NCBI RefSeq assembly: GCF_900217815.1
Contig: NZ_OBMT01000006.1
Span: 124,001 to 188,000 of the forward strand
Direction of reading: 5' to 3'
DNA: 64,000 nt
DNA from: Rhodobacter maris
GTDB lineage: Bacteria; Pseudomonadota; Alphaproteobacteria; Rhodobacterales; Rhodobacteraceae
Positions 1-64,000 of this stretch are shown one piece after another. The notes beneath the pieces are model-generated. The model was not told where the DNA came from. It saw only the letters and a program-made list of their open reading frames with translations, and made no database searches. The translations under genes were made by a program, and so were the position numbers. Positions within the stretch are counted from its first letter, which is position 1. Each line of letters opens with the position of its first letter.

Positions 1-876
1 CAGATGTTCGTGGTGCAGACGCGCGGCATCGACGTTTCGGTCGGCGCGATCGCAGGCCTCTCGGCGGTGATCTTCGGCTTTGCGCTGAACGCGGGTCTTC
101 CGCTGCCGCTCGCCATGCTCTGCGCGCTCGCCACCGGCGCCGCCGCGGGGGCGGTGAACGCGGTGGGCGTGGTCTTTGTCGGCATTCCGCCGATCATCAT
201 GACGCTCGGCACGCTCGGCGCTTACCGCGGCTTCATGCGGGTGCTGACGGGCGGAAGCTGGATCGAGTCGATCCCGCAAAGCATCAAGAGCTTTGCCGTC
301 ACCCGCTATCTGCATGTGCCGCTGATGGTCTGGGCCGTTGCCGTGCTGGTGATCGTGGTGGCCGTGCTGCTCTGGCGGGTGCGCGCCGCGCGCAACTTCT
401 ATGCGGTGGGGGACAATGCCGATGGCGCCTATCTCCTCGGCATCAACGTCAAGGCCACGCGCTTTGCCGCCTTCACCCTCTCGGGCCTCTTTGCGGGGGC
501 GGCGGCCATCGTCTTTGTCGGCCAGATCGGCTTTGTGCCGATGCAGACCGGCAACGGGCAGGAACTCAAGGCGATTGCGGCCGTGGTGCTCGGCGGCGTC
601 AGCCTGATGGGCGGCACCGGCACGGTCTGGTCGGCGGTGATCGGCGCGCTGTTCCTGACGGCAGTCGATTCCATGATGATCTTCCTGCATGTGCCGGGAA
701 GCTGGAACAATGCCGTGGCGGGCGCCGTGCTCCTTGGCATCGTTGTCTTTGACTACCTGATCCGCCGCACCGTCCATAACCGTCAACTCGCCGCCCGTGC
801 CGCCGAGATGCGCCGTGCCGAGGCGGATCAGGAGCGCGCCTCCTCTGCCACCAAAACCCGGGAGATGGCATCGTGA
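1..876 (+). CDS. lsrC: AI-2 ABC transporter permease LsrC (5' truncated by window)
   Basis: Inner-membrane permease of the Lsr importer, which brings autoinducer-2 (AI-2) into the cytoplasm. The reading frame is open to the first base, so the N-terminus lies outside the window; about 291 residues remain of a family usually near 340. The protein is a run of hydrophobic helices. It carries segments typical of LsrC, such as the stretch RGIDVSVGAIAGL near the visible start and GDNADGAYLLGIN in the middle loop. The next gene starts inside its last codons (TGA at 874-876 overlaps a GTG at 873), so the two permeases are translationally coupled. Assignment as LsrC rather than a generic ribose permease rests on the neighbouring lsrD, lsrB and lsrF. 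Confidence 0.9.
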   Translation, partial: QMFVVQTRGIDVSVGAIAGLSAVIFGFALNAGLPLPLAMLCALATGAAAGAVNAVGVVFVGIPPIIMTLGTLGAYRGFMRVLTGGSWIESIPQSIKSFAVTRYLHVPLMVWAVAVLVIVVAVLLWRVRAARNFYAVGDNADGAYLLGINVKATRFAAFTLSGLFAGAAAIVFVGQIGFVPMQTGNGQELKAIAAVVLGGVSLMGGTGTVWSAVIGALFLTAVDSMMIFLHVPGSWNNAVAGAVLLGIVVFDYLIRRTVHNRQLAARAAEMRRAEADQERASSATKTREMAS

Positions 877-1925
877 AACACTCTGTCTTCAAGAGCTGGG
901 AGGCGATGCTGGCCGTCGTGCTGGTGGTCGAGCTTGGCGTCCTTGGCCTGATCAACCCCGCCTTCCTCAATGTCGAGAACCTGCTCTTTTCCACCTCGGA
1001 TTTCGCGCATGTGATCATTTGCGCGGTGGGGCTGACGCTGGTGATCATGACCGGGGGCATGGACATTTCCGGCGTCTCGGTGATGGGGCTCTCCTCGATC
1101 GTGCTCGGCCTTGCCTATGTGGCGGGGGTGCCGATCTGGGGCGGCGTGGCGCTTGCGCTCGTGGTCGGGCTCTGTGCCGGGGCCTTCAATGGTGCGGTGA
1201 TCGCCAAGACCGACGTGAACCCGCTCGTGATCACGCTCGCCATGCTCTTCTTCTACGCCGGGCTCGCCTCGGGTCTGCCGACGCTGCTCGACATGATGGG
1301 CTTTGCCGTGGCCGGGGCAGGGGGATTTGAGGCCTATCAATACGAGGGCATCTCGGGCCTGCCGAAAACCTTCACCTGGGTCGGCACGGGGGCGCTTGGC
1401 TGGGTGCCGGTGCCGCTGATCATCACCGTGACCCTCGCGGCGGGCGCCACCTGGCTCATGCATCGCACCCGCTTTGGCCGGTTCCTGAAGCTGATCGGTG
1501 TCTCCGATCCGGTGGCGCGCTTTACCGGCGTGCCGGTGACGCGGACGCTCGTGACCGTCTATGCGCTCAACGGCTTTGCCTGTGCCGTCGCGGGGCTCGT
1601 GCTGAGCGCCTATTTCACCTCGGCCCGCGCCGATCTGGGGGCGGAGGCGCTTTTGAACATCATCACCGCCGTGGTGCTGGGCGGCTCGTCGATCTACGGC
1701 GGGCAGGGCTCGGTGCTGGGCACCTTCCTTGCGGGGCTGGTGCTCGGTTTCCTGCGCCAAGGGCTTCTGGCGCTCGGCATCAGCTCGGATGTCGTGCCGG
1801 TGATCGTCGGCGTGCTGCTGATCGGATCGGTGGCGCTGAAAATCGGTATGGGGGTGCTGGCCAGCCGGCGCGCCAACCGCACCGCCTATGAAGCAGAGCT
1901 TCGGGCGGTGGGAGGAAATGGCTGA
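873..1925 (+). CDS. lsrD: AI-2 ABC transporter permease LsrD
   Basis: Second transmembrane subunit of the AI-2 importer, expected to pair with LsrC, with an ATPase LsrA upstream of the window and with LsrB. It has 350 residues and multiple hydrophobic helices. A glycine-rich cytoplasmic loop follows [14 protein letters not shown], as in the sugar-permease family. The start is a GTG that overlaps the lsrC stop codon, and the start codon of the frame coincides with the [11 protein letters not shown]-terminus. LsrC and LsrD are close paralogues, so the C and D labels follow gene order. Two GC-rich hairpins separate it from lsrB. Confidence 0.9.
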
Positions 1926-1972
1926 CGCCCGTGCCGGGCGTTGGCCGCAGAGGCCGGGGCTGTGGCCCCGGC
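1925..1972 (+). other. Tandem hairpins between lsrD and lsrB
   Basis: Two perfect inverted repeats sit between the permease and binding-protein genes. A 7-bp stem pairs 1925-1931 with 1935-1941, and an 8-bp stem pairs 1953-1960 with 1965-1972. No T-run follows, so they are unlikely to be strong terminators. Such hairpins often protect the binding-protein mRNA or attenuate read-through (inference). Confidence 0.5.
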
Positions 1973-1998
1973 AGGGAAGACCAAGCGGAGGAACTACC

Positions 1999-3033
1999 AT
2001 GACTTTCGGACGTATCGTGACCGGGCTTGCCATTGCCTCGCTCACCACGGCGCTCACCACCTTCTCGGCCAGCGCCGACGGGTCGCGCGTCGCCTTCATC
2101 CCGAAGCTGACCGGGGTCGGCTTCTTTGAAAGCGGCGGCAAGGGCGCGCTCGAGATGGGCAAGACGCTCGGCATCGACGTGAAATATGACGGGCCGAGCG
2201 AGGCCTCTGTCTCGGGTCAGGTCGAATTCATCAACAACTTCGTCAATCAGGGCTACAACGCCATCGCAATCTCGGCGCTCTCGCCCGAGGGGCTGTGTGA
2301 ATCGCTCAAACGCGCGATGGACAAGGGCGTGAAAGTGCTGACCTGGGACAGTGACACCACCCCCGCCTGCCGCAGCTACTACATCGACCAGGGCACGCCC
2401 GCCCAGCTTGGCGCGCTGCTCGTTCAGATGACCGCCGAGCAGATGGACGACCCGACCGCGCCGAAGAAAGTGGCTTTCCACTATTCCTCGCCGACGGTGA
2501 CGGACCAGAACCAATGGGCCGAAGAGGCGAAGGCGATCATCGCACGCGATTATCCGAGCTGGGAAATCGTCGCGACCGAATTCTCCAACCAGGATGCGCA
2601 AAAGGCCGTGCAGGTGCCGACCGCGCTCTACCAGACCTATCCCGATCTCGACGCGATCATCTGCCCCGATGCGAACGCCCTTCCGGGCTCCGCGCAGGCG
2701 GCTGAAAACCTCGGGCTTGGCGGCTCGATCATCGTCACCGGCTTCTCGACGCCCAACACCATGCGGCAATATGTCAAGTCCGGCACGGTGAAGGAATTCG
2801 GCCTCTGGGATGTGGTCATGCAGGGCAAACTTGCCGTCTATGTGGCTGATCAGCTTGCAAATGGTGCCAATTGGGCCATCGGCGACAAGCTCGACGTGCC
2901 CGGCGTCGGCACCGTTGAAATCTCTCCCAACTCGGTGCAGGGCTATGACTATGAAGCACCGAACAACGGCATCATCCTGTTGCCGGAACGCACCGTCTTC
3001 ACCGCCGAGAATATCGACAACTTCGATTTCTGA
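1999..3033 (+). CDS. lsrB: AI-2 substrate-binding protein LsrB
   Basis: Periplasmic receptor that captures AI-2 and hands it to LsrCD. The protein has 344 residues with a clear signal peptide (hydrophobic residues 6-20, cleavage near SASA-DG). The start at 1999 is chosen because AGCGGAGGAAC lies just upstream; an in-frame extension to 1888 would overlap lsrD and mask the signal peptide. Long stretches are nearly identical to enteric LsrB as I recall it, including [46 protein letters not shown] and [11 protein letters not shown]. Functional LsrB receptors are known from Rhodobacter sphaeroides and Sinorhizobium. The similarity spans the ligand pocket (WDSD and PDANA segments), which supports AI-2 rather than ribose as ligand. 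Confidence 0.95.
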
Positions 3034-3042
3034 GGCGTGATC

Positions 3043-3069
3043 CCCGCCGCCCGCCCCCCGGGCGGCGGG
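3043..3069 (+). other. Strong hairpin between lsrB and lsrF
   Basis: A perfect 11-bp GC stem pairs 3043-3053 with 3059-3069 around a five-C loop, nine bases after the lsrB stop. There is no T-tract. It is placed to protect the 3' end of the lsrB message or partly stop transcription, giving more binding protein than LsrF (inference). Confidence 0.6.
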
Positions 3070-3133
3070 TTCCATGACCCCGGCCGGTGCGCTCGCGCGT
3101 GCCGGCCAGAATCTGCCAATGAAAGGATCCTCC

Positions 3134-4015
3134 ATGGCCGATCTCGACGACATCAAGGAAGGCAAGGATTTCGGGCTCGACAAGCCGGCCGACCTGCAGG
3201 GCTTCTATCTCAAAGGGGCCGCCCATTACGATTGGGGCATGAAGAACCGCCTTTCCCGGATCTTCAACCCGAAGACCGGCCGCACCGTGATGCTGGCCTT
3301 TGACCACGGCTATTTCCAGGGCCCGGCGACCGGGCTGGAGCGGATGGATCTCAATATCCTGCCGCTGTGCGACTATGCCGATGTGCTGATGTGCACGCGC
3401 GGCGCGCTGCGCTCGACCGTGCCGCCGACCAACACCAAACCGGTGGCGCTGCGCTGCTCGGGCGGCAACTCGATCCTGACCGAGCTTTCGAACGAGACCG
3501 TCGCGGTGGAAATCGAGGATGCGATCCGGCTCGGCGTCTGCGCGATGGCGGCGCAGGTCTATATCGGCTCGGAATATGAGCACAAGTCGATCACCAACGT
3601 GCTCAAGCTGATCGACACCGGCACCCGCTACGGCATCCCGACGCTCGCGGTGACCGGGGTTGGCAAGGACATGGCGCGCGACGCGCGCTATTTCGGCCTC
3701 GCCACCCGGATCGCGGCCGAGCTCGGCGCGCATTACGTGAAGACCTACTTTGTCGAAGAGGGCTTCGAGAAGGTCGCCGCAGGCTGCCCGGTGCCGCTCG
3801 TGATCGCCGGTGGCAAGAAGCTCCCCGAGCTTGAAGCGCTTGAAATGGCGTATAAAGCCATTGATCAGGGCGCGGCGGGCGTCGACATGGGCCGCAACAT
3901 CTTCCAGTCGGAAGCGCCGATTGCGATGATTCAGGCGGTGACCAAGGTGGTGCATGAGAACTTCACCGCCAAGGAAGCCTATCAGCTCTTCCTCGATCTC
4001 AAACAGGCCGGCTGA
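3134..4015 (+). CDS. lsrF: 3-hydroxy-5-phosphonooxypentane-2,4-dione thiolase LsrF
   Basis: Cytoplasmic class I aldolase-like thiolase that acts late in phospho-AI-2 breakdown, transferring an acetyl group from the phosphorylated dione to CoA. It has 293 residues, close to the E. coli enzyme. The start [13 protein letters not shown] matches the enteric N-terminus and follows AAAGGA; upstream in-frame starts at 3074 and 3122 are less likely. Conserved segments include [39 protein letters not shown] (probable Schiff-base lysine region) and [10 protein letters not shown]. No lsrG, lsrK or lsrR is visible downstream; they may lie upstream of the window. Confidence 0.94.
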
Positions 4016-4038
4016 TCCACTCACGAGGCAGCCGTGCC

Positions 4039-4080
4039 GGGCGCCCCGAGCCTCTGGCTCCGGGGCGCCCACATTTTTTT
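4039..4080 (+). terminator. Rho-independent terminator of the lsr operon
   Basis: A 10-bp GC stem (4039-4048 with 4061-4070) encloses a second small stem (4049-4052 with 4056-4059). ACA and seven Ts follow. The T-run overlaps the TAA stop codon of the convergent SHMT-like gene (4079-4081), so the two transcription units abut without spare sequence. Confidence 0.9.
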
Positions 4081-5401
4081 AGCCGTGCAGGAAGTGCAGT
4101 GCGGTGAAGTCGCGCCGCCATGCCGCCACCTCGGCGGCGAGCGCCGCGGGATCATTGGCGCGCAGCGCTTTCGCGATCAACCCCGCCATCCGCGGCATCT
4201 CGGCCGGGGTCAGGCCAAAGCGGCAGATTTCGGGCGTGCCGAAGCGCAGCCCGTTGAGATCCCCCGCCACCGGATCGCGCGGCAGCCCGATGCCGCAGGC
4301 AAGGAACCCGGCTTGGCGAAGCTTCCGTGCGGCGGCCTGCCCGCCGCCCAGATCCGCCGCCTCAAGCGCGAATTGATGCGAGCCGGTGATGCCCTGCGCG
4401 GTGCGGAACGGGGTGAGCCCCTCGGCTTCGAGGGCCGCGGCGAGGGCCTGCGCCATCGCCACCATCCGCGCCGCATAGGCTTGGCCGAAATCGCGCCAAT
4501 CCAGCAAGCCCACCGCCAGCGCCGCCACCCGGCCCGCGTCGAAATTCGCGGTGAGGCCGGGATAGGCGATTGCCTCGAGCCGCTCGGCCAGGGCCGGGTC
4601 ATTCGTCAGCACAAGCCCGCCCGCAGGCCCGCCAAGGCTCTTGTAGGTGCTCATCGTCATCAGATCCGCGCCCTGCGCCAGCGGATCGGGGAAGACCCCG
4701 CCCGCGATCATGCCGCATTGATGCGCGGCATCGAAGAGCAGCTTTGCCCCCACCTCGTCGCAGATCGCGCGCAAGGCGGGCACCGGATGCGCCCAGAGGT
4801 TCAAGCTCTGCCCGATCGTGATCAGCTTCGGGCGCACCTGCCGCGCAAGCGCCGCGAGCCCTTGCAAATCAACCGTGTAGCCATCCGCATCGACCGGCGC
4901 CTCGAAGATTTCGAGCCCGTAGAGCCCGGCAGCGCCCGCGGCATGGTGGGTGACATGGCCCGCAATCGCGGCAGGCGGCGCGATGATCGCATCACCGGGC
5001 GCGCAGGTCGCCATGAAGGCATAAAGGTTTGCCAGCGCGCCGGAGCCAACACGGATCTCGGCAAAACGGGCCGAAAACACCGCGCAGGCGAGATCTTGGG
5101 CGATCACCTCGATCTCCTCGATCGCCTCCAGCCCGGTTTCGTATTTCTCGCCCGGATAGCCGAGCGAGGGGCGTGTACCGAGCCCGGCAGACAGCAGCGC
5201 CTCTGCGCGCGGGTTCATCACATTGGTGGCGGGGTTGAGGTTGAAACAATCGCGCTCGTGGATCTCGCGGCTCCTGGCGGCGAGGGCCTCGATCCGGGCC
5301 GTAAGCGTGGCGCTTGGTGCGCCGTCGAGGGCCGTTTCAATCTCGGCAATGCGGGTCTTTGCGGCTTCGGGAAGCCAAGGGCGGGGGGCGGATGCGGTCA
5401 T
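4079..5401 (-). CDS. Serine hydroxymethyltransferase-like PLP enzyme
   Basis: Fold-type I pyridoxal-phosphate enzyme of the SHMT superfamily, 440 residues. Visible landmarks are GYPGEKYETG (81-90, the GYPGKRYYGG block of SHMT), DAAHQCGMIAGG with Asp224 and His227 facing the cofactor ring, and STYKSLGGPAGG with Lys254 as the expected Schiff-base lysine. The start at 5401 follows GGAGAC; an ATG at 5413 is weaker. The lysine motif differs from the THKTLRGPRGG of true GlyA, so this is probably a paralogue acting on another amino acid, for example an alpha-methylserine or beta-hydroxy amino acid enzyme (inference). Its position next to lsr gives no firm clue to substrate. Confidence 0.8.
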   Translation of the reverse strand: MTASAPRPWLPEAAKTRIAEIETALDGAPSATLTARIEALAARSREIHERDCFNLNPATNVMNPRAEALLSAGLGTRPSLGYPGEKYETGLEAIEEIEVIAQDLACAVFSARFAEIRVGSGALANLYAFMATCAPGDAIIAPPAAIAGHVTHHAAGAAGLYGLEIFEAPVDADGYTVDLQGLAALARQVRPKLITIGQSLNLWAHPVPALRAICDEVGAKLLFDAAHQCGMIAGGVFPDPLAQGADLMTMSTYKSLGGPAGGLVLTNDPALAERLEAIAYPGLTANFDAGRVAALAVGLLDWRDFGQAYAARMVAMAQALAAALEAEGLTPFRTAQGITGSHQFALEAADLGGGQAAARKLRQAGFLACGIGLPRDPVAGDLNGLRFGTPEICRFGLTPAEMPRMAGLIAKALRANDPAALAAEVAAWRRDFTALHFLHG

Positions 5402-5470
5402 CGGGGTCTCCATCTCGATGGCGCCACTCTCTGCCCGCACGGGGGCCGCCGCAAGGGCGTTTGCACCGCC

Positions 5471-8400
5471 TCAGCGGGGCATTTCAACCACGTTCACGCC
5501 GGGGATCTGCGCGCGCGCGAGCGCAACAAGATGCGCGTGATGGGTGAAGAGAATGGCTTGCCCGACCGTGCCGATCCCCGCGCAAAGGGTCAGCGCGGCG
5601 CGGGCGCGGGTGTCGTCAAACGTTTCCATGATATCGTCGAGGATCATCGGCAGCGGCCCCGCCTCGCGGGCAAAGTTGCGATACCCGGCCAGACGAAGCG
5701 CGAAATAGAGCTGCCCCATCGTCCCCGTCGACATCATCTCGACCGGCACCGGCGTGCCATCGGGGCGCAACCCCACGAGCTTGTCGCCTGCCGCCTCGGA
5801 CCAGACATCGACCCCCGTCCAGGCCGGCGCGGTCATTGCCACGAAAGCCGCTTCGACATCGCGCAGCATGCTCGATCGCCGCTCGGCGGCAAGCCGGCGC
5901 AGCGCGCCCCGCGCCGCCAGAACGCCCAGCTGCGCGAGCGCCGCAGCGCGTGCCCCCTCGCGCAGTTCCTCCAGCACAACGGCCTGTTCGGTGACGAGGT
6001 CACCGCGCTCGGCGGCGCCGAAAGCCTCGCGCCAGAGCCGGTCCGCCTCGACCTTGACATCGCGTGCCCGGTCGCGCTCGGCTTGTGCCTCCGCGAGCGC
6101 CCGGGCCAGCGCCTCGGCCCGGCTCGGGTCGGGAAGCCGCCTCTGCTCCGCCTCGAAAAGCGCTGCATCAACCCCCGCGCGCGCCGCTGCGCGACGCGCG
6201 TTTGCGGCGCGCAATTCGGTGCGCAGATTGTCGCGCTGGCCCAGTGCCGCGATGCGCTGCGCCGGCGCAAGCGCGCCTCCCTCCTGGCCCTCGAAAGCGG
6301 TGGCGAGCGCAGCCTGCGCGGCCCGCAGCTCCATCTGCGCGGCCTCAAGGCTCGCGCGCGCCTCGGCTTCTGCGGCGGCCTCGGCGGTGCGCGCACGCGC
6401 CTGCACCTGCGCCGAGGCAAGACGCAGGCGGGCGGTGTCGATGAGCGCAAGCGGGTCGTCCGGATCGCGGCCGAGGATCCGCGCGATCTGGGTGCTTCCC
6501 GCTGCAAGGGCGGCGATCGCTCCGCTCAGCGCTTCGATGCGTTGCGCAAGCGCCCCGGTTTTTTCTTCCAGACGCTGGAGCGCGCGCAGATCGGGCAGGG
6601 CGGCCAGCACCGCTTCAGCGTCGCGCTGCGGCAGTGCCAGCGGGCGAGTGAGCCCGGCCAGCGCCTGATCGGCCTCTTCGCGGGCCACTGCCGCGGCCGC
6701 GCAGGCGGCCGTGAGTTTTTCCAGCGCCTGCGCGTCGGCCTGCCAGCGGGTCCAGGCGCTGCGCATTGGCGTCTGCATCACGAGTGCCGCCTCGGCGCGG
6801 GGCGCAAGGGTGTCGGGCGTGGCCTCGATCTCCGCGGCGGCGGCCGCCGCCGAGAGCGCGGATGCGGCGCGGGCGCGCTGTGTCGCCGCGGCTTCGTAGG
6901 CTGCCTGCGCCGCCTCGACCGCCGCCGCCGCCGCCGCCGCTGCGGTGAGCGCGGCGTGGCGGGGGGCGAGCGCTTCGGGCGCGGTTTCCGGCGCGAGGCC
7001 GAGCGCCGTCGCAAGGCGCCGGGCCTGCGCGTCGTGTTCGGAAACTGCGTGCGATGCCGCGCGCGTCACCGCCGCGGCGGTTTGCGCGCGCGCTTCGGCA
7101 AGTGCCAGCGTGCGCTCTGCCTGTGCCAGAGCCTGCCGCGCCTCGGCGCCGGTCAGATAATGCGCGCGCGCCGCATCGTCGGCCTGCATCGCCGCGGCAA
7201 AAGCCTCTGCCGTCGTGGCCTCGAGGGCGGCCCGATGGCGGGTCCAGGCCTGATCGCGGAGGCGCCGCGTCACTTCGATCTGCGCAGCATCCGTGCTTTC
7301 GGGCGCGGCGCGGACGGCGGCGCAAAGCGCCTGCGCTTCAGCATATTCCGCCGCGCGGGCCTGCCCGTCGCGCTCGGCGGTGACCAGATCGGCCCGCGCC
7401 GCCGAAATCGCCTGCACCAGGTGCACAAGCGTCTCCGGGGCGGGCAAACCGGCGGCAACCCGCGCCGACCAGTCAGCCGGCAGCGCCGCACTCGCGGTGC
7501 CAAGCTGGGCTCGCGCCTGCGCAAGCCGCTCTTCTTCCCGGGTGAGATCGGCCCGGGTGGAAAACTGGCGCAACGCCGCCTCGAGCGTGGAAAGATCTTT
7601 GGGCGCAGCAGGTTGCACGCCGATTTTCGCTTTTGCCTCCGCATGGGCCGCGCGCAGGTTTTGCTCTTTTTGCGCGGCGTCCCGGGCCTGTTGCGCGGCC
7701 GCGCCCAGTGCTTCGAGCGCGGCCGGGGTCAACGCCAGATCTGCCGCCGCGGGCAGGTCCAGCCGGTTGCGCAACGCCGTGCGCTGCGCGTCGAACGTGG
7801 CCTGCTCCGCCTGGCGGCGCGCCAGATCCGTGCGGGCGGTGGCCGCGCGCGCCGTCAGCGGTGCGTCGTCGAGCTGCAAGGCATCGAGCCGGTCAAGCGC
7901 GAGGGCGAGGGCGGCGGCCTGCGGGTCTTCGGGATGCGCAGCAAGCGCGGTCGCATGGCGCGCGGCCTTGGTCTCGGCCTCGTGAGCGCGGGCTTCCTGC
8001 GCGCTGATGGTGGCGAGAAGCGCCGCCACCCGCTCGGCGGTGCCGGGGGCCAGATCCGGCCCGGCGGGGAGCTGGGCAAGCTGCATTTCGAGCTGCGCAA
8101 TCCCGGCGCTTTCGTGCTGCCAGATCGCGGCGGCCGCCCCTGCGGCCTGCGCATTGCGCGCGCCGATGAGCGCGGCCTCGGCGGTCTCGAAGGCGGTTTG
8201 GGCTTGCGCCCGTGCCGCGCCAAGGCGGTCGGCGCGGTCGGGTGTCAGCCGGGCGGCGCGCAGCTCGGCGGCGATCTGGGCGAGGCGCTCCTTGCCGGCG
8301 CGCAACACGCCGGAGCGGGCCCCGCGGCGGTGAAACGCATCGCTTTTTGCTGCCAGCCCGGCCAATGTCCCCGCCATCGAGGTCAGTCCTGACATGCCGG

Positions 8401-8860
8401 CATGAAGAAGCTGGCCCAGATCGCCCTGCGCGCCCGCGATCCGCGCGCCGCCCGCCCGCAACCCTGCATCGTCGAGCGAGAACCGCTCCAGATAGGCCTC
8501 GCGGCCGAGCCCGTGAAGCGCCGCGGCAAGGAGTGCTTCATCCACCGGGCGGCCCTCGGCATCGGTCAGGGATTGCGCGCGCTTGCCGGTACGGCGCAGC
8601 ACGATGGGGCCGCGCCCGGGCAGATCGAGCTCCGCGCCAATCAGCAGATCGGCCCGGTCGAAGCGGAAGGCATAGCGATGCTCGCGCGTCTTCATGCCGT
8701 AGAGAAGTTCGAGGAAGGCATTGAACGCGGTAGATTTTCCGGCCTCGTTCGGGCCGTGGATCAGGGTGACGTCGGGGCTGCCGGCCGGCGGTGCGGGCAG
8801 GCTCAGCCGGGCTTCGTGGAAGCGACCGTAGCGGATCAGATCGAGCCGGTTGAGCCGCAT
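5471..8860 (-). CDS. YhaN/SbcC-like AAA ATPase with long coiled coil
   Basis: Large (1129 aa) SMC/Rad50-type ATPase expected to work with the nuclease encoded just upstream. The N-terminus opens directly with an ATPase half-domain carrying Walker A GPNEAGKST at 36-44. The middle (about 200-1000) is alanine-, glutamate- and arginine-rich and looks like an extended coiled coil. The C-terminus carries the signature segment STGTMGQLYFALRLAG, Walker B PMILDDIMETFDD (near 1071-1083) and a His-loop FTHH. The ATG overlaps the stop of the nuclease gene (ATGA at 8858-8862). The AAA N-terminus without a zinc-hook motif that I could see favours the YhaN family over classical SbcC. Probable role: DNA end processing or repair. 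Confidence 0.88.
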   Translation of the reverse strand: MRLNRLDLIRYGRFHEARLSLPAPPAGSPDVTLIHGPNEAGKSTAFNAFLELLYGMKTREHRYAFRFDRADLLIGAELDLPGRGPIVLRRTGKRAQSLTDAEGRPVDEALLAAALHGLGREAYLERFSLDDAGLRAGGARIAGAQGDLGQLLHAGMSGLTSMAGTLAGLAAKSDAFHRRGARSGVLRAGKERLAQIAAELRAARLTPDRADRLGAARAQAQTAFETAEAALIGARNAQAAGAAAAIWQHESAGIAQLEMQLAQLPAGPDLAPGTAERVAALLATISAQEARAHEAETKAARHATALAAHPEDPQAAALALALDRLDALQLDDAPLTARAATARTDLARRQAEQATFDAQRTALRNRLDLPAAADLALTPAALEALGAAAQQARDAAQKEQNLRAAHAEAKAKIGVQPAAPKDLSTLEAALRQFSTRADLTREEERLAQARAQLGTASAALPADWSARVAAGLPAPETLVHLVQAISAARADLVTAERDGQARAAEYAEAQALCAAVRAAPESTDAAQIEVTRRLRDQAWTRHRAALEATTAEAFAAAMQADDAARAHYLTGAEARQALAQAERTLALAEARAQTAAAVTRAASHAVSEHDAQARRLATALGLAPETAPEALAPRHAALTAAAAAAAAVEAAQAAYEAAATQRARAASALSAAAAAAEIEATPDTLAPRAEAALVMQTPMRSAWTRWQADAQALEKLTAACAAAAVAREEADQALAGLTRPLALPQRDAEAVLAALPDLRALQRLEEKTGALAQRIEALSGAIAALAAGSTQIARILGRDPDDPLALIDTARLRLASAQVQARARTAEAAAEAEARASLEAAQMELRAAQAALATAFEGQEGGALAPAQRIAALGQRDNLRTELRAANARRAAARAGVDAALFEAEQRRLPDPSRAEALARALAEAQAERDRARDVKVEADRLWREAFGAAERGDLVTEQAVVLEELREGARAAALAQLGVLAARGALRRLAAERRSSMLRDVEAAFVAMTAPAWTGVDVWSEAAGDKLVGLRPDGTPVPVEMMSTGTMGQLYFALRLAGYRNFAREAGPLPMILDDIMETFDDTRARAALTLCAGIGTVGQAILFTHHAHLVALARAQIPGVNVVEMPR

Positions 8861-10056
8861 CAGCCGTCCTCCGGCCGCGCTGCGTCGCGGTGGAGTTCCG
8901 CGCTGACCTCGCCCAGAGCTGCGCTCAGCAGATCGTCGAGTGCAGTTTCGGCCAGGTCCTCGGCGATCTCGCGCGGCAGCGCCTGACGTAACTCTGCCAG
9001 AATCTCGCGTGCGGCTTGCCGAAAACCGGGTTCGGCCGTTTCGGCGCGCATCAGCCGGATCAGATCATCCGTTTGCGCCGCGGTGCCCGGGGCGCGGGGC
9101 GGATCGATGCGGCGCAGCTTGTCGATATGCACCTGATCGACATCCTCGCAGAGCGCTGCCGCGAGCGCTGCAAGCTCCGCCTCGCTCTGCTTCGCACTCG
9201 CAAGCGTGAGCCGCAGCGCGGTTTCCTGCGCCGGGCTCTGCGCGGCCAGAAGGGCGTCACGCACCGCCTGCGCGCGTTCGCTCTGGTCGGCGCAGCCGCT
9301 CAGATCGGGCCGGGCCTCGACGAAGCGCAGCCGCGCGACGGGATGCCAGACAAGCTCCGGCGGGCCCTCCCCGAGCGTGACGAGCGCCACAGAGCCGCCG
9401 TGGCGCTCCCCAAAATGGCGCGGCTGGGGAATGCCGGGCATCACGGCGAGCACATCGCCCGCGCGGCGCGCAAAGGGCGCATGGATATGGCCAAGACACC
9501 ACAGGTTGTAGCCCTGTGCCATCAGCGCGGCCTCGGCGCAGGGGGCATAGGGATCATGGCCCGGCGCGCCTTCCAGCGAAGTATGCATGAGCCCGACATT
9601 GCGCCGCCCCGGGCTCGGCGGCGGATAGTCCGGCAAGAAGCTTGCCTGCTGATGGCCCCTCTCGAAGGAGAGGCCATGAAAGGCGACCCCGCCGATCTCG
9701 ACCGTGGGGCGGGCGCGTTCGAGCAGGTGGATTTTCGGGCCGAGCGCCCCCTGCGCCGCATGGTCGAGCAGCGCATCGTGATTGCCGCGGATCAGCACCG
9801 TCTCGACCCCGGCCGCCGCGGCGCGGGCGAGTTGCGCGATCAGAAAGGCACGGATTTTCAGATCCGGCTCGGCACTGTCGAACACATCGCCCGCAAGTAC
9901 GAGCACATCGACCCGCTCCGAGATCGCCAGTGCAACGATATCGGACAGGCTGTCGCGGCTTGCCTGCCTGAGGCTTGCGCCCAGCACCGGGTTGCGCAAT
10001 GCCGCCGAGCGGATCGGCGCGCCCAGATGGATATCGGCGGTGACAAGAAGGCGCAT
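8860..10056 (-). CDS. YhaO/SbcD-like DNA repair metallophosphoesterase
   Basis: Calcineurin-like nuclease of the Mre11/SbcD/YhaO type, 398 residues. Metal-binding motifs are in order: DIHLG (Asp8, His10), GDVFD (56-60), GNHD (91-94), a lone His in LMHTS and GHIHA. The C-terminal third is helical and probably docks onto the ATPase encoded next. I chose the ATG at 10056 because RLLVTADIHLG begins the domain directly; an in-frame ATG at 10098 would add 14 residues that match nothing and has no better ribosome site. It overlaps the ATPase gene by the ATGA at its end, so the pair is co-translated. Confidence 0.87.
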   Translation of the reverse strand: MRLLVTADIHLGAPIRSAALRNPVLGASLRQASRDSLSDIVALAISERVDVLVLAGDVFDSAEPDLKIRAFLIAQLARAAAAGVETVLIRGNHDALLDHAAQGALGPKIHLLERARPTVEIGGVAFHGLSFERGHQQASFLPDYPPPSPGRRNVGLMHTSLEGAPGHDPYAPCAEAALMAQGYNLWCLGHIHAPFARRAGDVLAVMPGIPQPRHFGERHGGSVALVTLGEGPPELVWHPVARLRFVEARPDLSGCADQSERAQAVRDALLAAQSPAQETALRLTLASAKQSEAELAALAAALCEDVDQVHIDKLRRIDPPRAPGTAAQTDDLIRLMRAETAEPGFRQAAREILAELRQALPREIAEDLAETALDDLLSAALGEVSAELHRDAARPEDG

Positions 10057-10115
10057 CGGATCCAGCGGTTGCGAGAACTTGCGCCAGTATGGAAGCAAGC
10101 CTCGGGCGAGGCAAT

Positions 10116-10141
10116 GGGCCGGGCGCGAAGACGCCCGGCCC
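10116..10141 (-). other. GC hairpin downstream of rsgA
   Basis: A perfect 10-bp stem pairs 10116-10125 with 10132-10141 around a six-base loop. It lies just after the rsgA stop codon on the minus strand and ahead of the nuclease gene. Without a T-tract it may be a processing or pausing site rather than a full terminator. Confidence 0.5.
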
Positions 10142-10146
10142 GGAGC

Positions 10147-11181
10147 TCAAACGTCGCGGCGGCGGGCCTTTTCGCGGCTCGCATGGCGGGTCATGCGGCC
10201 AAAGGCGCGGTCGCGGGCATGGGCCTCCGCGAGGGTCTCGGAGTTGTAGCGATCCTCCCGGTCAAGCTTTTGCCAGCGGGTGAGCCGCTCCGGGGCGAGC
10301 TGCCCTTCGGCAATCGCGGCCTGCACCGCGCAGCCCGGCTCATGCGCGTGGCGGCAATCGGCAAAGCGGCAGGTTGCGGCGAGCGCGGTGATATCGTCGA
10401 AGGTCGCGGCGACGCCTTCTCCCGCATCGCTCAGCCGCAACTCCCGCATGCCGGGCGTGTCGATCAGCCAGCCGCCTGCGGGCATCGCTAAAAGATGACG
10501 CGCGGTGGTGGTGTGGCGCCCCTTCGCATCATTTTCGCGGATGCCTGCCGTCGCCGCGGCGCCCCCCGTGAGCGCATTGGCGAGCGTAGTCTTGCCCACG
10601 CCCGAAGAGCCGAGCAGCGCCACCGTCTGCCCCGACCCGCACCAATCGGCCAGCGCCGCGCCGGGGGCGCGTGCATCGATCTGGCAGCAGGCCACGCGCG
10701 GGTCGATGGCGGCGGCGCGCGCGCTCCAGGCCTCTGGTTCGGCGCTCAGATCGGCCTTGGTGAGCACGAAAACGGGCCTCACCCCCGCGCTTCGCGCCAG
10801 TGCAAGGTAGCGCTCGAGCCGGGCGGGGTTGAAATCGGCATTGCAGGAGGTGGTGATGAAGAGCGTGTCCACATTTGCCGCAATCAGTTGGCGCGCGGCC
10901 CCGGTGCCCGCGGCGCGGCGCGCCAGCAGGCTGCGCCGCTCCAGCGGGCGGATCAGCCGCGTGCCATCCGAGAGCCCCCAATCGCCCACGGCCAGCGCCG
11001 CGGTGGTGCCCTGCGCGGGCGGGAGCAGGCTTTGCGCGCCGCCTGGCGTGCGCACGTCGAGCCGGTTGCGATGCACCGCCGCGATGCGGCAGGGGGTGAG
11101 GGTGGCAAGCTCTTCGAGCGAGAGCTGGCGCATGAAGTCAGCAGCCCAGCCGAGCGCGGCGAGCGTGAGCGTGTCGGTCAA
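10147..11181 (-). CDS. rsgA: Ribosome small-subunit GTPase RsgA
   Basis: Circularly permuted GTPase that checks late 30S subunit assembly. The motif order is the permuted one: TKAD (141-144), P-loop GSSGVGKTT (191-199), GRHTTT (221-226) and DTPGM (241-245). A zinc motif CRFADCRHAHEPGC (271-284) precedes a basic C-terminal tail. An N-terminal OB-fold occupies about 30-85. No ATG fits. The TTG at 11181 is preferred because GAGGAT lies seven bases upstream and MTDTLTLAALGW resembles the family start; a GTG at 11202 would add seven residues. It is expected to act on the ribosome in the cytoplasm. Confidence 0.9.
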   Translation of the reverse strand: MTDTLTLAALGWAADFMRQLSLEELATLTPCRIAAVHRNRLDVRTPGGAQSLLPPAQGTTAALAVGDWGLSDGTRLIRPLERRSLLARRAAGTGAARQLIAANVDTLFITTSCNADFNPARLERYLALARSAGVRPVFVLTKADLSAEPEAWSARAAAIDPRVACCQIDARAPGAALADWCGSGQTVALLGSSGVGKTTLANALTGGAAATAGIRENDAKGRHTTTARHLLAMPAGGWLIDTPGMRELRLSDAGEGVAATFDDITALAATCRFADCRHAHEPGCAVQAAIAEGQLAPERLTRWQKLDREDRYNSETLAEAHARDRAFGRMTRHASREKARRRDV

Positions 11182-11493
11182 TGGAATATCCTCGCAAGAC
11201 ACTGAAAGACGGGCGCCAAAATGGCGCCGACGGCCGTCAGGGGGCGAGGCGGTCGCGGGTCAGCCCGTCAGAACGCCCCGGCCCGGAGGCTCACAAGATC
11301 CGACATATCCCCTCCTTGCAATGCGAATGCCCGATCCTACCCCGTTTCGCGCCTCAGGGCCAGCACCGGAACACCGCTCGCCCAGATCGGCTCAAAGCGC
11401 AGCCGTTCCCCTTCATCTTGCTGCAAATATCCTGGGGGGTCCGGGGGGCAACGCCCCCCGGCGGGTCGCTTCGGCCCTGCCGAAGCGAAAGAC
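11182..11493. other. Intergenic region rsgA-speB
   Basis: This 312-base gap holds no convincing gene. It contains a GGCGCC-aaaat-GGCGCC hairpin (11212-11228) in the leader of rsgA. Its right half is a compound palindromic repeat that follows the speB stop codon. The rsgA promoter presumably lies here but I could not pick a clear one. Confidence 0.6.
11411..11493 (-). repeat. Modular palindromic repeat, copy 1 (downstream of speB)
   Basis: Read from the speB stop on the minus strand: a 9-bp hairpin (11466-11474 with 11480-11488), CCCGC, then a 9-bp GC hairpin (11441-11449 with 11453-11461), a short C-run, and the tail AGGATATTTGCAGCAAGATG. The same modules in the same order recur at 46033-46088, and the second hairpin with the tail recurs at 55494-55538. 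It probably works as a 3' end or terminator-like element. Confidence 0.7.
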
Positions 11494-12459
11494 TCACCCC
11501 TCCCGCGTGCTCCGCGCATGGAAGATGAAACCAAGGAAGTTCAGGAGCACCTGGGCCGCAAGGATCTGGGTCGCGCCCGAGGGGTCGTAATCGGGGGCCA
11601 CCTCGACGAGGTCGATCCCCACCACCTCATGGCGCCTGGCCACACCCTGCAAGATCTCGAGCACCTCGTAATAGAGAAACCCGCCATGCGAGGGCGTGCC
11701 GGTGCCCGGCGCGATCGAGGGGCAAAACCCGTCGATGTCGATCGTGACATAGATCCGCGCGCCCTCGGGCAGCCGCGCCAGCACGCCTTCGGTGCCAAGC
11801 CGCCGCACCTGCCGCACGCTCAGAATATCGTCGCCCATCGCGCGCGCGGCCTCATAGCCGTCTTTCGCGGTCGAGGACACATTGCGGATGCCGAGCGCGG
11901 TGATGCCCTCCACATAGTCCTTTTCCGCCGCGCGCCGCATCGGGTTGCCATGGCCATGGCGCACGCCGTGGCGCACATCGACAAAATCCAGATGCGCATC
12001 GATCTGCAAAATATGGATCGGGCCCTGATCGTCAAAGGCGCGGATGCAGGGAATGTTGATCGAATGATCGCCGCCGATCACCACCGGCAGCGCGCCGGCC
12101 TTCAGCATCGCGCGCACCCCGGCCTCGATATTGGCATGGCTCGCCTCGGTATCGGTATGAACGATGTCGGCATCGCCGATATCGACGATGCGCACGCTCT
12201 CGGGCAGATAGGTCGCATCATCCTCATGGTCATAAGCGCCGGCATGGCCAAAGGAAAAGAGCGTCGAGGCCTCGCGCACCGCGCGCGGGCCAAAGCGCGC
12301 GCCCGCCCGGAACTGGGTGCCAAAATCGAAAGGCGCGCCCATCACCGCGACATCGGCCTCGATCTTCGTCCAATCCGCCACATAGGGCCGCTTGCCGAAT
12401 GTGGAAATGCCGACGAAGGGCAGGTTCAGCCGCCCCGTCTCATAGCCGTGTTGCGCCAT
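11494..12459 (-). CDS. speB: Agmatinase-family ureohydrolase
   Basis: Binuclear-metal ureohydrolase of 321 residues, probably hydrolysing agmatine to putrescine and urea in polyamine synthesis. Metal ligands are in the usual places: GGDHS (His132), DAHLDF (Asp154, His156, Asp158) and DID (Asp241, Asp243). The block after the last aspartates reads GFCP where the family usually has LDP or FDP, leaving both metal aspartates intact. The start at 12459 follows AAGGAGATC. A guanidino substrate other than agmatine is possible, because this family includes guanidinobutyrase and guanidine hydrolase. The gene stands alone and its 3' end carries a compound hairpin repeat. Confidence 0.87.
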   Translation of the reverse strand: MAQHGYETGRLNLPFVGISTFGKRPYVADWTKIEADVAVMGAPFDFGTQFRAGARFGPRAVREASTLFSFGHAGAYDHEDDATYLPESVRIVDIGDADIVHTDTEASHANIEAGVRAMLKAGALPVVIGGDHSINIPCIRAFDDQGPIHILQIDAHLDFVDVRHGVRHGHGNPMRRAAEKDYVEGITALGIRNVSSTAKDGYEAARAMGDDILSVRQVRRLGTEGVLARLPEGARIYVTIDIDGFCPSIAPGTGTPSHGGFLYYEVLEILQGVARRHEVVGIDLVEVAPDYDPSGATQILAAQVLLNFLGFIFHARSTREG

Positions 12460-12465
12460 CTCTGA

Positions 12466-15072
<2,607 letters not shown>

Positions 15073-15096
15073 TCCGCGCCGCTTGCGGGCATCGCG

Positions 15097-15132
15097 AAAG
15101 GCCGGGGCGCGCGGGCGCGCCCCGGCCTTTAC
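15097..15132 (+). terminator. Terminator after guaB
   Basis: A long perfect GC stem (about 15100-15111 with 15116-15127) is followed by a short T-tract (TTTACATTT). It lies 25 bases after the guaB stop codon. Confidence 0.75.
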
Positions 15133-15400
15133 ATTTGGCGGACCGGTGGCAAACCGGGCGGGCCGCCGGCGCCAGCGCCGGTGACGGGGGGCGCGGCAAG
15201 AGCGGTCTGCCCCCCCCCGCCAGCGCTGCGGCATCATGCCGGATTTACGAAAAAAGCGATGCTGCATCTGCACCTGTCTCGCCCCTGAAACAGGTGAGGC
15301 ATGTCCGTGGCACAAACCGGCTATGCAAGAATCGCGAAGGGGCGCACTCTCTGAGCATCAACTTGCCCCGGGAGGGGGCCTGACCATCAGGGAGGAAACG
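15133..15400. other. Intergenic region upstream of aldehyde dehydrogenase
   Basis: This gap contains a GC palindrome near 15170-15185, a run of nine Cs (15210-15218), and the element CGATGCTGCATCTGCA at 15257-15272 that recurs upstream of the phasin gene. No confident core promoter or small gene was found. Confidence 0.55.
15257..15272 (+). promoter_or_regulatory. Candidate operator shared with phasin promoter
   Basis: CGATGCTGCATCTGCA differs at one base from the sequence at 43702-43717 upstream of the phasin gene, and both follow an A-rich stretch. It contains TGCA-TC-TGCA. The known PhaR consensus in Paracoccus and Rhodobacter is CTGC-N3/4-GCAG, and this is only a partial match. Confidence 0.4.
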
Positions 15401-16927
15401 ATGGCCAACGACATGCCGCACGCATTCAACGGGGTGATGGTGTCGCCCTTCAAGCCGCGCTACGAGAATTTCATCGGCGGCAAATGGACCCCGCCGGTGA
15501 GCGGCCAGTATTTCGACAACATCACGCCGATCACCGGCGAGAAAGTGTGTGAAGTGGCGCGCTCGGGCGCGGCCGATGTCGAACTCGCCCTCGATGCTGC
15601 CCATGCCGCGAAGGGCGAATGGGGCACCACCTCGGCCGCGCATCGCTCGAATGTGCTGCTGAAGATCGCCGACCGGCTCGAGGAAAACCTCGAATTGCTC
15701 GCCGCCGCCGAAACCTGGGACAACGGCAAGCCGATCCGGGAGACCACCGCCGCGGACATCCCGCTGTCGGTCGACCATTTCCGCTATTTCGCGGGGGTGC
15801 TGCGCGGGCAGGAAGGCTCGATGTCGGAGATCGACAACGACACCGTCGCCTATCATTACCATGAGCCGCTCGGTGTGGTGGGCCAGATCATCCCGTGGAA
15901 CTTCTCGATCCTGATGGCGGCCTGGAAACTGGCGCCGGCGCTTGCGGCGGGCAACTGCATCGTGCTCAAACCCGCCGAGCAGACCCCGGCCGCGATCATG
16001 GTGCTGATTGACGTGATCAAGGATCTGCTGCCGCCCGGCGTTCTCAACATCGTCAACGGCATGGGCCCCGATGTCGGCGCGCCGCTGGCCCGCTCCACGC
16101 GCATCGCCAAGATCGCCTTCACCGGCTCGACCGAGACCGGCCGCAAGATCATGCAATATGCGACCGAAAACCTCATTCCGGTGACGCTGGAGCTTGGCGG
16201 CAAGTCGCCGAACATCTTCTTCTCGGACGTGATGGCGAAGGATGACGCCTTCCTCGACAAGGCGGTCGAAGGCTTCGTGCTCTTTGCCTTCAACCAGGGC
16301 GAGGTCTGCACCTGCCCCTCGCGTGCGCTCATTCAGGAGGACATCTACGAAGAGTTCATCGCGCGCTGCATCGCCCGCGTTCAGGCGATCAAGCAGGGCG
16401 ACCCGCGCTTGATGGAGACGATGGTCGGCGCGCAGGCGAGCCAGGAGCAGCAGGACAAGATCATGTCCTACCTGACGATCGGCCGCGAAGAGGGCGCGCA
16501 AGTGCTCTGTGGCGGTGATGCGGCGCGTCTTGGCGGCGACCTTTCGAACGGCTTTTACATCCAGCCGACGATCCTCAAAGGCCACAACAAGATGCGTGTG
16601 TTCCAGGAAGAAATCTTTGGCCCGGTCGTTTCGGTCACCACCTTCAAAGACGAGGACGAGGCGCTCCATATCGCCAATGACACGATGTACGGCCTCGGCG
16701 CCGGCGTCTGGTCGCGCGACATCAACACCTGCTACCGCTTTGGCCGCCACATTCAGGCGGGCCGCGTCTGGGTCAACAACTACCATGCCTACCCGGCGCA
16801 TGCGGCCTTTGGGGGCTACAAGCAATCCGGCATCGGCCGCGAGACCCACAAGATGATGCTCGATCACTATCAGCAAACCAAGAATATGCTGGTCAGCTAC
16901 AACCCGAACAAGCTGGGCTTCTTCTGA
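15401..16927 (+). CDS. NAD+-dependent aldehyde dehydrogenase (AldB/ExaC type)
   Basis: Cytoplasmic aldehyde dehydrogenase of 508 residues, most like the acetaldehyde dehydrogenases AldB and ExaC (AcoD) that oxidise short-chain aldehydes to acids. Seen are the cofactor segment [50 protein letters not shown] with the general-base Glu264, and [12 protein letters not shown] with the nucleophile at Cys303. The C-terminal block [15 protein letters not shown] is also typical. The start is set by GGAGGAAACG immediately upstream. The gene stands alone, with its own 270-base upstream region and a hairpin downstream. A role in ethanol or acetoin catabolism is plausible but not shown by context. Confidence 0.92.
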
Positions 16928-16948
16928 TCCCTCCCCGCCCGGCTTTTT

Positions 16949-16977
16949 GGCCGCTTCCCTTGCGGGGGGCGGCCTTT
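16949..16977 (+). terminator. Probable terminator after aldehyde dehydrogenase
   Basis: GGCCGC (16949-16954) pairs with GCGGCC (16969-16974) around a 14-base loop, followed by TTT. An alternative stem (CCGC with GCGG) lies inside. It is a modest terminator. Confidence 0.5.
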
Positions 16978-17083
16978 GGCGAATGAGGTCTGCGACATTG
17001 TGTCCATTGCGATACTTGCGCGCACCAATCCGATATTAGGGAAATCAGCCTAGGGTCTGCGCCATCTTGCTCAGGAGATCGCT

Positions 17084-19309
17084 ATGACCCTTCGCAAACA
17101 GATCCTGCTTTTACCTGTGGTTGCCGCTCTGATCGGCGTTGTTCTTGTGTCTGGCGGGATGGGTCTCGTTGGTCGGCAGACGATCGCCACGGCTTATGAA
17201 AACGAGCGCAAGGTCGCGGAAGAGACGCTGCGCCTCGCCCTGATCGCCAAGGAAACCGAAGCGCTCTCGATGGCGCGCGTCTTTGCCGGCATTCCCGCGC
17301 TGCAAGAGGCGCTCGCCCGGGGCGATGACAGGACGATCGAGGCGATGCTGACGCAGAGCTACACCGATCTGAAGGCCCAGACCGGGCTCAAGCAGTTGCA
17401 GTTCCACACGCCCCCCGCCACCTCGCTCATTCGGCTGCACAAGCTCGACAAGCGCGGCGACGATCTGAGCCCGTTCCGGCAGACCGTGGTCGATGCCAAC
17501 CGTGACCATATCTCGGTGATGGGGCTCGAGCGCGGCGTCGCGGGCGTGGGCGCGCGCGGCATTGCCGCGGTGAGCTGGCAGGGGGAACATGTCGGCACCG
17601 TCGAGGTGGGCTTCGACATGGATCAGAATTTCCTTGGCGAAATGGCCGCCAACACCGGCGATGTGTTCGAATATTATGTCGTGCCGAGCGCGGCGGTTGC
17701 CGCCTCGACCGGTGCGGAACTGGCCACGATCGAACGCAAGGCGGCGACCACGGAGGCGCCGCCGATGCTCGATGCCGATCAGATCGCACAGGTGATGGCG
17801 ACCGGCGCGGTCGATATCGAGCAGGATTTCGGCGGCGTGGCCCATGTTGGCCGGGCGATTGCGGTGAAGGATTTTGCTGGCAACGTCGCGGGAATTTATG
17901 TCGTGGCGGCGCCGAATGAGCTGGCGGCGCAGATGCAGGCCTCCGAGATCCGCATGATGAGTGCGGCCGTGGTCGCGGCGCTGGTGCTCGCACTTGGTTT
18001 TGCCTGGGGCTACGGGCGCCGGATCGTCAATTGCATCGCGCGGATGGCGCACACCACCCGCGCGATTGCCGAAGGGGGCACGGATGTGGAGGTGCAGGGA
18101 CTGCACCGCAGCGACGAGATCGGTGATATGGCACGCGCGCTGCAGGTGTTTCAGGCCAATCTCGCGGAAAACGCTCGCATGCAGGCCGTGCTGAAAGCTG
18201 AGGAAGCCGCGCTGCAGGCAGCGGAAGCGGCGCGGGCCGCGCAGGAAGTGCAAGCGCGGGCCGAGCGCGAACAGGCCGAGGCCGAGATGCAGGAGCGCCG
18301 CCGGCTGCGCGAGATCGCGGCGCAGGAAGAGGCGGCGCGTCAGGCCGCCGCGGCCGAGGCGCGGCTGGCCGATCAGGAACGCATCGTGACGATGCTGGGC
18401 AAGGGGCTGGAAGCGCTCGCGGAAGGCAATCTCGCCTATGCGATCACCGAGCCGCTGCCGGGCGATTACGACATCTTGCGGCAGAACTTCAACGCCGCGG
18501 TGACCCAGCTTTGCGCCGCGCTGTGCCAGATCGACGATACCGCGCTGCGCGTCGAGGCTGAGGCCGGGCGACTTGCGGGCGCCTCAAGTGCGCTTGCACA
18601 GAATGCCGAGCGCAATGCTGCCTCGCTCGAAGAGACGGCGGCCGCGTTGAACGAGCTCACGAGTTCGGTGTCCTCGGCGGCCGAGGGCGCGGTGACGGCG
18701 CGGCGCATGGCCGATACGGCGCGCAAGAATGCCGAGAACGGGGCGCAAGTGGTGCAGGATGCGGTGGCGGCGATGGCCGAGATCGAGACCTCGTCGGAAT
18801 CGATCTCGCGCATCACCCATGTGATCGAGGAAATCGCCTTCCAGACCAACCTTCTGGCGCTCAATGCCGGGGTGGAGGCGGCGCGGGCAGGCGAGGCGGG
18901 GCGCGGCTTTGCCGTGGTCGCCTCGGAGGTGCGGGCCTTGGCGCAGCGCGCTTCGGATGCGGCCCGCGAGATCTCCGAATTGATCTCCACCTCGACCAGT
19001 CAGGTGCAGGGCGGCGTGAAACTTGTCGGGCGCACCGGCACGGCCCTCAAGGAAATCCTGACTTCGGTGACGGATATCCACAGCCGGATGGGCGAGATCG
19101 CGTCTTCCGCCGAGGAACAGGCGCGCGGCATTGCCGAGATCAATGGCGCGGTGACGCAGCTCGACCAGACAACCCAGCATATTGCCGAGATGACCGATCA
19201 GGCCGCCTCCTCGGGGCGTGCGCTGGCGGGCGAGGGTTCGGAGCTGCGCGAAACGGTGGAGAAATTCGACCTTTCGCGTGATGGCGCGGGCGCGGCAGAG
19301 GCCGCCTGA
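17084..19309 (+). CDS. Transmembrane methyl-accepting chemotaxis protein
   Basis: Chemoreceptor of 741 residues that should signal to CheA/CheW. It has one membrane helix at about 7-30, a periplasmic double-Cache-like sensor (about 35-288, with the block HTPPATSLIRLHKLDKRGDD), a second helix at about 292-310 and a HAMP domain to about 364. A 70-residue Ala/Glu/Arg-rich coiled coil (365-435) follows, then a second HAMP-like segment (436-490) and a signalling hairpin. The highly conserved tip EEIAFQTNLLALNAGVEAAR starts near 582. The C-terminus lacks an obvious CheR/CheB tether pentapeptide. The long helix between HAMP units is typical of many alphaproteobacterial receptors. The ligand is unknown. 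Confidence 0.9.
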   Translation: MTLRKQILLLPVVAALIGVVLVSGGMGLVGRQTIATAYENERKVAEETLRLALIAKETEALSMARVFAGIPALQEALARGDDRTIEAMLTQSYTDLKAQTGLKQLQFHTPPATSLIRLHKLDKRGDDLSPFRQTVVDANRDHISVMGLERGVAGVGARGIAAVSWQGEHVGTVEVGFDMDQNFLGEMAANTGDVFEYYVVPSAAVAASTGAELATIERKAATTEAPPMLDADQIAQVMATGAVDIEQDFGGVAHVGRAIAVKDFAGNVAGIYVVAAPNELAAQMQASEIRMMSAAVVAALVLALGFAWGYGRRIVNCIARMAHTTRAIAEGGTDVEVQGLHRSDEIGDMARALQVFQANLAENARMQAVLKAEEAALQAAEAARAAQEVQARAEREQAEAEMQERRRLREIAAQEEAARQAAAAEARLADQERIVTMLGKGLEALAEGNLAYAITEPLPGDYDILRQNFNAAVTQLCAALCQIDDTALRVEAEAGRLAGASSALAQNAERNAASLEETAAALNELTSSVSSAAEGAVTARRMADTARKNAENGAQVVQDAVAAMAEIETSSESISRITHVIEEIAFQTNLLALNAGVEAARAGEAGRGFAVVASEVRALAQRASDAAREISELISTSTSQVQGGVKLVGRTGTALKEILTSVTDIHSRMGEIASSAEEQARGIAEINGAVTQLDQTTQHIAEMTDQAASSGRALAGEGSELRETVEKFDLSRDGAGAAEAA

Positions 19310-19323
19310 TCCGCGAAGACAAA

Positions 19324-19350
19324 GAGGGGCGCCTTCGGGCGCCTCTCCTG
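19324..19350. terminator. Hairpin terminator between convergent genes
   Basis: A 10-bp stem with one G-T wobble (19324-19333 with 19338-19347) has a TTCG loop. It lies between the convergent chemoreceptor and UPF0114 genes and could serve both strands. T-tracts are short on both sides. Confidence 0.7.
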
Positions 19351-19352
19351 TT

Positions 19353-19892
19353 TCAGTGCAGCTTCTCGGCGTTTTGATATTTTGCGTTTTTCTTCAGCGT
19401 CTTGGCATGGTTCGAGATCCAGTCCATCGCCGCCAGAAGCACGCCAGAGACGACAAAGACCAGATGGATCGTGATCATCCAGATGATCTTTTCTTTCGGG
19501 TATTTGTCGAGATCCATGAACACCTTGAGCAGGTGGATCCCCGAAATCGCCACGATCGAGGCGACGAGTTTCAGCTTCAGCGTCGAGAAATCGACCTCGC
19601 CCTGCCAGTCCGGCCGGTCCTCGTGGTCGGCAGTGTCCATGCGCGAGACGAAATTCTCGTAGCCAGAGAAGATCACGATCAGGAGCAGGTTTGCCGCAAG
19701 GCTCAGGTCGATCAGCGAGAGTGCACCCATCACCGCGTGGTCGACATCGAGCTGCGGGATTTCGAGGATGAAGTGGTAAAGCTCGAGCATGAAGGCCCAG
19801 AGCAGGATGGCGAGTGTGCCGACAAGGCCCAGATACATCGGCGCCATCAGCCAGCGGCTGGCAAACAGTACCCGTTCGATTGCGCGTTCCAT
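19353..19892 (-). CDS. UPF0114 (YqhA/TIGR00645) membrane protein
   Basis: Small inner-membrane protein of 179 residues with four predicted helices (about 12-38, 55-80, 108-128 and 134-160). Features typical of the family include RVLFASRWLMAPMYLGL near the N-terminus, SLIDLSLAANLLLIVIFSGYENFVSR in the middle and the acidic loop HEDRPDWQGEVDFSTLK. The function of the family is not established. It is a single-gene unit, convergent with the chemoreceptor and followed by a shared hairpin. The ATG at 19892 has only a weak GGGGAT ribosome site. Confidence 0.88.
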   Translation of the reverse strand: MERAIERVLFASRWLMAPMYLGLVGTLAILLWAFMLELYHFILEIPQLDVDHAVMGALSLIDLSLAANLLLIVIFSGYENFVSRMDTADHEDRPDWQGEVDFSTLKLKLVASIVAISGIHLLKVFMDLDKYPKEKIIWMITIHLVFVVSGVLLAAMDWISNHAKTLKKNAKYQNAEKLH

Positions 19893-19957
19893 GAAAATCC
19901 CCGGTCAGAATGGTGTGCCGCAGAGATAGCGGCCCACGGGGACGCTGCAAAGGGGGC

Positions 19958-20857
19958 TCAGCCGCCGCGACGAAATGCCGAGGGGGTCTTGCCCGTGCGG
20001 GTCTGGAAGGCGCGGGTGAAATAGGCGGCCGAGGTGAAGCCGAGGCTGGCCGCGATGTCCTTAACAGGGGTGCGGGTCTCTGTGAGCAGCCGGCGTGCTT
20101 CGTACAGGCGGCGGTCCTGCAGCAGCTCCGAGGCGGCGCGGCCGCAATTGGCGCGGCAGGTGCGGGTGAGATGCGTGGCGGTGACACCAAGGCTCGCAGC
20201 ATAATCGGCCACGCCATGCCCGGTGCGGAAATCGCGCTCAAGAAGGGCGGTGTAACGCGCGACGAGCTTGCGGCCGCGCCCGCCGGCGGCGGCGCGCGCC
20301 TCTTCGGGCTGGGCGGCGGTCTGACGTTCGAGCGCGACGCTCAGAAGGCCGAGATAATGGCTCGCCGCGCGCTCGGCGCCCGGGCGGCCGCTGTCGAGCT
20401 CACGCCCGGCGGAATCGATCAGCCCGGTCATCTCGCCCTGCGTGGCGGTATCGCGGATGCGCAGATGCTGCGCCGCATGGGGCAGGGTCAGATCGGTATT
20501 GCGGCCAAAGAACACCGCCATCCCGTGCGTCTGCAACCCGACCTCGAAGGCATGCATGACCCCGGGCGGCAGGAACACGGCCGTATGGGGGCCGTAACCG
20601 CGGGTGACGCCGCCGAGCGTGATCCGGCCCTGACCGCGGGTGAACCACAAGAGGCAAGGCTCGGAATGCGCCCGCATCGCCTCCACGCGCCACCGGCCCC
20701 CCTGGGCAAGCCGCGCCAGCGGCACCACGCGGGGCGCCGAGGGCGCCTCGGGCAGAAGCGTGACGCTTGCGCGGCGCAGCCGTGCGGGCGCCTCAGGGCG
20801 AACGGAGGGGTCTTGCTGCGCGGCGGGCGCAAGCGGGGGCGTCGAGAAGAGTTTCAC
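19958..20857 (-). CDS. AraC-family transcriptional regulator
   Basis: Predicted DNA-binding regulator of 299 residues. The N-terminal half is a cupin-type sensing domain with GQGRITLGGV and TAVFLPPGVMHAFEV. The C-terminal 95 residues carry the double helix-turn-helix, including VADYAASLGVTATHLTRTCR and VKDIAASLGFTSAAYFTRAF, and end KTPSAFRRGG. I start it at the GTG at 20857 because the longer frame from a TTG at 20917 would translate through a good -35/-10 promoter. The target is not evident. It lies between an UPF0114 gene and miaA, all on the minus strand, with its own promoter. The effector pocket type suggests a small organic ligand (inference). Confidence 0.85.
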   Translation of the reverse strand: MKLFSTPPLAPAAQQDPSVRPEAPARLRRASVTLLPEAPSAPRVVPLARLAQGGRWRVEAMRAHSEPCLLWFTRGQGRITLGGVTRGYGPHTAVFLPPGVMHAFEVGLQTHGMAVFFGRNTDLTLPHAAQHLRIRDTATQGEMTGLIDSAGRELDSGRPGAERAASHYLGLLSVALERQTAAQPEEARAAAGGRGRKLVARYTALLERDFRTGHGVADYAASLGVTATHLTRTCRANCGRAASELLQDRRLYEARRLLTETRTPVKDIAASLGFTSAAYFTRAFQTRTGKTPSAFRRGG

Positions 20858-20887
20858 GGGTGAGGTCCGGCAGCTTTGATCGCGTGA

Positions 20888-20917
20888 AGAATAGGGCCGA
20901 GAAACTTGTAATTTCAA
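20888..20917 (-). promoter_or_regulatory. Sigma70-type promoter of the AraC-family gene
   Basis: On the minus strand TTGAAA (20917-20912) and TATTCT (20893-20888) are separated by 18 bases in an AT-rich island. This places the transcript start around 20880 and the GTG start about 25 bases downstream. Confidence 0.6.
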
Positions 20918-20945
20918 CGAAAATTATTGTGACGGCAGAGAGGGC

Positions 20946-21848
20946 TCAGACCCGCTCCATCTTGTGCCAGCGGGCCATCCGGGCACGAAACCATGTGCGC
21001 TGGCGTTTGGCATATTGGCGCGAGGCGGCCTGCGTGCGCGCGATGGCCTCCGCAAGCGGGATCTCGCCGCGCAGATGGGCGACGAGCTCCGGCGCGCCGA
21101 TCGCGCGCGCCCAGAGCGCTTCGGGCGCCCAGAAGGGGAGCATGGCGCGCACCTCTTCGAGCGCGCCCGCGCCCAGCATCGCCTCGAAGCGGCGGTCGAT
21201 CCGCGCGGCAAGCGCGTCGCGCCCCACCTGCAACAGCAAGGGGGTGCAATCGGAAAGCGGCAGGAGCGGGGGCGGCGTCGTGTCTTGCCACTGCGCAAGG
21301 CCGCGGCCGGTGGCGCGCATCACCTCCCAGGCGCGCTGCACGCGCATCGGGTTGCGCGGATCGATGCGGGCCGCGGTGGCGGGGTCGAGTTCCGAAAGCA
21401 TGCCCTCATGCCCCTCGGCTTCGCGTCGCGCATCGGCCATCTTGCGGATCTCGGGCGGGGTCTCGGGGATCTCCGCGAGGCCCTCGGTCAGCGCCGTGAA
21501 GTAAAGTCCGGTGCCGCCCACGATGATCGGCCGCGGCCCGGCACCTGACCGGAATGCAGCAAGAATGGGCGCAACTTCCCGCAACCACGCGCCGACGGAA
21601 TAATCCTCGCCCGGCGCGCGATGCCCGTAAAGCAGGTGGGGGGCGCGCGCCTCTTCTTCTGCCGAAGGCCGTGCCGAGAGCACGCGCCAGCAATTCCAGA
21701 CCTGCAGCGCATCGGCATTCACCACCACGCCCCCGGATTTTTCTGCGATTTCAAGCGCCAGCGCTGATTTGCCGCTGGCGGTCGCGCCCGCCAGCAGAAC
21801 CGGGCGATCTGCGGGCAGGGCGGCAATATCTGCGAGCGGCTCGGTCAC
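20946..21848 (-). CDS. miaA: tRNA dimethylallyltransferase MiaA
   Basis: Transfers a dimethylallyl group to N6 of A37 in tRNAs that read U-starting codons. It has 300 residues from the GTG at 21848. That start has CAGGATC upstream and puts the P-loop GATASGKS at about 21-28, as in the family. An ATG-initiated extension to 21893 or 21902 is possible. Other landmarks are [36 protein letters not shown] and the tRNA-binding C-terminal segment [14 protein letters not shown]. It is divergent from pyrH, with about 95 bases between the preferred starts. Confidence 0.92.
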
Positions 21849-21943
21849 GGGGCGATCCTGAAACGTGCGGGGCGGGTTGTCAGCGTCCGCCATTTGCGAC
21901 ATTTTGCGCGCCAAAGACAACCCGGATCAGATCGAGGACCGCG

Positions 21944-22675
21944 ATGAGCGATGAAGCCGCGCCGAGCGTGAAATACAAACGTGTGATGTTGAAGATTTCC
22001 GGTGAGGCATTGATGGGCGATCAGGGCTACGGGCTGCATCCGCCCACCGTTGCGCGCATCGCCCGCGAGGTGAAATCGGTTCACGACATGGGCGTCGAGA
22101 TCTGTATGGTGATCGGCGGCGGCAACATTTTCCGTGGGCTGGCCGGTTCGGCGCAGGGGATGGAGCGCACCACGGCGGATTACATGGGCATGCTCGCCAC
22201 GGTGATGAACGCGCTCGGCATGCAGGCGCAGCTTGAGGCGCTCGGCATCCACACCCGCGTGATCTCGGCGATTCCGATGGATCAGGTCTGCGAGCCCTAC
22301 ATTCGCCGCCGCGCCGTGCGCCACCTCGAGAAAAAGCGCATCTGCGTTTTCGCTGCGGGCACCGGCAACCCCTATTTCACCACCGATACCGCGGCGACGC
22401 TGCGCGCCAACGAGATGAATTGCGAGGCGATCTTCAAGGGCACCAAGGTCGATGGCGTCTATGACAAGGATCCAAAGAAGTTCGCGGATGCCAAGCGCTA
22501 CGACACCGTGAGCTATGACGAATGCCTGCAAAAGAACCTTGGCGTTATGGATGCCTCGGCGATTGCGCTCGCGCGCGACAATGCGCTGCCGATCATCGTC
22601 TTCTCGCTCGACGAGCCGGGCGGCTTCCGCGGCATCCTTGCGGGGCAGGGCACCTATACGCGGGTGCAGGGCTGA
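21944..22675 (+). CDS. pyrH: UMP kinase
   Basis: Hexameric bacterial UMP kinase (amino-acid-kinase fold) making UDP from UMP, the first gene of the superoperon. It has 243 residues. Conserved blocks are [12 protein letters not shown] at the N-terminus, [29 protein letters not shown] and [10 protein letters not shown]. The start at 21944 ([14 protein letters not shown]) has GAGGAC upstream. The pairing with frr is conserved across bacteria and links nucleotide supply with translation. A small hairpin (22679-22684 with 22689-22694) follows the stop codon, so frr may have some independent expression. Confidence 0.97.
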
Positions 22676-22802
22676 GTCCGGCGCAATCGCGCCGACAGGC
22701 CAGAAGAGCCACTCATCCGGGCCGGGTGCGCGCGCTTGGCCCCTATCCAAGGCCGCGCCATGCGGCTAAGAAGAAACCGACTGACAAGACCGGGGAGAGC
22801 CC

Positions 22803-23366
22803 ATGTCCGACGAAATCGAAATCGATACCGATGATCTTGAGCGCCGCATGGAAGGGGCGATGCATTCGCTCAAGCACGAATTCGGCACGCTGCGCACGGG
22901 GCGCGCCTCGGCAACGATGGTCGAGCCGATCATGGTCGACGCTTACGGCTCGCTGACGCCGATCAACCAGGTCGGCACGATCAACGTGCCCGAGCCGCGG
23001 ATGGTGACCATCAACGTCTGGGACAAGGGGCTGATCGCCAAGGTGGAAAAGGCGATCCGCGAGTCGGGTCTCGGGATCAACCCGCAGACGAACGGGCCGA
23101 TCATCATGCTGCCGATCCCCGAGCTGAACGAGGAGCGCCGCCGCGAGCTGACCAAGGTCGCCGCGCAATATGCCGAGCACGCCCGGGTGGCGGTGCGCAA
23201 TGTGCGCCGCGACGGCATGGACCAGATCAAGAAGGCGAAAGGGAACGGCATGTCGGAAGACGACGTGAAGTTCTGGGAAGCCGAGGTCGAGGAACTGACC
23301 AAAAAGCATATCGGCCTTGTCGACAAGGCGCTGGAAGAAAAGCAGGCGGAGATCATGCAGGTCTGA
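22803..23366 (+). CDS. frr: Ribosome recycling factor
   Basis: Works with EF-G to split post-termination ribosomes. It has 187 residues, the standard length. Typical segments include [34 protein letters not shown] and [22 protein letters not shown]. The protein is mostly helical apart from the hinge domain at about 30-105. The start at 22803 follows GGGGAGAGCC. It lies 127 bases after pyrH and 54 before uppS, within the same transcription unit. Confidence 0.97.
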
Positions 23367-23420
23367 GACCTGCGCGAGAGCCGGCATCAGGGGCGTTCAG
23401 CGCGCTCGGAAAGGCAGATC

Positions 23421-24206
23421 ATGGCCGCGACCAAGCCGACCCGGGCTTCGGCCTCCGCTCCGGTTTCCGGGCCGGGAGAGGATTCCGGGACCGGCATCAC
23501 CGATCACGGCGTGCCGCATGTCGCGATCATCATGGACGGGAACGGCCGCTGGGCGAAGGAGCGCGGCTGGCCGCGGCTCGTCGGCCACCGGCGCGGCGCC
23601 GAGCGGGTGAAGGAGATCACCCGCGCCTGCCCCGACATGGGCGTGAAATGGCTCACCGTCTATGCCTTCTCGACCGAGAACTGGAAGCGCTCGACCGAGG
23701 AAGTGCTTGGCCTGATGGCGCTTTTCGCGCGCTATATCCAGCGCGAGGCGGATGCGCTTTCGGCCGAGGGCGTCCGGATGCGCTTCATCGGCGACCGGGC
23801 GCCGCTCGACCCGAAGCTGTCGGCGTTGATGTCGGGGATCGAGGCGCGCACGGCCAACAACGGAAGGCTGAACCTGACGGTGGCGATCAATTACGGCGGG
23901 CGTGACGAGCTTGTGCGTGCCGCGGCCCGGCTCGCCGCGCAGGCCGCCGAGGGCCGGATCACCCCCGAGGAGATCAGCCCGGCGCGGCTCGAGAGTTGCC
24001 TCGACACCGCCGATCTGCCGGACCCGGATCTGGTGATCCGCACCTCGGGCGAGAGCCGCACCTCGAACTTCCTGCCCTGGCAGGCAGCCTATGCGGAATA
24101 TGAATTCACTCCGACCCTCTGGCCCGATTTTACGCCGGCCGAGCTTTCGGGCATTCTCGCGCGCTTCGGTGCGCGCGAGCGGCGCTTCGGCGGGGTGACC
24201 GGATGA
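23421..24206 (+). CDS. uppS: Undecaprenyl (isoprenyl) diphosphate synthase
   Basis: Cis-prenyltransferase that extends farnesyl-PP with isopentenyl-PP to give the lipid carrier for peptidoglycan and O-antigen. It has 261 residues. The catalytic block HVAIIMDGNGRWAKERG places the key aspartate at 39. Other conserved parts are YAFSTENWKRS, LTVAINYGGRDELV and the C-terminal IRTSGESRTSNFLPWQ. The first 30 residues are a Ser/Ala-rich extension. It overlaps cdsA by four bases (ATGA), so the two lipid-pathway genes are coupled. Confidence 0.96.
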   Translation: MAATKPTRASASAPVSGPGEDSGTGITDHGVPHVAIIMDGNGRWAKERGWPRLVGHRRGAERVKEITRACPDMGVKWLTVYAFSTENWKRSTEEVLGLMALFARYIQREADALSAEGVRMRFIGDRAPLDPKLSALMSGIEARTANNGRLNLTVAINYGGRDELVRAAARLAAQAAEGRITPEEISPARLESCLDTADLPDPDLVIRTSGESRTSNFLPWQAAYAEYEFTPTLWPDFTPAELSGILARFGARERRFGGVTG

Positions 24207-24994
24207 GCGCGAACTGGTCGGATCTGCGCGCGCGCACGCTTTCGGGCCTTGCGATGGTTGCGGTGGGGGCCTTTGCGATCTGGTCGGGCGGGATCGTCTT
24301 TGGCCTTCTGGCCGTGCTTGTCGTCACGCTGATGGTCTGGGAACTCGCGGCGATGACCACGCCCGAAGGCACATCGGGCACGCAGGCAAAAGGGCTTGCC
24401 GCGCTAGCAGGCGGCCTGACGCTTTTGGTGCTGTTTTTGCCCAACGCGATCACCCGGATCGCGCTTTTGCTGCCGGTGATCATCGGCACGCTGATGCCGC
24501 GGCGGGACCGGACGATTTTCGCCTCCTATGCGTTTTTCGTGATGGCGACGGGCTATGCGCTGATCATGCTGCGCGGCTGGGTCGGCGCGCTCGGCATCCT
24601 GTGGCTCGTGGCCGTGGTCGTGATCTCGGATGTGGCGGGCTATTTTGCGGGAAGGGCGCTTGGCGGGCCGAAATTCTGGCCCCGCGTCTCTCCCAAAAAG
24701 ACATGGTCGGGCACGGTTGCGGGCTGGATCGGCGCGGCGGGCGTGGGGGCGCTGTTCTGGGCGCTCGGGATGGGCTCCTGGGTTCTTGTGCCGCTCTCGC
24801 CCTTGATCGCGCTGGCGGGGCAGATGGGCGACATTGCCGAGAGCGCGATCAAGCGCCGCATGGGCGTGAAGGACAGCTCCGCCCTTATTCCCGGGCATGG
24901 CGGGCTTCTGGACCGGTTCGATGCGCTGATTGGCGCAGTTTCCATTCTGCTGCTGATCTATCCTTTATTGCCCCGGAATTTCTTCGGAGGATAA
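24203..24994 (+). CDS. cdsA: Phosphatidate cytidylyltransferase
   Basis: Membrane enzyme making CDP-diacylglycerol from phosphatidic acid and CTP, the branch point for all phospholipids. It has 263 residues with about seven or eight helices. The signature near the C-terminus reads GDIAESAIKRRMGVKDSS followed by IPGHGGLLDRFDAL, which contains the family's acidic metal site. SPKKTWSGTVAG is also conserved. The ATG overlaps the uppS stop and dxr starts three bases after the cdsA stop. Confidence 0.95.
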   Translation: MSANWSDLRARTLSGLAMVAVGAFAIWSGGIVFGLLAVLVVTLMVWELAAMTTPEGTSGTQAKGLAALAGGLTLLVLFLPNAITRIALLLPVIIGTLMPRRDRTIFASYAFFVMATGYALIMLRGWVGALGILWLVAVVVISDVAGYFAGRALGGPKFWPRVSPKKTWSGTVAGWIGAAGVGALFWALGMGSWVLVPLSPLIALAGQMGDIAESAIKRRMGVKDSSALIPGHGGLLDRFDALIGAVSILLLIYPLLPRNFFGG

Positions 24995-24997
24995 GTC

Positions 24998-26170
24998 ATG
25001 CGTCGCGTATCGGTTTTCGGAGCCACCGGCTCGATCGGGGTAAATACGCTTGACCTGATCGGGCGTCGGCCCGGGGCGTTTCAGGTCGTGGCCCTGTCGG
25101 GCGGGCGCAATGTGAAGCTGCTCGCCCAGCAGGCGCGGCAGTTCAACGCCGAGATCGCCGTCACCGCGCATGAAGACTGCCTTGAGGAATTGCGCGAAGC
25201 GCTCGCGGGCGCTGGTACCGAAGTGGCGGCCGGCAAGGATGCCCTAATCGAGGCGGCCTTGCGCCCGGCCGACTGGGTGATGAGCGCCATCGTTGGCGCT
25301 GCGGGGCTGGCGCCGGGCTTTGCCGCGCTCTCGCAGGGCACGACGCTGGCGCTGGCCAACAAGGAATCGCTCGTCACCGCCGGGCCGCTTTTGCTCGCCG
25401 AAGCGCAAAAGCACGGCGCGCGCATCCTGCCCGTCGACAGTGAGCATTCGGCGGTGTTTCAGGCGCTCGTGGGCGAGGATTATGCCGCGGTCGAGCGGGT
25501 GATCATCACCGCCTCGGGCGGCGCCTTCCGCGACTGGCCGCTTGAGAAGCTGAAGGAGGCCACCGTCGCGCAGGCCTCCACCCATCCGAACTGGGCCATG
25601 GGCCAGCGCATCACCATCGATTCCGCCTCGATGTTCAACAAGGCGATGGAACTCATTGAGACAAAGGAATTCTTTGGCTTTCCGCCGGAGATGATCGAGG
25701 CCGTTGTGCACCCCGAGTCGATGATCCATGCGCTGGTGGGCTTCAAGGATGGCGCACTGATGGCGCATCTGGGCGCGCCCGACATGCGCCATGCGATCGG
25801 CTATGCGCTGAACTGGCCCGAGCGCGAGGATCTGCCGGTGAAGCGGCTCGATCTCGTTGAAATCGGCAAGCTCACCTTCCGCAAGGCCGATGAGGCGCGC
25901 TTTCCGGCGCTGCGGCTCGCGCGCGAGGTCATGGCCACCGGCGGCACGGCGGGCGCGGCCTTCAACGCCGCCAAGGAAGCGGCGCTTGATGCCTTCATCG
26001 CCGAGGAGATCGGCTTTCTCGACATGGGGGCACTTGTTACCGCGGTGCTCACGGAGATGTCGGCCCGTCATGGGCTTGGAAAACCGCTCGAGAACCTCGA
26101 TATGGTCTACCAGACCGATGCCACGGCGCGCGCGCTCGCGCGTCAGGTGATCCCGAGCCTAAGGACCTGA
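24998..26170 (+). CDS. dxr: 1-deoxy-D-xylulose 5-phosphate reductoisomerase
   Basis: Commits DXP to the MEP isoprenoid pathway, using NADPH and a divalent metal; the target of fosmidomycin. It has 390 residues. NADPH loop GATGSIG at 8-14; LANKESLVTAG; metal site VDSEHSAVFQ; the flexible loop and SASMFNKAMELIE; and VHPESMIHALVGF. The ribosome site GGAGGATAAGTC precedes the ATG. It is set between cdsA and rseP with gaps of three bases on each side, and supplies the isoprene units used by UppS. Confidence 0.96.
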   Translation: MRRVSVFGATGSIGVNTLDLIGRRPGAFQVVALSGGRNVKLLAQQARQFNAEIAVTAHEDCLEELREALAGAGTEVAAGKDALIEAALRPADWVMSAIVGAAGLAPGFAALSQGTTLALANKESLVTAGPLLLAEAQKHGARILPVDSEHSAVFQALVGEDYAAVERVIITASGGAFRDWPLEKLKEATVAQASTHPNWAMGQRITIDSASMFNKAMELIETKEFFGFPPEMIEAVVHPESMIHALVGFKDGALMAHLGAPDMRHAIGYALNWPEREDLPVKRLDLVEIGKLTFRKADEARFPALRLAREVMATGGTAGAAFNAAKEAALDAFIAEEIGFLDMGALVTAVLTEMSARHGLGKPLENLDMVYQTDATARALARQVIPSLRT

Positions 26171-26173
26171 CCC

Positions 26174-27517
26174 TTGGAATTTCTGCCCGATTTCGGCAAC
26201 CTGCTTTACACCATCATCGCCTTCGTCCTGGCCCTTTCGGTCATTGTGACGGTGCATGAATATGGCCATTACATCATTGGCCGGATCTGCGGCATCAAGG
26301 CGGAGGCCTTCTCCATCGGCTTTGGCCCGACGCTGGTGAGCCGGCGCGACCGGCATGGCACGGTCTGGAAGGTCTCGGCCTTTCCGCTCGGCGGCTATGT
26401 GAAGTTTCTGGGCGATGCCAATGCCGCCTCGGCGGGCGCCGACAGCGGCGCGATGGCGGGCATGAGCGCCAAGGAGCGGCGCCACACCATGCATGGCGCG
26501 CCGCTCTGGGCGCGGGCGGCGACCGTGGCGGCGGGACCGGTGTTCAACTTCATCCTCTCGATTGCGGTCTTCGGTCTGGCGATCCTGTGGCAGGGCACAC
26601 CGGTGACGCCGCCGCAGGTGGCGTCTTTGGTGGCGCTGCCGCAAGGCTCGGGCGATCTGCGCCCGGGTGATGAAGTGCTGGCGATCGCGGGCGTTTCGCT
26701 CGACGATTACTCCGGCCTGCGCGACGTCGAGACGCCCGGCCAACCCTTCCTCGACTACCGCATCCGCCGCGATGGCACCGACATGGAGGTGCAGGGGCCG
26801 CAGATCGCGCCGCCGCGCGCCGAGCAGGTCGTGCCGCAATCGGCGGGCTATGAGGCGGGGATCAAGGCGGGCGACGTGATCACCGAGATCAACGGCACGC
26901 AGATCTGGCGATTCGAGGATATCGTGACCGCGGTCACGGCGGGCAAGGGCACGCCGCTTGCGCTTGGCATCTGGCGCCCCGATGCCGCCGATGCGACGGC
27001 GGGGACGGAGATTTCCCTCACCCTGACGCCGAAAATCATCGACATTCCGAAAGCCGACGGCAGCTTTGAGAGCGATTACAAGATCGGGCTTCTGGCGGGG
27101 ATGGGCTTTACCCCCGCCACCGAAAGCCCCGGGCTCGGCACCGCGCTTCTGGGCGGGGCAAAGCAGACTTGGGCCACGATCACCGCCTCGGTCTCGGCGA
27201 TCGAGCATATGGTGCTGGGGAAAATCTCGAGCTGCAACCTGCGCGGCGCGATCGGCATCGCCGAAGGTTCGGCGGCGGCGGCGAAATCGGGGCTCGCCGA
27301 TTTCATCTGGTTCATCGCGCTCTTGTCCACCGCGGTCGGCTTCATCAACCTGATGCCGATTCCGGTGCTGGATGGCGGCCATCTGATGTTCCACCTCTGG
27401 GAGGGGATCACCGGCAAGCCGCCCTCGGACCGGATCATGTCGATGATGGTCTCGGTCGGGCTCGCGCTTGTGCTCGGTCTGATGGCCTTCGGGCTCTGGA
27501 ACGATCTCTCCTGCTGA
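26174..27517 (+). CDS. rseP: RIP metalloprotease RseP
   Basis: Site-2 intramembrane zinc protease that cleaves anti-sigma factors and leftover signal peptides. It has 447 residues and starts with TTG at 26174, three bases after dxr. The first helix carries the zinc motif HEYGH at 28-32, and a C-terminal helix carries NLMPIPVLDGGHL. Between them are PDZ segments (about 125-290), with the repeat GIKAGDVITEINGTQIW. Three or four membrane helices are visible. It acts next to BamA in the envelope stress response. A 9-bp GC hairpin (27525-27533 with 27542-27550) follows the stop. Confidence 0.95.
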   Translation: MEFLPDFGNLLYTIIAFVLALSVIVTVHEYGHYIIGRICGIKAEAFSIGFGPTLVSRRDRHGTVWKVSAFPLGGYVKFLGDANAASAGADSGAMAGMSAKERRHTMHGAPLWARAATVAAGPVFNFILSIAVFGLAILWQGTPVTPPQVASLVALPQGSGDLRPGDEVLAIAGVSLDDYSGLRDVETPGQPFLDYRIRRDGTDMEVQGPQIAPPRAEQVVPQSAGYEAGIKAGDVITEINGTQIWRFEDIVTAVTAGKGTPLALGIWRPDAADATAGTEISLTLTPKIIDIPKADGSFESDYKIGLLAGMGFTPATESPGLGTALLGGAKQTWATITASVSAIEHMVLGKISSCNLRGAIGIAEGSAAAAKSGLADFIWFIALLSTAVGFINLMPIPVLDGGHLMFHLWEGITGKPPSDRIMSMMVSVGLALVLGLMAFGLWNDLSC

Positions 27518-27524
27518 GTGGCAA

Positions 27525-27550
27525 GGCCCGGCCCGCGCCACGGCCGGGCC
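27525..27550 (+). other. GC hairpin after rseP
   Basis: A perfect 9-bp stem (27525-27533 with 27542-27550) with an eight-base loop and no T-tract lies seven bases after the rseP stop. It may pause or partly terminate transcription before the small ORF and bamA. Confidence 0.5.
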
Positions 27551-27615
27551 GATCCGGCCATAATCCCGCCGCAATGCTGCGCTAACCCGGTCAGGCAGTA
27601 CAGGAGAGCGATGGG

Positions 27616-27789
27616 ATGCCGACAGGTCTGGCCGAAAGCTATCGGGAATTGTCTCTGATCTGGGGGCTTGCGCAGGACCGGATTCTGGCGCCGCTTGCAA
27701 TCGTGCTCGCCCTTGGCCTCGCCGTCGCGATCGACCCGCAGATCGAAACCTTGATCAAGACGACGCCTGCCCCCGCCTATCAACTCTGA
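27616..27789 (+). CDS. Small predicted membrane protein (57 aa)
   Basis: I do not recognise this gene. The frame from ATG 27616 to TGA 27789 encodes 57 residues. An AGGAGAGCG ribosome site lies seven to eight bases upstream. A hydrophobic stretch at about 24-41 (LAPLAIVLALGLAVAI) could span the membrane once. The N-terminal part is soluble and mixed in charge; the C-terminus ends TTPAPAYQL. An overlapping ATG five bases upstream opens only a short alternative frame. It sits in the 430-base gap between rseP and bamA on the same strand. It would be easy to miss because of its length. Conservation in related genomes would decide whether it is real. Confidence 0.5.
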   Translation: MPTGLAESYRELSLIWGLAQDRILAPLAIVLALGLAVAIDPQIETLIKTTPAPAYQL

Positions 27790-27947
27790 GCGCGCCCGGC
27801 ACCGGTTCCGACCGGTGGCCGGGTTTTCCGTCCCCCGCCCAAGGGGAGCCGGATCGCCGCCGCGACCGTTCAGCCGCTTTGACAAGGCCTGTCTTTCTCG
27901 CTAGTCACTGACAAGACAGAGCGAAAGGCCACGGGCGGGAGAGGGCA

Positions 27948-30356
27948 ATGACGAAGCGGCGCAACGGCAAGGAACCCACCGGCACGACGCGGCGTCTGAG
28001 CCGGCATGCCGGGGCACTCGCCGCAACCACCCTGCTGGCCTTCGCCGTACCTGTGGCTTTTGTGGCCGCACCGGTGATGGCGCAAAGCTATCAGTTCCAG
28101 AAAGTCGTGATCGAGGGCAACGAACGCATCGAGCCGGAAACGATTCTCGGCTTTGCGGCGATCGGCAAGGGGCAGGCGCTCAGCGGGGGGGCGCTCAACG
28201 AGGCCTATCAGCGGTTGCAGGGCTCGGGGCTCTTCGAGAGCGTCGAACTGGTGCCGCAGGGATCGACGCTGGTGATCCGGGTGCACGAATTCCCGACCGT
28301 CAATGTCGTCGATTTCGAGGGCAACAAGATGCTCAAGGACGACAAGCTCCTTGAGATCGTGAAAACCCAGCCGCGCCGGGTGTTCTCGCCCGCGCTTCTT
28401 GAGGCCGATGCCGCCGCGCTCGCGGAGGGCTATGCCCAGGCCGGGCGCGTCAACGTGCGCGTCGATCCGAAAGTGATCAAGCGCGACGGCAACCGCGTCG
28501 ATGTAGTGTTCGAGATCAGGGAAGGCATGGTCTCCGAGGTCAACCGCATCACTTTCACCGGCAACCGCGCCTATTCCGACCGGCGCCTGCGCGACGTGCT
28601 CGGCACGAAACAGGCGGGCATCCTGCACCGGCTCGTGCAGCGCGACAATTTCGTGCCCGACCGGATCGACCTCGACCGGCAGATGCTGACAGATTTCTAC
28701 CGCTCGCGTGGCTACCCCGATGTTGAAGTGGCGGGCGTCTCCTCCGAGATGGGGCGCGACCGGGAGGGGTTTTACCTCACCTTCAACATCCGCGAGGGCC
28801 AGCAATATCATTTCGGCAAGACCTCTGTCGTCTCCGAGGTGAGCGAACTCTCCGCTGCGGATTTCGAGGATCAGGTGAAAATCCGCAATGGCGCGATCTA
28901 TTCGCCCGCGGCGATTGACTATGCGGTGACACGGATGGAGGAGCTGGCGCTGCGCCAGGGCGCCAATTTCGTGCGCGTCGATCCGCGCATCACCCGCGAC
29001 CCGCGCACCCAGACGCTGAATGTCGAATTCGCACTCGTGCGCGGTCCGCGCGTGTTCGTCGAGCGCATCGACATCGAGGGCAACACCACCACGCTCGACA
29101 GCGTGATCCGGCGCGAGTTCAACTCGGTCGAGGGCGATCCCTTCAACCCGCGCGAGATCAAGAACTCCGCCGAACGGATCCGCGCGCTCGGTTTCTTCTC
29201 CAAGGCCGACGTCGAATCCCGTCAGGGCTCGGGCCCCGATCAGGTGGTGGTCGATGTCAACGTCGAGGAACAGCCGACCGGCTCGCTGTCCTTCGGCGCG
29301 AGCTATGGCGCCTCGTCGGGTTTTGGCCTCAATGCCTCGCTTGAGGAGTCGAACTTCCTCGGCCGCGGCCAGTATCTCGGCGTCTCGATCGGCACCACCA
29401 AGGACAACCAGACCAACTCGATCGACTTCATCGAGCCGCATCTGCTCGGACGCGATCTGAAGGGGCGGCTCCAGCTGTGGTACAACACCACCGACACCGA
29501 TTACGCCGATTACAACACGAAGAAGATTGGGATTACCCCGTCGATCGAGTTCCCGCTTGCGCGCAATTCGCGCCTTGAGTTGCGTTACACTTGGCAGCGC
29601 AACGAGATGAGCGGCACATATGGCTATGACGACTGCGTGGCGGACAATTCCGTTGCCGCCTGCGCCGCCAGCACCACCACGGAAAGCTGGTCTTCGCCGC
29701 TGATCGTGCGCGACGAGGGCGCGCGCACCAGCACCGGCCCGGGCTATACCTACACCTGGGATACCCGCCGCACCGGCATTGACCCGCGTTACGGCTTCAC
29801 GTTCCGGATCAGCCAGGATCTCTTCGGCTTCGGAGGCGATGTCGAGGCCCTGCGCACGACCGCGCTTTTGCGCGCCGAACGCAAGGTGTTCCACGAGGAC
29901 GTCACGCTGCGCGCTGAACTTGAGGGCGGCGCGATCGCGGCCCGCGGCGGCACCCAGCTCTCGGTGCTCGACCGGTTCTCGGGCTCGGGCAAGGTGCGCG
30001 GCTTCGAATCGAACGGCTATGGTCCGCGCGATACCGGCGCCCCGAACGAAGACGCGCTTGGCGGGAAATATTATGCCGCGCTGCGGCTCGAGACGGAATT
30101 CCCGCTGGGCGTGCCGGAGGAATATGGCATCCATGGCGGCGTGTTCTGGGACACGGGTTCCGTCTGGGGGCTCGACGATACTGCCGGGGCAAGCGGCACT
30201 GTCGATGACAGCATGAAGCTGCGCTCTGCGATCGGGGTCTCGGTGTTCTGGGATTCGGCGCTCGGCCCGCTGCGGCTGAACTTCTCGCATGCGATCAAGA
30301 AGGAAGACTACGACAATGTGCAGAACTTCGATCTGACAATCTCGACGAAGTTCTGA
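27948..30356 (+). CDS. bamA: Outer membrane protein assembly factor BamA
   Basis: Omp85 protein that folds beta-barrel proteins into the outer membrane. It has 802 residues. A long signal peptide ends near PVMA-QS (residues 44-46). Five POTRA repeats occupy about 47-440, beginning with FQKVVIEGNERIEPET, and are followed by the barrel. The conserved loop motif VRGF is in GKVRGFESNGYGPRD, and the last strand ends NFDLTISTKF with a terminal Phe. The ribosome site GGAGAGGG is strong. An extracellular loop at about 560-585 holds two Cys (DDCVADNSVAACAAS) that could form a disulfide. Skp follows eight bases later. Confidence 0.96.
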   Translation: MTKRRNGKEPTGTTRRLSRHAGALAATTLLAFAVPVAFVAAPVMAQSYQFQKVVIEGNERIEPETILGFAAIGKGQALSGGALNEAYQRLQGSGLFESVELVPQGSTLVIRVHEFPTVNVVDFEGNKMLKDDKLLEIVKTQPRRVFSPALLEADAAALAEGYAQAGRVNVRVDPKVIKRDGNRVDVVFEIREGMVSEVNRITFTGNRAYSDRRLRDVLGTKQAGILHRLVQRDNFVPDRIDLDRQMLTDFYRSRGYPDVEVAGVSSEMGRDREGFYLTFNIREGQQYHFGKTSVVSEVSELSAADFEDQVKIRNGAIYSPAAIDYAVTRMEELALRQGANFVRVDPRITRDPRTQTLNVEFALVRGPRVFVERIDIEGNTTTLDSVIRREFNSVEGDPFNPREIKNSAERIRALGFFSKADVESRQGSGPDQVVVDVNVEEQPTGSLSFGASYGASSGFGLNASLEESNFLGRGQYLGVSIGTTKDNQTNSIDFIEPHLLGRDLKGRLQLWYNTTDTDYADYNTKKIGITPSIEFPLARNSRLELRYTWQRNEMSGTYGYDDCVADNSVAACAASTTTESWSSPLIVRDEGARTSTGPGYTYTWDTRRTGIDPRYGFTFRISQDLFGFGGDVEALRTTALLRAERKVFHEDVTLRAELEGGAIAARGGTQLSVLDRFSGSGKVRGFESNGYGPRDTGAPNEDALGGKYYAALRLETEFPLGVPEEYGIHGGVFWDTGSVWGLDDTAGASGTVDDSMKLRSAIGVSVFWDSALGPLRLNFSHAIKKEDYDNVQNFDLTISTKF

Positions 30357-30364
30357 GCCGGCCG

Positions 30365-31033
30365 ATGCCGCAGCAAGATCGCATGAGCAGATCAAGGCCG
30401 GGGCGCAGCTTCGGCCTCGTCTGTCTGGTGCTCGCCGCGGTCTGGCTTCTGGGGCCGATCCCCGGCGTCGCGCAGCAAACGGCACCGGCCGAGGCCGGGG
30501 GGCACGATGTGGAACTTCCCGTTCTGACCCTCGATTTCGAGCGGCTCTTCGAGACGACGCTCTGGGGCAAGCGGATCATTGCCGATCTGACGCGTGATCG
30601 CGACGCGCTGCGGGCCGAGAACAACCGGATTTCCGATGCCCTCGTGGCCGAGGAAAAGGCGCTGACCGACCGGCGCGCGACACTCGCGCCAGAAGCGTTC
30701 CGCGCCGAGGCAGATGCTTTCGACGAACGCGCCACAGGGATCCGCGCGGCGCAGAAAGCCAAGGATCAGGCGCTGTCGCAGGGGCTTGCGCAGCATCGGC
30801 AGAGCTTTTATGCGGCCGTGGCGCCGCTTATGGACGAAGTGCTGGCGCGGCGCGGCGCGGTGGTGCTGCTCGACCGGCGCGCGATCATCCGTGGCCTTGA
30901 GGCGGCCGATATCACCGATGATCTTGCTGCCCTTGTCGATGCGCGGCTCGGCACCGGACCCGCCGAAGATCAGGGCGCGGATCCGGGTTCCGCGCCGGAA
31001 ACGATACAGAATCCCGCCGCCTCCGTCGAATGA
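30365..31033 (+). CDS. skp: OmpH/Skp-family periplasmic chaperone
   Basis: Periplasmic holdase for unfolded outer-membrane proteins on their way to BamA. It has 222 residues. The signal peptide spans roughly residues 15-37. The mature part starts with a beta segment (LPVLTLDFERLFETTLWGKRI). Long charged helices (about 70-150) that form the tentacles follow, then a return strand with GAVVLLDRRAIIRGLEAADITDD. The acidic, Pro-rich tail is variable. An alternative ATG at 30383 is in frame. The pairing with bamA is standard. Confidence 0.9.
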   Translation: MPQQDRMSRSRPGRSFGLVCLVLAAVWLLGPIPGVAQQTAPAEAGGHDVELPVLTLDFERLFETTLWGKRIIADLTRDRDALRAENNRISDALVAEEKALTDRRATLAPEAFRAEADAFDERATGIRAAQKAKDQALSQGLAQHRQSFYAAVAPLMDEVLARRGAVVLLDRRAIIRGLEAADITDDLAALVDARLGTGPAEDQGADPGSAPETIQNPAASVE

Positions 31034-31129
31034 GCGCGTGCCCCAGCGCGGCGGAGTCGCGCCTTGAAATGCCGTCGCGGCAAGGCTAGCAAGGCCGAAA
31101 GGCTGACCCGATTTCAGGAAGGACCGAAA

Positions 31130-31591
31130 ATGAGCGACCCCGCCCCGCATACCCATGCCGATCTGAGCCTGATCAAGCGCATCATCCCGCATCGCTATCC
31201 GTTCCTGATGATCGACAAGGTGCGCGACATCGTTCCTTTTGAGAGCGCGGTGGGGATCAAATGCATCACCAATAACGAGCCGCAATTCACCGGCCATTTT
31301 CCCGAGGAACCGGTGATGCCCGGCGTGATGATCGTCGAGGCGATGGCGCAGACGGCCGCGGTGGTGGTCGGCATTTCGATGAATGTCATCGACAAGCCTC
31401 TGGGCACTTATTTCATGGCGATTGACGCCTGCCGGTTCCGGCGCAAGGTGGTGCCCGGCGATGTGCTCGAGATGAAGGTGACGGTGAAGCGCGGCGGCGG
31501 CAAAGTGTGGAAATTCGAGGGCCAGTCTTTCGTCGAGGGGCAACTCGCTGCCGAGGCGGAATTCACCGCGATGATGGATCTGAAGGGCTGA
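31130..31591 (+). CDS. fabZ: 3-hydroxyacyl-ACP dehydratase FabZ
   Basis: Hot-dog-fold dehydratase of type II fatty acid synthesis. It has 153 residues. The active-site block [20 protein letters not shown] places the catalytic His at 56 and Glu at 70. The upstream [18 protein letters not shown] is also diagnostic. The start at 31130 follows CAGGAAGGACC; the frame is open upstream but codes nothing recognisable. It precedes lpxA by one base, the usual coupling between fatty acid and lipid A synthesis. Confidence 0.96.
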
Positions 31592-31592
31592 C

Positions 31593-32387
31593 ATGGCTAG
31601 CGACGCGCCCGCAACCATTCACCCGTCGGCCGTGATCGAGGAGGGCGCCAGGATCGGTCCGGGCTGCTCCATCGGGCCGTTTTGTCACATCGGCCCGGAG
31701 GTGGTGCTCGGGCAGGGGGTCGAGCTCAAATCCCATGTCGTGATCGCCGGCGATACCGTGATCGGCGAGGGGACCGTGATCTTCCCCTTCGCCTCGCTGG
31801 GCCAGATCCCGCAGGATCTGAAATACCGCGGCGAGAAGACCCGGCTCGAGATCGGGGCGCGGAACCGTATCCGCGAATATGTGACGATGAACTGCGGCAC
31901 GGCGGGGGGCGGCGGGCTCACCAAGGTGGGCGATGACGGGCTCTTCATGGCGAATTGCCATGTCGCCCATGACGTGACCATCGGCGACCGGGTCATTCTG
32001 GTCAATTCCGTCGCGATTGCCGGGCATTGCGTGATCGAGGACGATGTGATCGTCGGCGGGCTCTCGGGTGTGCATCAATGGGTGCGGATCGGGCGCGGCG
32101 CGATCATCGGCGCGCTTTCGATGGTGACGGCGGATGTGATCCCGCACGGGCTCGTCGCGGGGCCGCGGGCCGCCCTTGAGGGGCTCAACCTCGTCGGGTT
32201 GAAACGCCACGGCATCGACCGTGCCGAGATCTCCGCGCTGCGCGCGCTTTACGCGGAGCTCGGCGCGGGCAATTTCCGCGAACAGGCGCGGGCGCGGGCC
32301 GAGCAGGGGAGCGACAGCGCGATGGTGCGCGAGGTGCTCGATTTCATCCTCGGTCCCTCGGACCGCAGCTTCCTGACGCCGCAATGA
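31593..32387 (+). CDS. lpxA: UDP-N-acetylglucosamine acyltransferase LpxA
   Basis: First enzyme of lipid A synthesis, adding a 3-hydroxyacyl chain to UDP-GlcNAc. It has 264 residues. The N-terminal two thirds are left-handed beta-helix hexapeptide repeats (for example IHPSAVIEEGARIGPGCSIG). The catalytic-His region is CHVAHDVTIGDRV, and a helical C-terminus follows VIPHGLVAGPRA. It starts one base after fabZ and its stop overlaps the lpxI start by four bases. Confidence 0.96.
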   Translation: MASDAPATIHPSAVIEEGARIGPGCSIGPFCHIGPEVVLGQGVELKSHVVIAGDTVIGEGTVIFPFASLGQIPQDLKYRGEKTRLEIGARNRIREYVTMNCGTAGGGGLTKVGDDGLFMANCHVAHDVTIGDRVILVNSVAIAGHCVIEDDVIVGGLSGVHQWVRIGRGAIIGALSMVTADVIPHGLVAGPRAALEGLNLVGLKRHGIDRAEISALRALYAELGAGNFREQARARAEQGSDSAMVREVLDFILGPSDRSFLTPQ

Positions 32388-33184
32388 GCGCGACCGCGCT
32401 GATCGCCGGTGCCGGTGCGCTGCCGCGGCTCCTGATAGCGGCCGCACCCGAGATGCTGGTGTGCCAGCTCGAAGGCTTCGAGGCGCTGCCGGGTGCCGAG
32501 GTGCTGCGCTTCCGCATCGAGCGGCTCGTGCCGTTTTTCGATGCGCTCGCCGAGCGCGGCATTGACCGGGTTTGCCTTGCCGGCGCGATGCAGCGCCCCC
32601 GCCTCGAGCCCGAGTTCTTTGATGCGCGCACCGCCGCGCTGGTGCCGCGGCTCCTCGGCGCGATGCAGGCGGGCGATGATGCCACGCTGCGCGCCGTGAT
32701 CGGGCTCTTCGAGGAGTTTGACTTCGAGGTGATCGGGGCCGATGCGATCTGCCCCGATCTCGTGCCGGGCGCGGGCGTGCTTTGCGGCACCCTCAGCGCC
32801 GAAGACCAGCGCGATGCCGCCCGCGCGGCAGAGATCGTTGCCGCGCTTGGTGCGGTCGATGTGGGGCAGGGGGCGGTGGTCGCGCGCGGGCTCTGCCTTG
32901 GCGTCGAAGCGCTGCCGGGTACCGATGCGATGCTCGATTTTGTCGCGCAACACCGCGCGCTCGCCCCCGCGCCGACGACGGGTGTGTTTTACAAGGCGCC
33001 GAAGCCCGGGCAGGACCGGCGCATCGACCTGCCGGCGCTCGGGCCGCAGACCATCGCGAAAGCGGCCGCGGCGGGGCTTGCGGGGATCGCCTTCGAAGCG
33101 GGCGGGGTGTTGCTGCTCGACCGCGACGCCACGCTGCGGGCCGCGGAGGCTGCCGGGCTCTTTCTGTGGGGGCGCAGCCGATGA
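32384..33184 (+). CDS. lpxI: UDP-2,3-diacylglucosamine diphosphatase LpxI
   Basis: Alphaproteobacterial replacement for LpxH, hydrolysing UDP-2,3-diacylglucosamine to lipid X. It has 266 residues. The two-domain LpxI layout is visible: an N-terminal part with CLAGAMQRPRLEP, and a C-terminal DUF1009-type catalytic part with YKAPKPGQDRRIDLPALGPQTI and GVLLLDRD. It overlaps both neighbours by four bases, which together with its place between lpxA and lpxB makes the assignment secure. Confidence 0.94.
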   Translation: MSATALIAGAGALPRLLIAAAPEMLVCQLEGFEALPGAEVLRFRIERLVPFFDALAERGIDRVCLAGAMQRPRLEPEFFDARTAALVPRLLGAMQAGDDATLRAVIGLFEEFDFEVIGADAICPDLVPGAGVLCGTLSAEDQRDAARAAEIVAALGAVDVGQGAVVARGLCLGVEALPGTDAMLDFVAQHRALAPAPTTGVFYKAPKPGQDRRIDLPALGPQTIAKAAAAGLAGIAFEAGGVLLLDRDATLRAAEAAGLFLWGRSR

Positions 33185-34329
33185 AGCTTTTCCTCATTGC
33201 CGGTGAAGCCTCGGGCGACAAACTCGGCGCGGCGCTGATGGCGGCGATGAGAGAACTGGTTCCGGACCTCGAGGTCTTGGGCATCGGCGGCGCAGAGATG
33301 GCGGCCGAAGGGCTTGAGAGCCGCTTTCCGATGGAAGAGCTTTCGGTCATGGGGCTGGCCGAGGTGCTGCCCAAATATCGCGCCCTGAAGCGCCGGATCG
33401 CCGAGACGGCCGAGGCGGTGATCGCTGCCCGGCCGGACGCGCTGATCACCATCGACAGTCCCGATTTCTGTCTGCGGGTGGCGCGGCTCGTGAAGGCCGC
33501 GCGCCCCGATCAGAAGACGGTGCATTACGTCGCTCCCTCGGTCTGGGCCTGGCGGCCCGGGCGGGCGGCAAAGATGGCCGAGGTGATCGACCATGTGCTT
33601 GCCCTTCTGCCTTTCGAGCCGCCTTATATGACGGCTGCCGGGATGAGCTGCGAGTTCGTCGGCCATCCGGTTGTCGCCGAGCCGCGCGCGACCGAGGCGG
33701 AGGCCGCCGCTTTCCGCGAGACGTTCATGATCGGCCCCGACCAGCCGCTCGCGCTCTGCCTGCCTGGCTCGCGGGTCGGAGAGGTGAAGCGGCTCGGGCC
33801 GCGCTTCGACGAGGCGCTGATGCGGTTGCGCGACCGCGAACCGGGGTTGCGTGTCGTGGTGCCGACGGTGCAGGGCGTGGCAAAACTCGTGCGCGACATG
33901 ACGGCGCGCTGGCCGGTGGCACCGATCGTTGTTGTCGAACCCGAGGACAAGCGTGCCGCCTTTGCCGCCGCCGATCTGGCCCTCGCGGCCTCAGGCACGG
34001 TAAGCCTCGAGCTGGCCGCGAACCGCACGCCGATGGTGATCGGCTATGATGCGAGCTTTTTGAGCTGGCATATCATGTCGCGGATGCTGCGCATCGACAC
34101 TGTGACGCTTGTGAACCTCGTCTCGGAGACCCGCGCCGTGCCAGAGTTTCTTGGCCCCGCCTGCCGGCCCGGGCCGATGGCCGCGGCGCTTCTGGAGCTG
34201 ATCGAGAGCCCGCAAAGGCGGGCGGCACAGATCGCCGCGATGGACGTGACGATGGCGCGGCTCGGGGCCGGGGGAGAGGCTCCGGGGAAGCGGGCGGCGC
34301 GCTCGGTGCTGCGCTTTCTCGGGCGCTAG
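33181..34329 (+). CDS. lpxB: Lipid-A-disaccharide synthase LpxB
   Basis: GT-B glycosyltransferase that joins lipid X to UDP-diacylglucosamine, giving the lipid A disaccharide. It has 382 residues. The N-terminus LFLIAGEASGDKLGA is diagnostic, as are VAPSVWAWRPGRA, LALCLPGSRVGEVKRL and ALAASGTVSLELA. The start at 33181 overlaps lpxI (ATGA); longer frames upstream merely read through lpxI. It is the last gene of the superoperon. Its TAG stop lies in the CTAG that also forms the stop of the convergent pxpA, with no terminator between. Confidence 0.96.
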   Translation: MKLFLIAGEASGDKLGAALMAAMRELVPDLEVLGIGGAEMAAEGLESRFPMEELSVMGLAEVLPKYRALKRRIAETAEAVIAARPDALITIDSPDFCLRVARLVKAARPDQKTVHYVAPSVWAWRPGRAAKMAEVIDHVLALLPFEPPYMTAAGMSCEFVGHPVVAEPRATEAEAAAFRETFMIGPDQPLALCLPGSRVGEVKRLGPRFDEALMRLRDREPGLRVVVPTVQGVAKLVRDMTARWPVAPIVVVEPEDKRAAFAAADLALAASGTVSLELAANRTPMVIGYDASFLSWHIMSRMLRIDTVTLVNLVSETRAVPEFLGPACRPGPMAAALLELIESPQRRAAQIAAMDVTMARLGAGGEAPGKRAARSVLRFLGR

Positions 34330-35063
34330 AGCGGCGCGAGTGTCACCCCTGCAGCCGTGAGCCCGGCGCGCAGCGCCCGTGCCATATCGAGTGCTTCGGG
34401 GCTGTCGCCATGCAGGCAGATCGTGTCGATCCGGGCCGGGATCTGGTGGCCCGTCTCTGAAATGATCGCGCCCGCGCGCAGCATCGCCAGAATCCGCGGT
34501 GCGGCCTGTGTCGCCTCATGGAGCACGGCGCCGGGCAGCTTGCGGTCGACGAGCGTGGCATCGGAGTTGTAGGCGCGGTCGGCAAAGATCTCGCCCGCCC
34601 AATCGGCGCCCATCGCCGCGGCCGCGGCCTGTTGCGCGGTGGCGGCAAGCACCACGAGCCGCAGACCGGGGGCGACGGCGCGCGCCGCGCCAAAGCAGGC
34701 CTGCGCAAGCGCCGGATCTTCCGAGGCCATGTTGGCCAGGGCGCCATGAAGCTTGAAATGCCGCAATTGCAGGCCGTTCATCTGCGCGACGGCCTGCGCG
34801 GCCCCGGTCTGATAGGCGATCAGATCGGCGATTTCAGCGCAGCTCAGATTCATCCGGTTGCGGCCGAAATGCGCGCGGTCCTCGAAGCCCGGATGCACCC
34901 CCAGCCCGACGCCCCGCGTGGCGGCCAGCCGCATTACTCGCGCCATCTCGAGCGCACCGCCCGCATGCAGCCCGGCGCAGATATTGGCCGAGGTGACGAC
35001 GGCGCAAAGTGCGGCATCCGTCCCCGCGCCCTCGCCCATATCCGCGTTCAGATCGACCCGCAT
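34326..35063 (-). CDS. pxpA: 5-oxoprolinase subunit PxpA
   Basis: LamB/YcsF-family subunit of the three-part prokaryotic 5-oxoprolinase, which uses ATP to open 5-oxoproline to glutamate. It has 245 residues. The N-terminal signature VDLNADMGEGAGTDAAL is clear. GLHAGGALEMARVMRLA, GVHPGFEDRAHFGR and the C-terminal ICLHGDSPEALDMA follow. The start overlaps the end of pxpC by 16 bases. It is the last gene of a six-gene minus-strand operon and ends convergently on lpxB, sharing a CTAG. Confidence 0.93.
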   Translation of the reverse strand: MRVDLNADMGEGAGTDAALCAVVTSANICAGLHAGGALEMARVMRLAATRGVGLGVHPGFEDRAHFGRNRMNLSCAEIADLIAYQTGAAQAVAQMNGLQLRHFKLHGALANMASEDPALAQACFGAARAVAPGLRLVVLAATAQQAAAAAMGADWAGEIFADRAYNSDATLVDRKLPGAVLHEATQAAPRILAMLRAGAIISETGHQIPARIDTICLHGDSPEALDMARALRAGLTAAGVTLAPL

Positions 35064-36073
35064 CCGTCTTCCTCATCCCCGCGCACCACGCCTGAAATCA
35101 ACTGGTAGCCGAGAAGGTCCGGGATGTCATCGGGGCGGCGGATCAGGGACGTGCAACTGCGGCGCAGCGCGGCAAACTGTGCGGGCTCGGGGGGCGAGGC
35201 GGATTCGGCCGCCTCGAGCGAGATCGGGAGAAGGCGCAGGGGCGTGCCGGGGCGGGCCTGCGCGGCAATCGGCAGATCGGCCGGGATCACCGTGCCGAGG
35301 CGCGGATAACCGCCGATGCTCTGGCATTCCGCGAGCAGGATCACGGGCATGCCCGCGCCGGTGATCTGGATGTCGCCTGCGGTGATGAAATCCGACAGGA
35401 GCGCCGCGCTACGGCTTTGAAAGGGGGCCCCGTCGTGATGGAGGGGCAGACCCTGGCGGTTTGCCGGACCCGCCGCGAAGGTGTTGGCAAAGGCGCGCGC
35501 GCGCGTTTGCGGATCGAAGAACGCGGTCTGCGGCCCCTCGATCACCCGCAGCGTGCCGCCCGAGAAGCGAGCGGGGGTGGGCAGGCATCGGCTTGGCGTT
35601 TCGGCGGCGGGATCGGGGGCGAAGGGGAGGCGCATGCCCGCCGCAAGCACGGTGCCAAGGCCCGCGGCGGCGAGCGTGGCGCGCGCCCCCAGCCGTTCGG
35701 GCGTCGCGATCCCGCCCGCGAGCGAGAGATAGCCGTAAACCCCCGCTTCGGCCGCGCCGATCTCGATCAGGGCGCCCGCGGGGATCAGATGGCTGGCGTT
35801 CCAGGCAAGTGCACGCCCCTCACAATATGCGCGCATTGGCGCGCCGGTAAGCGCGATGCGGCTCGCAGCGGTGAGACGAAACCGGCCCCCGGCAAGCGGC
35901 ATTTCGAGTGCGGCCCCGGGCGCGGGGAGATCAAGCAGGGCGGCGGCCTCCCAGAGAGCGCGCCGGTCGGCTGCGCCTCCGGGGGCAAGGCCCATGGCCG
36001 TGAACCCCGGGCGGCCAAGATCCTGAACGGTGATTTTCGAAGCGATGCCAGCCACTTCGATAAAGCCCGTCAT
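35048..36073 (-). CDS. pxpC: 5-oxoprolinase subunit PxpC (biotin-dependent carboxyltransferase-like)
   Basis: KipA/AHS2-type subunit of 5-oxoprolinase, 341 residues. Typical segments are VQDLGRPGFTAMGLAPGGAAD near residues 17-37, YGYLSLAGGI, and ILLAECQSIGGYPRLGTVIPAD. The acidic, Cys-containing C-terminus (EEDGCGSI) looks unusual. It overlaps pxpB by four bases upstream and pxpA by 16 downstream. Family members are often labelled allophanate hydrolase subunit 2 or urea amidolyase-like; the pxpBCA trio argues for oxoprolinase. Confidence 0.92.
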   Translation of the reverse strand: MTGFIEVAGIASKITVQDLGRPGFTAMGLAPGGAADRRALWEAAALLDLPAPGAALEMPLAGGRFRLTAASRIALTGAPMRAYCEGRALAWNASHLIPAGALIEIGAAEAGVYGYLSLAGGIATPERLGARATLAAAGLGTVLAAGMRLPFAPDPAAETPSRCLPTPARFSGGTLRVIEGPQTAFFDPQTRARAFANTFAAGPANRQGLPLHHDGAPFQSRSAALLSDFITAGDIQITGAGMPVILLAECQSIGGYPRLGTVIPADLPIAAQARPGTPLRLLPISLEAAESASPPEPAQFAALRRSCTSLIRRPDDIPDLLGYQLISGVVRGDEEDGCGSI

Positions 36074-36792
36074 TTCAGGAAACTCCGGATAGTTCCGCCC
36101 ATCGGATCACCCGCGGCTTCCAGCGCCGCGATTTCCGGGGCGCTTGCCGAGGTAAAGCGCAGCCGGTCGCCGGGGCGCAGCGCGAAAGGGTTCGGCGCGC
36201 CAGGGGCAAAGGGGCGCAGGGCGCAGCGGCCCAGCGCGCGCCAGCCGGTGGGCGAGGGCGCGGCGAACAGCACGATCTGGCGAATCGCGGTGGTGATTGT
36301 GCCCGGCTCGACACGCGGGGTGAGCCGGTCCATCCGCGGCATCTGCCAATGCTCGGGCAGCATGCCGAGATAGGGTTGCCCGGGAGCGAAGCCGAGCGCG
36401 AGCACGTGCAGTTCCGTCGCGCAGAGTTCTGCCACGAGAGCGGTTTCGCTTCGCCCCGCCAGCGCGGCGGCCTCGGCGAGCTGTGGCCCGGCGGTGTCAC
36501 CAAAACAGGCGGGCACAAGGAAATGCCGCGGCTCCGGAAGCGGTTCCGGCGGCGCGGCAAGGCGCTCTTGCAACGCTGCCTGGAGTGCTGCGCGCGTGGT
36601 GGCCTCCCGGTCGAAGCGCAAAAGCACCGAACCAAGTCCGGCAGAGACCTCGGTTTGCCCTGGGAGCGGCGCGGCCTCGAGGCGGGCAGCGAGCGCTTGT
36701 GCCGCGCGGTTTGCGCGCTCCGAAAACGTGGTGGCGTAGCGGATCAGCAGCGCATCAAGGCCGAGCGGCAGGATCTCCGGCGCCAGCATCAT
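36070..36792 (-). CDS. pxpB: 5-oxoprolinase subunit PxpB
   Basis: KipI/AHS1-type subunit of 5-oxoprolinase, 240 residues (or 239 from the second ATG). Conserved parts are LHVLALGFAPGQPYLGMLPE, the block TPRVEPGTITTAI and SPTGWRALGRC. It has a domain that in KipI contacts a histidine kinase, but the pxpC and pxpA partners indicate the metabolic enzyme. Its start codon overlaps the stop of the transglutaminase gene at 36792, coupling oxoproline metabolism to the upstream peptide-modification genes. Confidence 0.92.
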   Translation of the reverse strand: MMLAPEILPLGLDALLIRYATTFSERANRAAQALAARLEAAPLPGQTEVSAGLGSVLLRFDREATTRAALQAALQERLAAPPEPLPEPRHFLVPACFGDTAGPQLAEAAALAGRSETALVAELCATELHVLALGFAPGQPYLGMLPEHWQMPRMDRLTPRVEPGTITTAIRQIVLFAAPSPTGWRALGRCALRPFAPGAPNPFALRPGDRLRFTSASAPEIAALEAAGDPMGGTIRSFLK

Positions 36793-37673
36793 CAGCTGTC
36801 GAGCGGCAGCACATCCACCGCCTGGCTGGTCTCGGCGCTGCCTGCGGAGCGCAGCGCGCCGCGCACCGGGGCGACATCGTCGTAATCCCGCCCGACCGCC
36901 ACGGAGATATAATCGAGCCCGGCGCCCTGATCATTCGTCGGGTCGAACTCGATCCACCCCATCTCGCGGCCGACCCAGGCGCGTACCCAGGCATGCATCG
37001 CATCCGCGCCTTCCAGCCGCGGCGCGCCGGGTGGCGGAAATGTGCGCAGGAAACCAGACACATAGCCCGCGGGAATGCCGAGCCCCCGGAGCCCGGCGAT
37101 CATCACATGGGTGAAATCCTGACACACGCCGCGGCGCTGCACGAAGGCCTCGCGCGGGGGGGTGTCGACGGTTGTCGCCTCGGCGTCGAAGCTCATGTGG
37201 TGATGGAGCGCATGGCCGAGCGCGGTAACGGCGCCATAGGCGGAGATGCCGCGCGGCACAGCGGCCCGGGCAAAGGCGGTGATCTCGGCGCAGGGCACAA
37301 CGCGCGGGGAGGCGCCGAGAAAGTGATGCGGCGAGGCGGGCGCCAACGTCATCTCTCCCGTCACTTCCGCGCCCAGATCGGCAAGCGGCGGCGAGAGGTC
37401 GAGCGGGTCACCCACTGCCAGCCGTTCGACCCGGGCCGATAGCTCGAAGATCGCCTCCGCCACCGGCCCGTGCCAGACTACCGAGGTCATCGCATTGCCG
37501 AAGAAATCGATCGTGTCGCGGCGCTCGTCCGGGGTCGGCGTGACGGTGAGCTTGCGCGACCAGACACGTTGGCGGCCAGGCAGTTCGGCGGGCAGCAGGC
37601 GCACAAGGTTGCGCAGATGGTCCGAGGGCGCGGCGTAGGTATAATCGATGCTCAGGTGGATGTCGTAACGCAT
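36792..37673 (-). CDS. Transglutaminase-like cysteine peptidase (small)
   Basis: Cytoplasmic transglutaminase-fold protein of 293 residues with no signal peptide. The N-terminal 80 residues form the beta-sandwich often found before this domain. The catalytic triad is visible as Cys184 (RGVCQDFTH), His227 (DAMHAWV) and Asp244 (FDPTND). Bacterial members act as peptidases, amidases or transferases on peptide bonds. It lies between the ATP-grasp/alpha-E gene (four-base gap) and pxpB (overlap). The product is unknown; an activity on gamma-glutamyl or related amides would fit its neighbours (inference). Confidence 0.88.
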   Translation of the reverse strand: MRYDIHLSIDYTYAAPSDHLRNLVRLLPAELPGRQRVWSRKLTVTPTPDERRDTIDFFGNAMTSVVWHGPVAEAIFELSARVERLAVGDPLDLSPPLADLGAEVTGEMTLAPASPHHFLGASPRVVPCAEITAFARAAVPRGISAYGAVTALGHALHHHMSFDAEATTVDTPPREAFVQRRGVCQDFTHVMIAGLRGLGIPAGYVSGFLRTFPPPGAPRLEGADAMHAWVRAWVGREMGWIEFDPTNDQGAGLDYISVAVGRDYDDVAPVRGALRSAGSAETSQAVDVLPLDS

Positions 37674-37677
37674 GGCC

Positions 37678-40089
37678 TCACCTGAGATAGCTGCGCGAGA
37701 CGAGATCCGAGATCTCGGCGATTTCGCCGCGCATCTCGTGAAGCCGTGCGGTGGGAATCTCGTCGGGGGAGGCGACCGAAAGCAGGCTCTCGACCGGCAC
37801 TATGGCGCGTGAAAGCGCGGCGAGGCGGCCTTTGTCGCGCGCATTGGGAAGATCGGCGGCGAGCGCGCGCAGCTTCGCGATCTGGAACAGGAGCGAGCGC
37901 GGATTGTCGCCATCAAGCGCCAGAAGGTCCACTACCGTCTCGCGCGAGCGTTCCATGCGGTAGCGGCGCTGATGGGTGATCACGCTGTCGGCCACCTCGA
38001 TCGCGATGTCGAGCGTGCCGGTGGGGGCTTTGGGATCGGCGAAGGTGGCCAGAAGCGCCGAGAGCGCATCGGCACGTTCGAGCGCGCGGCCGAAGCTCAG
38101 GAAGGTCCAGCCCGAAAAGCGATACATGTTCTCGTGCACGAGGCCGGAAAAGCCGGTGATCTTGCGCAACAGCACCGACATGGCGCGGGCGGCATCGTCG
38201 CCCGGGCGCGCGGTCTGGCTCATCTGGCGCGCGGTCTTGGCAAGATCGGCAAGCGCAGACCAGCCATCGGTCGAGAACCGGTCGCGCACCTTGGAGGCGC
38301 AGAGCCGCGCCGCCTCGATCCGTTCGATCAGCGCCTGTGGCACCGGACGGGCGAGGTCGATACCGTAATCTGCCAGGAAGCTGCGCAGAAGCCGCAGCCG
38401 CGCATCGTCGATATTGTCGGTGGCGGCAAGGCGCAGGTGATAGGCGCGAATGAGGCGGATCGCATCTTCGGTGCGCTCGACATAGCGGCCAAGCCAGAAC
38501 AGGTTGTCGGCGGCACGCGCGGGCAGGATGCCGGGAGAGGCGCGGCGTACGCCGCGGATGGGTTTGGGAAAGAGCGTTTCCTGCCGCACCGGGCGGTCCC
38601 CCACCACCCAGACATCGGCCACCGCACCGCCGCGCTGCATCGCCAGCGCGGTCGTATCGCCCGAGCGGCCGATGCGCGCATAACCGCCCTTCATGAAGAC
38701 CCAGCGGCCATGGGCATCGCGCGCCGCAAAGACCCGAACCGTCATCGGCCGCGGTTCGATCCGGTTTTGCCCGGCGCCCGATTCGACCCAAGCGGGCGTG
38801 GTGGAAAGCGTCACCGCCTCCTGGCCCACCAGCATGTTGCCCTCTGCCTCCAGCCATTCGGCGATCGAGGCGCGGGCCGAGCCCCGGAAGGCGCCGCCGA
38901 GCGCGGTGGTGGCGCCCAGATCGAAGGGCAGGTCGCAGGCATAGGCCGAGCCGATCATCATCCGCTCGGCATTTTCGCGCACATAGGCGCGCTCGGCGGC
39001 GCCGCCACACCACCAGGTGGCGATATTGGGAAGTTTGAGCGGCCCGCCCGAGAGCACTTCGGAGACCCGCGGCAAAAAGGCGAGCATGGCGCGCATCTCA
39101 AGGACGCCCGAGCCGAGCGCATTGACCATGGCAAGGTTGCCCGCCCGCACCGCCTCCACCAGCCCCGGCGTGCCGATGCGCGAGGTGGCATCAAGCTCCA
39201 CCGGGTCGGCGAAGGCCGCGTCGATCCGGCGCCAGAGCACGCCAAGCGGCTGCGGCCCCTCGATCGTGCGCACCATGGCCTGCGCGTCCTGCACCAGCAG
39301 ATCCTCGCCTTCCAGGAGCGGCAGGCCGAGATAGCGCGCGATATAGGTATGTTCGTAATAGGTGTCGTTCGAGGGGCCCGGCGTCAGGATCGCAGCGGCC
39401 CGTTCGCGCCCGCTCGCACCCTGGGCGAGCCGCTCCATCGCCGCGCGGAAGGCGCCGAAATAACCCGCGAGCCGGTGAATATGCGCCCGCGGGAACCGCT
39501 CAGGAAAGATCCGGCCCGTCGCCATGCGGTTTTCGAGCGCGAAGCCCGCGCCCGAGGGGGCATTGGTGCGATCGCCCAGCACGAACCAGCGGCCATCGGG
39601 CGAGCGGCCGATCTCGAAGGCGAGGACATGGAGGTAATGACCACCGCGGGGGCTCACGCCCACCATCGGGCGCAGCCATTGCTTGGAGCCGGCGATGAGT
39701 TCTGCGGGCAAATGCCCCTCGCTCACCAGCCGGCCGGGGCCGTAGAGGTCGGCCAGCACCGCTTCCAGCAGGTCTGCGCGCTGCGTGAGCCCGGCGCAGA
39801 TCTCTTCCCATTCCTTCTCGTGCAGAATCACCGGGATATGTGAGAGTGGCCAGGCACGCTCGGTCAGCGGCTCGTTCGAATATTGCCGGAAGAACACACC
39901 CGCATCGCGCAGATATTGATCGGCGCGCTCGAACCGGGTGGTGACTTCCTCGGGCGAGAGCTTTGCAAACCGTTCGACGAAGCGGCGCCAGACCGGGCGC
40001 ATCTGGCCCTGCGCGTCGAAAAGCTCATCAGCCACCCCCTCGCGGAGGCGGTAGGCCGAGAAAAGATCGGGGGCGGGGCTCGCGGTCAT
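37678..40089 (-). CDS. Circularly permuted ATP-grasp protein fused to alpha-E domain
   Basis: Fusion of 803 residues. The N-terminal half (about 1-480) is a circularly permuted type 2 ATP-grasp ligase, with GDRTNAPSGAGFALENR, TPGPSNDTYYEHTYIARYLG and VNALGSGVLE. The C-terminal half (about 510-800) is the all-helical alpha-E domain, starting near SPGILPARAADNLFWLGRY. ATP-grasp proteins of this class are predicted to ligate amino acids or peptides. In many genomes the two halves are separate genes; here they are fused. Iyer and colleagues predicted that ATP-grasp, alpha-E and transglutaminase genes form a peptide synthesis and modification system. No product is known. Confidence 0.9.
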   Translation of the reverse strand: MTASPAPDLFSAYRLREGVADELFDAQGQMRPVWRRFVERFAKLSPEEVTTRFERADQYLRDAGVFFRQYSNEPLTERAWPLSHIPVILHEKEWEEICAGLTQRADLLEAVLADLYGPGRLVSEGHLPAELIAGSKQWLRPMVGVSPRGGHYLHVLAFEIGRSPDGRWFVLGDRTNAPSGAGFALENRMATGRIFPERFPRAHIHRLAGYFGAFRAAMERLAQGASGRERAAAILTPGPSNDTYYEHTYIARYLGLPLLEGEDLLVQDAQAMVRTIEGPQPLGVLWRRIDAAFADPVELDATSRIGTPGLVEAVRAGNLAMVNALGSGVLEMRAMLAFLPRVSEVLSGGPLKLPNIATWWCGGAAERAYVRENAERMMIGSAYACDLPFDLGATTALGGAFRGSARASIAEWLEAEGNMLVGQEAVTLSTTPAWVESGAGQNRIEPRPMTVRVFAARDAHGRWVFMKGGYARIGRSGDTTALAMQRGGAVADVWVVGDRPVRQETLFPKPIRGVRRASPGILPARAADNLFWLGRYVERTEDAIRLIRAYHLRLAATDNIDDARLRLLRSFLADYGIDLARPVPQALIERIEAARLCASKVRDRFSTDGWSALADLAKTARQMSQTARPGDDAARAMSVLLRKITGFSGLVHENMYRFSGWTFLSFGRALERADALSALLATFADPKAPTGTLDIAIEVADSVITHQRRYRMERSRETVVDLLALDGDNPRSLLFQIAKLRALAADLPNARDKGRLAALSRAIVPVESLLSVASPDEIPTARLHEMRGEIAEISDLVSRSYLR

Positions 40090-40107
40090 GACTCACATCG
40101 TTTTGGC

Positions 40108-43100
40108 TCACTCAAGCCCGATGGGGCGGCGCAGGTCAAGGGTCAGCGGGAACTCCGGATGCGGCCGTTCGGGGGCAGGGCTGTAGGGGCCGGGCGCATG
40201 GCCATGCGGCTCGAACCGGGCCAGACGCCGCGCCTCGGCCTCATAGGCGTTGACCGGGAAGGTCTCGTAATTGCGCCCACCCGGATGCGCGACGTGATAG
40301 GTGCAGCCCGCAAGCGCGCGGCCCGACCATGTGTCGTAGATGTCAAACACAAGGGGCGTGTTGACCGGCAGGGTCGGGTGCAGGCTCGCGGGCGGTTGCC
40401 AGGCCTTGAAGCGCACCGCGGCGACCGAGGTGCCCGCGGTTTGCGTGCGCGCGAGCGGCACCGGGCGGCGGTTGCACATCACGGTGTAGCGGTCCTGATG
40501 CAGGCTCGTGAGCTTCACTTGCAGCCGCTCGACGGAGCTGTCTGTATAGCGCACGGTGCCGCCGATCGCGCCGGTCTCGCCCAGCACATGCCAGGGCTCA
40601 AGCGCCTGACGCAGCTCCAGATGCACGCCCTCCGCCGCGATCTGGCCGCAGAAGGGGAAGCGGAATTCGGATTGCGCCTCGAACCAGACCGGGTCGAAGT
40701 CAAAGCCATGCGCGCGCAGATCGGCCAGCAGCGAGAGCAGGTCTTCCCAGAGGTAATGTGGCAGCATGAAACGGTCATGCAGCACCGTGCCCCAGCGCAC
40801 CGGGCGGCCCCGCACCGGCGCGGCCCAGCACCGCGCAATGAGCGCGCGCAAAAGCAGTTGCTGGGCCAGCGACATGCGCGGATGCGGCGGCATCTCGAAG
40901 CCGCGAAACTCGACCAGCCCAAGCCGTCCCGTCGGCCCGTCAGGCGAAAAGAGCTTGTCGATGCAGATCTCGGCGCGATGCGTATTGCCGGTGACATCGA
41001 TCAGCATGTTGCGCAGCAGCCGGTCGACGAGCCAAGGCGGCGGCAGCGGGCCGCCGGCCACCGGGTCGCCGATTTGCGCGAGCGCGATTTCCAGCTCGTA
41101 AAGCGTGTCGTGGCGCGCTTCGTCGATGCGTGGCGCTTGGCTCGTCGGGCCGATGAACAGGCCCGAGAACAGGTAGCTCAGGCAGGGATGGCGCTGCCAG
41201 ATCAGGATCAGCGATTTGAGCAGATCCGGGCGGCGCAGGAAGGGGCTGTCGTTTGGCGTGGCGCCGCCGACCACCACATGGTTGCCGCCGCCCGTTCCGG
41301 TGTGGCGCCCGTCGATCATGAACTTGTCGGCGCCGAGGCGGGAATTGCGCGCCTCTTCGTAAATCGCCTCGGTGGTGGCAACGCAATCCTCCCAGCTGTG
41401 CGCGGGGTGGATGTTCACCTCGATCACGCCCGGATCGGGGGCGACGCGGATCACATTGAGCCGCGGGTCATGCGGCGGCGCGTAGCCCTCGATATGGATC
41501 GGCATGTTCAGATCTGCCGCGGTCGCCTCGGCGGTGGCGATCAGGTCGAGATAATCCTCAAGCGTGTCACAGGGCGGCATGAAGAGGCAAAGCTTGCCGT
41601 CGCGCGGCTCGAGCGTGAGCGCGGTGCGCACCGCGCCCCCCGAGGGGTCGGTGCCCGCGCCCAGATGCGTGTCTTGCGGCTGCATCGCTTGGCGGGGCGC
41701 TTCCTGTGCGCCGGGGCGGGCGGTTTGCGCATGACCGGGCGTGACCGGGGGCAGGAGCGCGGCGCGCTCCGTCTCCTCGCGGGCGAGCGCGTCGATCTCG
41801 GCCTGCACGGCGCGGCGCCGCGCTTCAACTTGGGCATGGAAATCGGGGAGCGGCACGAGCGGGAGCGAGGGGTCGGCGGGGTAGGAATAGGGATAGGCGG
41901 CAGGCGGCACCCATGGCAGCGCGCCCAAGGGCAGCCGGAAACCCACTGGGCTGTCGCCGGGGATGAGGAAGATATGCCCGCGCCGCGGCTTCCAGAGCTC
42001 GGAGCGCCAGCGCGCCGGGCGGTCGGCCGCCTGCCACATCGGCTGAATGGGCAACACATAGCCCGAGGGCTCGGTCAGACCTCGGCTGAAGACCTTGGCG
42101 TAACGCGCGCGATCTTCGGGGTTTTTCAGCTTCGAATTCTCGGGCGAGACGTTCGGCGGCAGGTTCGCCTCTTTCAGGATCCATTCGCCCGGGTCTTCAT
42201 AGGCGGGCTGGGCATAGGCCGGGTCGAGCCCGAGCCTTTCGGCAAAGGCAGCCATGAACCGCCCCGCCTCGGGCGCGCCCATCGGCGTGCCCGCCTCGCG
42301 CGCAACGAGATCAGGGTTGCGCCAGACCGGCGCCCCGTCGCGGCGCCAGTAGAGCGAGAAGGTCCAGCGCGGCAGGCTCTCGCCCGGATACCATTTGCCC
42401 TGCCCGTAATGAAGAAAGCCCCCCGGCGCGAAGCGTTCGCGCAGCCGCCGGATCAGGTCATCGGCAAGGGCGCGCTTTTGCGGCCCCACGGCCTCGGTGT
42501 TCCATTCGTCGGACTGGAAATCGTCAACCGAAACGAAGGTGGGCTCGCCCCCCATCGTCAGGCGCACATCGCCCGCGGTGAGGCGCTCGTCGACCTTGCG
42601 GCCAAGCGCGTTGAGCCGCTCCCACGCCGCGTCCGAGAAGGGTTTGGTGATACGCGGATGCTCCGCCACGCGCTTCACCTGCATGTCGAAATCGAAGCGC
42701 ACCTCGGGCGTGCCCGCCGCGGTGAAGCCGCCCGAGATCGGTGCTGCATTGCGGTAATGCGGCGTTGCCGCCAAGGGAATATGGCTCTCGCCCGCCAAGA
42801 GCCCCGAGGTCGGGTCAAGCCCGACCCAGCCCGCTCCGGGCAGGAACACTTCGACCCAGGCGTGCAGATCGGTGAAATCGACCTCGGTGCCGGAGGGGCC
42901 GTCGAGCGCCTTCACATCGGGGGCAAGCTGGATGAGGTAGCCCGAGACGAAGCGCGCGGCAAAGCCCAGATGGCGCAGCACCTGCACCAGAAGCCAGGAC
43001 GAATCACGGCACGAGCCGGAGGCGCAGGAGAGCGTTTCCTCCGGCATCTGCACGCCGGGCTCCATGCGGATGGTGTAGTTTACGTCGTGCGAAATCCGGG

Positions 43101-43548
43101 CATTGAGGGCGACCAGAAAATCGACGGTGCGGGTTTTCGTGACATCGAGCGTGCCGAGAAAATGAGCAAGCTGCGGCCCGGCGGGCTCGGGCGTGCGATA
43201 GATGCTCAGATCCTCGCGCAGCTCTTCGGGGTAGTCGAAGGGCCAAAGCTCCGCCGTTTCCTCCAGGAAGAAATCGAACGGGTTGTAAACCGTCATGTCG
43301 GCAACGAGATCGACCTCGATCTTCAACTCCCGCACCGGCTCGGGAAAAACGAAGCGTGCCAGCCAGTTGCCATAGGGGTCTTGCTGGTGGTTCACGAAAT
43401 GCCCGCCGGGCGAGACCTTGAGCGAGTGGGAAATCACGCGCGTGCGCGAATGCGGCGCCGGGCGCAGCCGGATGATTTGCGGCCCGAGGTTCACCGGGCG
43501 GTCATAGGTGTAATGCGTGAGGTGATGAATGGATGCGTGGATCGCCAT
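40108..43548 (-). CDS. Large transglutaminase-fold protein with DUF2126 domain
   Basis: Protein of 1146 residues. The first 300 residues are a transglutaminase core with Cys180 ([11 protein letters not shown]), His229 (TDLHAWVEV) and Asp245 (GLDPTSG). The rest is DUF2126, which has a fold related to amidoligases, with the block [19 protein letters not shown] and a region [20 protein letters not shown] that resembles a glutamine-synthetase-like active site. A Pro/Ala-rich linker lies at about 610-650. The start at 43548 follows AGGAAGAG; the open frame further upstream crosses the phasin region and is not coding. It is the first gene of the operon with the ATP-grasp/alpha-E and small transglutaminase genes. 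The domain pairing suggests forming and cutting amide bonds on one substrate. Confidence 0.9.
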
Positions 43549-43761
43549 GGGTCTCTTCCTGTGCTGCCCCGAGTTTAGGGGGCAGGGCTGACGGCGCCAT
43601 GTCAAAGCGACGCTTTTCGCGCGGCAGTTGCGAAAATAAGGGCATCTGCTCAAAAAATGATCGCCGCAGTGCAGCATGGACTTGGGGGTTTGTGCGAAAA
43701 TCGATGCTGCATATGCAAAATCATGATATGATGAAGCATCGCAACTTGGGGAGGACCTGCG
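43549..43761. other. Divergent promoter region, transglutaminase operon and phasin
   Basis: This AT-richer 213-base gap separates the divergent operons. It contains two inverted copies of the octamer TGCAGCAT/ATGCTGCA at 43670-43677 and 43704-43711, and a TATGAT (43727-43732) that could be the phasin -10. No small gene was seen. Confidence 0.6.
43670..43717 (+). promoter_or_regulatory. Candidate PhaR-type operator of the phasin gene
   Basis: TGCAGCAT (43670-43677) and ATGCTGCA (43704-43711) form an inverted pair. The second is part of CGATGCTGCATATGCA (43702-43717), which includes CTGC-ATAT-GCA. PhaR, the PHB-sensing repressor, binds CTGC-N3/4-GCAG upstream of phasin genes in Paracoccus and Rhodobacter. 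The match is close but not exact. Confidence 0.5.
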
Positions 43762-44124
43762 ATGGCCAAGACAACGATGAAACAGATGGAGGCGAAAGCC
43801 TCGGTGCTCGATACCTGGAGTATGTTCTTTGCACCGCAAGCGCGGATGGCGGAGGCGATGCTGGGGCAGAATATCGAGTTGCTCGATTTCTTGAAGGCGC
43901 GCTTCGAGCGCGACAAGGCGATGCTCGCCGATCTCGCCAAGGTCGACGATCCCGCCATGGCAATGCAGATCTGGCAGGATTTCTGGGGCCGGATGTTCAC
44001 CGATTATTCGGTAGAAACGACGAAACTGGCGGCCCATGCCGGGGAGATTGCCGAAACCGCTTTGCGCAGCGCGACCGAGGAGGGGACGGCGATGCTGTCG
44101 ATGGCGGGCAAGGCGAAGGACTAG
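43762..44124 (+). CDS. phaP: Phasin family protein
   Basis: Small amphipathic helical protein of 120 residues expected to coat polyhydroxybutyrate granules. It begins [19 protein letters not shown] and is almost wholly helical. The hydrophobic face carries Phe, Trp and Met ([19 protein letters not shown]). The ribosome site GGGGAGGACC is strong. It precedes phaC by 114 bases with a hairpin between, a layout that favours many more phasin than synthase molecules. Phasins vary in sequence, so the family call relies partly on the phaC neighbour. Confidence 0.86.
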
Positions 44125-44177
44125 TGCTGTAAGCGGTGGCCATGGCCCGGCCGCGCGCAGCCGGGCAAGAGGACGAA

Positions 44178-44198
44178 CCGGGCGGCCTTGCCGCCCGG
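44178..44198 (+). other. Hairpin between phasin and phaC
   Basis: A perfect 8-bp GC stem (44178-44185 with 44191-44198) with a five-base loop and no T-tract lies between the two genes. It is well placed to stabilise the phasin message or reduce transcription into phaC (inference). Confidence 0.5.
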
Positions 44199-44238
44199 AC
44201 AGGACCGCGGGCGCGCCCGCCCGCAGAATGAGGATCGA

Positions 44239-45990
44239 ATGAATAGCCCTTTGAAGACCCGCCCCGAGGCGGAACCGGTGCTCGACGAGGCCGGGTTCCG
44301 CCGCTTTGACCGTATGGTTCACGCGCTGATGGGCAAGGCGGAGGGGGGGCTGTCACCGGTCTCTCTGTGGCTGGCCTGGGCCGACTGGGCCGCGCATCTG
44401 GCGATGAGCCCCGGCAAACAGGCCGAACTCGGCTACAATGCCCTGGCGCGCGCCCAGCAATTGGCGGCAGAGGTGCAATGCCAGCTGCGTGGCGGCCGTG
44501 CCGACGGGCTCGATTGCGTGACGCCCTTCAAGTCTGATCGCCGCTTCGCGGGCACGGAGTGGAAGAAATTCCCCTTCTCGCTTTATGCGCAGAGTTTTCT
44601 GGCGACCGAGGCCTGGTGGAAAGAGGCGACGACCGGGCTTTCTGGCGTCGAAAGCGCGCATGAGAAGCTCGTTGCCTTTTACGGGCGGCAGTTCCTCGAC
44701 ATGATGGCGCCCTCGAATTTCCTTGCCACCAACCCCGATCTGATCACCCGGACCCGCGAGGAAGGCGGGCGCAACCTGATCCGTGGCGCACACTATCTGG
44801 CCGAGGACATGCGCGCGCTGACGCAGGGGGCTGATGAGGAGGCGCAATTCCGCCCCGGCGAGACGGTGGCGCTGACCAAGGGCCGTGTGGTGTTCCGCAA
44901 CCGGCTGATCGAGCTTATCCAATATGCGCCGGTGACGAAGACGGTGCAGGCCACGCCGCTCCTGATCGTGCCCGCGTGGATCATGAAATACTACATCCTC
45001 GATCTCACCCCGCCCGAGAGCCTGATCGCCTGGGCGGTGGCGCAGGGCTTCACGGTGTTCTGCATCTCCTGGAAGAACCCCGACGAGGAAGACCGCAACC
45101 TCGGCTTCGACGATTACCGCGAGCTTGGCGTGATGGCGGCGATGGATGCGATCGGCCGGATCACCGGCGCGCCGAAAGTGCATGGGCTGGGCTATTGCCT
45201 TGGTGGCACGCTCCTTTCCGTTGCGGCGGCGGCGATGGCGCGCGATGGCGACGACCGGCTTGCCTCGCTGACGATGCTGGCCGCGCAGGTGGACTTCACC
45301 GAGGCGGGGGAACTCAGCCTCTTCACCAACGAAGACCAGCTTGCCCTGCTCGAAGACATGATGTGGCAGGAGGGCTTCCTCGACAAGACGGCGATGGCGG
45401 GCACCTTCTCGATGCTGAAGTCGAAAGACCTGATCTGGTCGAAGATGATCCACGACTACATGCTCGGCGAGCGCGAACAGGGCTCGGCGCTGGGCGATTG
45501 GTCGCATGACGCGACACGGATGCCCTACCGGATGCATTCGGAATATCTGCGCCACCTGTTTTTGGCGAATGATCTGGCCGAGGGGCGGATGGAGGCGGCG
45601 GGCAGCCATGTGATGCTGCGCGATATCCGCTGTCCGGTCTTTGCCGTGGCGACCGAGCGCGACCATATCGCCCCCTGGCAATCGGTGTTCAAGCTGACCT
45701 GGCTGCTGGGGGGAGAGGTGACCTTTGCGCTGATCGCCGGCGGCCATAACAGCGGCATCGTTTCGCCGCCGGGCAATGCGCGGGCGAAATATCGCCTGCT
45801 CACCCATGTGCATGGCGCCCCCCATCCGGGGCCGGAGGACTGGGCGGAGACGGTGGCGCCGGTGGCGGGATCCTGGTGGGAGCCCTGGGGCGCCTGGCTG
45901 AGCGCGAAGGGGGCGGGAGAGAAGATCGCGCCGCCCGCCCCGGGGCCCGATCTCGGTGCCGCACCCGGGAGCTATGTGTTCGGCCGCTGA
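44239..45990 (+). CDS. phaC: Class I poly(3-hydroxyalkanoate) synthase PhaC
   Basis: Polymerises 3-hydroxyacyl-CoA, mainly 3-hydroxybutyryl-CoA, into PHA granules. It has 583 residues. The alpha/beta-hydrolase lipase-like box GYCLGGT holds nucleophile Cys320. The other triad members are Asp475 (TERDHIAPW) and His503 ([12 protein letters not shown]), close to the spacing in the Cupriavidus enzyme. The N-terminal region (about 1-190) is the variable PhaC_N part with [14 protein letters not shown] and NPDLI. The start at 44239 follows GAGGATCGA. The last codons and stop lie in a tandem 16-bp duplication, and a double-hairpin repeat lies downstream. Confidence 0.96.
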
Positions 45991-46027
45991 GTGGTTTGGC
46001 CGCTGAGTGGTTTGATTGAGTGGTTTG
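45982..46027 (+). repeat. Tandem 16-bp duplication at phaC 3' end
   Basis: GGCCGCTGAGTGGTTT is perfectly duplicated at 45982-45997 and 45998-46013. The core TGAGTGGTTTG occurs a third time at 46017-46027. The first copy supplies the last codons and TGA stop of phaC, so the copy number could change without altering the protein. Confidence 0.8.
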
Positions 46028-46032
46028 GCGGC

Positions 46033-46088
46033 TTTCGCCTCGGCGGCGCCGAGGCGACCCGCCGGGGGGCTGCGCCCCCCGGCCCCCC
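46033..46088 (+). repeat. Modular palindromic repeat, copy 3 (downstream of phaC)
   Basis: A 10-bp hairpin (46035-46044 with 46048-46057), CCCGC-like spacer and a 9-bp GC hairpin (46062-46070 with 46074-46082) occur in the same order and spacing as copy 1 after speB. The C-run follows, but the ATATTTG tail is missing. It lies between the convergent phaC and mnmA and probably ends phaC transcription. Confidence 0.7.
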
Positions 46089-46101
46089 GTGGCGGTCCGG
46101 A

Positions 46102-47250
46102 TCAGCCGGTGTGGCCCTTCCAGATCCAGCCGCCGCCAAAGATCCGGCTGCTCTCGGGGGCATAGAAAACACAGGCCTGCCCCGGGGAAACACCATCTTC
46201 GGGCGTGAGCAGTTCGACTTCGGCTTCGGTGGCGCCGAGCGGCCGCACAATGGCCTCTCTGGGCGCGCGGGTCGAGCGGATCCGCACCGAGAGCGGCCAT
46301 TCCGCGCGGCTCTCGAACGGGGCGTCCCCCAGCCAGTTGATCTCGCGCACCGGCACGATTCGGGTCGCGAGCGCCTCTTTCGGGCCGACGATGACCTGCC
46401 GCCGCTCCGGATCGAGCCGGATCACGTAAAGCGGGCTGTCGCCCAGCCCGCCGATGCCCAGCCCGCGGCGCTGGCCAATGGTGTAATGGATCACACCGCG
46501 ATGGGTGCCGAGCACGCGGCCTGAAAGATCGACGATCTCGCCCGGATCGGCGGCCCCGGGCCTGAGCTTCTCGATCACGGCCGCATAATTCCCCGAAGGC
46601 ACGAAGCAGATGTCCTGACTGTCGGGCTTGTCGGCAACAATGAGCCCGTATTTGGCCGCAAGTTTACGGGTTTCTGCCTTCGAGGGCAGGTGGCCGAGGG
46701 GAAACCGCAAGTAGGCGAGCTGCTCGGGCGTGGTCGAAAACAGGAAGTAGCTCTGGTCGCGCGCGGCATCCGCCGCGGCGTGCAGCTCGGGCCCCTGCGC
46801 GCCGATCTTGCGCTGGATATAATGGCCGGTTGCCATGCAATCGGCGTCGAGATCCTTCGCGGTCTCGAGCAGATCCTTGAACTTCACCCGCTCGTTGCAG
46901 CGGATGCAGGGCACGGGTGTGGCGCCCGCCAGATAGGCATCGGCAAATTCCTCGATCACGGATTCCCGAAAAGTATTTTCGTAATCAAGGACATAGTGCG
47001 GGAACCCCATGGCCTCGGCGACGCGGCGCGCATCGTGAATGTCCTGGCCCGCGCAACAGGCGCCCTTTTTGGCGAGCGCTGCGCCATGGTCGTAAAGCTG
47101 GAGCGTGACGCCCACCACATCATAGCCTTCCTCCTTCAGCATCGCGGCAACCACTGAGCTGTCGACGCCGCCCGACATCGCCACCACGACGCGGGTATCG
47201 GCGGGCGCCTTGGGCAGGCCCAGCGAGTTCAGGGGGGGATCAGTCGGCAT
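46102..47250 (-). CDS. mnmA: tRNA-specific 2-thiouridylase MnmA
   Basis: Forms 2-thiouridine at U34 of tRNA Lys, Glu and Gln, using sulfur relayed from IscS. It has 382 residues. PP-loop SGGVDS at 26-31; catalytic Cys pair region [15 protein letters not shown] and [13 protein letters not shown]; and the block [10 protein letters not shown]. The first 18 residues are an extension before the core. The ribosome site AAAGGA lies about nine bases before the ATG. It is divergent from sciP and convergent with phaC. Confidence 0.96.
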
Positions 47251-47314
47251 GAGAGGAGTCCTTTAACCAGAATGTCGGAATATAGGAAAATGCGATCTAG
47301 TCTCAAGCCCGCGC

Positions 47315-47329
47315 TAAACCCGTCGTTAA
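47315..47329 (+). promoter_or_regulatory. Candidate CtrA box upstream of sciP
   Basis: TAAACCCGTCGTTAA fits the full CtrA site TTAA-N7-TTAA with one mismatch. It lies 49 bases before the sciP start and 65 before the divergent mnmA start. SciP and CtrA regulate each other's promoters in Caulobacter, so the position is meaningful. Confidence 0.5.
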
Positions 47330-47377
47330 GGCCGCCCTGTGCAGAGTTTCCCGGGACAAAGAAGACGGGGTGAGCCC

Positions 47378-47656
47378 ATGTATCTGAAAAAAGTTGATGG
47401 ACCGCGTGCGGTTACATTGCCCGATGGCACCATCCTGACGCGCGCTGACCTTCCACCCAAGGAAACGCGCCGCTGGGTGGCATCGCGCAAGGCGACAATC
47501 GTGCAGGCGGTGTTTCACGGCCTGATCAGCCGCGCCGAGGTGCTTGAACGCTACGGGCTTTCCGACGAGGAATTCGAGATCTGGGCCGATGCGGTGAAAA
47601 AGCACGGGACCGCGGGGCTCAAAGTCACGGCTATACAGAAATACAGACAACTTTAA
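47378..47656 (+). CDS. sciP: CtrA inhibitor SciP (DUF1153)
   Basis: Small helix-turn-helix protein of 92 residues that binds CtrA and blocks its activation of transcription. Typical parts are MYLKKVDGPRAVTLPDGT at the N-terminus, RADLPPKETRRWVASRKATI and the helix-turn-helix segment ISRAEVLERYGLSDEEFEIW. The start at 47378 is chosen by length and N-terminal match; upstream codons are not conserved. It precedes ctrA by 95 bases on the same strand. In Rhodobacter capsulatus these regulators also control gene transfer agent and motility genes. Confidence 0.92.
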   Translation: MYLKKVDGPRAVTLPDGTILTRADLPPKETRRWVASRKATIVQAVFHGLISRAEVLERYGLSDEEFEIWADAVKKHGTAGLKVTAIQKYRQL

Positions 47657-47694
47657 GTTGCACATCTGCATAAAGTTGTGAGAGTAACTGGGTG

Positions 47695-47706
47695 TTAACC
47701 ATTTAC
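47695..47706 (+). promoter_or_regulatory. CtrA half-site upstream of ctrA
   Basis: TTAACCAT, the preferred CtrA half-site, lies 57 bases before the ctrA start codon. The second half is not well matched. This fits autoregulation of ctrA. A 13-bp perfect palindrome CAACTTTAAGTTG (47648-47660) spans the sciP stop codon just upstream. Confidence 0.45.
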
Positions 47707-47751
47707 TGCCAAAGTCGGAAGTGATCGAGGGATTAATGCGGAGAACCCAGG

Positions 47752-48465
47752 ATGCGGATTTTGTTGGTGGAGGACGACCCGACGACCTCGCGCAGCATCG
47801 AGCTGATGCTGACGCATGCCAACCTCAACGTCTATTGCACAGACCTTGGGGAAGAGGGGATCGACCTTGCTAAACTTTATGATTACGATCTGATCCTGCT
47901 GGATCTTAACCTTCCCGACATGAACGGGCTTGAGGTTTTGCGTCAGCTTCGCCTTGCCCGGGTCGATACACCGATCCTGATTCTCACCGGCGCAGATGAC
48001 ACCGAGAACAAGATCAAGGGCTTTGGTTTCGGCGCCGACGACTACATGACCAAACCCTTCCACCGCGAAGAGCTGGTCGCGCGAATCCATGCGATCATCC
48101 GCCGTTCCAAGGGGCATTCGCAGTCGATCATCCGCACCGGCAAGATTTCGGTGAACCTTGATGCCAAGACGGTCGAGGTGGGCGGCAAGCCCGTGCATCT
48201 GACCGGCAAGGAATATCAGATGCTCGAGCTTCTGAGCCTGCGCAAGGGGACGACGCTGACCAAGGAAATGTTCCTCAACCACCTGTATGGTGGCATGGAC
48301 GAGCCCGAACTGAAAATCATCGACGTGTTCATTTGCAAGCTGCGCAAGAAACTCGCCGAGGTTACGGGCGGCGAGAACTATATCGAAACCGTCTGGGGCC
48401 GGGGCTATGTGTTGCGCGACCCCGATCAGGGCGATCTCGACCGCCGCATGGTCGTGGGCGCCTGA
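47752..48465 (+). CDS. ctrA: Response regulator CtrA
   Basis: OmpR-type master regulator of 237 residues. The receiver domain (1-115) has the acidic pocket VEDDP and the phospho-acceptor Asp51 in [11 protein letters not shown], as in Caulobacter CtrA. The DNA-binding winged helix (about 125-230) includes [35 protein letters not shown] and [11 protein letters not shown]. The C-terminus is Asp/Arg-rich and ends VVGA; the two-Ala proteolysis tag of Caulobacter is not exact here. It is expected to be phosphorylated through ChpT from CckA. In Rhodobacter it is not essential and regulates motility and gene transfer agents. Confidence 0.95.
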
Positions 48466-52748
<4,283 letters not shown>

Positions 52749-52750
52749 AT

Positions 52751-52765
52751 GTTCTCAAAATGTTC
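52751..52765 (+). promoter_or_regulatory. SOS (LexA) box GTTC-N7-GTTC
   Basis: GTTCTCAAAATGTTC lies two bases after the recG stop and fits exactly the alphaproteobacterial LexA operator GTTC-N7-GTTC described in Rhodobacter. TTGACC, a possible -35, starts at 52766, so LexA would block polymerase. The next start codon is at 52819. Confidence 0.75.
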
Positions 52766-52818
52766 TTGACCTGCCGAGAGCAATGTGAGAACAAAGTGGC
52801 AACAGAAAGGAGATGCCG

Positions 52819-52956
52819 ATGCGCCAGCCCCCGACGATCCGCCCTCTTGAGGCCTTCGCAAGCCGCGCCCCCGCCGAGGTGGTGCAAGACACGATCGGCG
52901 CGCTCTCGCTCTGCGTCACCTTTGTTGCAATCCTGTTCCTGCCCGGGTTGTTCTGA
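52819..52956 (+). CDS. SOS-linked small membrane protein (45 aa)
   Basis: I do not recognise this gene. The frame encodes 45 residues. Residues 1-25 are soluble (MRQPPTIRPLEAFASRAPAE and on), and residues about 26-45 form one hydrophobic segment (IGALSLCVTFVAILFLPGLF) that runs to the C-terminus. The ribosome site AAAGGAG lies six bases before the ATG at 52819; an ATG six bases upstream is too close to it. The only promoter-like signals carry a perfect LexA box, so expression is probably damage-inducible. Caulobacter SidA, an SOS-induced 29-residue inner-membrane division inhibitor, is a functional precedent, but no sequence relation is claimed. Confidence 0.65.
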   Translation: MRQPPTIRPLEAFASRAPAEVVQDTIGALSLCVTFVAILFLPGLF

Positions 52957-53146
52957 GTTGCTAGCGCTCCGGTGCCGTGCTGCCGGGCCCGATACGAGTG
53001 CCGCTGTTTCCCGGTCAGGCGAGCCTGGCCAAATGTTCACTGCCTCGCGCTTTTGCCGCTGTCTGTCCCCAGCTGTGCGGCAGCCTGTCCCAAGGCCCAG
53101 TCAAAGCGCACCTCACGCCGCCATCTCCCGATGGCGGCGTTTTTTT
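52957..53146 (+). ncRNA. Possible structured RNA or 3' UTR, terminator-ended
   Basis: This 190-base stretch has no ORF of its own but has much predicted structure. GGTCAGG-CGAG-CCTGGCC (53013-53030) forms a perfect 7-bp stem with a tetraloop, flanked by CCGGG (52983-52987) and CCCGG (53010-53014). A strong Rho-independent terminator ends it. It could be the 3' UTR of the 45-residue gene or an sRNA processed from it. The CTGTTTCCCGGTCAGG string resembles SRP RNA, but its conserved AGCAGCC partner is missing. Confidence 0.3.
53115..53146 (+). terminator. Strong Rho-independent terminator
   Basis: A perfect 10-bp stem (53115-53124 with 53131-53140), six-base loop and a run of seven Ts. It ends the transcript containing the SOS-linked small gene. 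Confidence 0.92.
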
Positions 53147-53147
53147 G

Positions 53148-54557
53148 CTACATCCGGTAAGCGAGGCGCAACCCGCCCCAATGCCGTCCGGCCACGAAGA
53201 TCGGCGCCGAGAGATCTTTCATCAGCACGAAATTGCCGCCGCCCATGTCGCGACGGTAGATCTGCAACAGGAAGGGGGCGGTCGATTGCCCCGCGCGCAG
53301 CCCGACCCGGTCGTTGAAGAGCCGCCGGTTGCGGCAGTTTGCGGCGTTCCAGACCGGATCCGCGCTCTGCGGCTGCGAGAATTTGCGGTTATGCGTCGGC
53401 AGATAACCGTTCCGGTCCACCGCGGCACAGAACACCACATCGGGCGAGAGCTTCAACATGCGCTCCTGCACATCGGGCAGCACCGCATCGGTGAAGGCGG
53501 TGAAGGGTGCGAGGATCTGCGCCGGATCGGTGCCTGCAATCGGCGTGTAGCGGCTGTCGAAAAGCGTCGCGGCAGTGATCTGGCCGGACCGGATCGCCGT
53601 ATCGAAGAGCCCGGCGATCTCGGCCGCGGCCCCCTGTGCGGCGCGGATGAAGCCATCGTCAGCCGTGGCGCCGCCGAGTTCGACGGCCTCCTGCACGATC
53701 GTTTCGCCGGCGAGAATCAGCGCCTGGGTTTTCTCGGTCGCCTGATGCACCTCGGCCGAAGTGCTCGCCATGCCCTCCGACATATGCCGGAACGCCGGGC
53801 CAAAGGAGGCGTTGGCCGCATTCACTTCGGAGGCGCGCGCCGCAATGTCACCCACGGCCTCGCGGGTGAGTTTCAGCCCGTCGAGCATCCGGCCGAGCGC
53901 GCTGTCGGTTCCGGCCGCGCCGCTCAGCACCGCCTCGACATCGGCCGAAATCGCCCCGGCCTCGTCACGCAGAGCGCCCACCGAATCGCTCAAGCCGCCA
54001 ACCGCGTCGCCGATTCCCTCGGCCGCGCCAGCGGTCTTGCGCGACAGTTCGTTGATCGCTTCGGCCACCACAGCAAAGCCACGCCCGGAATCGCCCGCCC
54101 GCGCCGCCTCGATTTTCGCGTTGATCGCCAGGATGTTGACCTGCTTCGCGATGGACTTGATTTCGGCATTCTCGGTTTGCACGCGGGTCAGCGTCGCGTT
54201 GAGCTCTTCCATTCGCGTGATGGCCGCGCGCACCCAGGCAGCGATGGTTTGCGCATGGCTGCCGGTTTCACGCAATTGCGCCACCGTGCCCTCGACGAGA
54301 TCCAGTGTCACCTCGGCCGAGCGGCCGACCCGCTCGGCACCGTCCAGTACGCGGGCATTGGCGTCCTGAACCGTTTCGGCAGAGGATTGCGCCTTGCGCA
54401 GAAGGGACATCTGGGCATCGATATGGCGTTCGAGCGCATCAAGCGCGCCCGCCACTTCGGCGACATCGCGGCCAAGTTCGAGGGCATCCTGGGCAATGCG
54501 GTTGATGCGTGCCTCGGTCTGGGCGGGCTCGGGGGATGGCATCGGGCTCTGGGTCAT
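53148..54557 (-). CDS. Soluble methyl-accepting chemotaxis-like receptor
   Basis: Cytoplasmic chemoreceptor-like protein of 469 residues with no membrane helix. The N-terminal two thirds are coiled coil with the signalling tip VNILAINAKIEAARAGDSGR starting near residue 140; the tip sequence differs from classical receptors (INAKIE for LNAGVE). The C-terminal part (about 300-469) is a sensory region with SPDVVFCAAVDRNGYLPTHN, resembling a single Cache-like or similar ligand domain. Most receptors put the sensor first, so this is the reverse layout. Soluble receptors are common in Rhodobacter, where they cluster in the cytoplasm. The partner CheA is not in the window. Confidence 0.8.
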   Translation of the reverse strand: MTQSPMPSPEPAQTEARINRIAQDALELGRDVAEVAGALDALERHIDAQMSLLRKAQSSAETVQDANARVLDGAERVGRSAEVTLDLVEGTVAQLRETGSHAQTIAAWVRAAITRMEELNATLTRVQTENAEIKSIAKQVNILAINAKIEAARAGDSGRGFAVVAEAINELSRKTAGAAEGIGDAVGGLSDSVGALRDEAGAISADVEAVLSGAAGTDSALGRMLDGLKLTREAVGDIAARASEVNAANASFGPAFRHMSEGMASTSAEVHQATEKTQALILAGETIVQEAVELGGATADDGFIRAAQGAAAEIAGLFDTAIRSGQITAATLFDSRYTPIAGTDPAQILAPFTAFTDAVLPDVQERMLKLSPDVVFCAAVDRNGYLPTHNRKFSQPQSADPVWNAANCRNRRLFNDRVGLRAGQSTAPFLLQIYRRDMGGGNFVLMKDLSAPIFVAGRHWGGLRLAYRM

Positions 54558-54623
54558 CGCTCGCTCTGGCTGGTTCGCGCCACCATGCCACGGGGGTCTT
54601 GCGCAAGCGTTAAGCGCAGCGGG

Positions 54624-55049
54624 TCATTTTCGCAGCGCGCTGAGCACCGCATCGGGGGCAAGCAGGATCGAGGCATGTCGGTTGGGGTAGGCGCGCGCGG
54701 CGATCAGCACCTCGTAGTCGGCAAAGGGCGCAGCCGGCACCGGGCCGCCGGTGAGCATGGCCGCGAGCGCGTCGCGCAGCGCCGCCACCTCGGCCTCGGA
54801 TCGGCCAATCACGTGGCGCGCGAAAATCGAGGCTGAGGCCTGCCCGAGCGCACAGGCATGCACGGTCTGGCTGTAAGCGGTGATGCGGCCGTCCTCGATG
54901 CGCAGCGCGACCGCGATATTCGAGCCGCACAGCGGGGCCCGCTGGGTGGCCTCGTGCGTCGGCGCGGCAATCGGATCGGTGAGCGGAATGTCGGCGGCGA
55001 GCGCCAGCACCCGGTCGGCATAGAGTTTGAAGAGATCCTGCTCGCTCAT
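54624..55049 (-). CDS. IscU/NifU-like iron-sulfur scaffold protein with altered third cysteine
   Basis: Protein of 141 residues in the IscU/SufU fold. Two of the usual three cluster ligands are seen, Cys41 (APLCGSNI) and Cys66 (VHACALGQASAS). By alignment the third conserved cysteine near the C-terminus (usually KCATLAW) is Ser127 in NRHASILLAPDAV. Loss of that ligand argues against ordinary cluster assembly; it may bind zinc or act as a regulatory paralogue (inference). It is divergent from hisI. It was placed here by its length and two motifs. Confidence 0.8.
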   Translation of the reverse strand: MSEQDLFKLYADRVLALAADIPLTDPIAAPTHEATQRAPLCGSNIAVALRIEDGRITAYSQTVHACALGQASASIFARHVIGRSEAEVAALRDALAAMLTGGPVPAAPFADYEVLIAARAYPNRHASILLAPDAVLSALRK

Positions 55050-55124
55050 CGGCGCCCTTTTCTGCCGGCCTTTTGTTTACCGGTCCAGGGCGTTAGATAG
55101 GGCGGATCTGCGAGGGAGGAAAGC

Positions 55125-55487
55125 ATGGGTTTCGAAGTGAGCCGCCTGAAATACGACGCGAACGGGCTGATCCCGGCGATTGCGCAGGATCATGCGACGG
55201 GCGAGGTGCTGATGATGGCCTGGATGAATGCCGAGAGCCTCGCGCGCACGCTTGAGAGCGGGCAGGTGACCTATTGGAGCCGGTCGCGCCAGAGCTTCTG
55301 GGCCAAGGGCGAGAGTTCGGGCCATGTGCAGAAGCTTGTGGAGTTGCGGGTGGATTGCGACCGCGATTGCCTGTTGATGCTCGTCGATCAGACCGGGCCG
55401 GCCTGCCACACCAACCGCCGCTCGTGCTTTTACACGGCGGTGCGGGAGGGGGAAGAGGTCGAGATTCTCACGCCGATGGATCTGTGA
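55125..55487 (+). CDS. hisI: Phosphoribosyl-AMP cyclohydrolase HisI
   Basis: Opens the adenine ring of PR-AMP in histidine biosynthesis. It has 120 residues, the stand-alone bacterial length. Metal and catalytic residues are in [20 protein letters not shown] and [10 protein letters not shown], with the upstream block [14 protein letters not shown] and [11 protein letters not shown]. It is transcribed alone, away from the other his genes, and followed by a palindromic repeat. Confidence 0.96.
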
Positions 55488-55490
55488 GAG

Positions 55491-55540
55491 CCCCCGGGGC
55501 GCTGCCCCGGACCCCGGGATATTTGTTGCAAGATGAAAGG
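55491..55540 (+). repeat. Modular palindromic repeat, copy 2 (downstream of hisI)
   Basis: A 7-bp GC hairpin (55494-55500 with 55504-55510) is followed by ACCCCGGGATATTTGTTGCAAGATGAAAG. It matches the second hairpin and tail of copy 1 with several changes. The first hairpin of copies 1 and 3 is absent. It lies between convergent hisI and gluQ. Confidence 0.7.
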
Positions 55541-56377
55541 CTAGAGCCCGACAAGGCGGCGGATGTCTTCGGGGGTTGCGCCTTCGGCGCGGTATTTTGC
55601 AAGCGCGCGGGCATCGTCGCGTTTGGCGAGGCGCTTGCCCTGATCGTCGCGGATCAGCCCATGGTGGTGGTAGACCGGGACGGCGAGGCCGAGCAGCCTT
55701 TGCAACGTGACATGAATGGCGGTCGCGGCGAACAGATCCTCGCCCCGGGTGACATGGGTGATGCCCTGAGCGGCATCATCGAGCACCACGGCGAGGTGAT
55801 AGGAGGTGCCCATCTCGCGCCGGGCGAGCACGACATCGCCCACCGCGCGGATCATGCCGTCGCGCGTGATCTGGGGGTGGCCGCGATGGGCGGGGCCGGT
55901 TTCCGTGAATGCGCAGTCGGTGGCGGCAAGGTCCATGCGCAGCCGCAGCGCCGCCTCGGGGAGGGGTTGGCCGGGGCGGGCCGCGCTGCGCGCCCGGCAG
56001 GTGCCGGGGTAGAGGAGGCCGTCCGGCCCCAAGGGCACGCCCTCCTGCGGCGCGGAGGCGGCGGCCTCGATATCGCGGCGCGTGCAGGTGCAGGCGTAAA
56101 GGAGGCCCGCGGCCCAGAGCTTTTCGAGACAGGCGCGATAGGCGGGAAGGCGTTCGGACTGGCGCAGCACCGCGCCGTCCCAGCGCAGGCCAAGCCAGCG
56201 CAGATCCTCGTAAATCTGCGCCTCCCAGGCGGGTTTTGAGCGCGCCCGGTCGATGTCTTCGATCCGCAGCAAAAACTGCCCGCCCGCCGCGCGCGCCATG
56301 TCATGCGCCACGATGGCGGCATAGGCGTGGCCCAGATGCAGCGGGCCGGTGGGCGAGGGCGCGAAGCGGGTGATCAT
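55541..56377 (-). CDS. gluQ: Glutamyl-Q tRNA(Asp) synthetase
   Basis: Paralogue of the GluRS catalytic core that charges glutamate onto queuosine of tRNA-Asp, without an anticodon-binding domain. It has 278 residues. The HIGH-like motif is HLGH at 14-17, and the KMSKS-like motif is [10 protein letters not shown] zinc site uses YACTCTRRD and YPGTCRA. The start overlaps trmFO by four bases (56374-56377), forming a tRNA-modification gene pair. Confidence 0.94.
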
Positions 56378-57717
56378 GCCTGCGCGGCAAGCCAGGCGGA
56401 AAACACCTCCTTGGCGCGGTCGGTATAGCCCTTGTAGCGGTCTTTCCGGCCCTTGCGGCCGCCGCGCGCCTCCTCCAGCGGCGGGAAGAGGCCGAAGTTC
56501 ACGTTCATCGGCTGGAAGCTTTTGGCCTCGGCGCCGCCGGTGATGTGGTTCACAAGCGCCCCCATCGCGGTTTCAAAGCCGGGTGGCGGCAGGGTTTGGC
56601 CCTTCATTTCGGCGGCGGCCATGCGGCCTGCCAAAAGCCCCATCGCCGCGCTTTCCACATAGCCCTCAACGCCCGTCACCTGACCGGCGAAGCGCAGGTT
56701 TGGCCGGCTGCGCAGGCGCATCTGTTCATCAAGCAGGGTCGGCGCATTGAGGAAGGTGTTGCGGTGAATCCCGCCAAGGCGTGCGAAAGAGGCATTCTCC
56801 AGCCCCGGAATCATCCGAAAAACAGCGGTTTGCGCGCCATACTTCATCTTCGTCTGAAAGCCGACGATATTGTAGAGCGTGCCGAGCGCATTGTCGCGGC
56901 GCAGCTGCACCACGGCATAGGATTTGGTGGCCGGGTCATGCAGGTTGGTGAGGCCAACGGGCTTCATCGGCCCGTGGCGGAGCGTTTCGCGCCCGCGCTC
57001 GGCCATCACCTCAATCGGCAGGCAGCCATCAAAATAGCCCGCCGTCTCGCCTTCATGAAATTCGGTCTTTTCGGCGCTCAGCAGCGCGTCGATGAAGGCT
57101 TCATATTGCGCGCGGTCCATCGGGCAGTTGATATAGGCCTTTTGGTCCTCTTCGGTCTCGCCCTTGTCGTAGCGGCTCTGGCGCCAGGCGATGTCCATGT
57201 TGATCGTCTCGGCATGGACAATCGGCGCGATCGCATCGAAAAAGGCGAGGCTCTCGGCGCCCGTCGCGGCGCGGATGCTTGTTGCCAGCGCGCCCGAGGT
57301 GAGCGGGCCGGTGGCGATGATCCAGCGCCCCTCGCCGGGCAATTCGCAGATCTCGCCCGGAGCGAAGGAAATCAGCGGATGGGCGCGCAAAGCCTCTGTC
57401 ACCGCGGCGGAAAATGCCTCGCGGTCCACGGCGAGCGCACCGCCCGCCGGGAGCGCATGGCGGTCCGCCATCTGCATGATCAGCCCGCCCGCGGCGCGCA
57501 TCTCCCAGTGCAGAAGGCCTACGGCATTGCGCTCATCGTCATCCGAGCGGAAGGAGTTCGAGCAGACCATCTCGGCGCAATCGCCGGTCCGGTGCGCGAA
57601 GGTGCCCACTTTGGGGCGCATCTCGTGCAGCACCACGGGCACGCCCGCCTGCGCCGCTTGCCACGCTGCTTCCGAGCCCGCAAGGCCCGCGCCGATGATG
57701 TGAAGTGTGTCCGTCAT
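56374..57717 (-). CDS. trmFO: Methylenetetrahydrofolate-tRNA uracil-5-methyltransferase TrmFO
   Basis: Folate- and FAD-dependent enzyme that makes m5U54 in the T-loop of tRNA. It has 447 residues. The FAD loop GAGLAGSE is at 9-16, followed by [20 protein letters not shown] and [17 protein letters not shown]. The C-terminal motif [10 protein letters not shown] is typical. It is followed by gluQ (overlap) and preceded by a DUF6614-like gene 41 bases upstream. Confidence 0.95.
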
Positions 57718-57758
57718 GGCGCCGATTTAGGGCGGTGACGGCGAAAAGGAAAGCCCCG

Positions 57759-58109
57759 TCAGATCAGCGCCACACGCTCGCGGCGCTCGGGATCCGGGAA
57801 GGGGCGATAGACGCCGACCGTGTAGGAGGCGATCATCCCGTGCATCAGCTCGTAATGGCGCATCTCGCTTTCCGAAAGCTTGGCAATGGCCCGGAACGTG
57901 GTTTCGAGCGCGGCGAGATCTTCAAGCTCGATCTCGAGCAGGAACGCTTCGTGCAGATCGCTCGCAAGCCCCATCTTGCGGCGCAAAAGCCGCCAGCCGC
58001 CGATCAGATCGAGCGCTTTCAGCTCGCCCATCCATTGTTCGACCGAGGCCGCGAAGGCCAGCGCTTTCGCGTCACTCTTCAACTCGATCATGCAGTGATA
58101 GAGATTCAT
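57759..58109 (-). CDS. DUF6614-like protein
   Basis: Small protein of 116 residues with an antibody-fold-like dimeric alpha/beta barrel look. It begins MNLYHCMIELKSDAKALAFA and has a conserved acidic helix ASDLHEAFLLEIELEDL. It is highly charged in the C-terminal PFPDPERRERVALI. I placed the start at 58109 after GGGAGAAAAGC. It resembles antibiotic-biosynthesis monooxygenase-type folds but has no matching catalytic residue that I can see. The function is unknown; neighbours trmFO and gluQ follow on the same strand. Confidence 0.65.
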   Translation of the reverse strand: MNLYHCMIELKSDAKALAFAASVEQWMGELKALDLIGGWRLLRRKMGLASDLHEAFLLEIELEDLAALETTFRAIAKLSESEMRHYELMHGMIASYTVGVYRPFPDPERRERVALI

Positions 58110-58174
58110 GCTTTTCTCCCGCAGGTGAGGGCAGAAAAGCACGAATCCCTTGAAATTGCCTTAAACGGTGCCGA

Positions 58175-58897
58175 TCAGGAGCCGGGCAGGAAGGCCATCA
58201 ACCCGCGCCGGTCAAAGCTGACACCGCGCCCGCTGCCGAAGCTCGTATGAATGCCGAGCCCGAAGGTCGCTTCGGTGTTCATGCCGTCGCCATCCATCAG
58301 CCCGAGGCTGCCCGAGATTTCCACCCCCGAGGGCAGCGCATAGCTGAGCCGTGCATCGGCGCGCATCATGTCATTGGTGGAGGTGTCGAGCGCCTGATAG
58401 CTCGCGCCCAAGGTGAGCTGGTCGTTCATCATCATGTCGGCGCCGAAACCGTAGCTCGTCACCATCCGCGTACCGGTGTCGATCTTGCCGAAATCGCCGG
58501 AGACAGTGGTGTTGCCAAAGCTCTTGCGCAGCTCGGCGCCGTAATGGGAGGCATCATCGCCATCAACCCATTCGTGGCCGAGATAGCCGCCAAGCGAGAG
58601 CCCGCCATCGGCATGGAAGATGGCATGCGTGGTGAAGGCGGTGCCAGAGACATTGGCGGCGCCAAAGTAGCTTTGCGCCAGATCGAACTGCAGCCCGACA
58701 CGCGGTGTGAGGCCATATTCGAGCGCGCCCTCAAGCGTGGTCTTGTGGGTGCCACGCGCGCCGGCATCGGCAAGGCTCGAATAGTCAAGACCGACCTCGG
58801 CCCCGGTGACAACCCCTTCGGCCGATGCGCCCATGGGAAGGAGCGCCAGCGAAACGGCCCCGGCCGCTCGCGCGACCATCCTGATAAAGTCCTGCAT
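58175..58897 (-). CDS. Outer-membrane beta-barrel protein (porin-like)
   Basis: Protein of 240 residues with a signal peptide (residues about 8-26, cleavage near GASA-EG) and alternating hydrophobic strands in the mature part, such as YSSLADAGARGTHKTTLEGA and RMVTSYGFGADMMMNDQLTL. The C-terminus is polar and ends AFLPGS instead of the usual terminal Phe. I chose the second ATG (58897) because TGAGG lies upstream; the first is at 58909. It starts 30 bases after gyrA and probably is co-transcribed with it. It resembles porin-type or adhesin-type barrels but I cannot name the family. Confidence 0.6.
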   Translation of the reverse strand: MQDFIRMVARAAGAVSLALLPMGASAEGVVTGAEVGLDYSSLADAGARGTHKTTLEGALEYGLTPRVGLQFDLAQSYFGAANVSGTAFTTHAIFHADGGLSLGGYLGHEWVDGDDASHYGAELRKSFGNTTVSGDFGKIDTGTRMVTSYGFGADMMMNDQLTLGASYQALDTSTNDMMRADARLSYALPSGVEISGSLGLMDGDGMNTEATFGLGIHTSFGSGRGVSFDRRGLMAFLPGS

Positions 58898-58926
58898 CTT
58901 CAACCTCATAAAGTTCGTTCTTGGTC

Positions 58927-61674
<2,748 letters not shown>

Positions 61675-61707
61675 GCTGTCGTCTTCTTCTAGATTTTGTT
61701 ATGCCAT

Positions 61708-61737
61708 CTTATAGCGCAACCAATGCCTTGGGTGCAA
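61708..61737 (-). promoter_or_regulatory. Sigma70-type promoter of gyrA
   Basis: On the minus strand TTGCAC (61737-61732) and TATAAG (61713-61708) are separated by 18 bases. This gives a start near 61701 and a 27-base leader to the GTG of gyrA. Confidence 0.65.
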
Positions 61738-61789
61738 TCGGCAAGAACGCGCCCGCGGCGGCGCGGCGACGGCTTGCGCGGGCTCTGGC

Positions 61790-62269
61790 TCAGCGCTGCG
61801 CCTTGGCGCGGGCCGCCGCGATCCAGAGCAGCACGAGCGCAAGCGAGATCAGCGCGTTGAGGTTGGGCATGGTCACGCCCATCAATTGCCAGGCGATCTC
61901 GTCGCAGCGCACGAGCGGCGCGGCATTGATCTGGGCCAGCAGATCCGCCGCCGAGGCGCCTTCGAGCGGGTTCGAGGTGCAGGCGTCGGGGCCTTCGAAA
62001 ATGTGCCGCTCGACCCCGGAATGATAGATCCCGAGCCCGGTCGAGAGCGCCATGATCACCGCGCCAAGAGAGGCGAAGATCTGCGGCAGCCGCAGCGCCA
62101 CGAGCACAGCGCCGAGAAGTGCTGCCGCGAGATGCGGCCAGCGCTGTAGCACGCAGAGCTCGCAGGGCGGATAGCCCAGCGCCTGGAAGATGAGCGCCCC
62201 GCCAAGCAAAGCCGCCGAGCCTGCGGCGGCCAGCGCGATCAGGACGCGGGAAGAAAGGGCAGGGAACAT
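61790..62269 (-). CDS. dsbB: Disulfide bond formation protein B (DsbB)
   Basis: Quinone-reducing inner-membrane protein that reoxidises DsbA. It has 159 residues with four predicted helices. Two cysteine pairs are visible: Cys36 and Cys39 (PPCELCVLQRW) in the first periplasmic loop, and Cys97 and Cys122 (DACTSN and VRCDE) in the second. The start at 62269 overlaps the stop of the DedA gene (TGATG), so the two membrane-protein genes are coupled. A longer frame upstream only reads through the DedA gene. Confidence 0.92.
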   Translation of the reverse strand: MFPALSSRVLIALAAAGSAALLGGALIFQALGYPPCELCVLQRWPHLAAALLGAVLVALRLPQIFASLGAVIMALSTGLGIYHSGVERHIFEGPDACTSNPLEGASAADLLAQINAAPLVRCDEIAWQLMGVTMPNLNALISLALVLLWIAAARAKAQR

Positions 62270-62847
62270 CACAGATACCTCAGAGCATAGAAGCCGCCGA
62301 TCAGCGCCACGACGAAGAGCGTGAAGAGCAGTCCGAGCCAGCGCTCGATGAAGGCGCGGATCGGCGCGCCGAATTTCCAAAGAAGAGCCGCGACGATAAA
62401 GAACCGCAGCGCCCGCGCCAGCACCGAAACGCCGAGGAACAGCCACAGGTTCAGATGCGTGGCCCCCGAGAAGATGGTGATCACCTTGTAGGGGAAGGGG
62501 GTGACCCCCGCGATCAGCACCGCCCAGCCGCCCATCGCGTTGAACCGGGCCGCGAGACTGTCGAAGGCGTCGGCCTTGCCGTAGAAGTCGAGAATGGGTT
62601 GGCCGAGCGTATCCATGAAGCCATAGCCGATCGCGTAGCCAAGCAGGCCGCCCGCGACTGAGGCGAGGGTGGCGACAAGTGCGATCCGCCAGGCCTGGGC
62701 CCGCGCCGCGAGCACCATCGGGATCAAGAGCACATCGGGCGGGATCGGGAAGACCGAGCTTTCGACGAAAGCCACGAGGGCAAGCGCCCACAGGGCATGG
62801 GGTCCGCCGGCCTGCTGCATCGTCCAGTCGTAAAGCCTGCGGATCAT
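62269..62847 (-). CDS. DedA/VTT-family membrane protein (YqaA-like)
   Basis: Inner-membrane protein of 192 residues of the VTT/DedA family, several members of which move phospholipids or undecaprenyl phosphate. It begins MIRRLYDWTMQQAGGPHALW. Helices are at about 15-40, 45-70 and others, and the conserved FSGATHLNLWLFLGVSVLAR segment is near the C-terminus. The start at 62847 follows GGGAGCAGAC; the earlier ATG at 62901 is less likely. It is coupled to dsbB. Confidence 0.86.
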   Translation of the reverse strand: MIRRLYDWTMQQAGGPHALWALALVAFVESSVFPIPPDVLLIPMVLAARAQAWRIALVATLASVAGGLLGYAIGYGFMDTLGQPILDFYGKADAFDSLAARFNAMGGWAVLIAGVTPFPYKVITIFSGATHLNLWLFLGVSVLARALRFFIVAALLWKFGAPIRAFIERWLGLLFTLFVVALIGGFYALRYL

Positions 62848-62973
62848 GTCTGCTCCCGTCCCTGCCTTGCGATGTCTCGCCTCTCGCGGAGGCAAGGTCA
62901 AGCTCCGGATCTTCGGTGCGGACGCCGGAAGGGCTTGTCAGAGCGGCGCGGCGCGGCTAAGTGCAGAGTGCTG

Positions 62974-63057
62974 GCCCGAGTGGCGGAATGGTAGACGCAG
63001 GGGATTCAAAATCCTCCGCCGCAAGGTGTGCGAGTTCGAGTCTCGCCTCGGGCACCA
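62974..63057 (+). tRNA. trnL-CAA: tRNA-Leu (anticodon CAA)
   Basis: Acceptor stem GCCCGAG (62974-62980) pairs with CTCGGGC (63047-63053). The D-stem, a five-pair anticodon stem (63000-63004 with 63012-63016), a long type II variable arm and the T-arm GCGAG-TTCGAGT-CTCGC are all present. The anticodon at 63007-63009 is CAA. ACCA is encoded at 63054-63057. The flanking integrase fragment points to past use as an integration site. Confidence 0.95.
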
Positions 63058-63128
63058 GCTTGAAATAATAAGACAAAATCGGATCAGTGCGCGGGCGGAT
63101 TTAGGTGTCTTCGGAGCAGTTTCCACAT

Positions 63129-63580
63129 TCATGTTTTGGTCTTGTTCTGTTCCGCCAGAGTCATCGCGGCTTTGGAACGCCGTTTGCGATTCGCCTTTGA
63201 GCGGTAATAGGCGATCATTTCCGGTGTCTGGTTTGTGATCGACTGGATCTGCGCATCGCTGCACCCGGCCTCGGCAAGCCGCACGATCGCGAGCTTGCGC
63301 AGCCCGTGCAAAGTGAAGGGCTTCGCCTTGTCGTCAAGCGAGATGCGCCAGGTGCGAAATGCCTTTCGATTGCAGAGTGGCCGAGCGGCTCGGTGAGGTT
63401 CTTGGCGAGAATGAAGGTTCCGCGGCGCTGCTGCCGCGCAAAGAAGGCGCGCAGGCTCGGGGGGCTGTAGACCTCGATCCGGGTGTCGGTCTTCTCATCA
63501 AGCACATCCATCCAGTCGCCGCGAAAGTCGTCATGCCGCAGTCCGATGGCCGCATTGGGGCGCTGGCCGGTGCCGAGGAT
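63129..63580 (-). pseudogene. Tyrosine integrase C-terminal remnant (frameshifted)
   Basis: Reading leftward, one frame has LGTGQRPNAAIGLRHDDF, the first catalytic arginine region, then KTDTRIEVYSPPSL. A second frame continues with FRTWRISLDDKAKPFTLHGLRKLAIVRLA, with the His-x-Leu-Arg motif. The two are joined by a one-base deletion near 63355. The N-terminal half is missing; it is cut where the serine recombinase fragment begins. This is a decayed phage or island integrase beside tRNA-Leu. Confidence 0.75.
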
Positions 63581-63583
63581 CTC

Positions 63584-63995
63584 TGCCGCGCTGGAGTTCG
63601 TTCGGGAGGGGGACACTCTCATCGTGACGAAGCTCGACCGTCTGGCCCGCTCGGTGCGTCACCTGGGCGAGATCGTGGAGACCCTGGAGCGCAAGAAGGT
63701 GGGGCTGAGGGTGCTCGACCTGGGGCTCGATACCGGCAACGCCACGGGCAAGCTGATGCTGAACGTGCTTGGGGCCGTGGCGCAGTTCGAGCGGGAAATG
63801 ATGCTGGAGCGGCAACGGGAAGGCATCGCCAAGGCCAAGGCCGATGGGAAATACAGGGGCCGCAAACCCACCGCTCAGTTCAAACAGGCTGAGGCTCTGG
63901 CCCTCTTGGCGGCAGGAACCCCGAAGCGAGAGATCGCCCGCAAACTCTGTATCTCGGAGCGCTCTGTCTATCGCGTCCTTTCGGCGGCGGCTTGA
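63584..63995 (+). pseudogene. Serine recombinase (resolvase) remnant lacking catalytic N-terminus
   Basis: The frame encodes ALEFVREGDTLIVTKLDRLARSV onward, typical of the central resolvase/invertase region, and ends with a helix-turn-helix (KREIARKLCISERSVYRVLS). The N-terminal segment with the catalytic Ser is missing. The open frame can be extended upstream to 63483, but that part is antisense to the integrase and meaningless. It ends five bases before the window edge. Confidence 0.75.
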
Positions 63996-64000
63996 ACCCC

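Follow-up and report, generated by a model that had tools for sequence, protein, structure and literature searches.

Introduction

In Caulobacter, SidA, a protein of only 29 residues, acts on FtsW and blocks late division after DNA damage, and DidA, of 71 residues, is linked to FtsN and independent of the SOS response; both are treated in the sections of PMC4211646 that deal with these inhibitors. For YneA, binding of the transmembrane helix to TM7 of FtsW is described in the relevant part of PMC13396833, where the contacts of SidA, ChiZ and SosA with FtsW are low-confidence models. The same part reports that the YneA transmembrane helix alone reaches FtsW without blocking division. TisB is LexA-controlled and depolarises the membrane (PMC8145889, in part), and DinQ is a toxic, SOS-regulated single transmembrane peptide (PMC3567139, in part). 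As a kind, SOS-induced single-helix membrane peptides are already known. To our knowledge, how division is arrested after DNA damage in most alphaproteobacteria outside Caulobacter is an open question.

The LexA protein of alphaproteobacteria binds GTTC-N7-GTTC. A box of this form lies directly behind recG in Rhodobacter maris, in the window analysed here (the whole stretch of 64,000 nt, contig NZ_OBMT01000006.1, positions 124,001 to 188,000). It precedes a small ORF, for which a preliminary description had proposed an SOS-controlled, single-pass membrane protein comparable to SidA.

Results

Layout of the Locus

The features of the locus are collected in Table 1. The perfect box that the preliminary description had placed at 52751-52765 is present, GTTCTCAAAATGTTC starting two bases past the recG stop codon. 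The ribosome site is also there (AAGGAG, 6 nt before the ATG at 52819), as is the 45-codon ORF with one hydrophobic segment reaching the C-terminus: its last 21 residues bear no charge and are mostly hydrophobic. An alternative in-frame ATG at 52813, which the Shine-Dalgarno sequence abuts, would give 47 residues. The ORF is followed by an untranslated stretch of 190 nt with the terminator at its end. The earlier account of the locus is supported as to the LexA-type promoter and the ORF; it had overlooked the conserved 3' UTR, its CUGUCCC motifs and the gene's own terminator.

The row ahead of the small gene consists of a ctrA-like response regulator (47752-48465), a ligA-like DNA ligase (48538-50658) and recG. 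Cell-cycle and repair genes are adjacent in 47752-52748, their names being taken from reading the translations.

Table 1. Features of the small-gene locus (positions in the window).
Feature	Position	Strand	Remark
recG, directly upstream gene	50655..52748	+	697-aa ORF; name from reading the sequence
LexA-type box GTTC-N7-GTTC, GTTCTCAAAATGTTC	52751..52765	+	touches the -35-like element, just upstream of it
-35-like element TTGACC	52766..52771	+	TTTAC in most relatives; profile positions 15-19 at 77-99% (92 loci)
TGAGAACAAA, conserved, -10 region	52786..52795	+	contains a GAAC half-site; at least 89% per position (92 loci)
GGCAACA	52798..52804	+	67-99% per position (92 loci)
Shine-Dalgarno AAGGAG	52807..52812	+	6 nt ahead of ATG 52819
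Small ORF	52819..52956	+	45 aa; N-terminus amphipathic and followed by a single predicted transmembrane helix up to the C-terminus
Codons of uncharged segment, residues 25-45	52891..52953	+	directly after the invariant Asp, which is residue 24 here and D19 in 40-aa proteins
3' RNA element	53038..53110	+	predicted (fold): long stem around a hairpin, C-rich motifs
Stem halves of 3' element, GCGCUUU / AAAGCGC	53047-53053 / 53103-53109	+	predicted
CUGUCCCC motif inside hairpin	53063..53070	+	CTGTCCC in 70 of 89 3' UTRs; CUG paired and UCCC open in the predicted fold
Second motif, GCCUGUCCC	53083..53091	+	GUCCC in predicted loop; GCCTGTC in 53 of 89 3' UTRs
Intrinsic terminator	53115..53146	+	11-bp stem and T-run

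A Conserved Unit behind recG

The comparison covers 95 distinct loci, a non-random set made of the best-scoring loci of the genus, family, order and class searches, the named loci and 40 picked over the score range. Before counting, a false match (L030), other stretches and a repeat of the window's own locus (L061-L081), borderline loci outside the family (L103-L105) and copies of identical sequence were excluded; L146-L150 are likewise outside the 95. In 93 of these loci, recG ends at most 700 nt upstream on the same strand; it is not adjacent in two, L012 and L013. In L086, a longer copy of the latter locus, recG and the small gene are separated by an ORF of about 710 codons (651-2781), and the small gene keeps its own promoter.

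The small ORF has exactly 40 residues in 73 of the 95 loci and 39 in 11, start codons having been chosen partly by length, ATG and Shine-Dalgarno sequence. A Shine-Dalgarno-like 4-mer precedes it in 89/95, a count favoured by that choice. By sequence comparison, the unit that recurs across the family is recG, a LexA-type promoter, an ORF of about 40 codons, a 3' tail and a terminator.

The LexA-Type Promoter

The box by itself is uninformative, because GTTC-N7-GTTC is expected 1.26 times per window at the window's composition and the whole genome contains 86 exact copies versus 73 of the reversed pattern. Taken alone, it was rejected as evidence for an SOS gene, its frequency being about that of chance. 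At 93 of the 95 loci, a GTTC-N7-GTTC in either orientation lies no more than 200 bp ahead of the ORF, and of 795 control stretches (200 nt each) taken from these loci only 2 contain it; the earlier claim of a LexA-type promoter is borne out by these counts. L124 and L131 (2/95) have no exact box, only the near-box GTTCYCTTTTTATTC. In the -10 regions of L012 and L013 there is a GAAC-N7-GAAC, and no GTTC-N7-GTTC is left in L013. In Dinoroseobacter shibae, predicted LexA sites have been sorted into GTTC and GAAC consensus motifs (PMC6473078, in the part on these sites).

The promoter profile was built from 92 loci anchored on the box (L013, L124 and L131 were left out), so that the GTTC halves stand at 100% by construction. 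Most positions of the TTTAC and ATGAGAACAAA elements have 1.2-2.3 bits, and the spacer between them (profile positions 21-30) has 0.05-0.31 bits per position. The distance from the start of the box to the end of GAGAAC is 42 bp in 80/95 loci: by this spacing, the promoter geometry is rigid. From its spacing, GGCAACA is the presumed transcription start region. A scan for the sigma-70 consensus on both strands of 52600-53300 returned no promoter-like site, and it missed the conserved promoter too. A third GTTC is found six bases further upstream (GTTC-N6-GTTC-N7-GTTC) in 64/95 loci and is missing from the window's copy; perhaps this half-site is a second LexA contact. SOS control of the small gene is strongly supported by the comparison of promoters, and it is highly probable that a translated gene stands under this control.

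The Same Box Elsewhere in the Genome

In this genome, the box also occurs upstream of recA, lexA (two overlapping copies), uvrA and an imuB-like gene. These genes were named by reading the sequence, and the place of lexA agrees with a PF01726 match. The region upstream of recA holds the similar pieces GTTCTCGAAATGTGC and GTGAGAACAA. Further boxes lie on other contigs of the genome. On C31 (L071, 714-756), a GAAC-N7-GAAC and a GTTC-N7-GTTC of opposite orientation, 28 bp apart from start to start, precede an ORF of 211 residues (MWNTAARS...), another SOS-gene candidate. On the small and similar contigs C28 and C53 (L069 and L077), the box is located a few dozen bases before a frame starting with MESTAPAL; this may be a plasmid or prophage gene that was duplicated and is SOS-controlled. 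On C35 (L073, 738-1871), the box GTTCTCTCTATGTTC stands 12 bp ahead of a 368-aa ORF (MSLAPNLPFDLPPSDP...), a further candidate SOS gene whose product, on reading, looked like a radical SAM protein.

The Peptide

For the 25 closest pairs among the 40-codon copies, dN/dS does not exceed 0.24 in 20, is 0.31-0.50 in four and is undefined in one. By this measure the peptide is under purifying selection. A chance ORF is ruled out by the conservation together with the dN/dS values. All 71 distinct proteins of 40 residues have D19 and G22, while R11, A23, L26, L34, L36 and P37 are kept at 85-97%.

In 91 of 93 distinct proteins, the C-terminal 20 residues include no D, E, K or R. The helical moment of residues 2-18 averages 1.26, compared to 0.72 after shuffling, and exceeds that of the protein's own shuffles in 66/71. 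The sequences hence predict that an amphipathic helix lies along the membrane surface and that a single transmembrane helix extends to the C-terminus, the single-pass topology that had been proposed for the window's copy. Nothing extends beyond the membrane in this prediction, and no outer domain exists. D19, G22, A23, L26, L34 and P37 fall on one helical face, by simple arithmetic at 100 degrees per residue. The orientation in the membrane is a guess, because the net charge of the N-terminus scatters around zero.

No match in Pfam (E ≤ 0.1), NCBIfam, PHROGs or PDB was obtained for 26 members. A known family was also sought with four proteins searched singly at E ≤ 1, and was rejected: the lone, weak match was Val_tRNA-synt_C (E 0.18), far below the cut-off. 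A mobile origin was rejected as well, as there is no phage record and the single plasmid record is the 1.58-Mb replicon of Pseudorhodobacter turbinis.

Spread of the Gene

A single-sequence search of 101 genomes identified the protein in 18/18 genomes of the same genus (its own included) at E 4.3e-6 or better. Of 295 family genomes, 252 are matched at E ≤ 0.01 by the profile built from an alignment of 26 sequences. In the order sample, 138 of 149 genomes match at E ≤ 0.1; the matches listed all belong to the same family and are partly the same genomes. In the class sample, 7 of 289 match: four belong to the same family, and the three from other families are borderline (E 0.0076-0.00975). At this sensitivity, the class and order samples therefore confine the gene to this family of Rhodobacterales. 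The preliminary description had expected a spread through Rhodobacterales and had pointed to related species as the place to look for both ORF and box; the ORF is matched in most genomes of the family and the box is kept at 93 of the 95 loci. Lack of conservation, which would have spoken against the proposal, is thereby excluded. Named carriers include Rhodobacter aestuarii and species of Sinirhodobacter and Sedimentimonas. L004 and L020, which we take to be the laboratory organisms R. capsulatus SB1003 and Dinoroseobacter shibae, both appear to carry the gene.

Most genomes without the gene keep LexA, hence the gene is dispensable in some lineages: LexA is present in 15/19 gene-negative genomes (one of them with a weak match) and in 19/19 gene-positive ones. 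Absence of LexA as the cause of absence of the gene was rejected, the trend being only weak. Two genomes of the family, both 97% complete (G046 and G115), have a match neither to the small gene nor to the LexA DNA-binding domain; they are perhaps lineages that lost SOS control.

In the reciprocal direction, the promoter pattern GTTCTTTAC-N10-20-GAGAACAA was run on 24 profile-negative genomes, namely 20 listed of the 43 negatives of the family sample and 4 of the 11 of the order sample. It matched in five, and behind each match there is a diverged ORF, 38-46 codons long, whose product is hydrophobic in its C-terminal half; four of these five ORFs follow recG. The other 19 of the 24 have neither promoter pattern nor protein. 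The search thus works in both directions: the protein leads to the promoter and, in the genomes tried, the promoter leads to the protein.

The 3' Tail

A terminator-like end is reached within 420 nt in 89/95 loci, and the six without a recognised terminator were excluded from the counts of the 3' UTR. CTGTCCC is present in 70 of these 89 3' UTRs (mononucleotide shuffles: mean 4.4, maximum 10), CTGCCT in 77 (mean 9.5, maximum 15) and GCCTGTC in 53 (3.0 by shuffling), all three counts being uncorrected for kinship among the loci. In predicted folds, the mean unpaired probability of CUGUCCC is 0.76 (all 7-mers, 0.43; other C-rich 7-mers, 0.53), and the motif is less paired than background in 68/69 loci. 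The 3' motif is well supported by the comparison of loci.

Folding of 17 loci of the genus gives, in most of them, a stem GCGCUUUY/RAAAGCGC around a hairpin with CUGUCCC in the loop. In L004, L005, L007 and L019, the stem is kept and the loop CUGUCCC is absent. In the window's first motif, UCCC alone is open in the predicted fold, because its CUG pairs with a nearby CAG. The 73 nt of the window's element fold at -26.6 kcal/mol (z = -2.0), and 6 of 200 shuffles are equally stable. Two alignments of genus loci were used, A4 with 15 loci and A5 with 13 (L014 being misaligned in A5). Over 13 sequences, the hairpin pairs in 95.2% of cells. One compensatory change is visible (L016 versus L015), a number reached by 121 of 500 shuffles; the covariation in the hairpin is weak. 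A search of Rfam with 16 loci produced 12 matches below the gathering score, none at the 3' element. These folds make the 3' structure plausible. Within 14 nt of an ATG, GGGACAGG is commoner than the reversed pattern in 18 genomes of the genus, but this search for targets is uninterpretable because GGGACAGG resembles a ribosome site.

Discussion

SulA, an SOS division inhibitor, was matched in none of 37 genomes of the family and none of 24 others, with a positive E. coli control. A LexA-type promoter, a tiny membrane protein, a repair gene as neighbour and no SulA found: this combination points to a division checkpoint. The reading preferred here, with a probability of about one half, is that SOS induction yields a membrane peptide which acts as a checkpoint, much as SidA does, and holds division during repair. 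The unit would be a monocistronic SOS gene. In the undamaged cell, LexA would occupy the GTTC-N7-GTTC beside the -35 region and keep the promoter off; loss of LexA triggered by RecA would release it. The short transcript would then give a peptide of about 40 residues (45 here), which would be inserted in the inner membrane, with the amphipathic N-terminus on one membrane face and the C-terminus at the far end of the single uncharged helix. The conserved face (D19, G22, A23, L26, L34 and P37, in the numbering of the 40-aa form) may bind a partner in the membrane; the likeliest is one of the late divisome proteins FtsW, FtsI and FtsN, and this contact would hold division until the damage is repaired. 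The 3' UTR with its CUGUCCC motifs probably serves this transcript by base pairing or through its stability. Comparison of the loci shows the gene, its promoter, the purifying selection, the predicted topology and the conservation of the 3' motif; LexA occupancy, membrane orientation, partner, checkpoint role and RNA role are what we infer from these features. A bolder version is offered tentatively, a checkpoint module present almost throughout the family: one LexA-controlled transcript could carry both a 40-residue membrane inhibitor of the septal peptidoglycan machinery and a conserved 3' regulatory RNA, whose CUGUCCC seeds would reprogram other messengers after damage.

The same promoter, the same size and the single helix would all fit a peptide of the TisB or DinQ kind, which on SOS induction would accumulate in the inner membrane, lower the membrane potential and slow growth while the divisome is not blocked, and the amphipathic N-terminus also fits. 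We consider this rather unlikely. The transmembrane helix of TisB is charged and amphipathic, unlike the last 20 residues here, which are uncharged in 91/93 proteins; the constancy of D19 and G22 suggests that the partner is a specific one; the leader looks short and the ribosome site would be open; and no antisense RNA gene was recognised in the sigma-70 consensus scan, which also misses the conserved promoter. The peptide might instead modulate some other membrane protein that takes part in the damage response or in the cell cycle, such as a membrane protease or a histidine kinase, and leave septation untouched. Small membrane proteins often regulate larger membrane proteins, and the ctrA-like gene is only three genes upstream, but no result obtained here points to such a partner, and this proposal seems doubtful.

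The tail of the transcript raises the question of which product matters. If the transcript acts mainly as RNA, the 3' UTR would be an SOS-induced small RNA and the peptide a second product of a dual-function RNA. The excess of CTGTCCC (70/89) and CTGCCT (77/89) over shuffled sequences (4.4 and 9.5), uncorrected for kinship, the open state of the motif in nearly all folded loci (68/69) and the terminator agree with this. RNA cannot be the sole product, however, because the peptide itself is under purifying selection and of constant length; with weak covariation, an Rfam search of 16 loci that gave nothing at the element and the uninterpretable target search, a leading role of the RNA is unlikely. 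Chance does produce short ORFs, so one might go further and regard the ORF as untranslated, with conservation coming from promoter or RNA only. The dN/dS of at most 0.24 in 20/25 closest pairs, the exact length of 40 residues in 73/95 loci (the start being picked partly by length, ATG and Shine-Dalgarno sequence) and the same protein pattern at loci found by the promoter alone make this extremely improbable.

No literature naming this gene was found in the sources as far as covered, and an earlier listing in tables of LexA regulons is possible. The portions of PMC6473078 covered do not mention recG, and the text on recG and Rhodobacter in PMC2864571, in the portion covered, concerns other matters. 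Set beside the SOS-induced single-helix peptides already known, this one is without a model in the libraries searched; most of the family carries it, and a conserved 3' tail is part of its transcript. The small gene is a candidate division-arrest factor for the 252 of 295 sampled family genomes that match it, beside a repair gene and under a conserved LexA-type promoter. The 3' tail would be a second testable product on the same transcript.

Comparison with Known Systems

With 3' UTR-derived and dual-function small RNAs of bacteria, the locus shares a conserved 3' end, C-rich motifs that are often unpaired in prediction and an intrinsic terminator; no match to an Rfam family was obtained at its 3' element in the 16 loci searched. 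TisB/IstR-1 and DinQ of E. coli are likewise single-helix, SOS-controlled peptides, with control at the RNA level (PMC8145889 and PMC3567139, each in part). For the present gene, no antisense RNA was recognised by the consensus scan, which misses the conserved promoter as well; its helix is uncharged, and a conserved 3' element is found instead.

DidA, SosA, YneA and ChiZ are small, damage-induced membrane inhibitors of division that act at late septation (PMC4211646 and PMC13396833, in the parts on these proteins), an action that may be shared by the peptide described here. DidA differs in being SOS-independent and 71 residues long. YneA and ChiZ possess a LysM domain, whereas the present peptide has nothing past the membrane. 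An easy transfer from YneA is disfavoured, because the YneA helix alone is not inhibitory, according to the part of PMC13396833 on this helix, and the present peptide has no outer domain.

The closest likeness by description is to SidA. The present peptide differs from it by its 40-45 residues, its amphipathic N-terminus, its place beside recG and its restriction, here, to Rhodobacterales. Like SidA (PMC4211646, in part), it would be a tiny, SOS-controlled inner-membrane protein of an alphaproteobacterium, its membrane location and its SOS control both being predicted.
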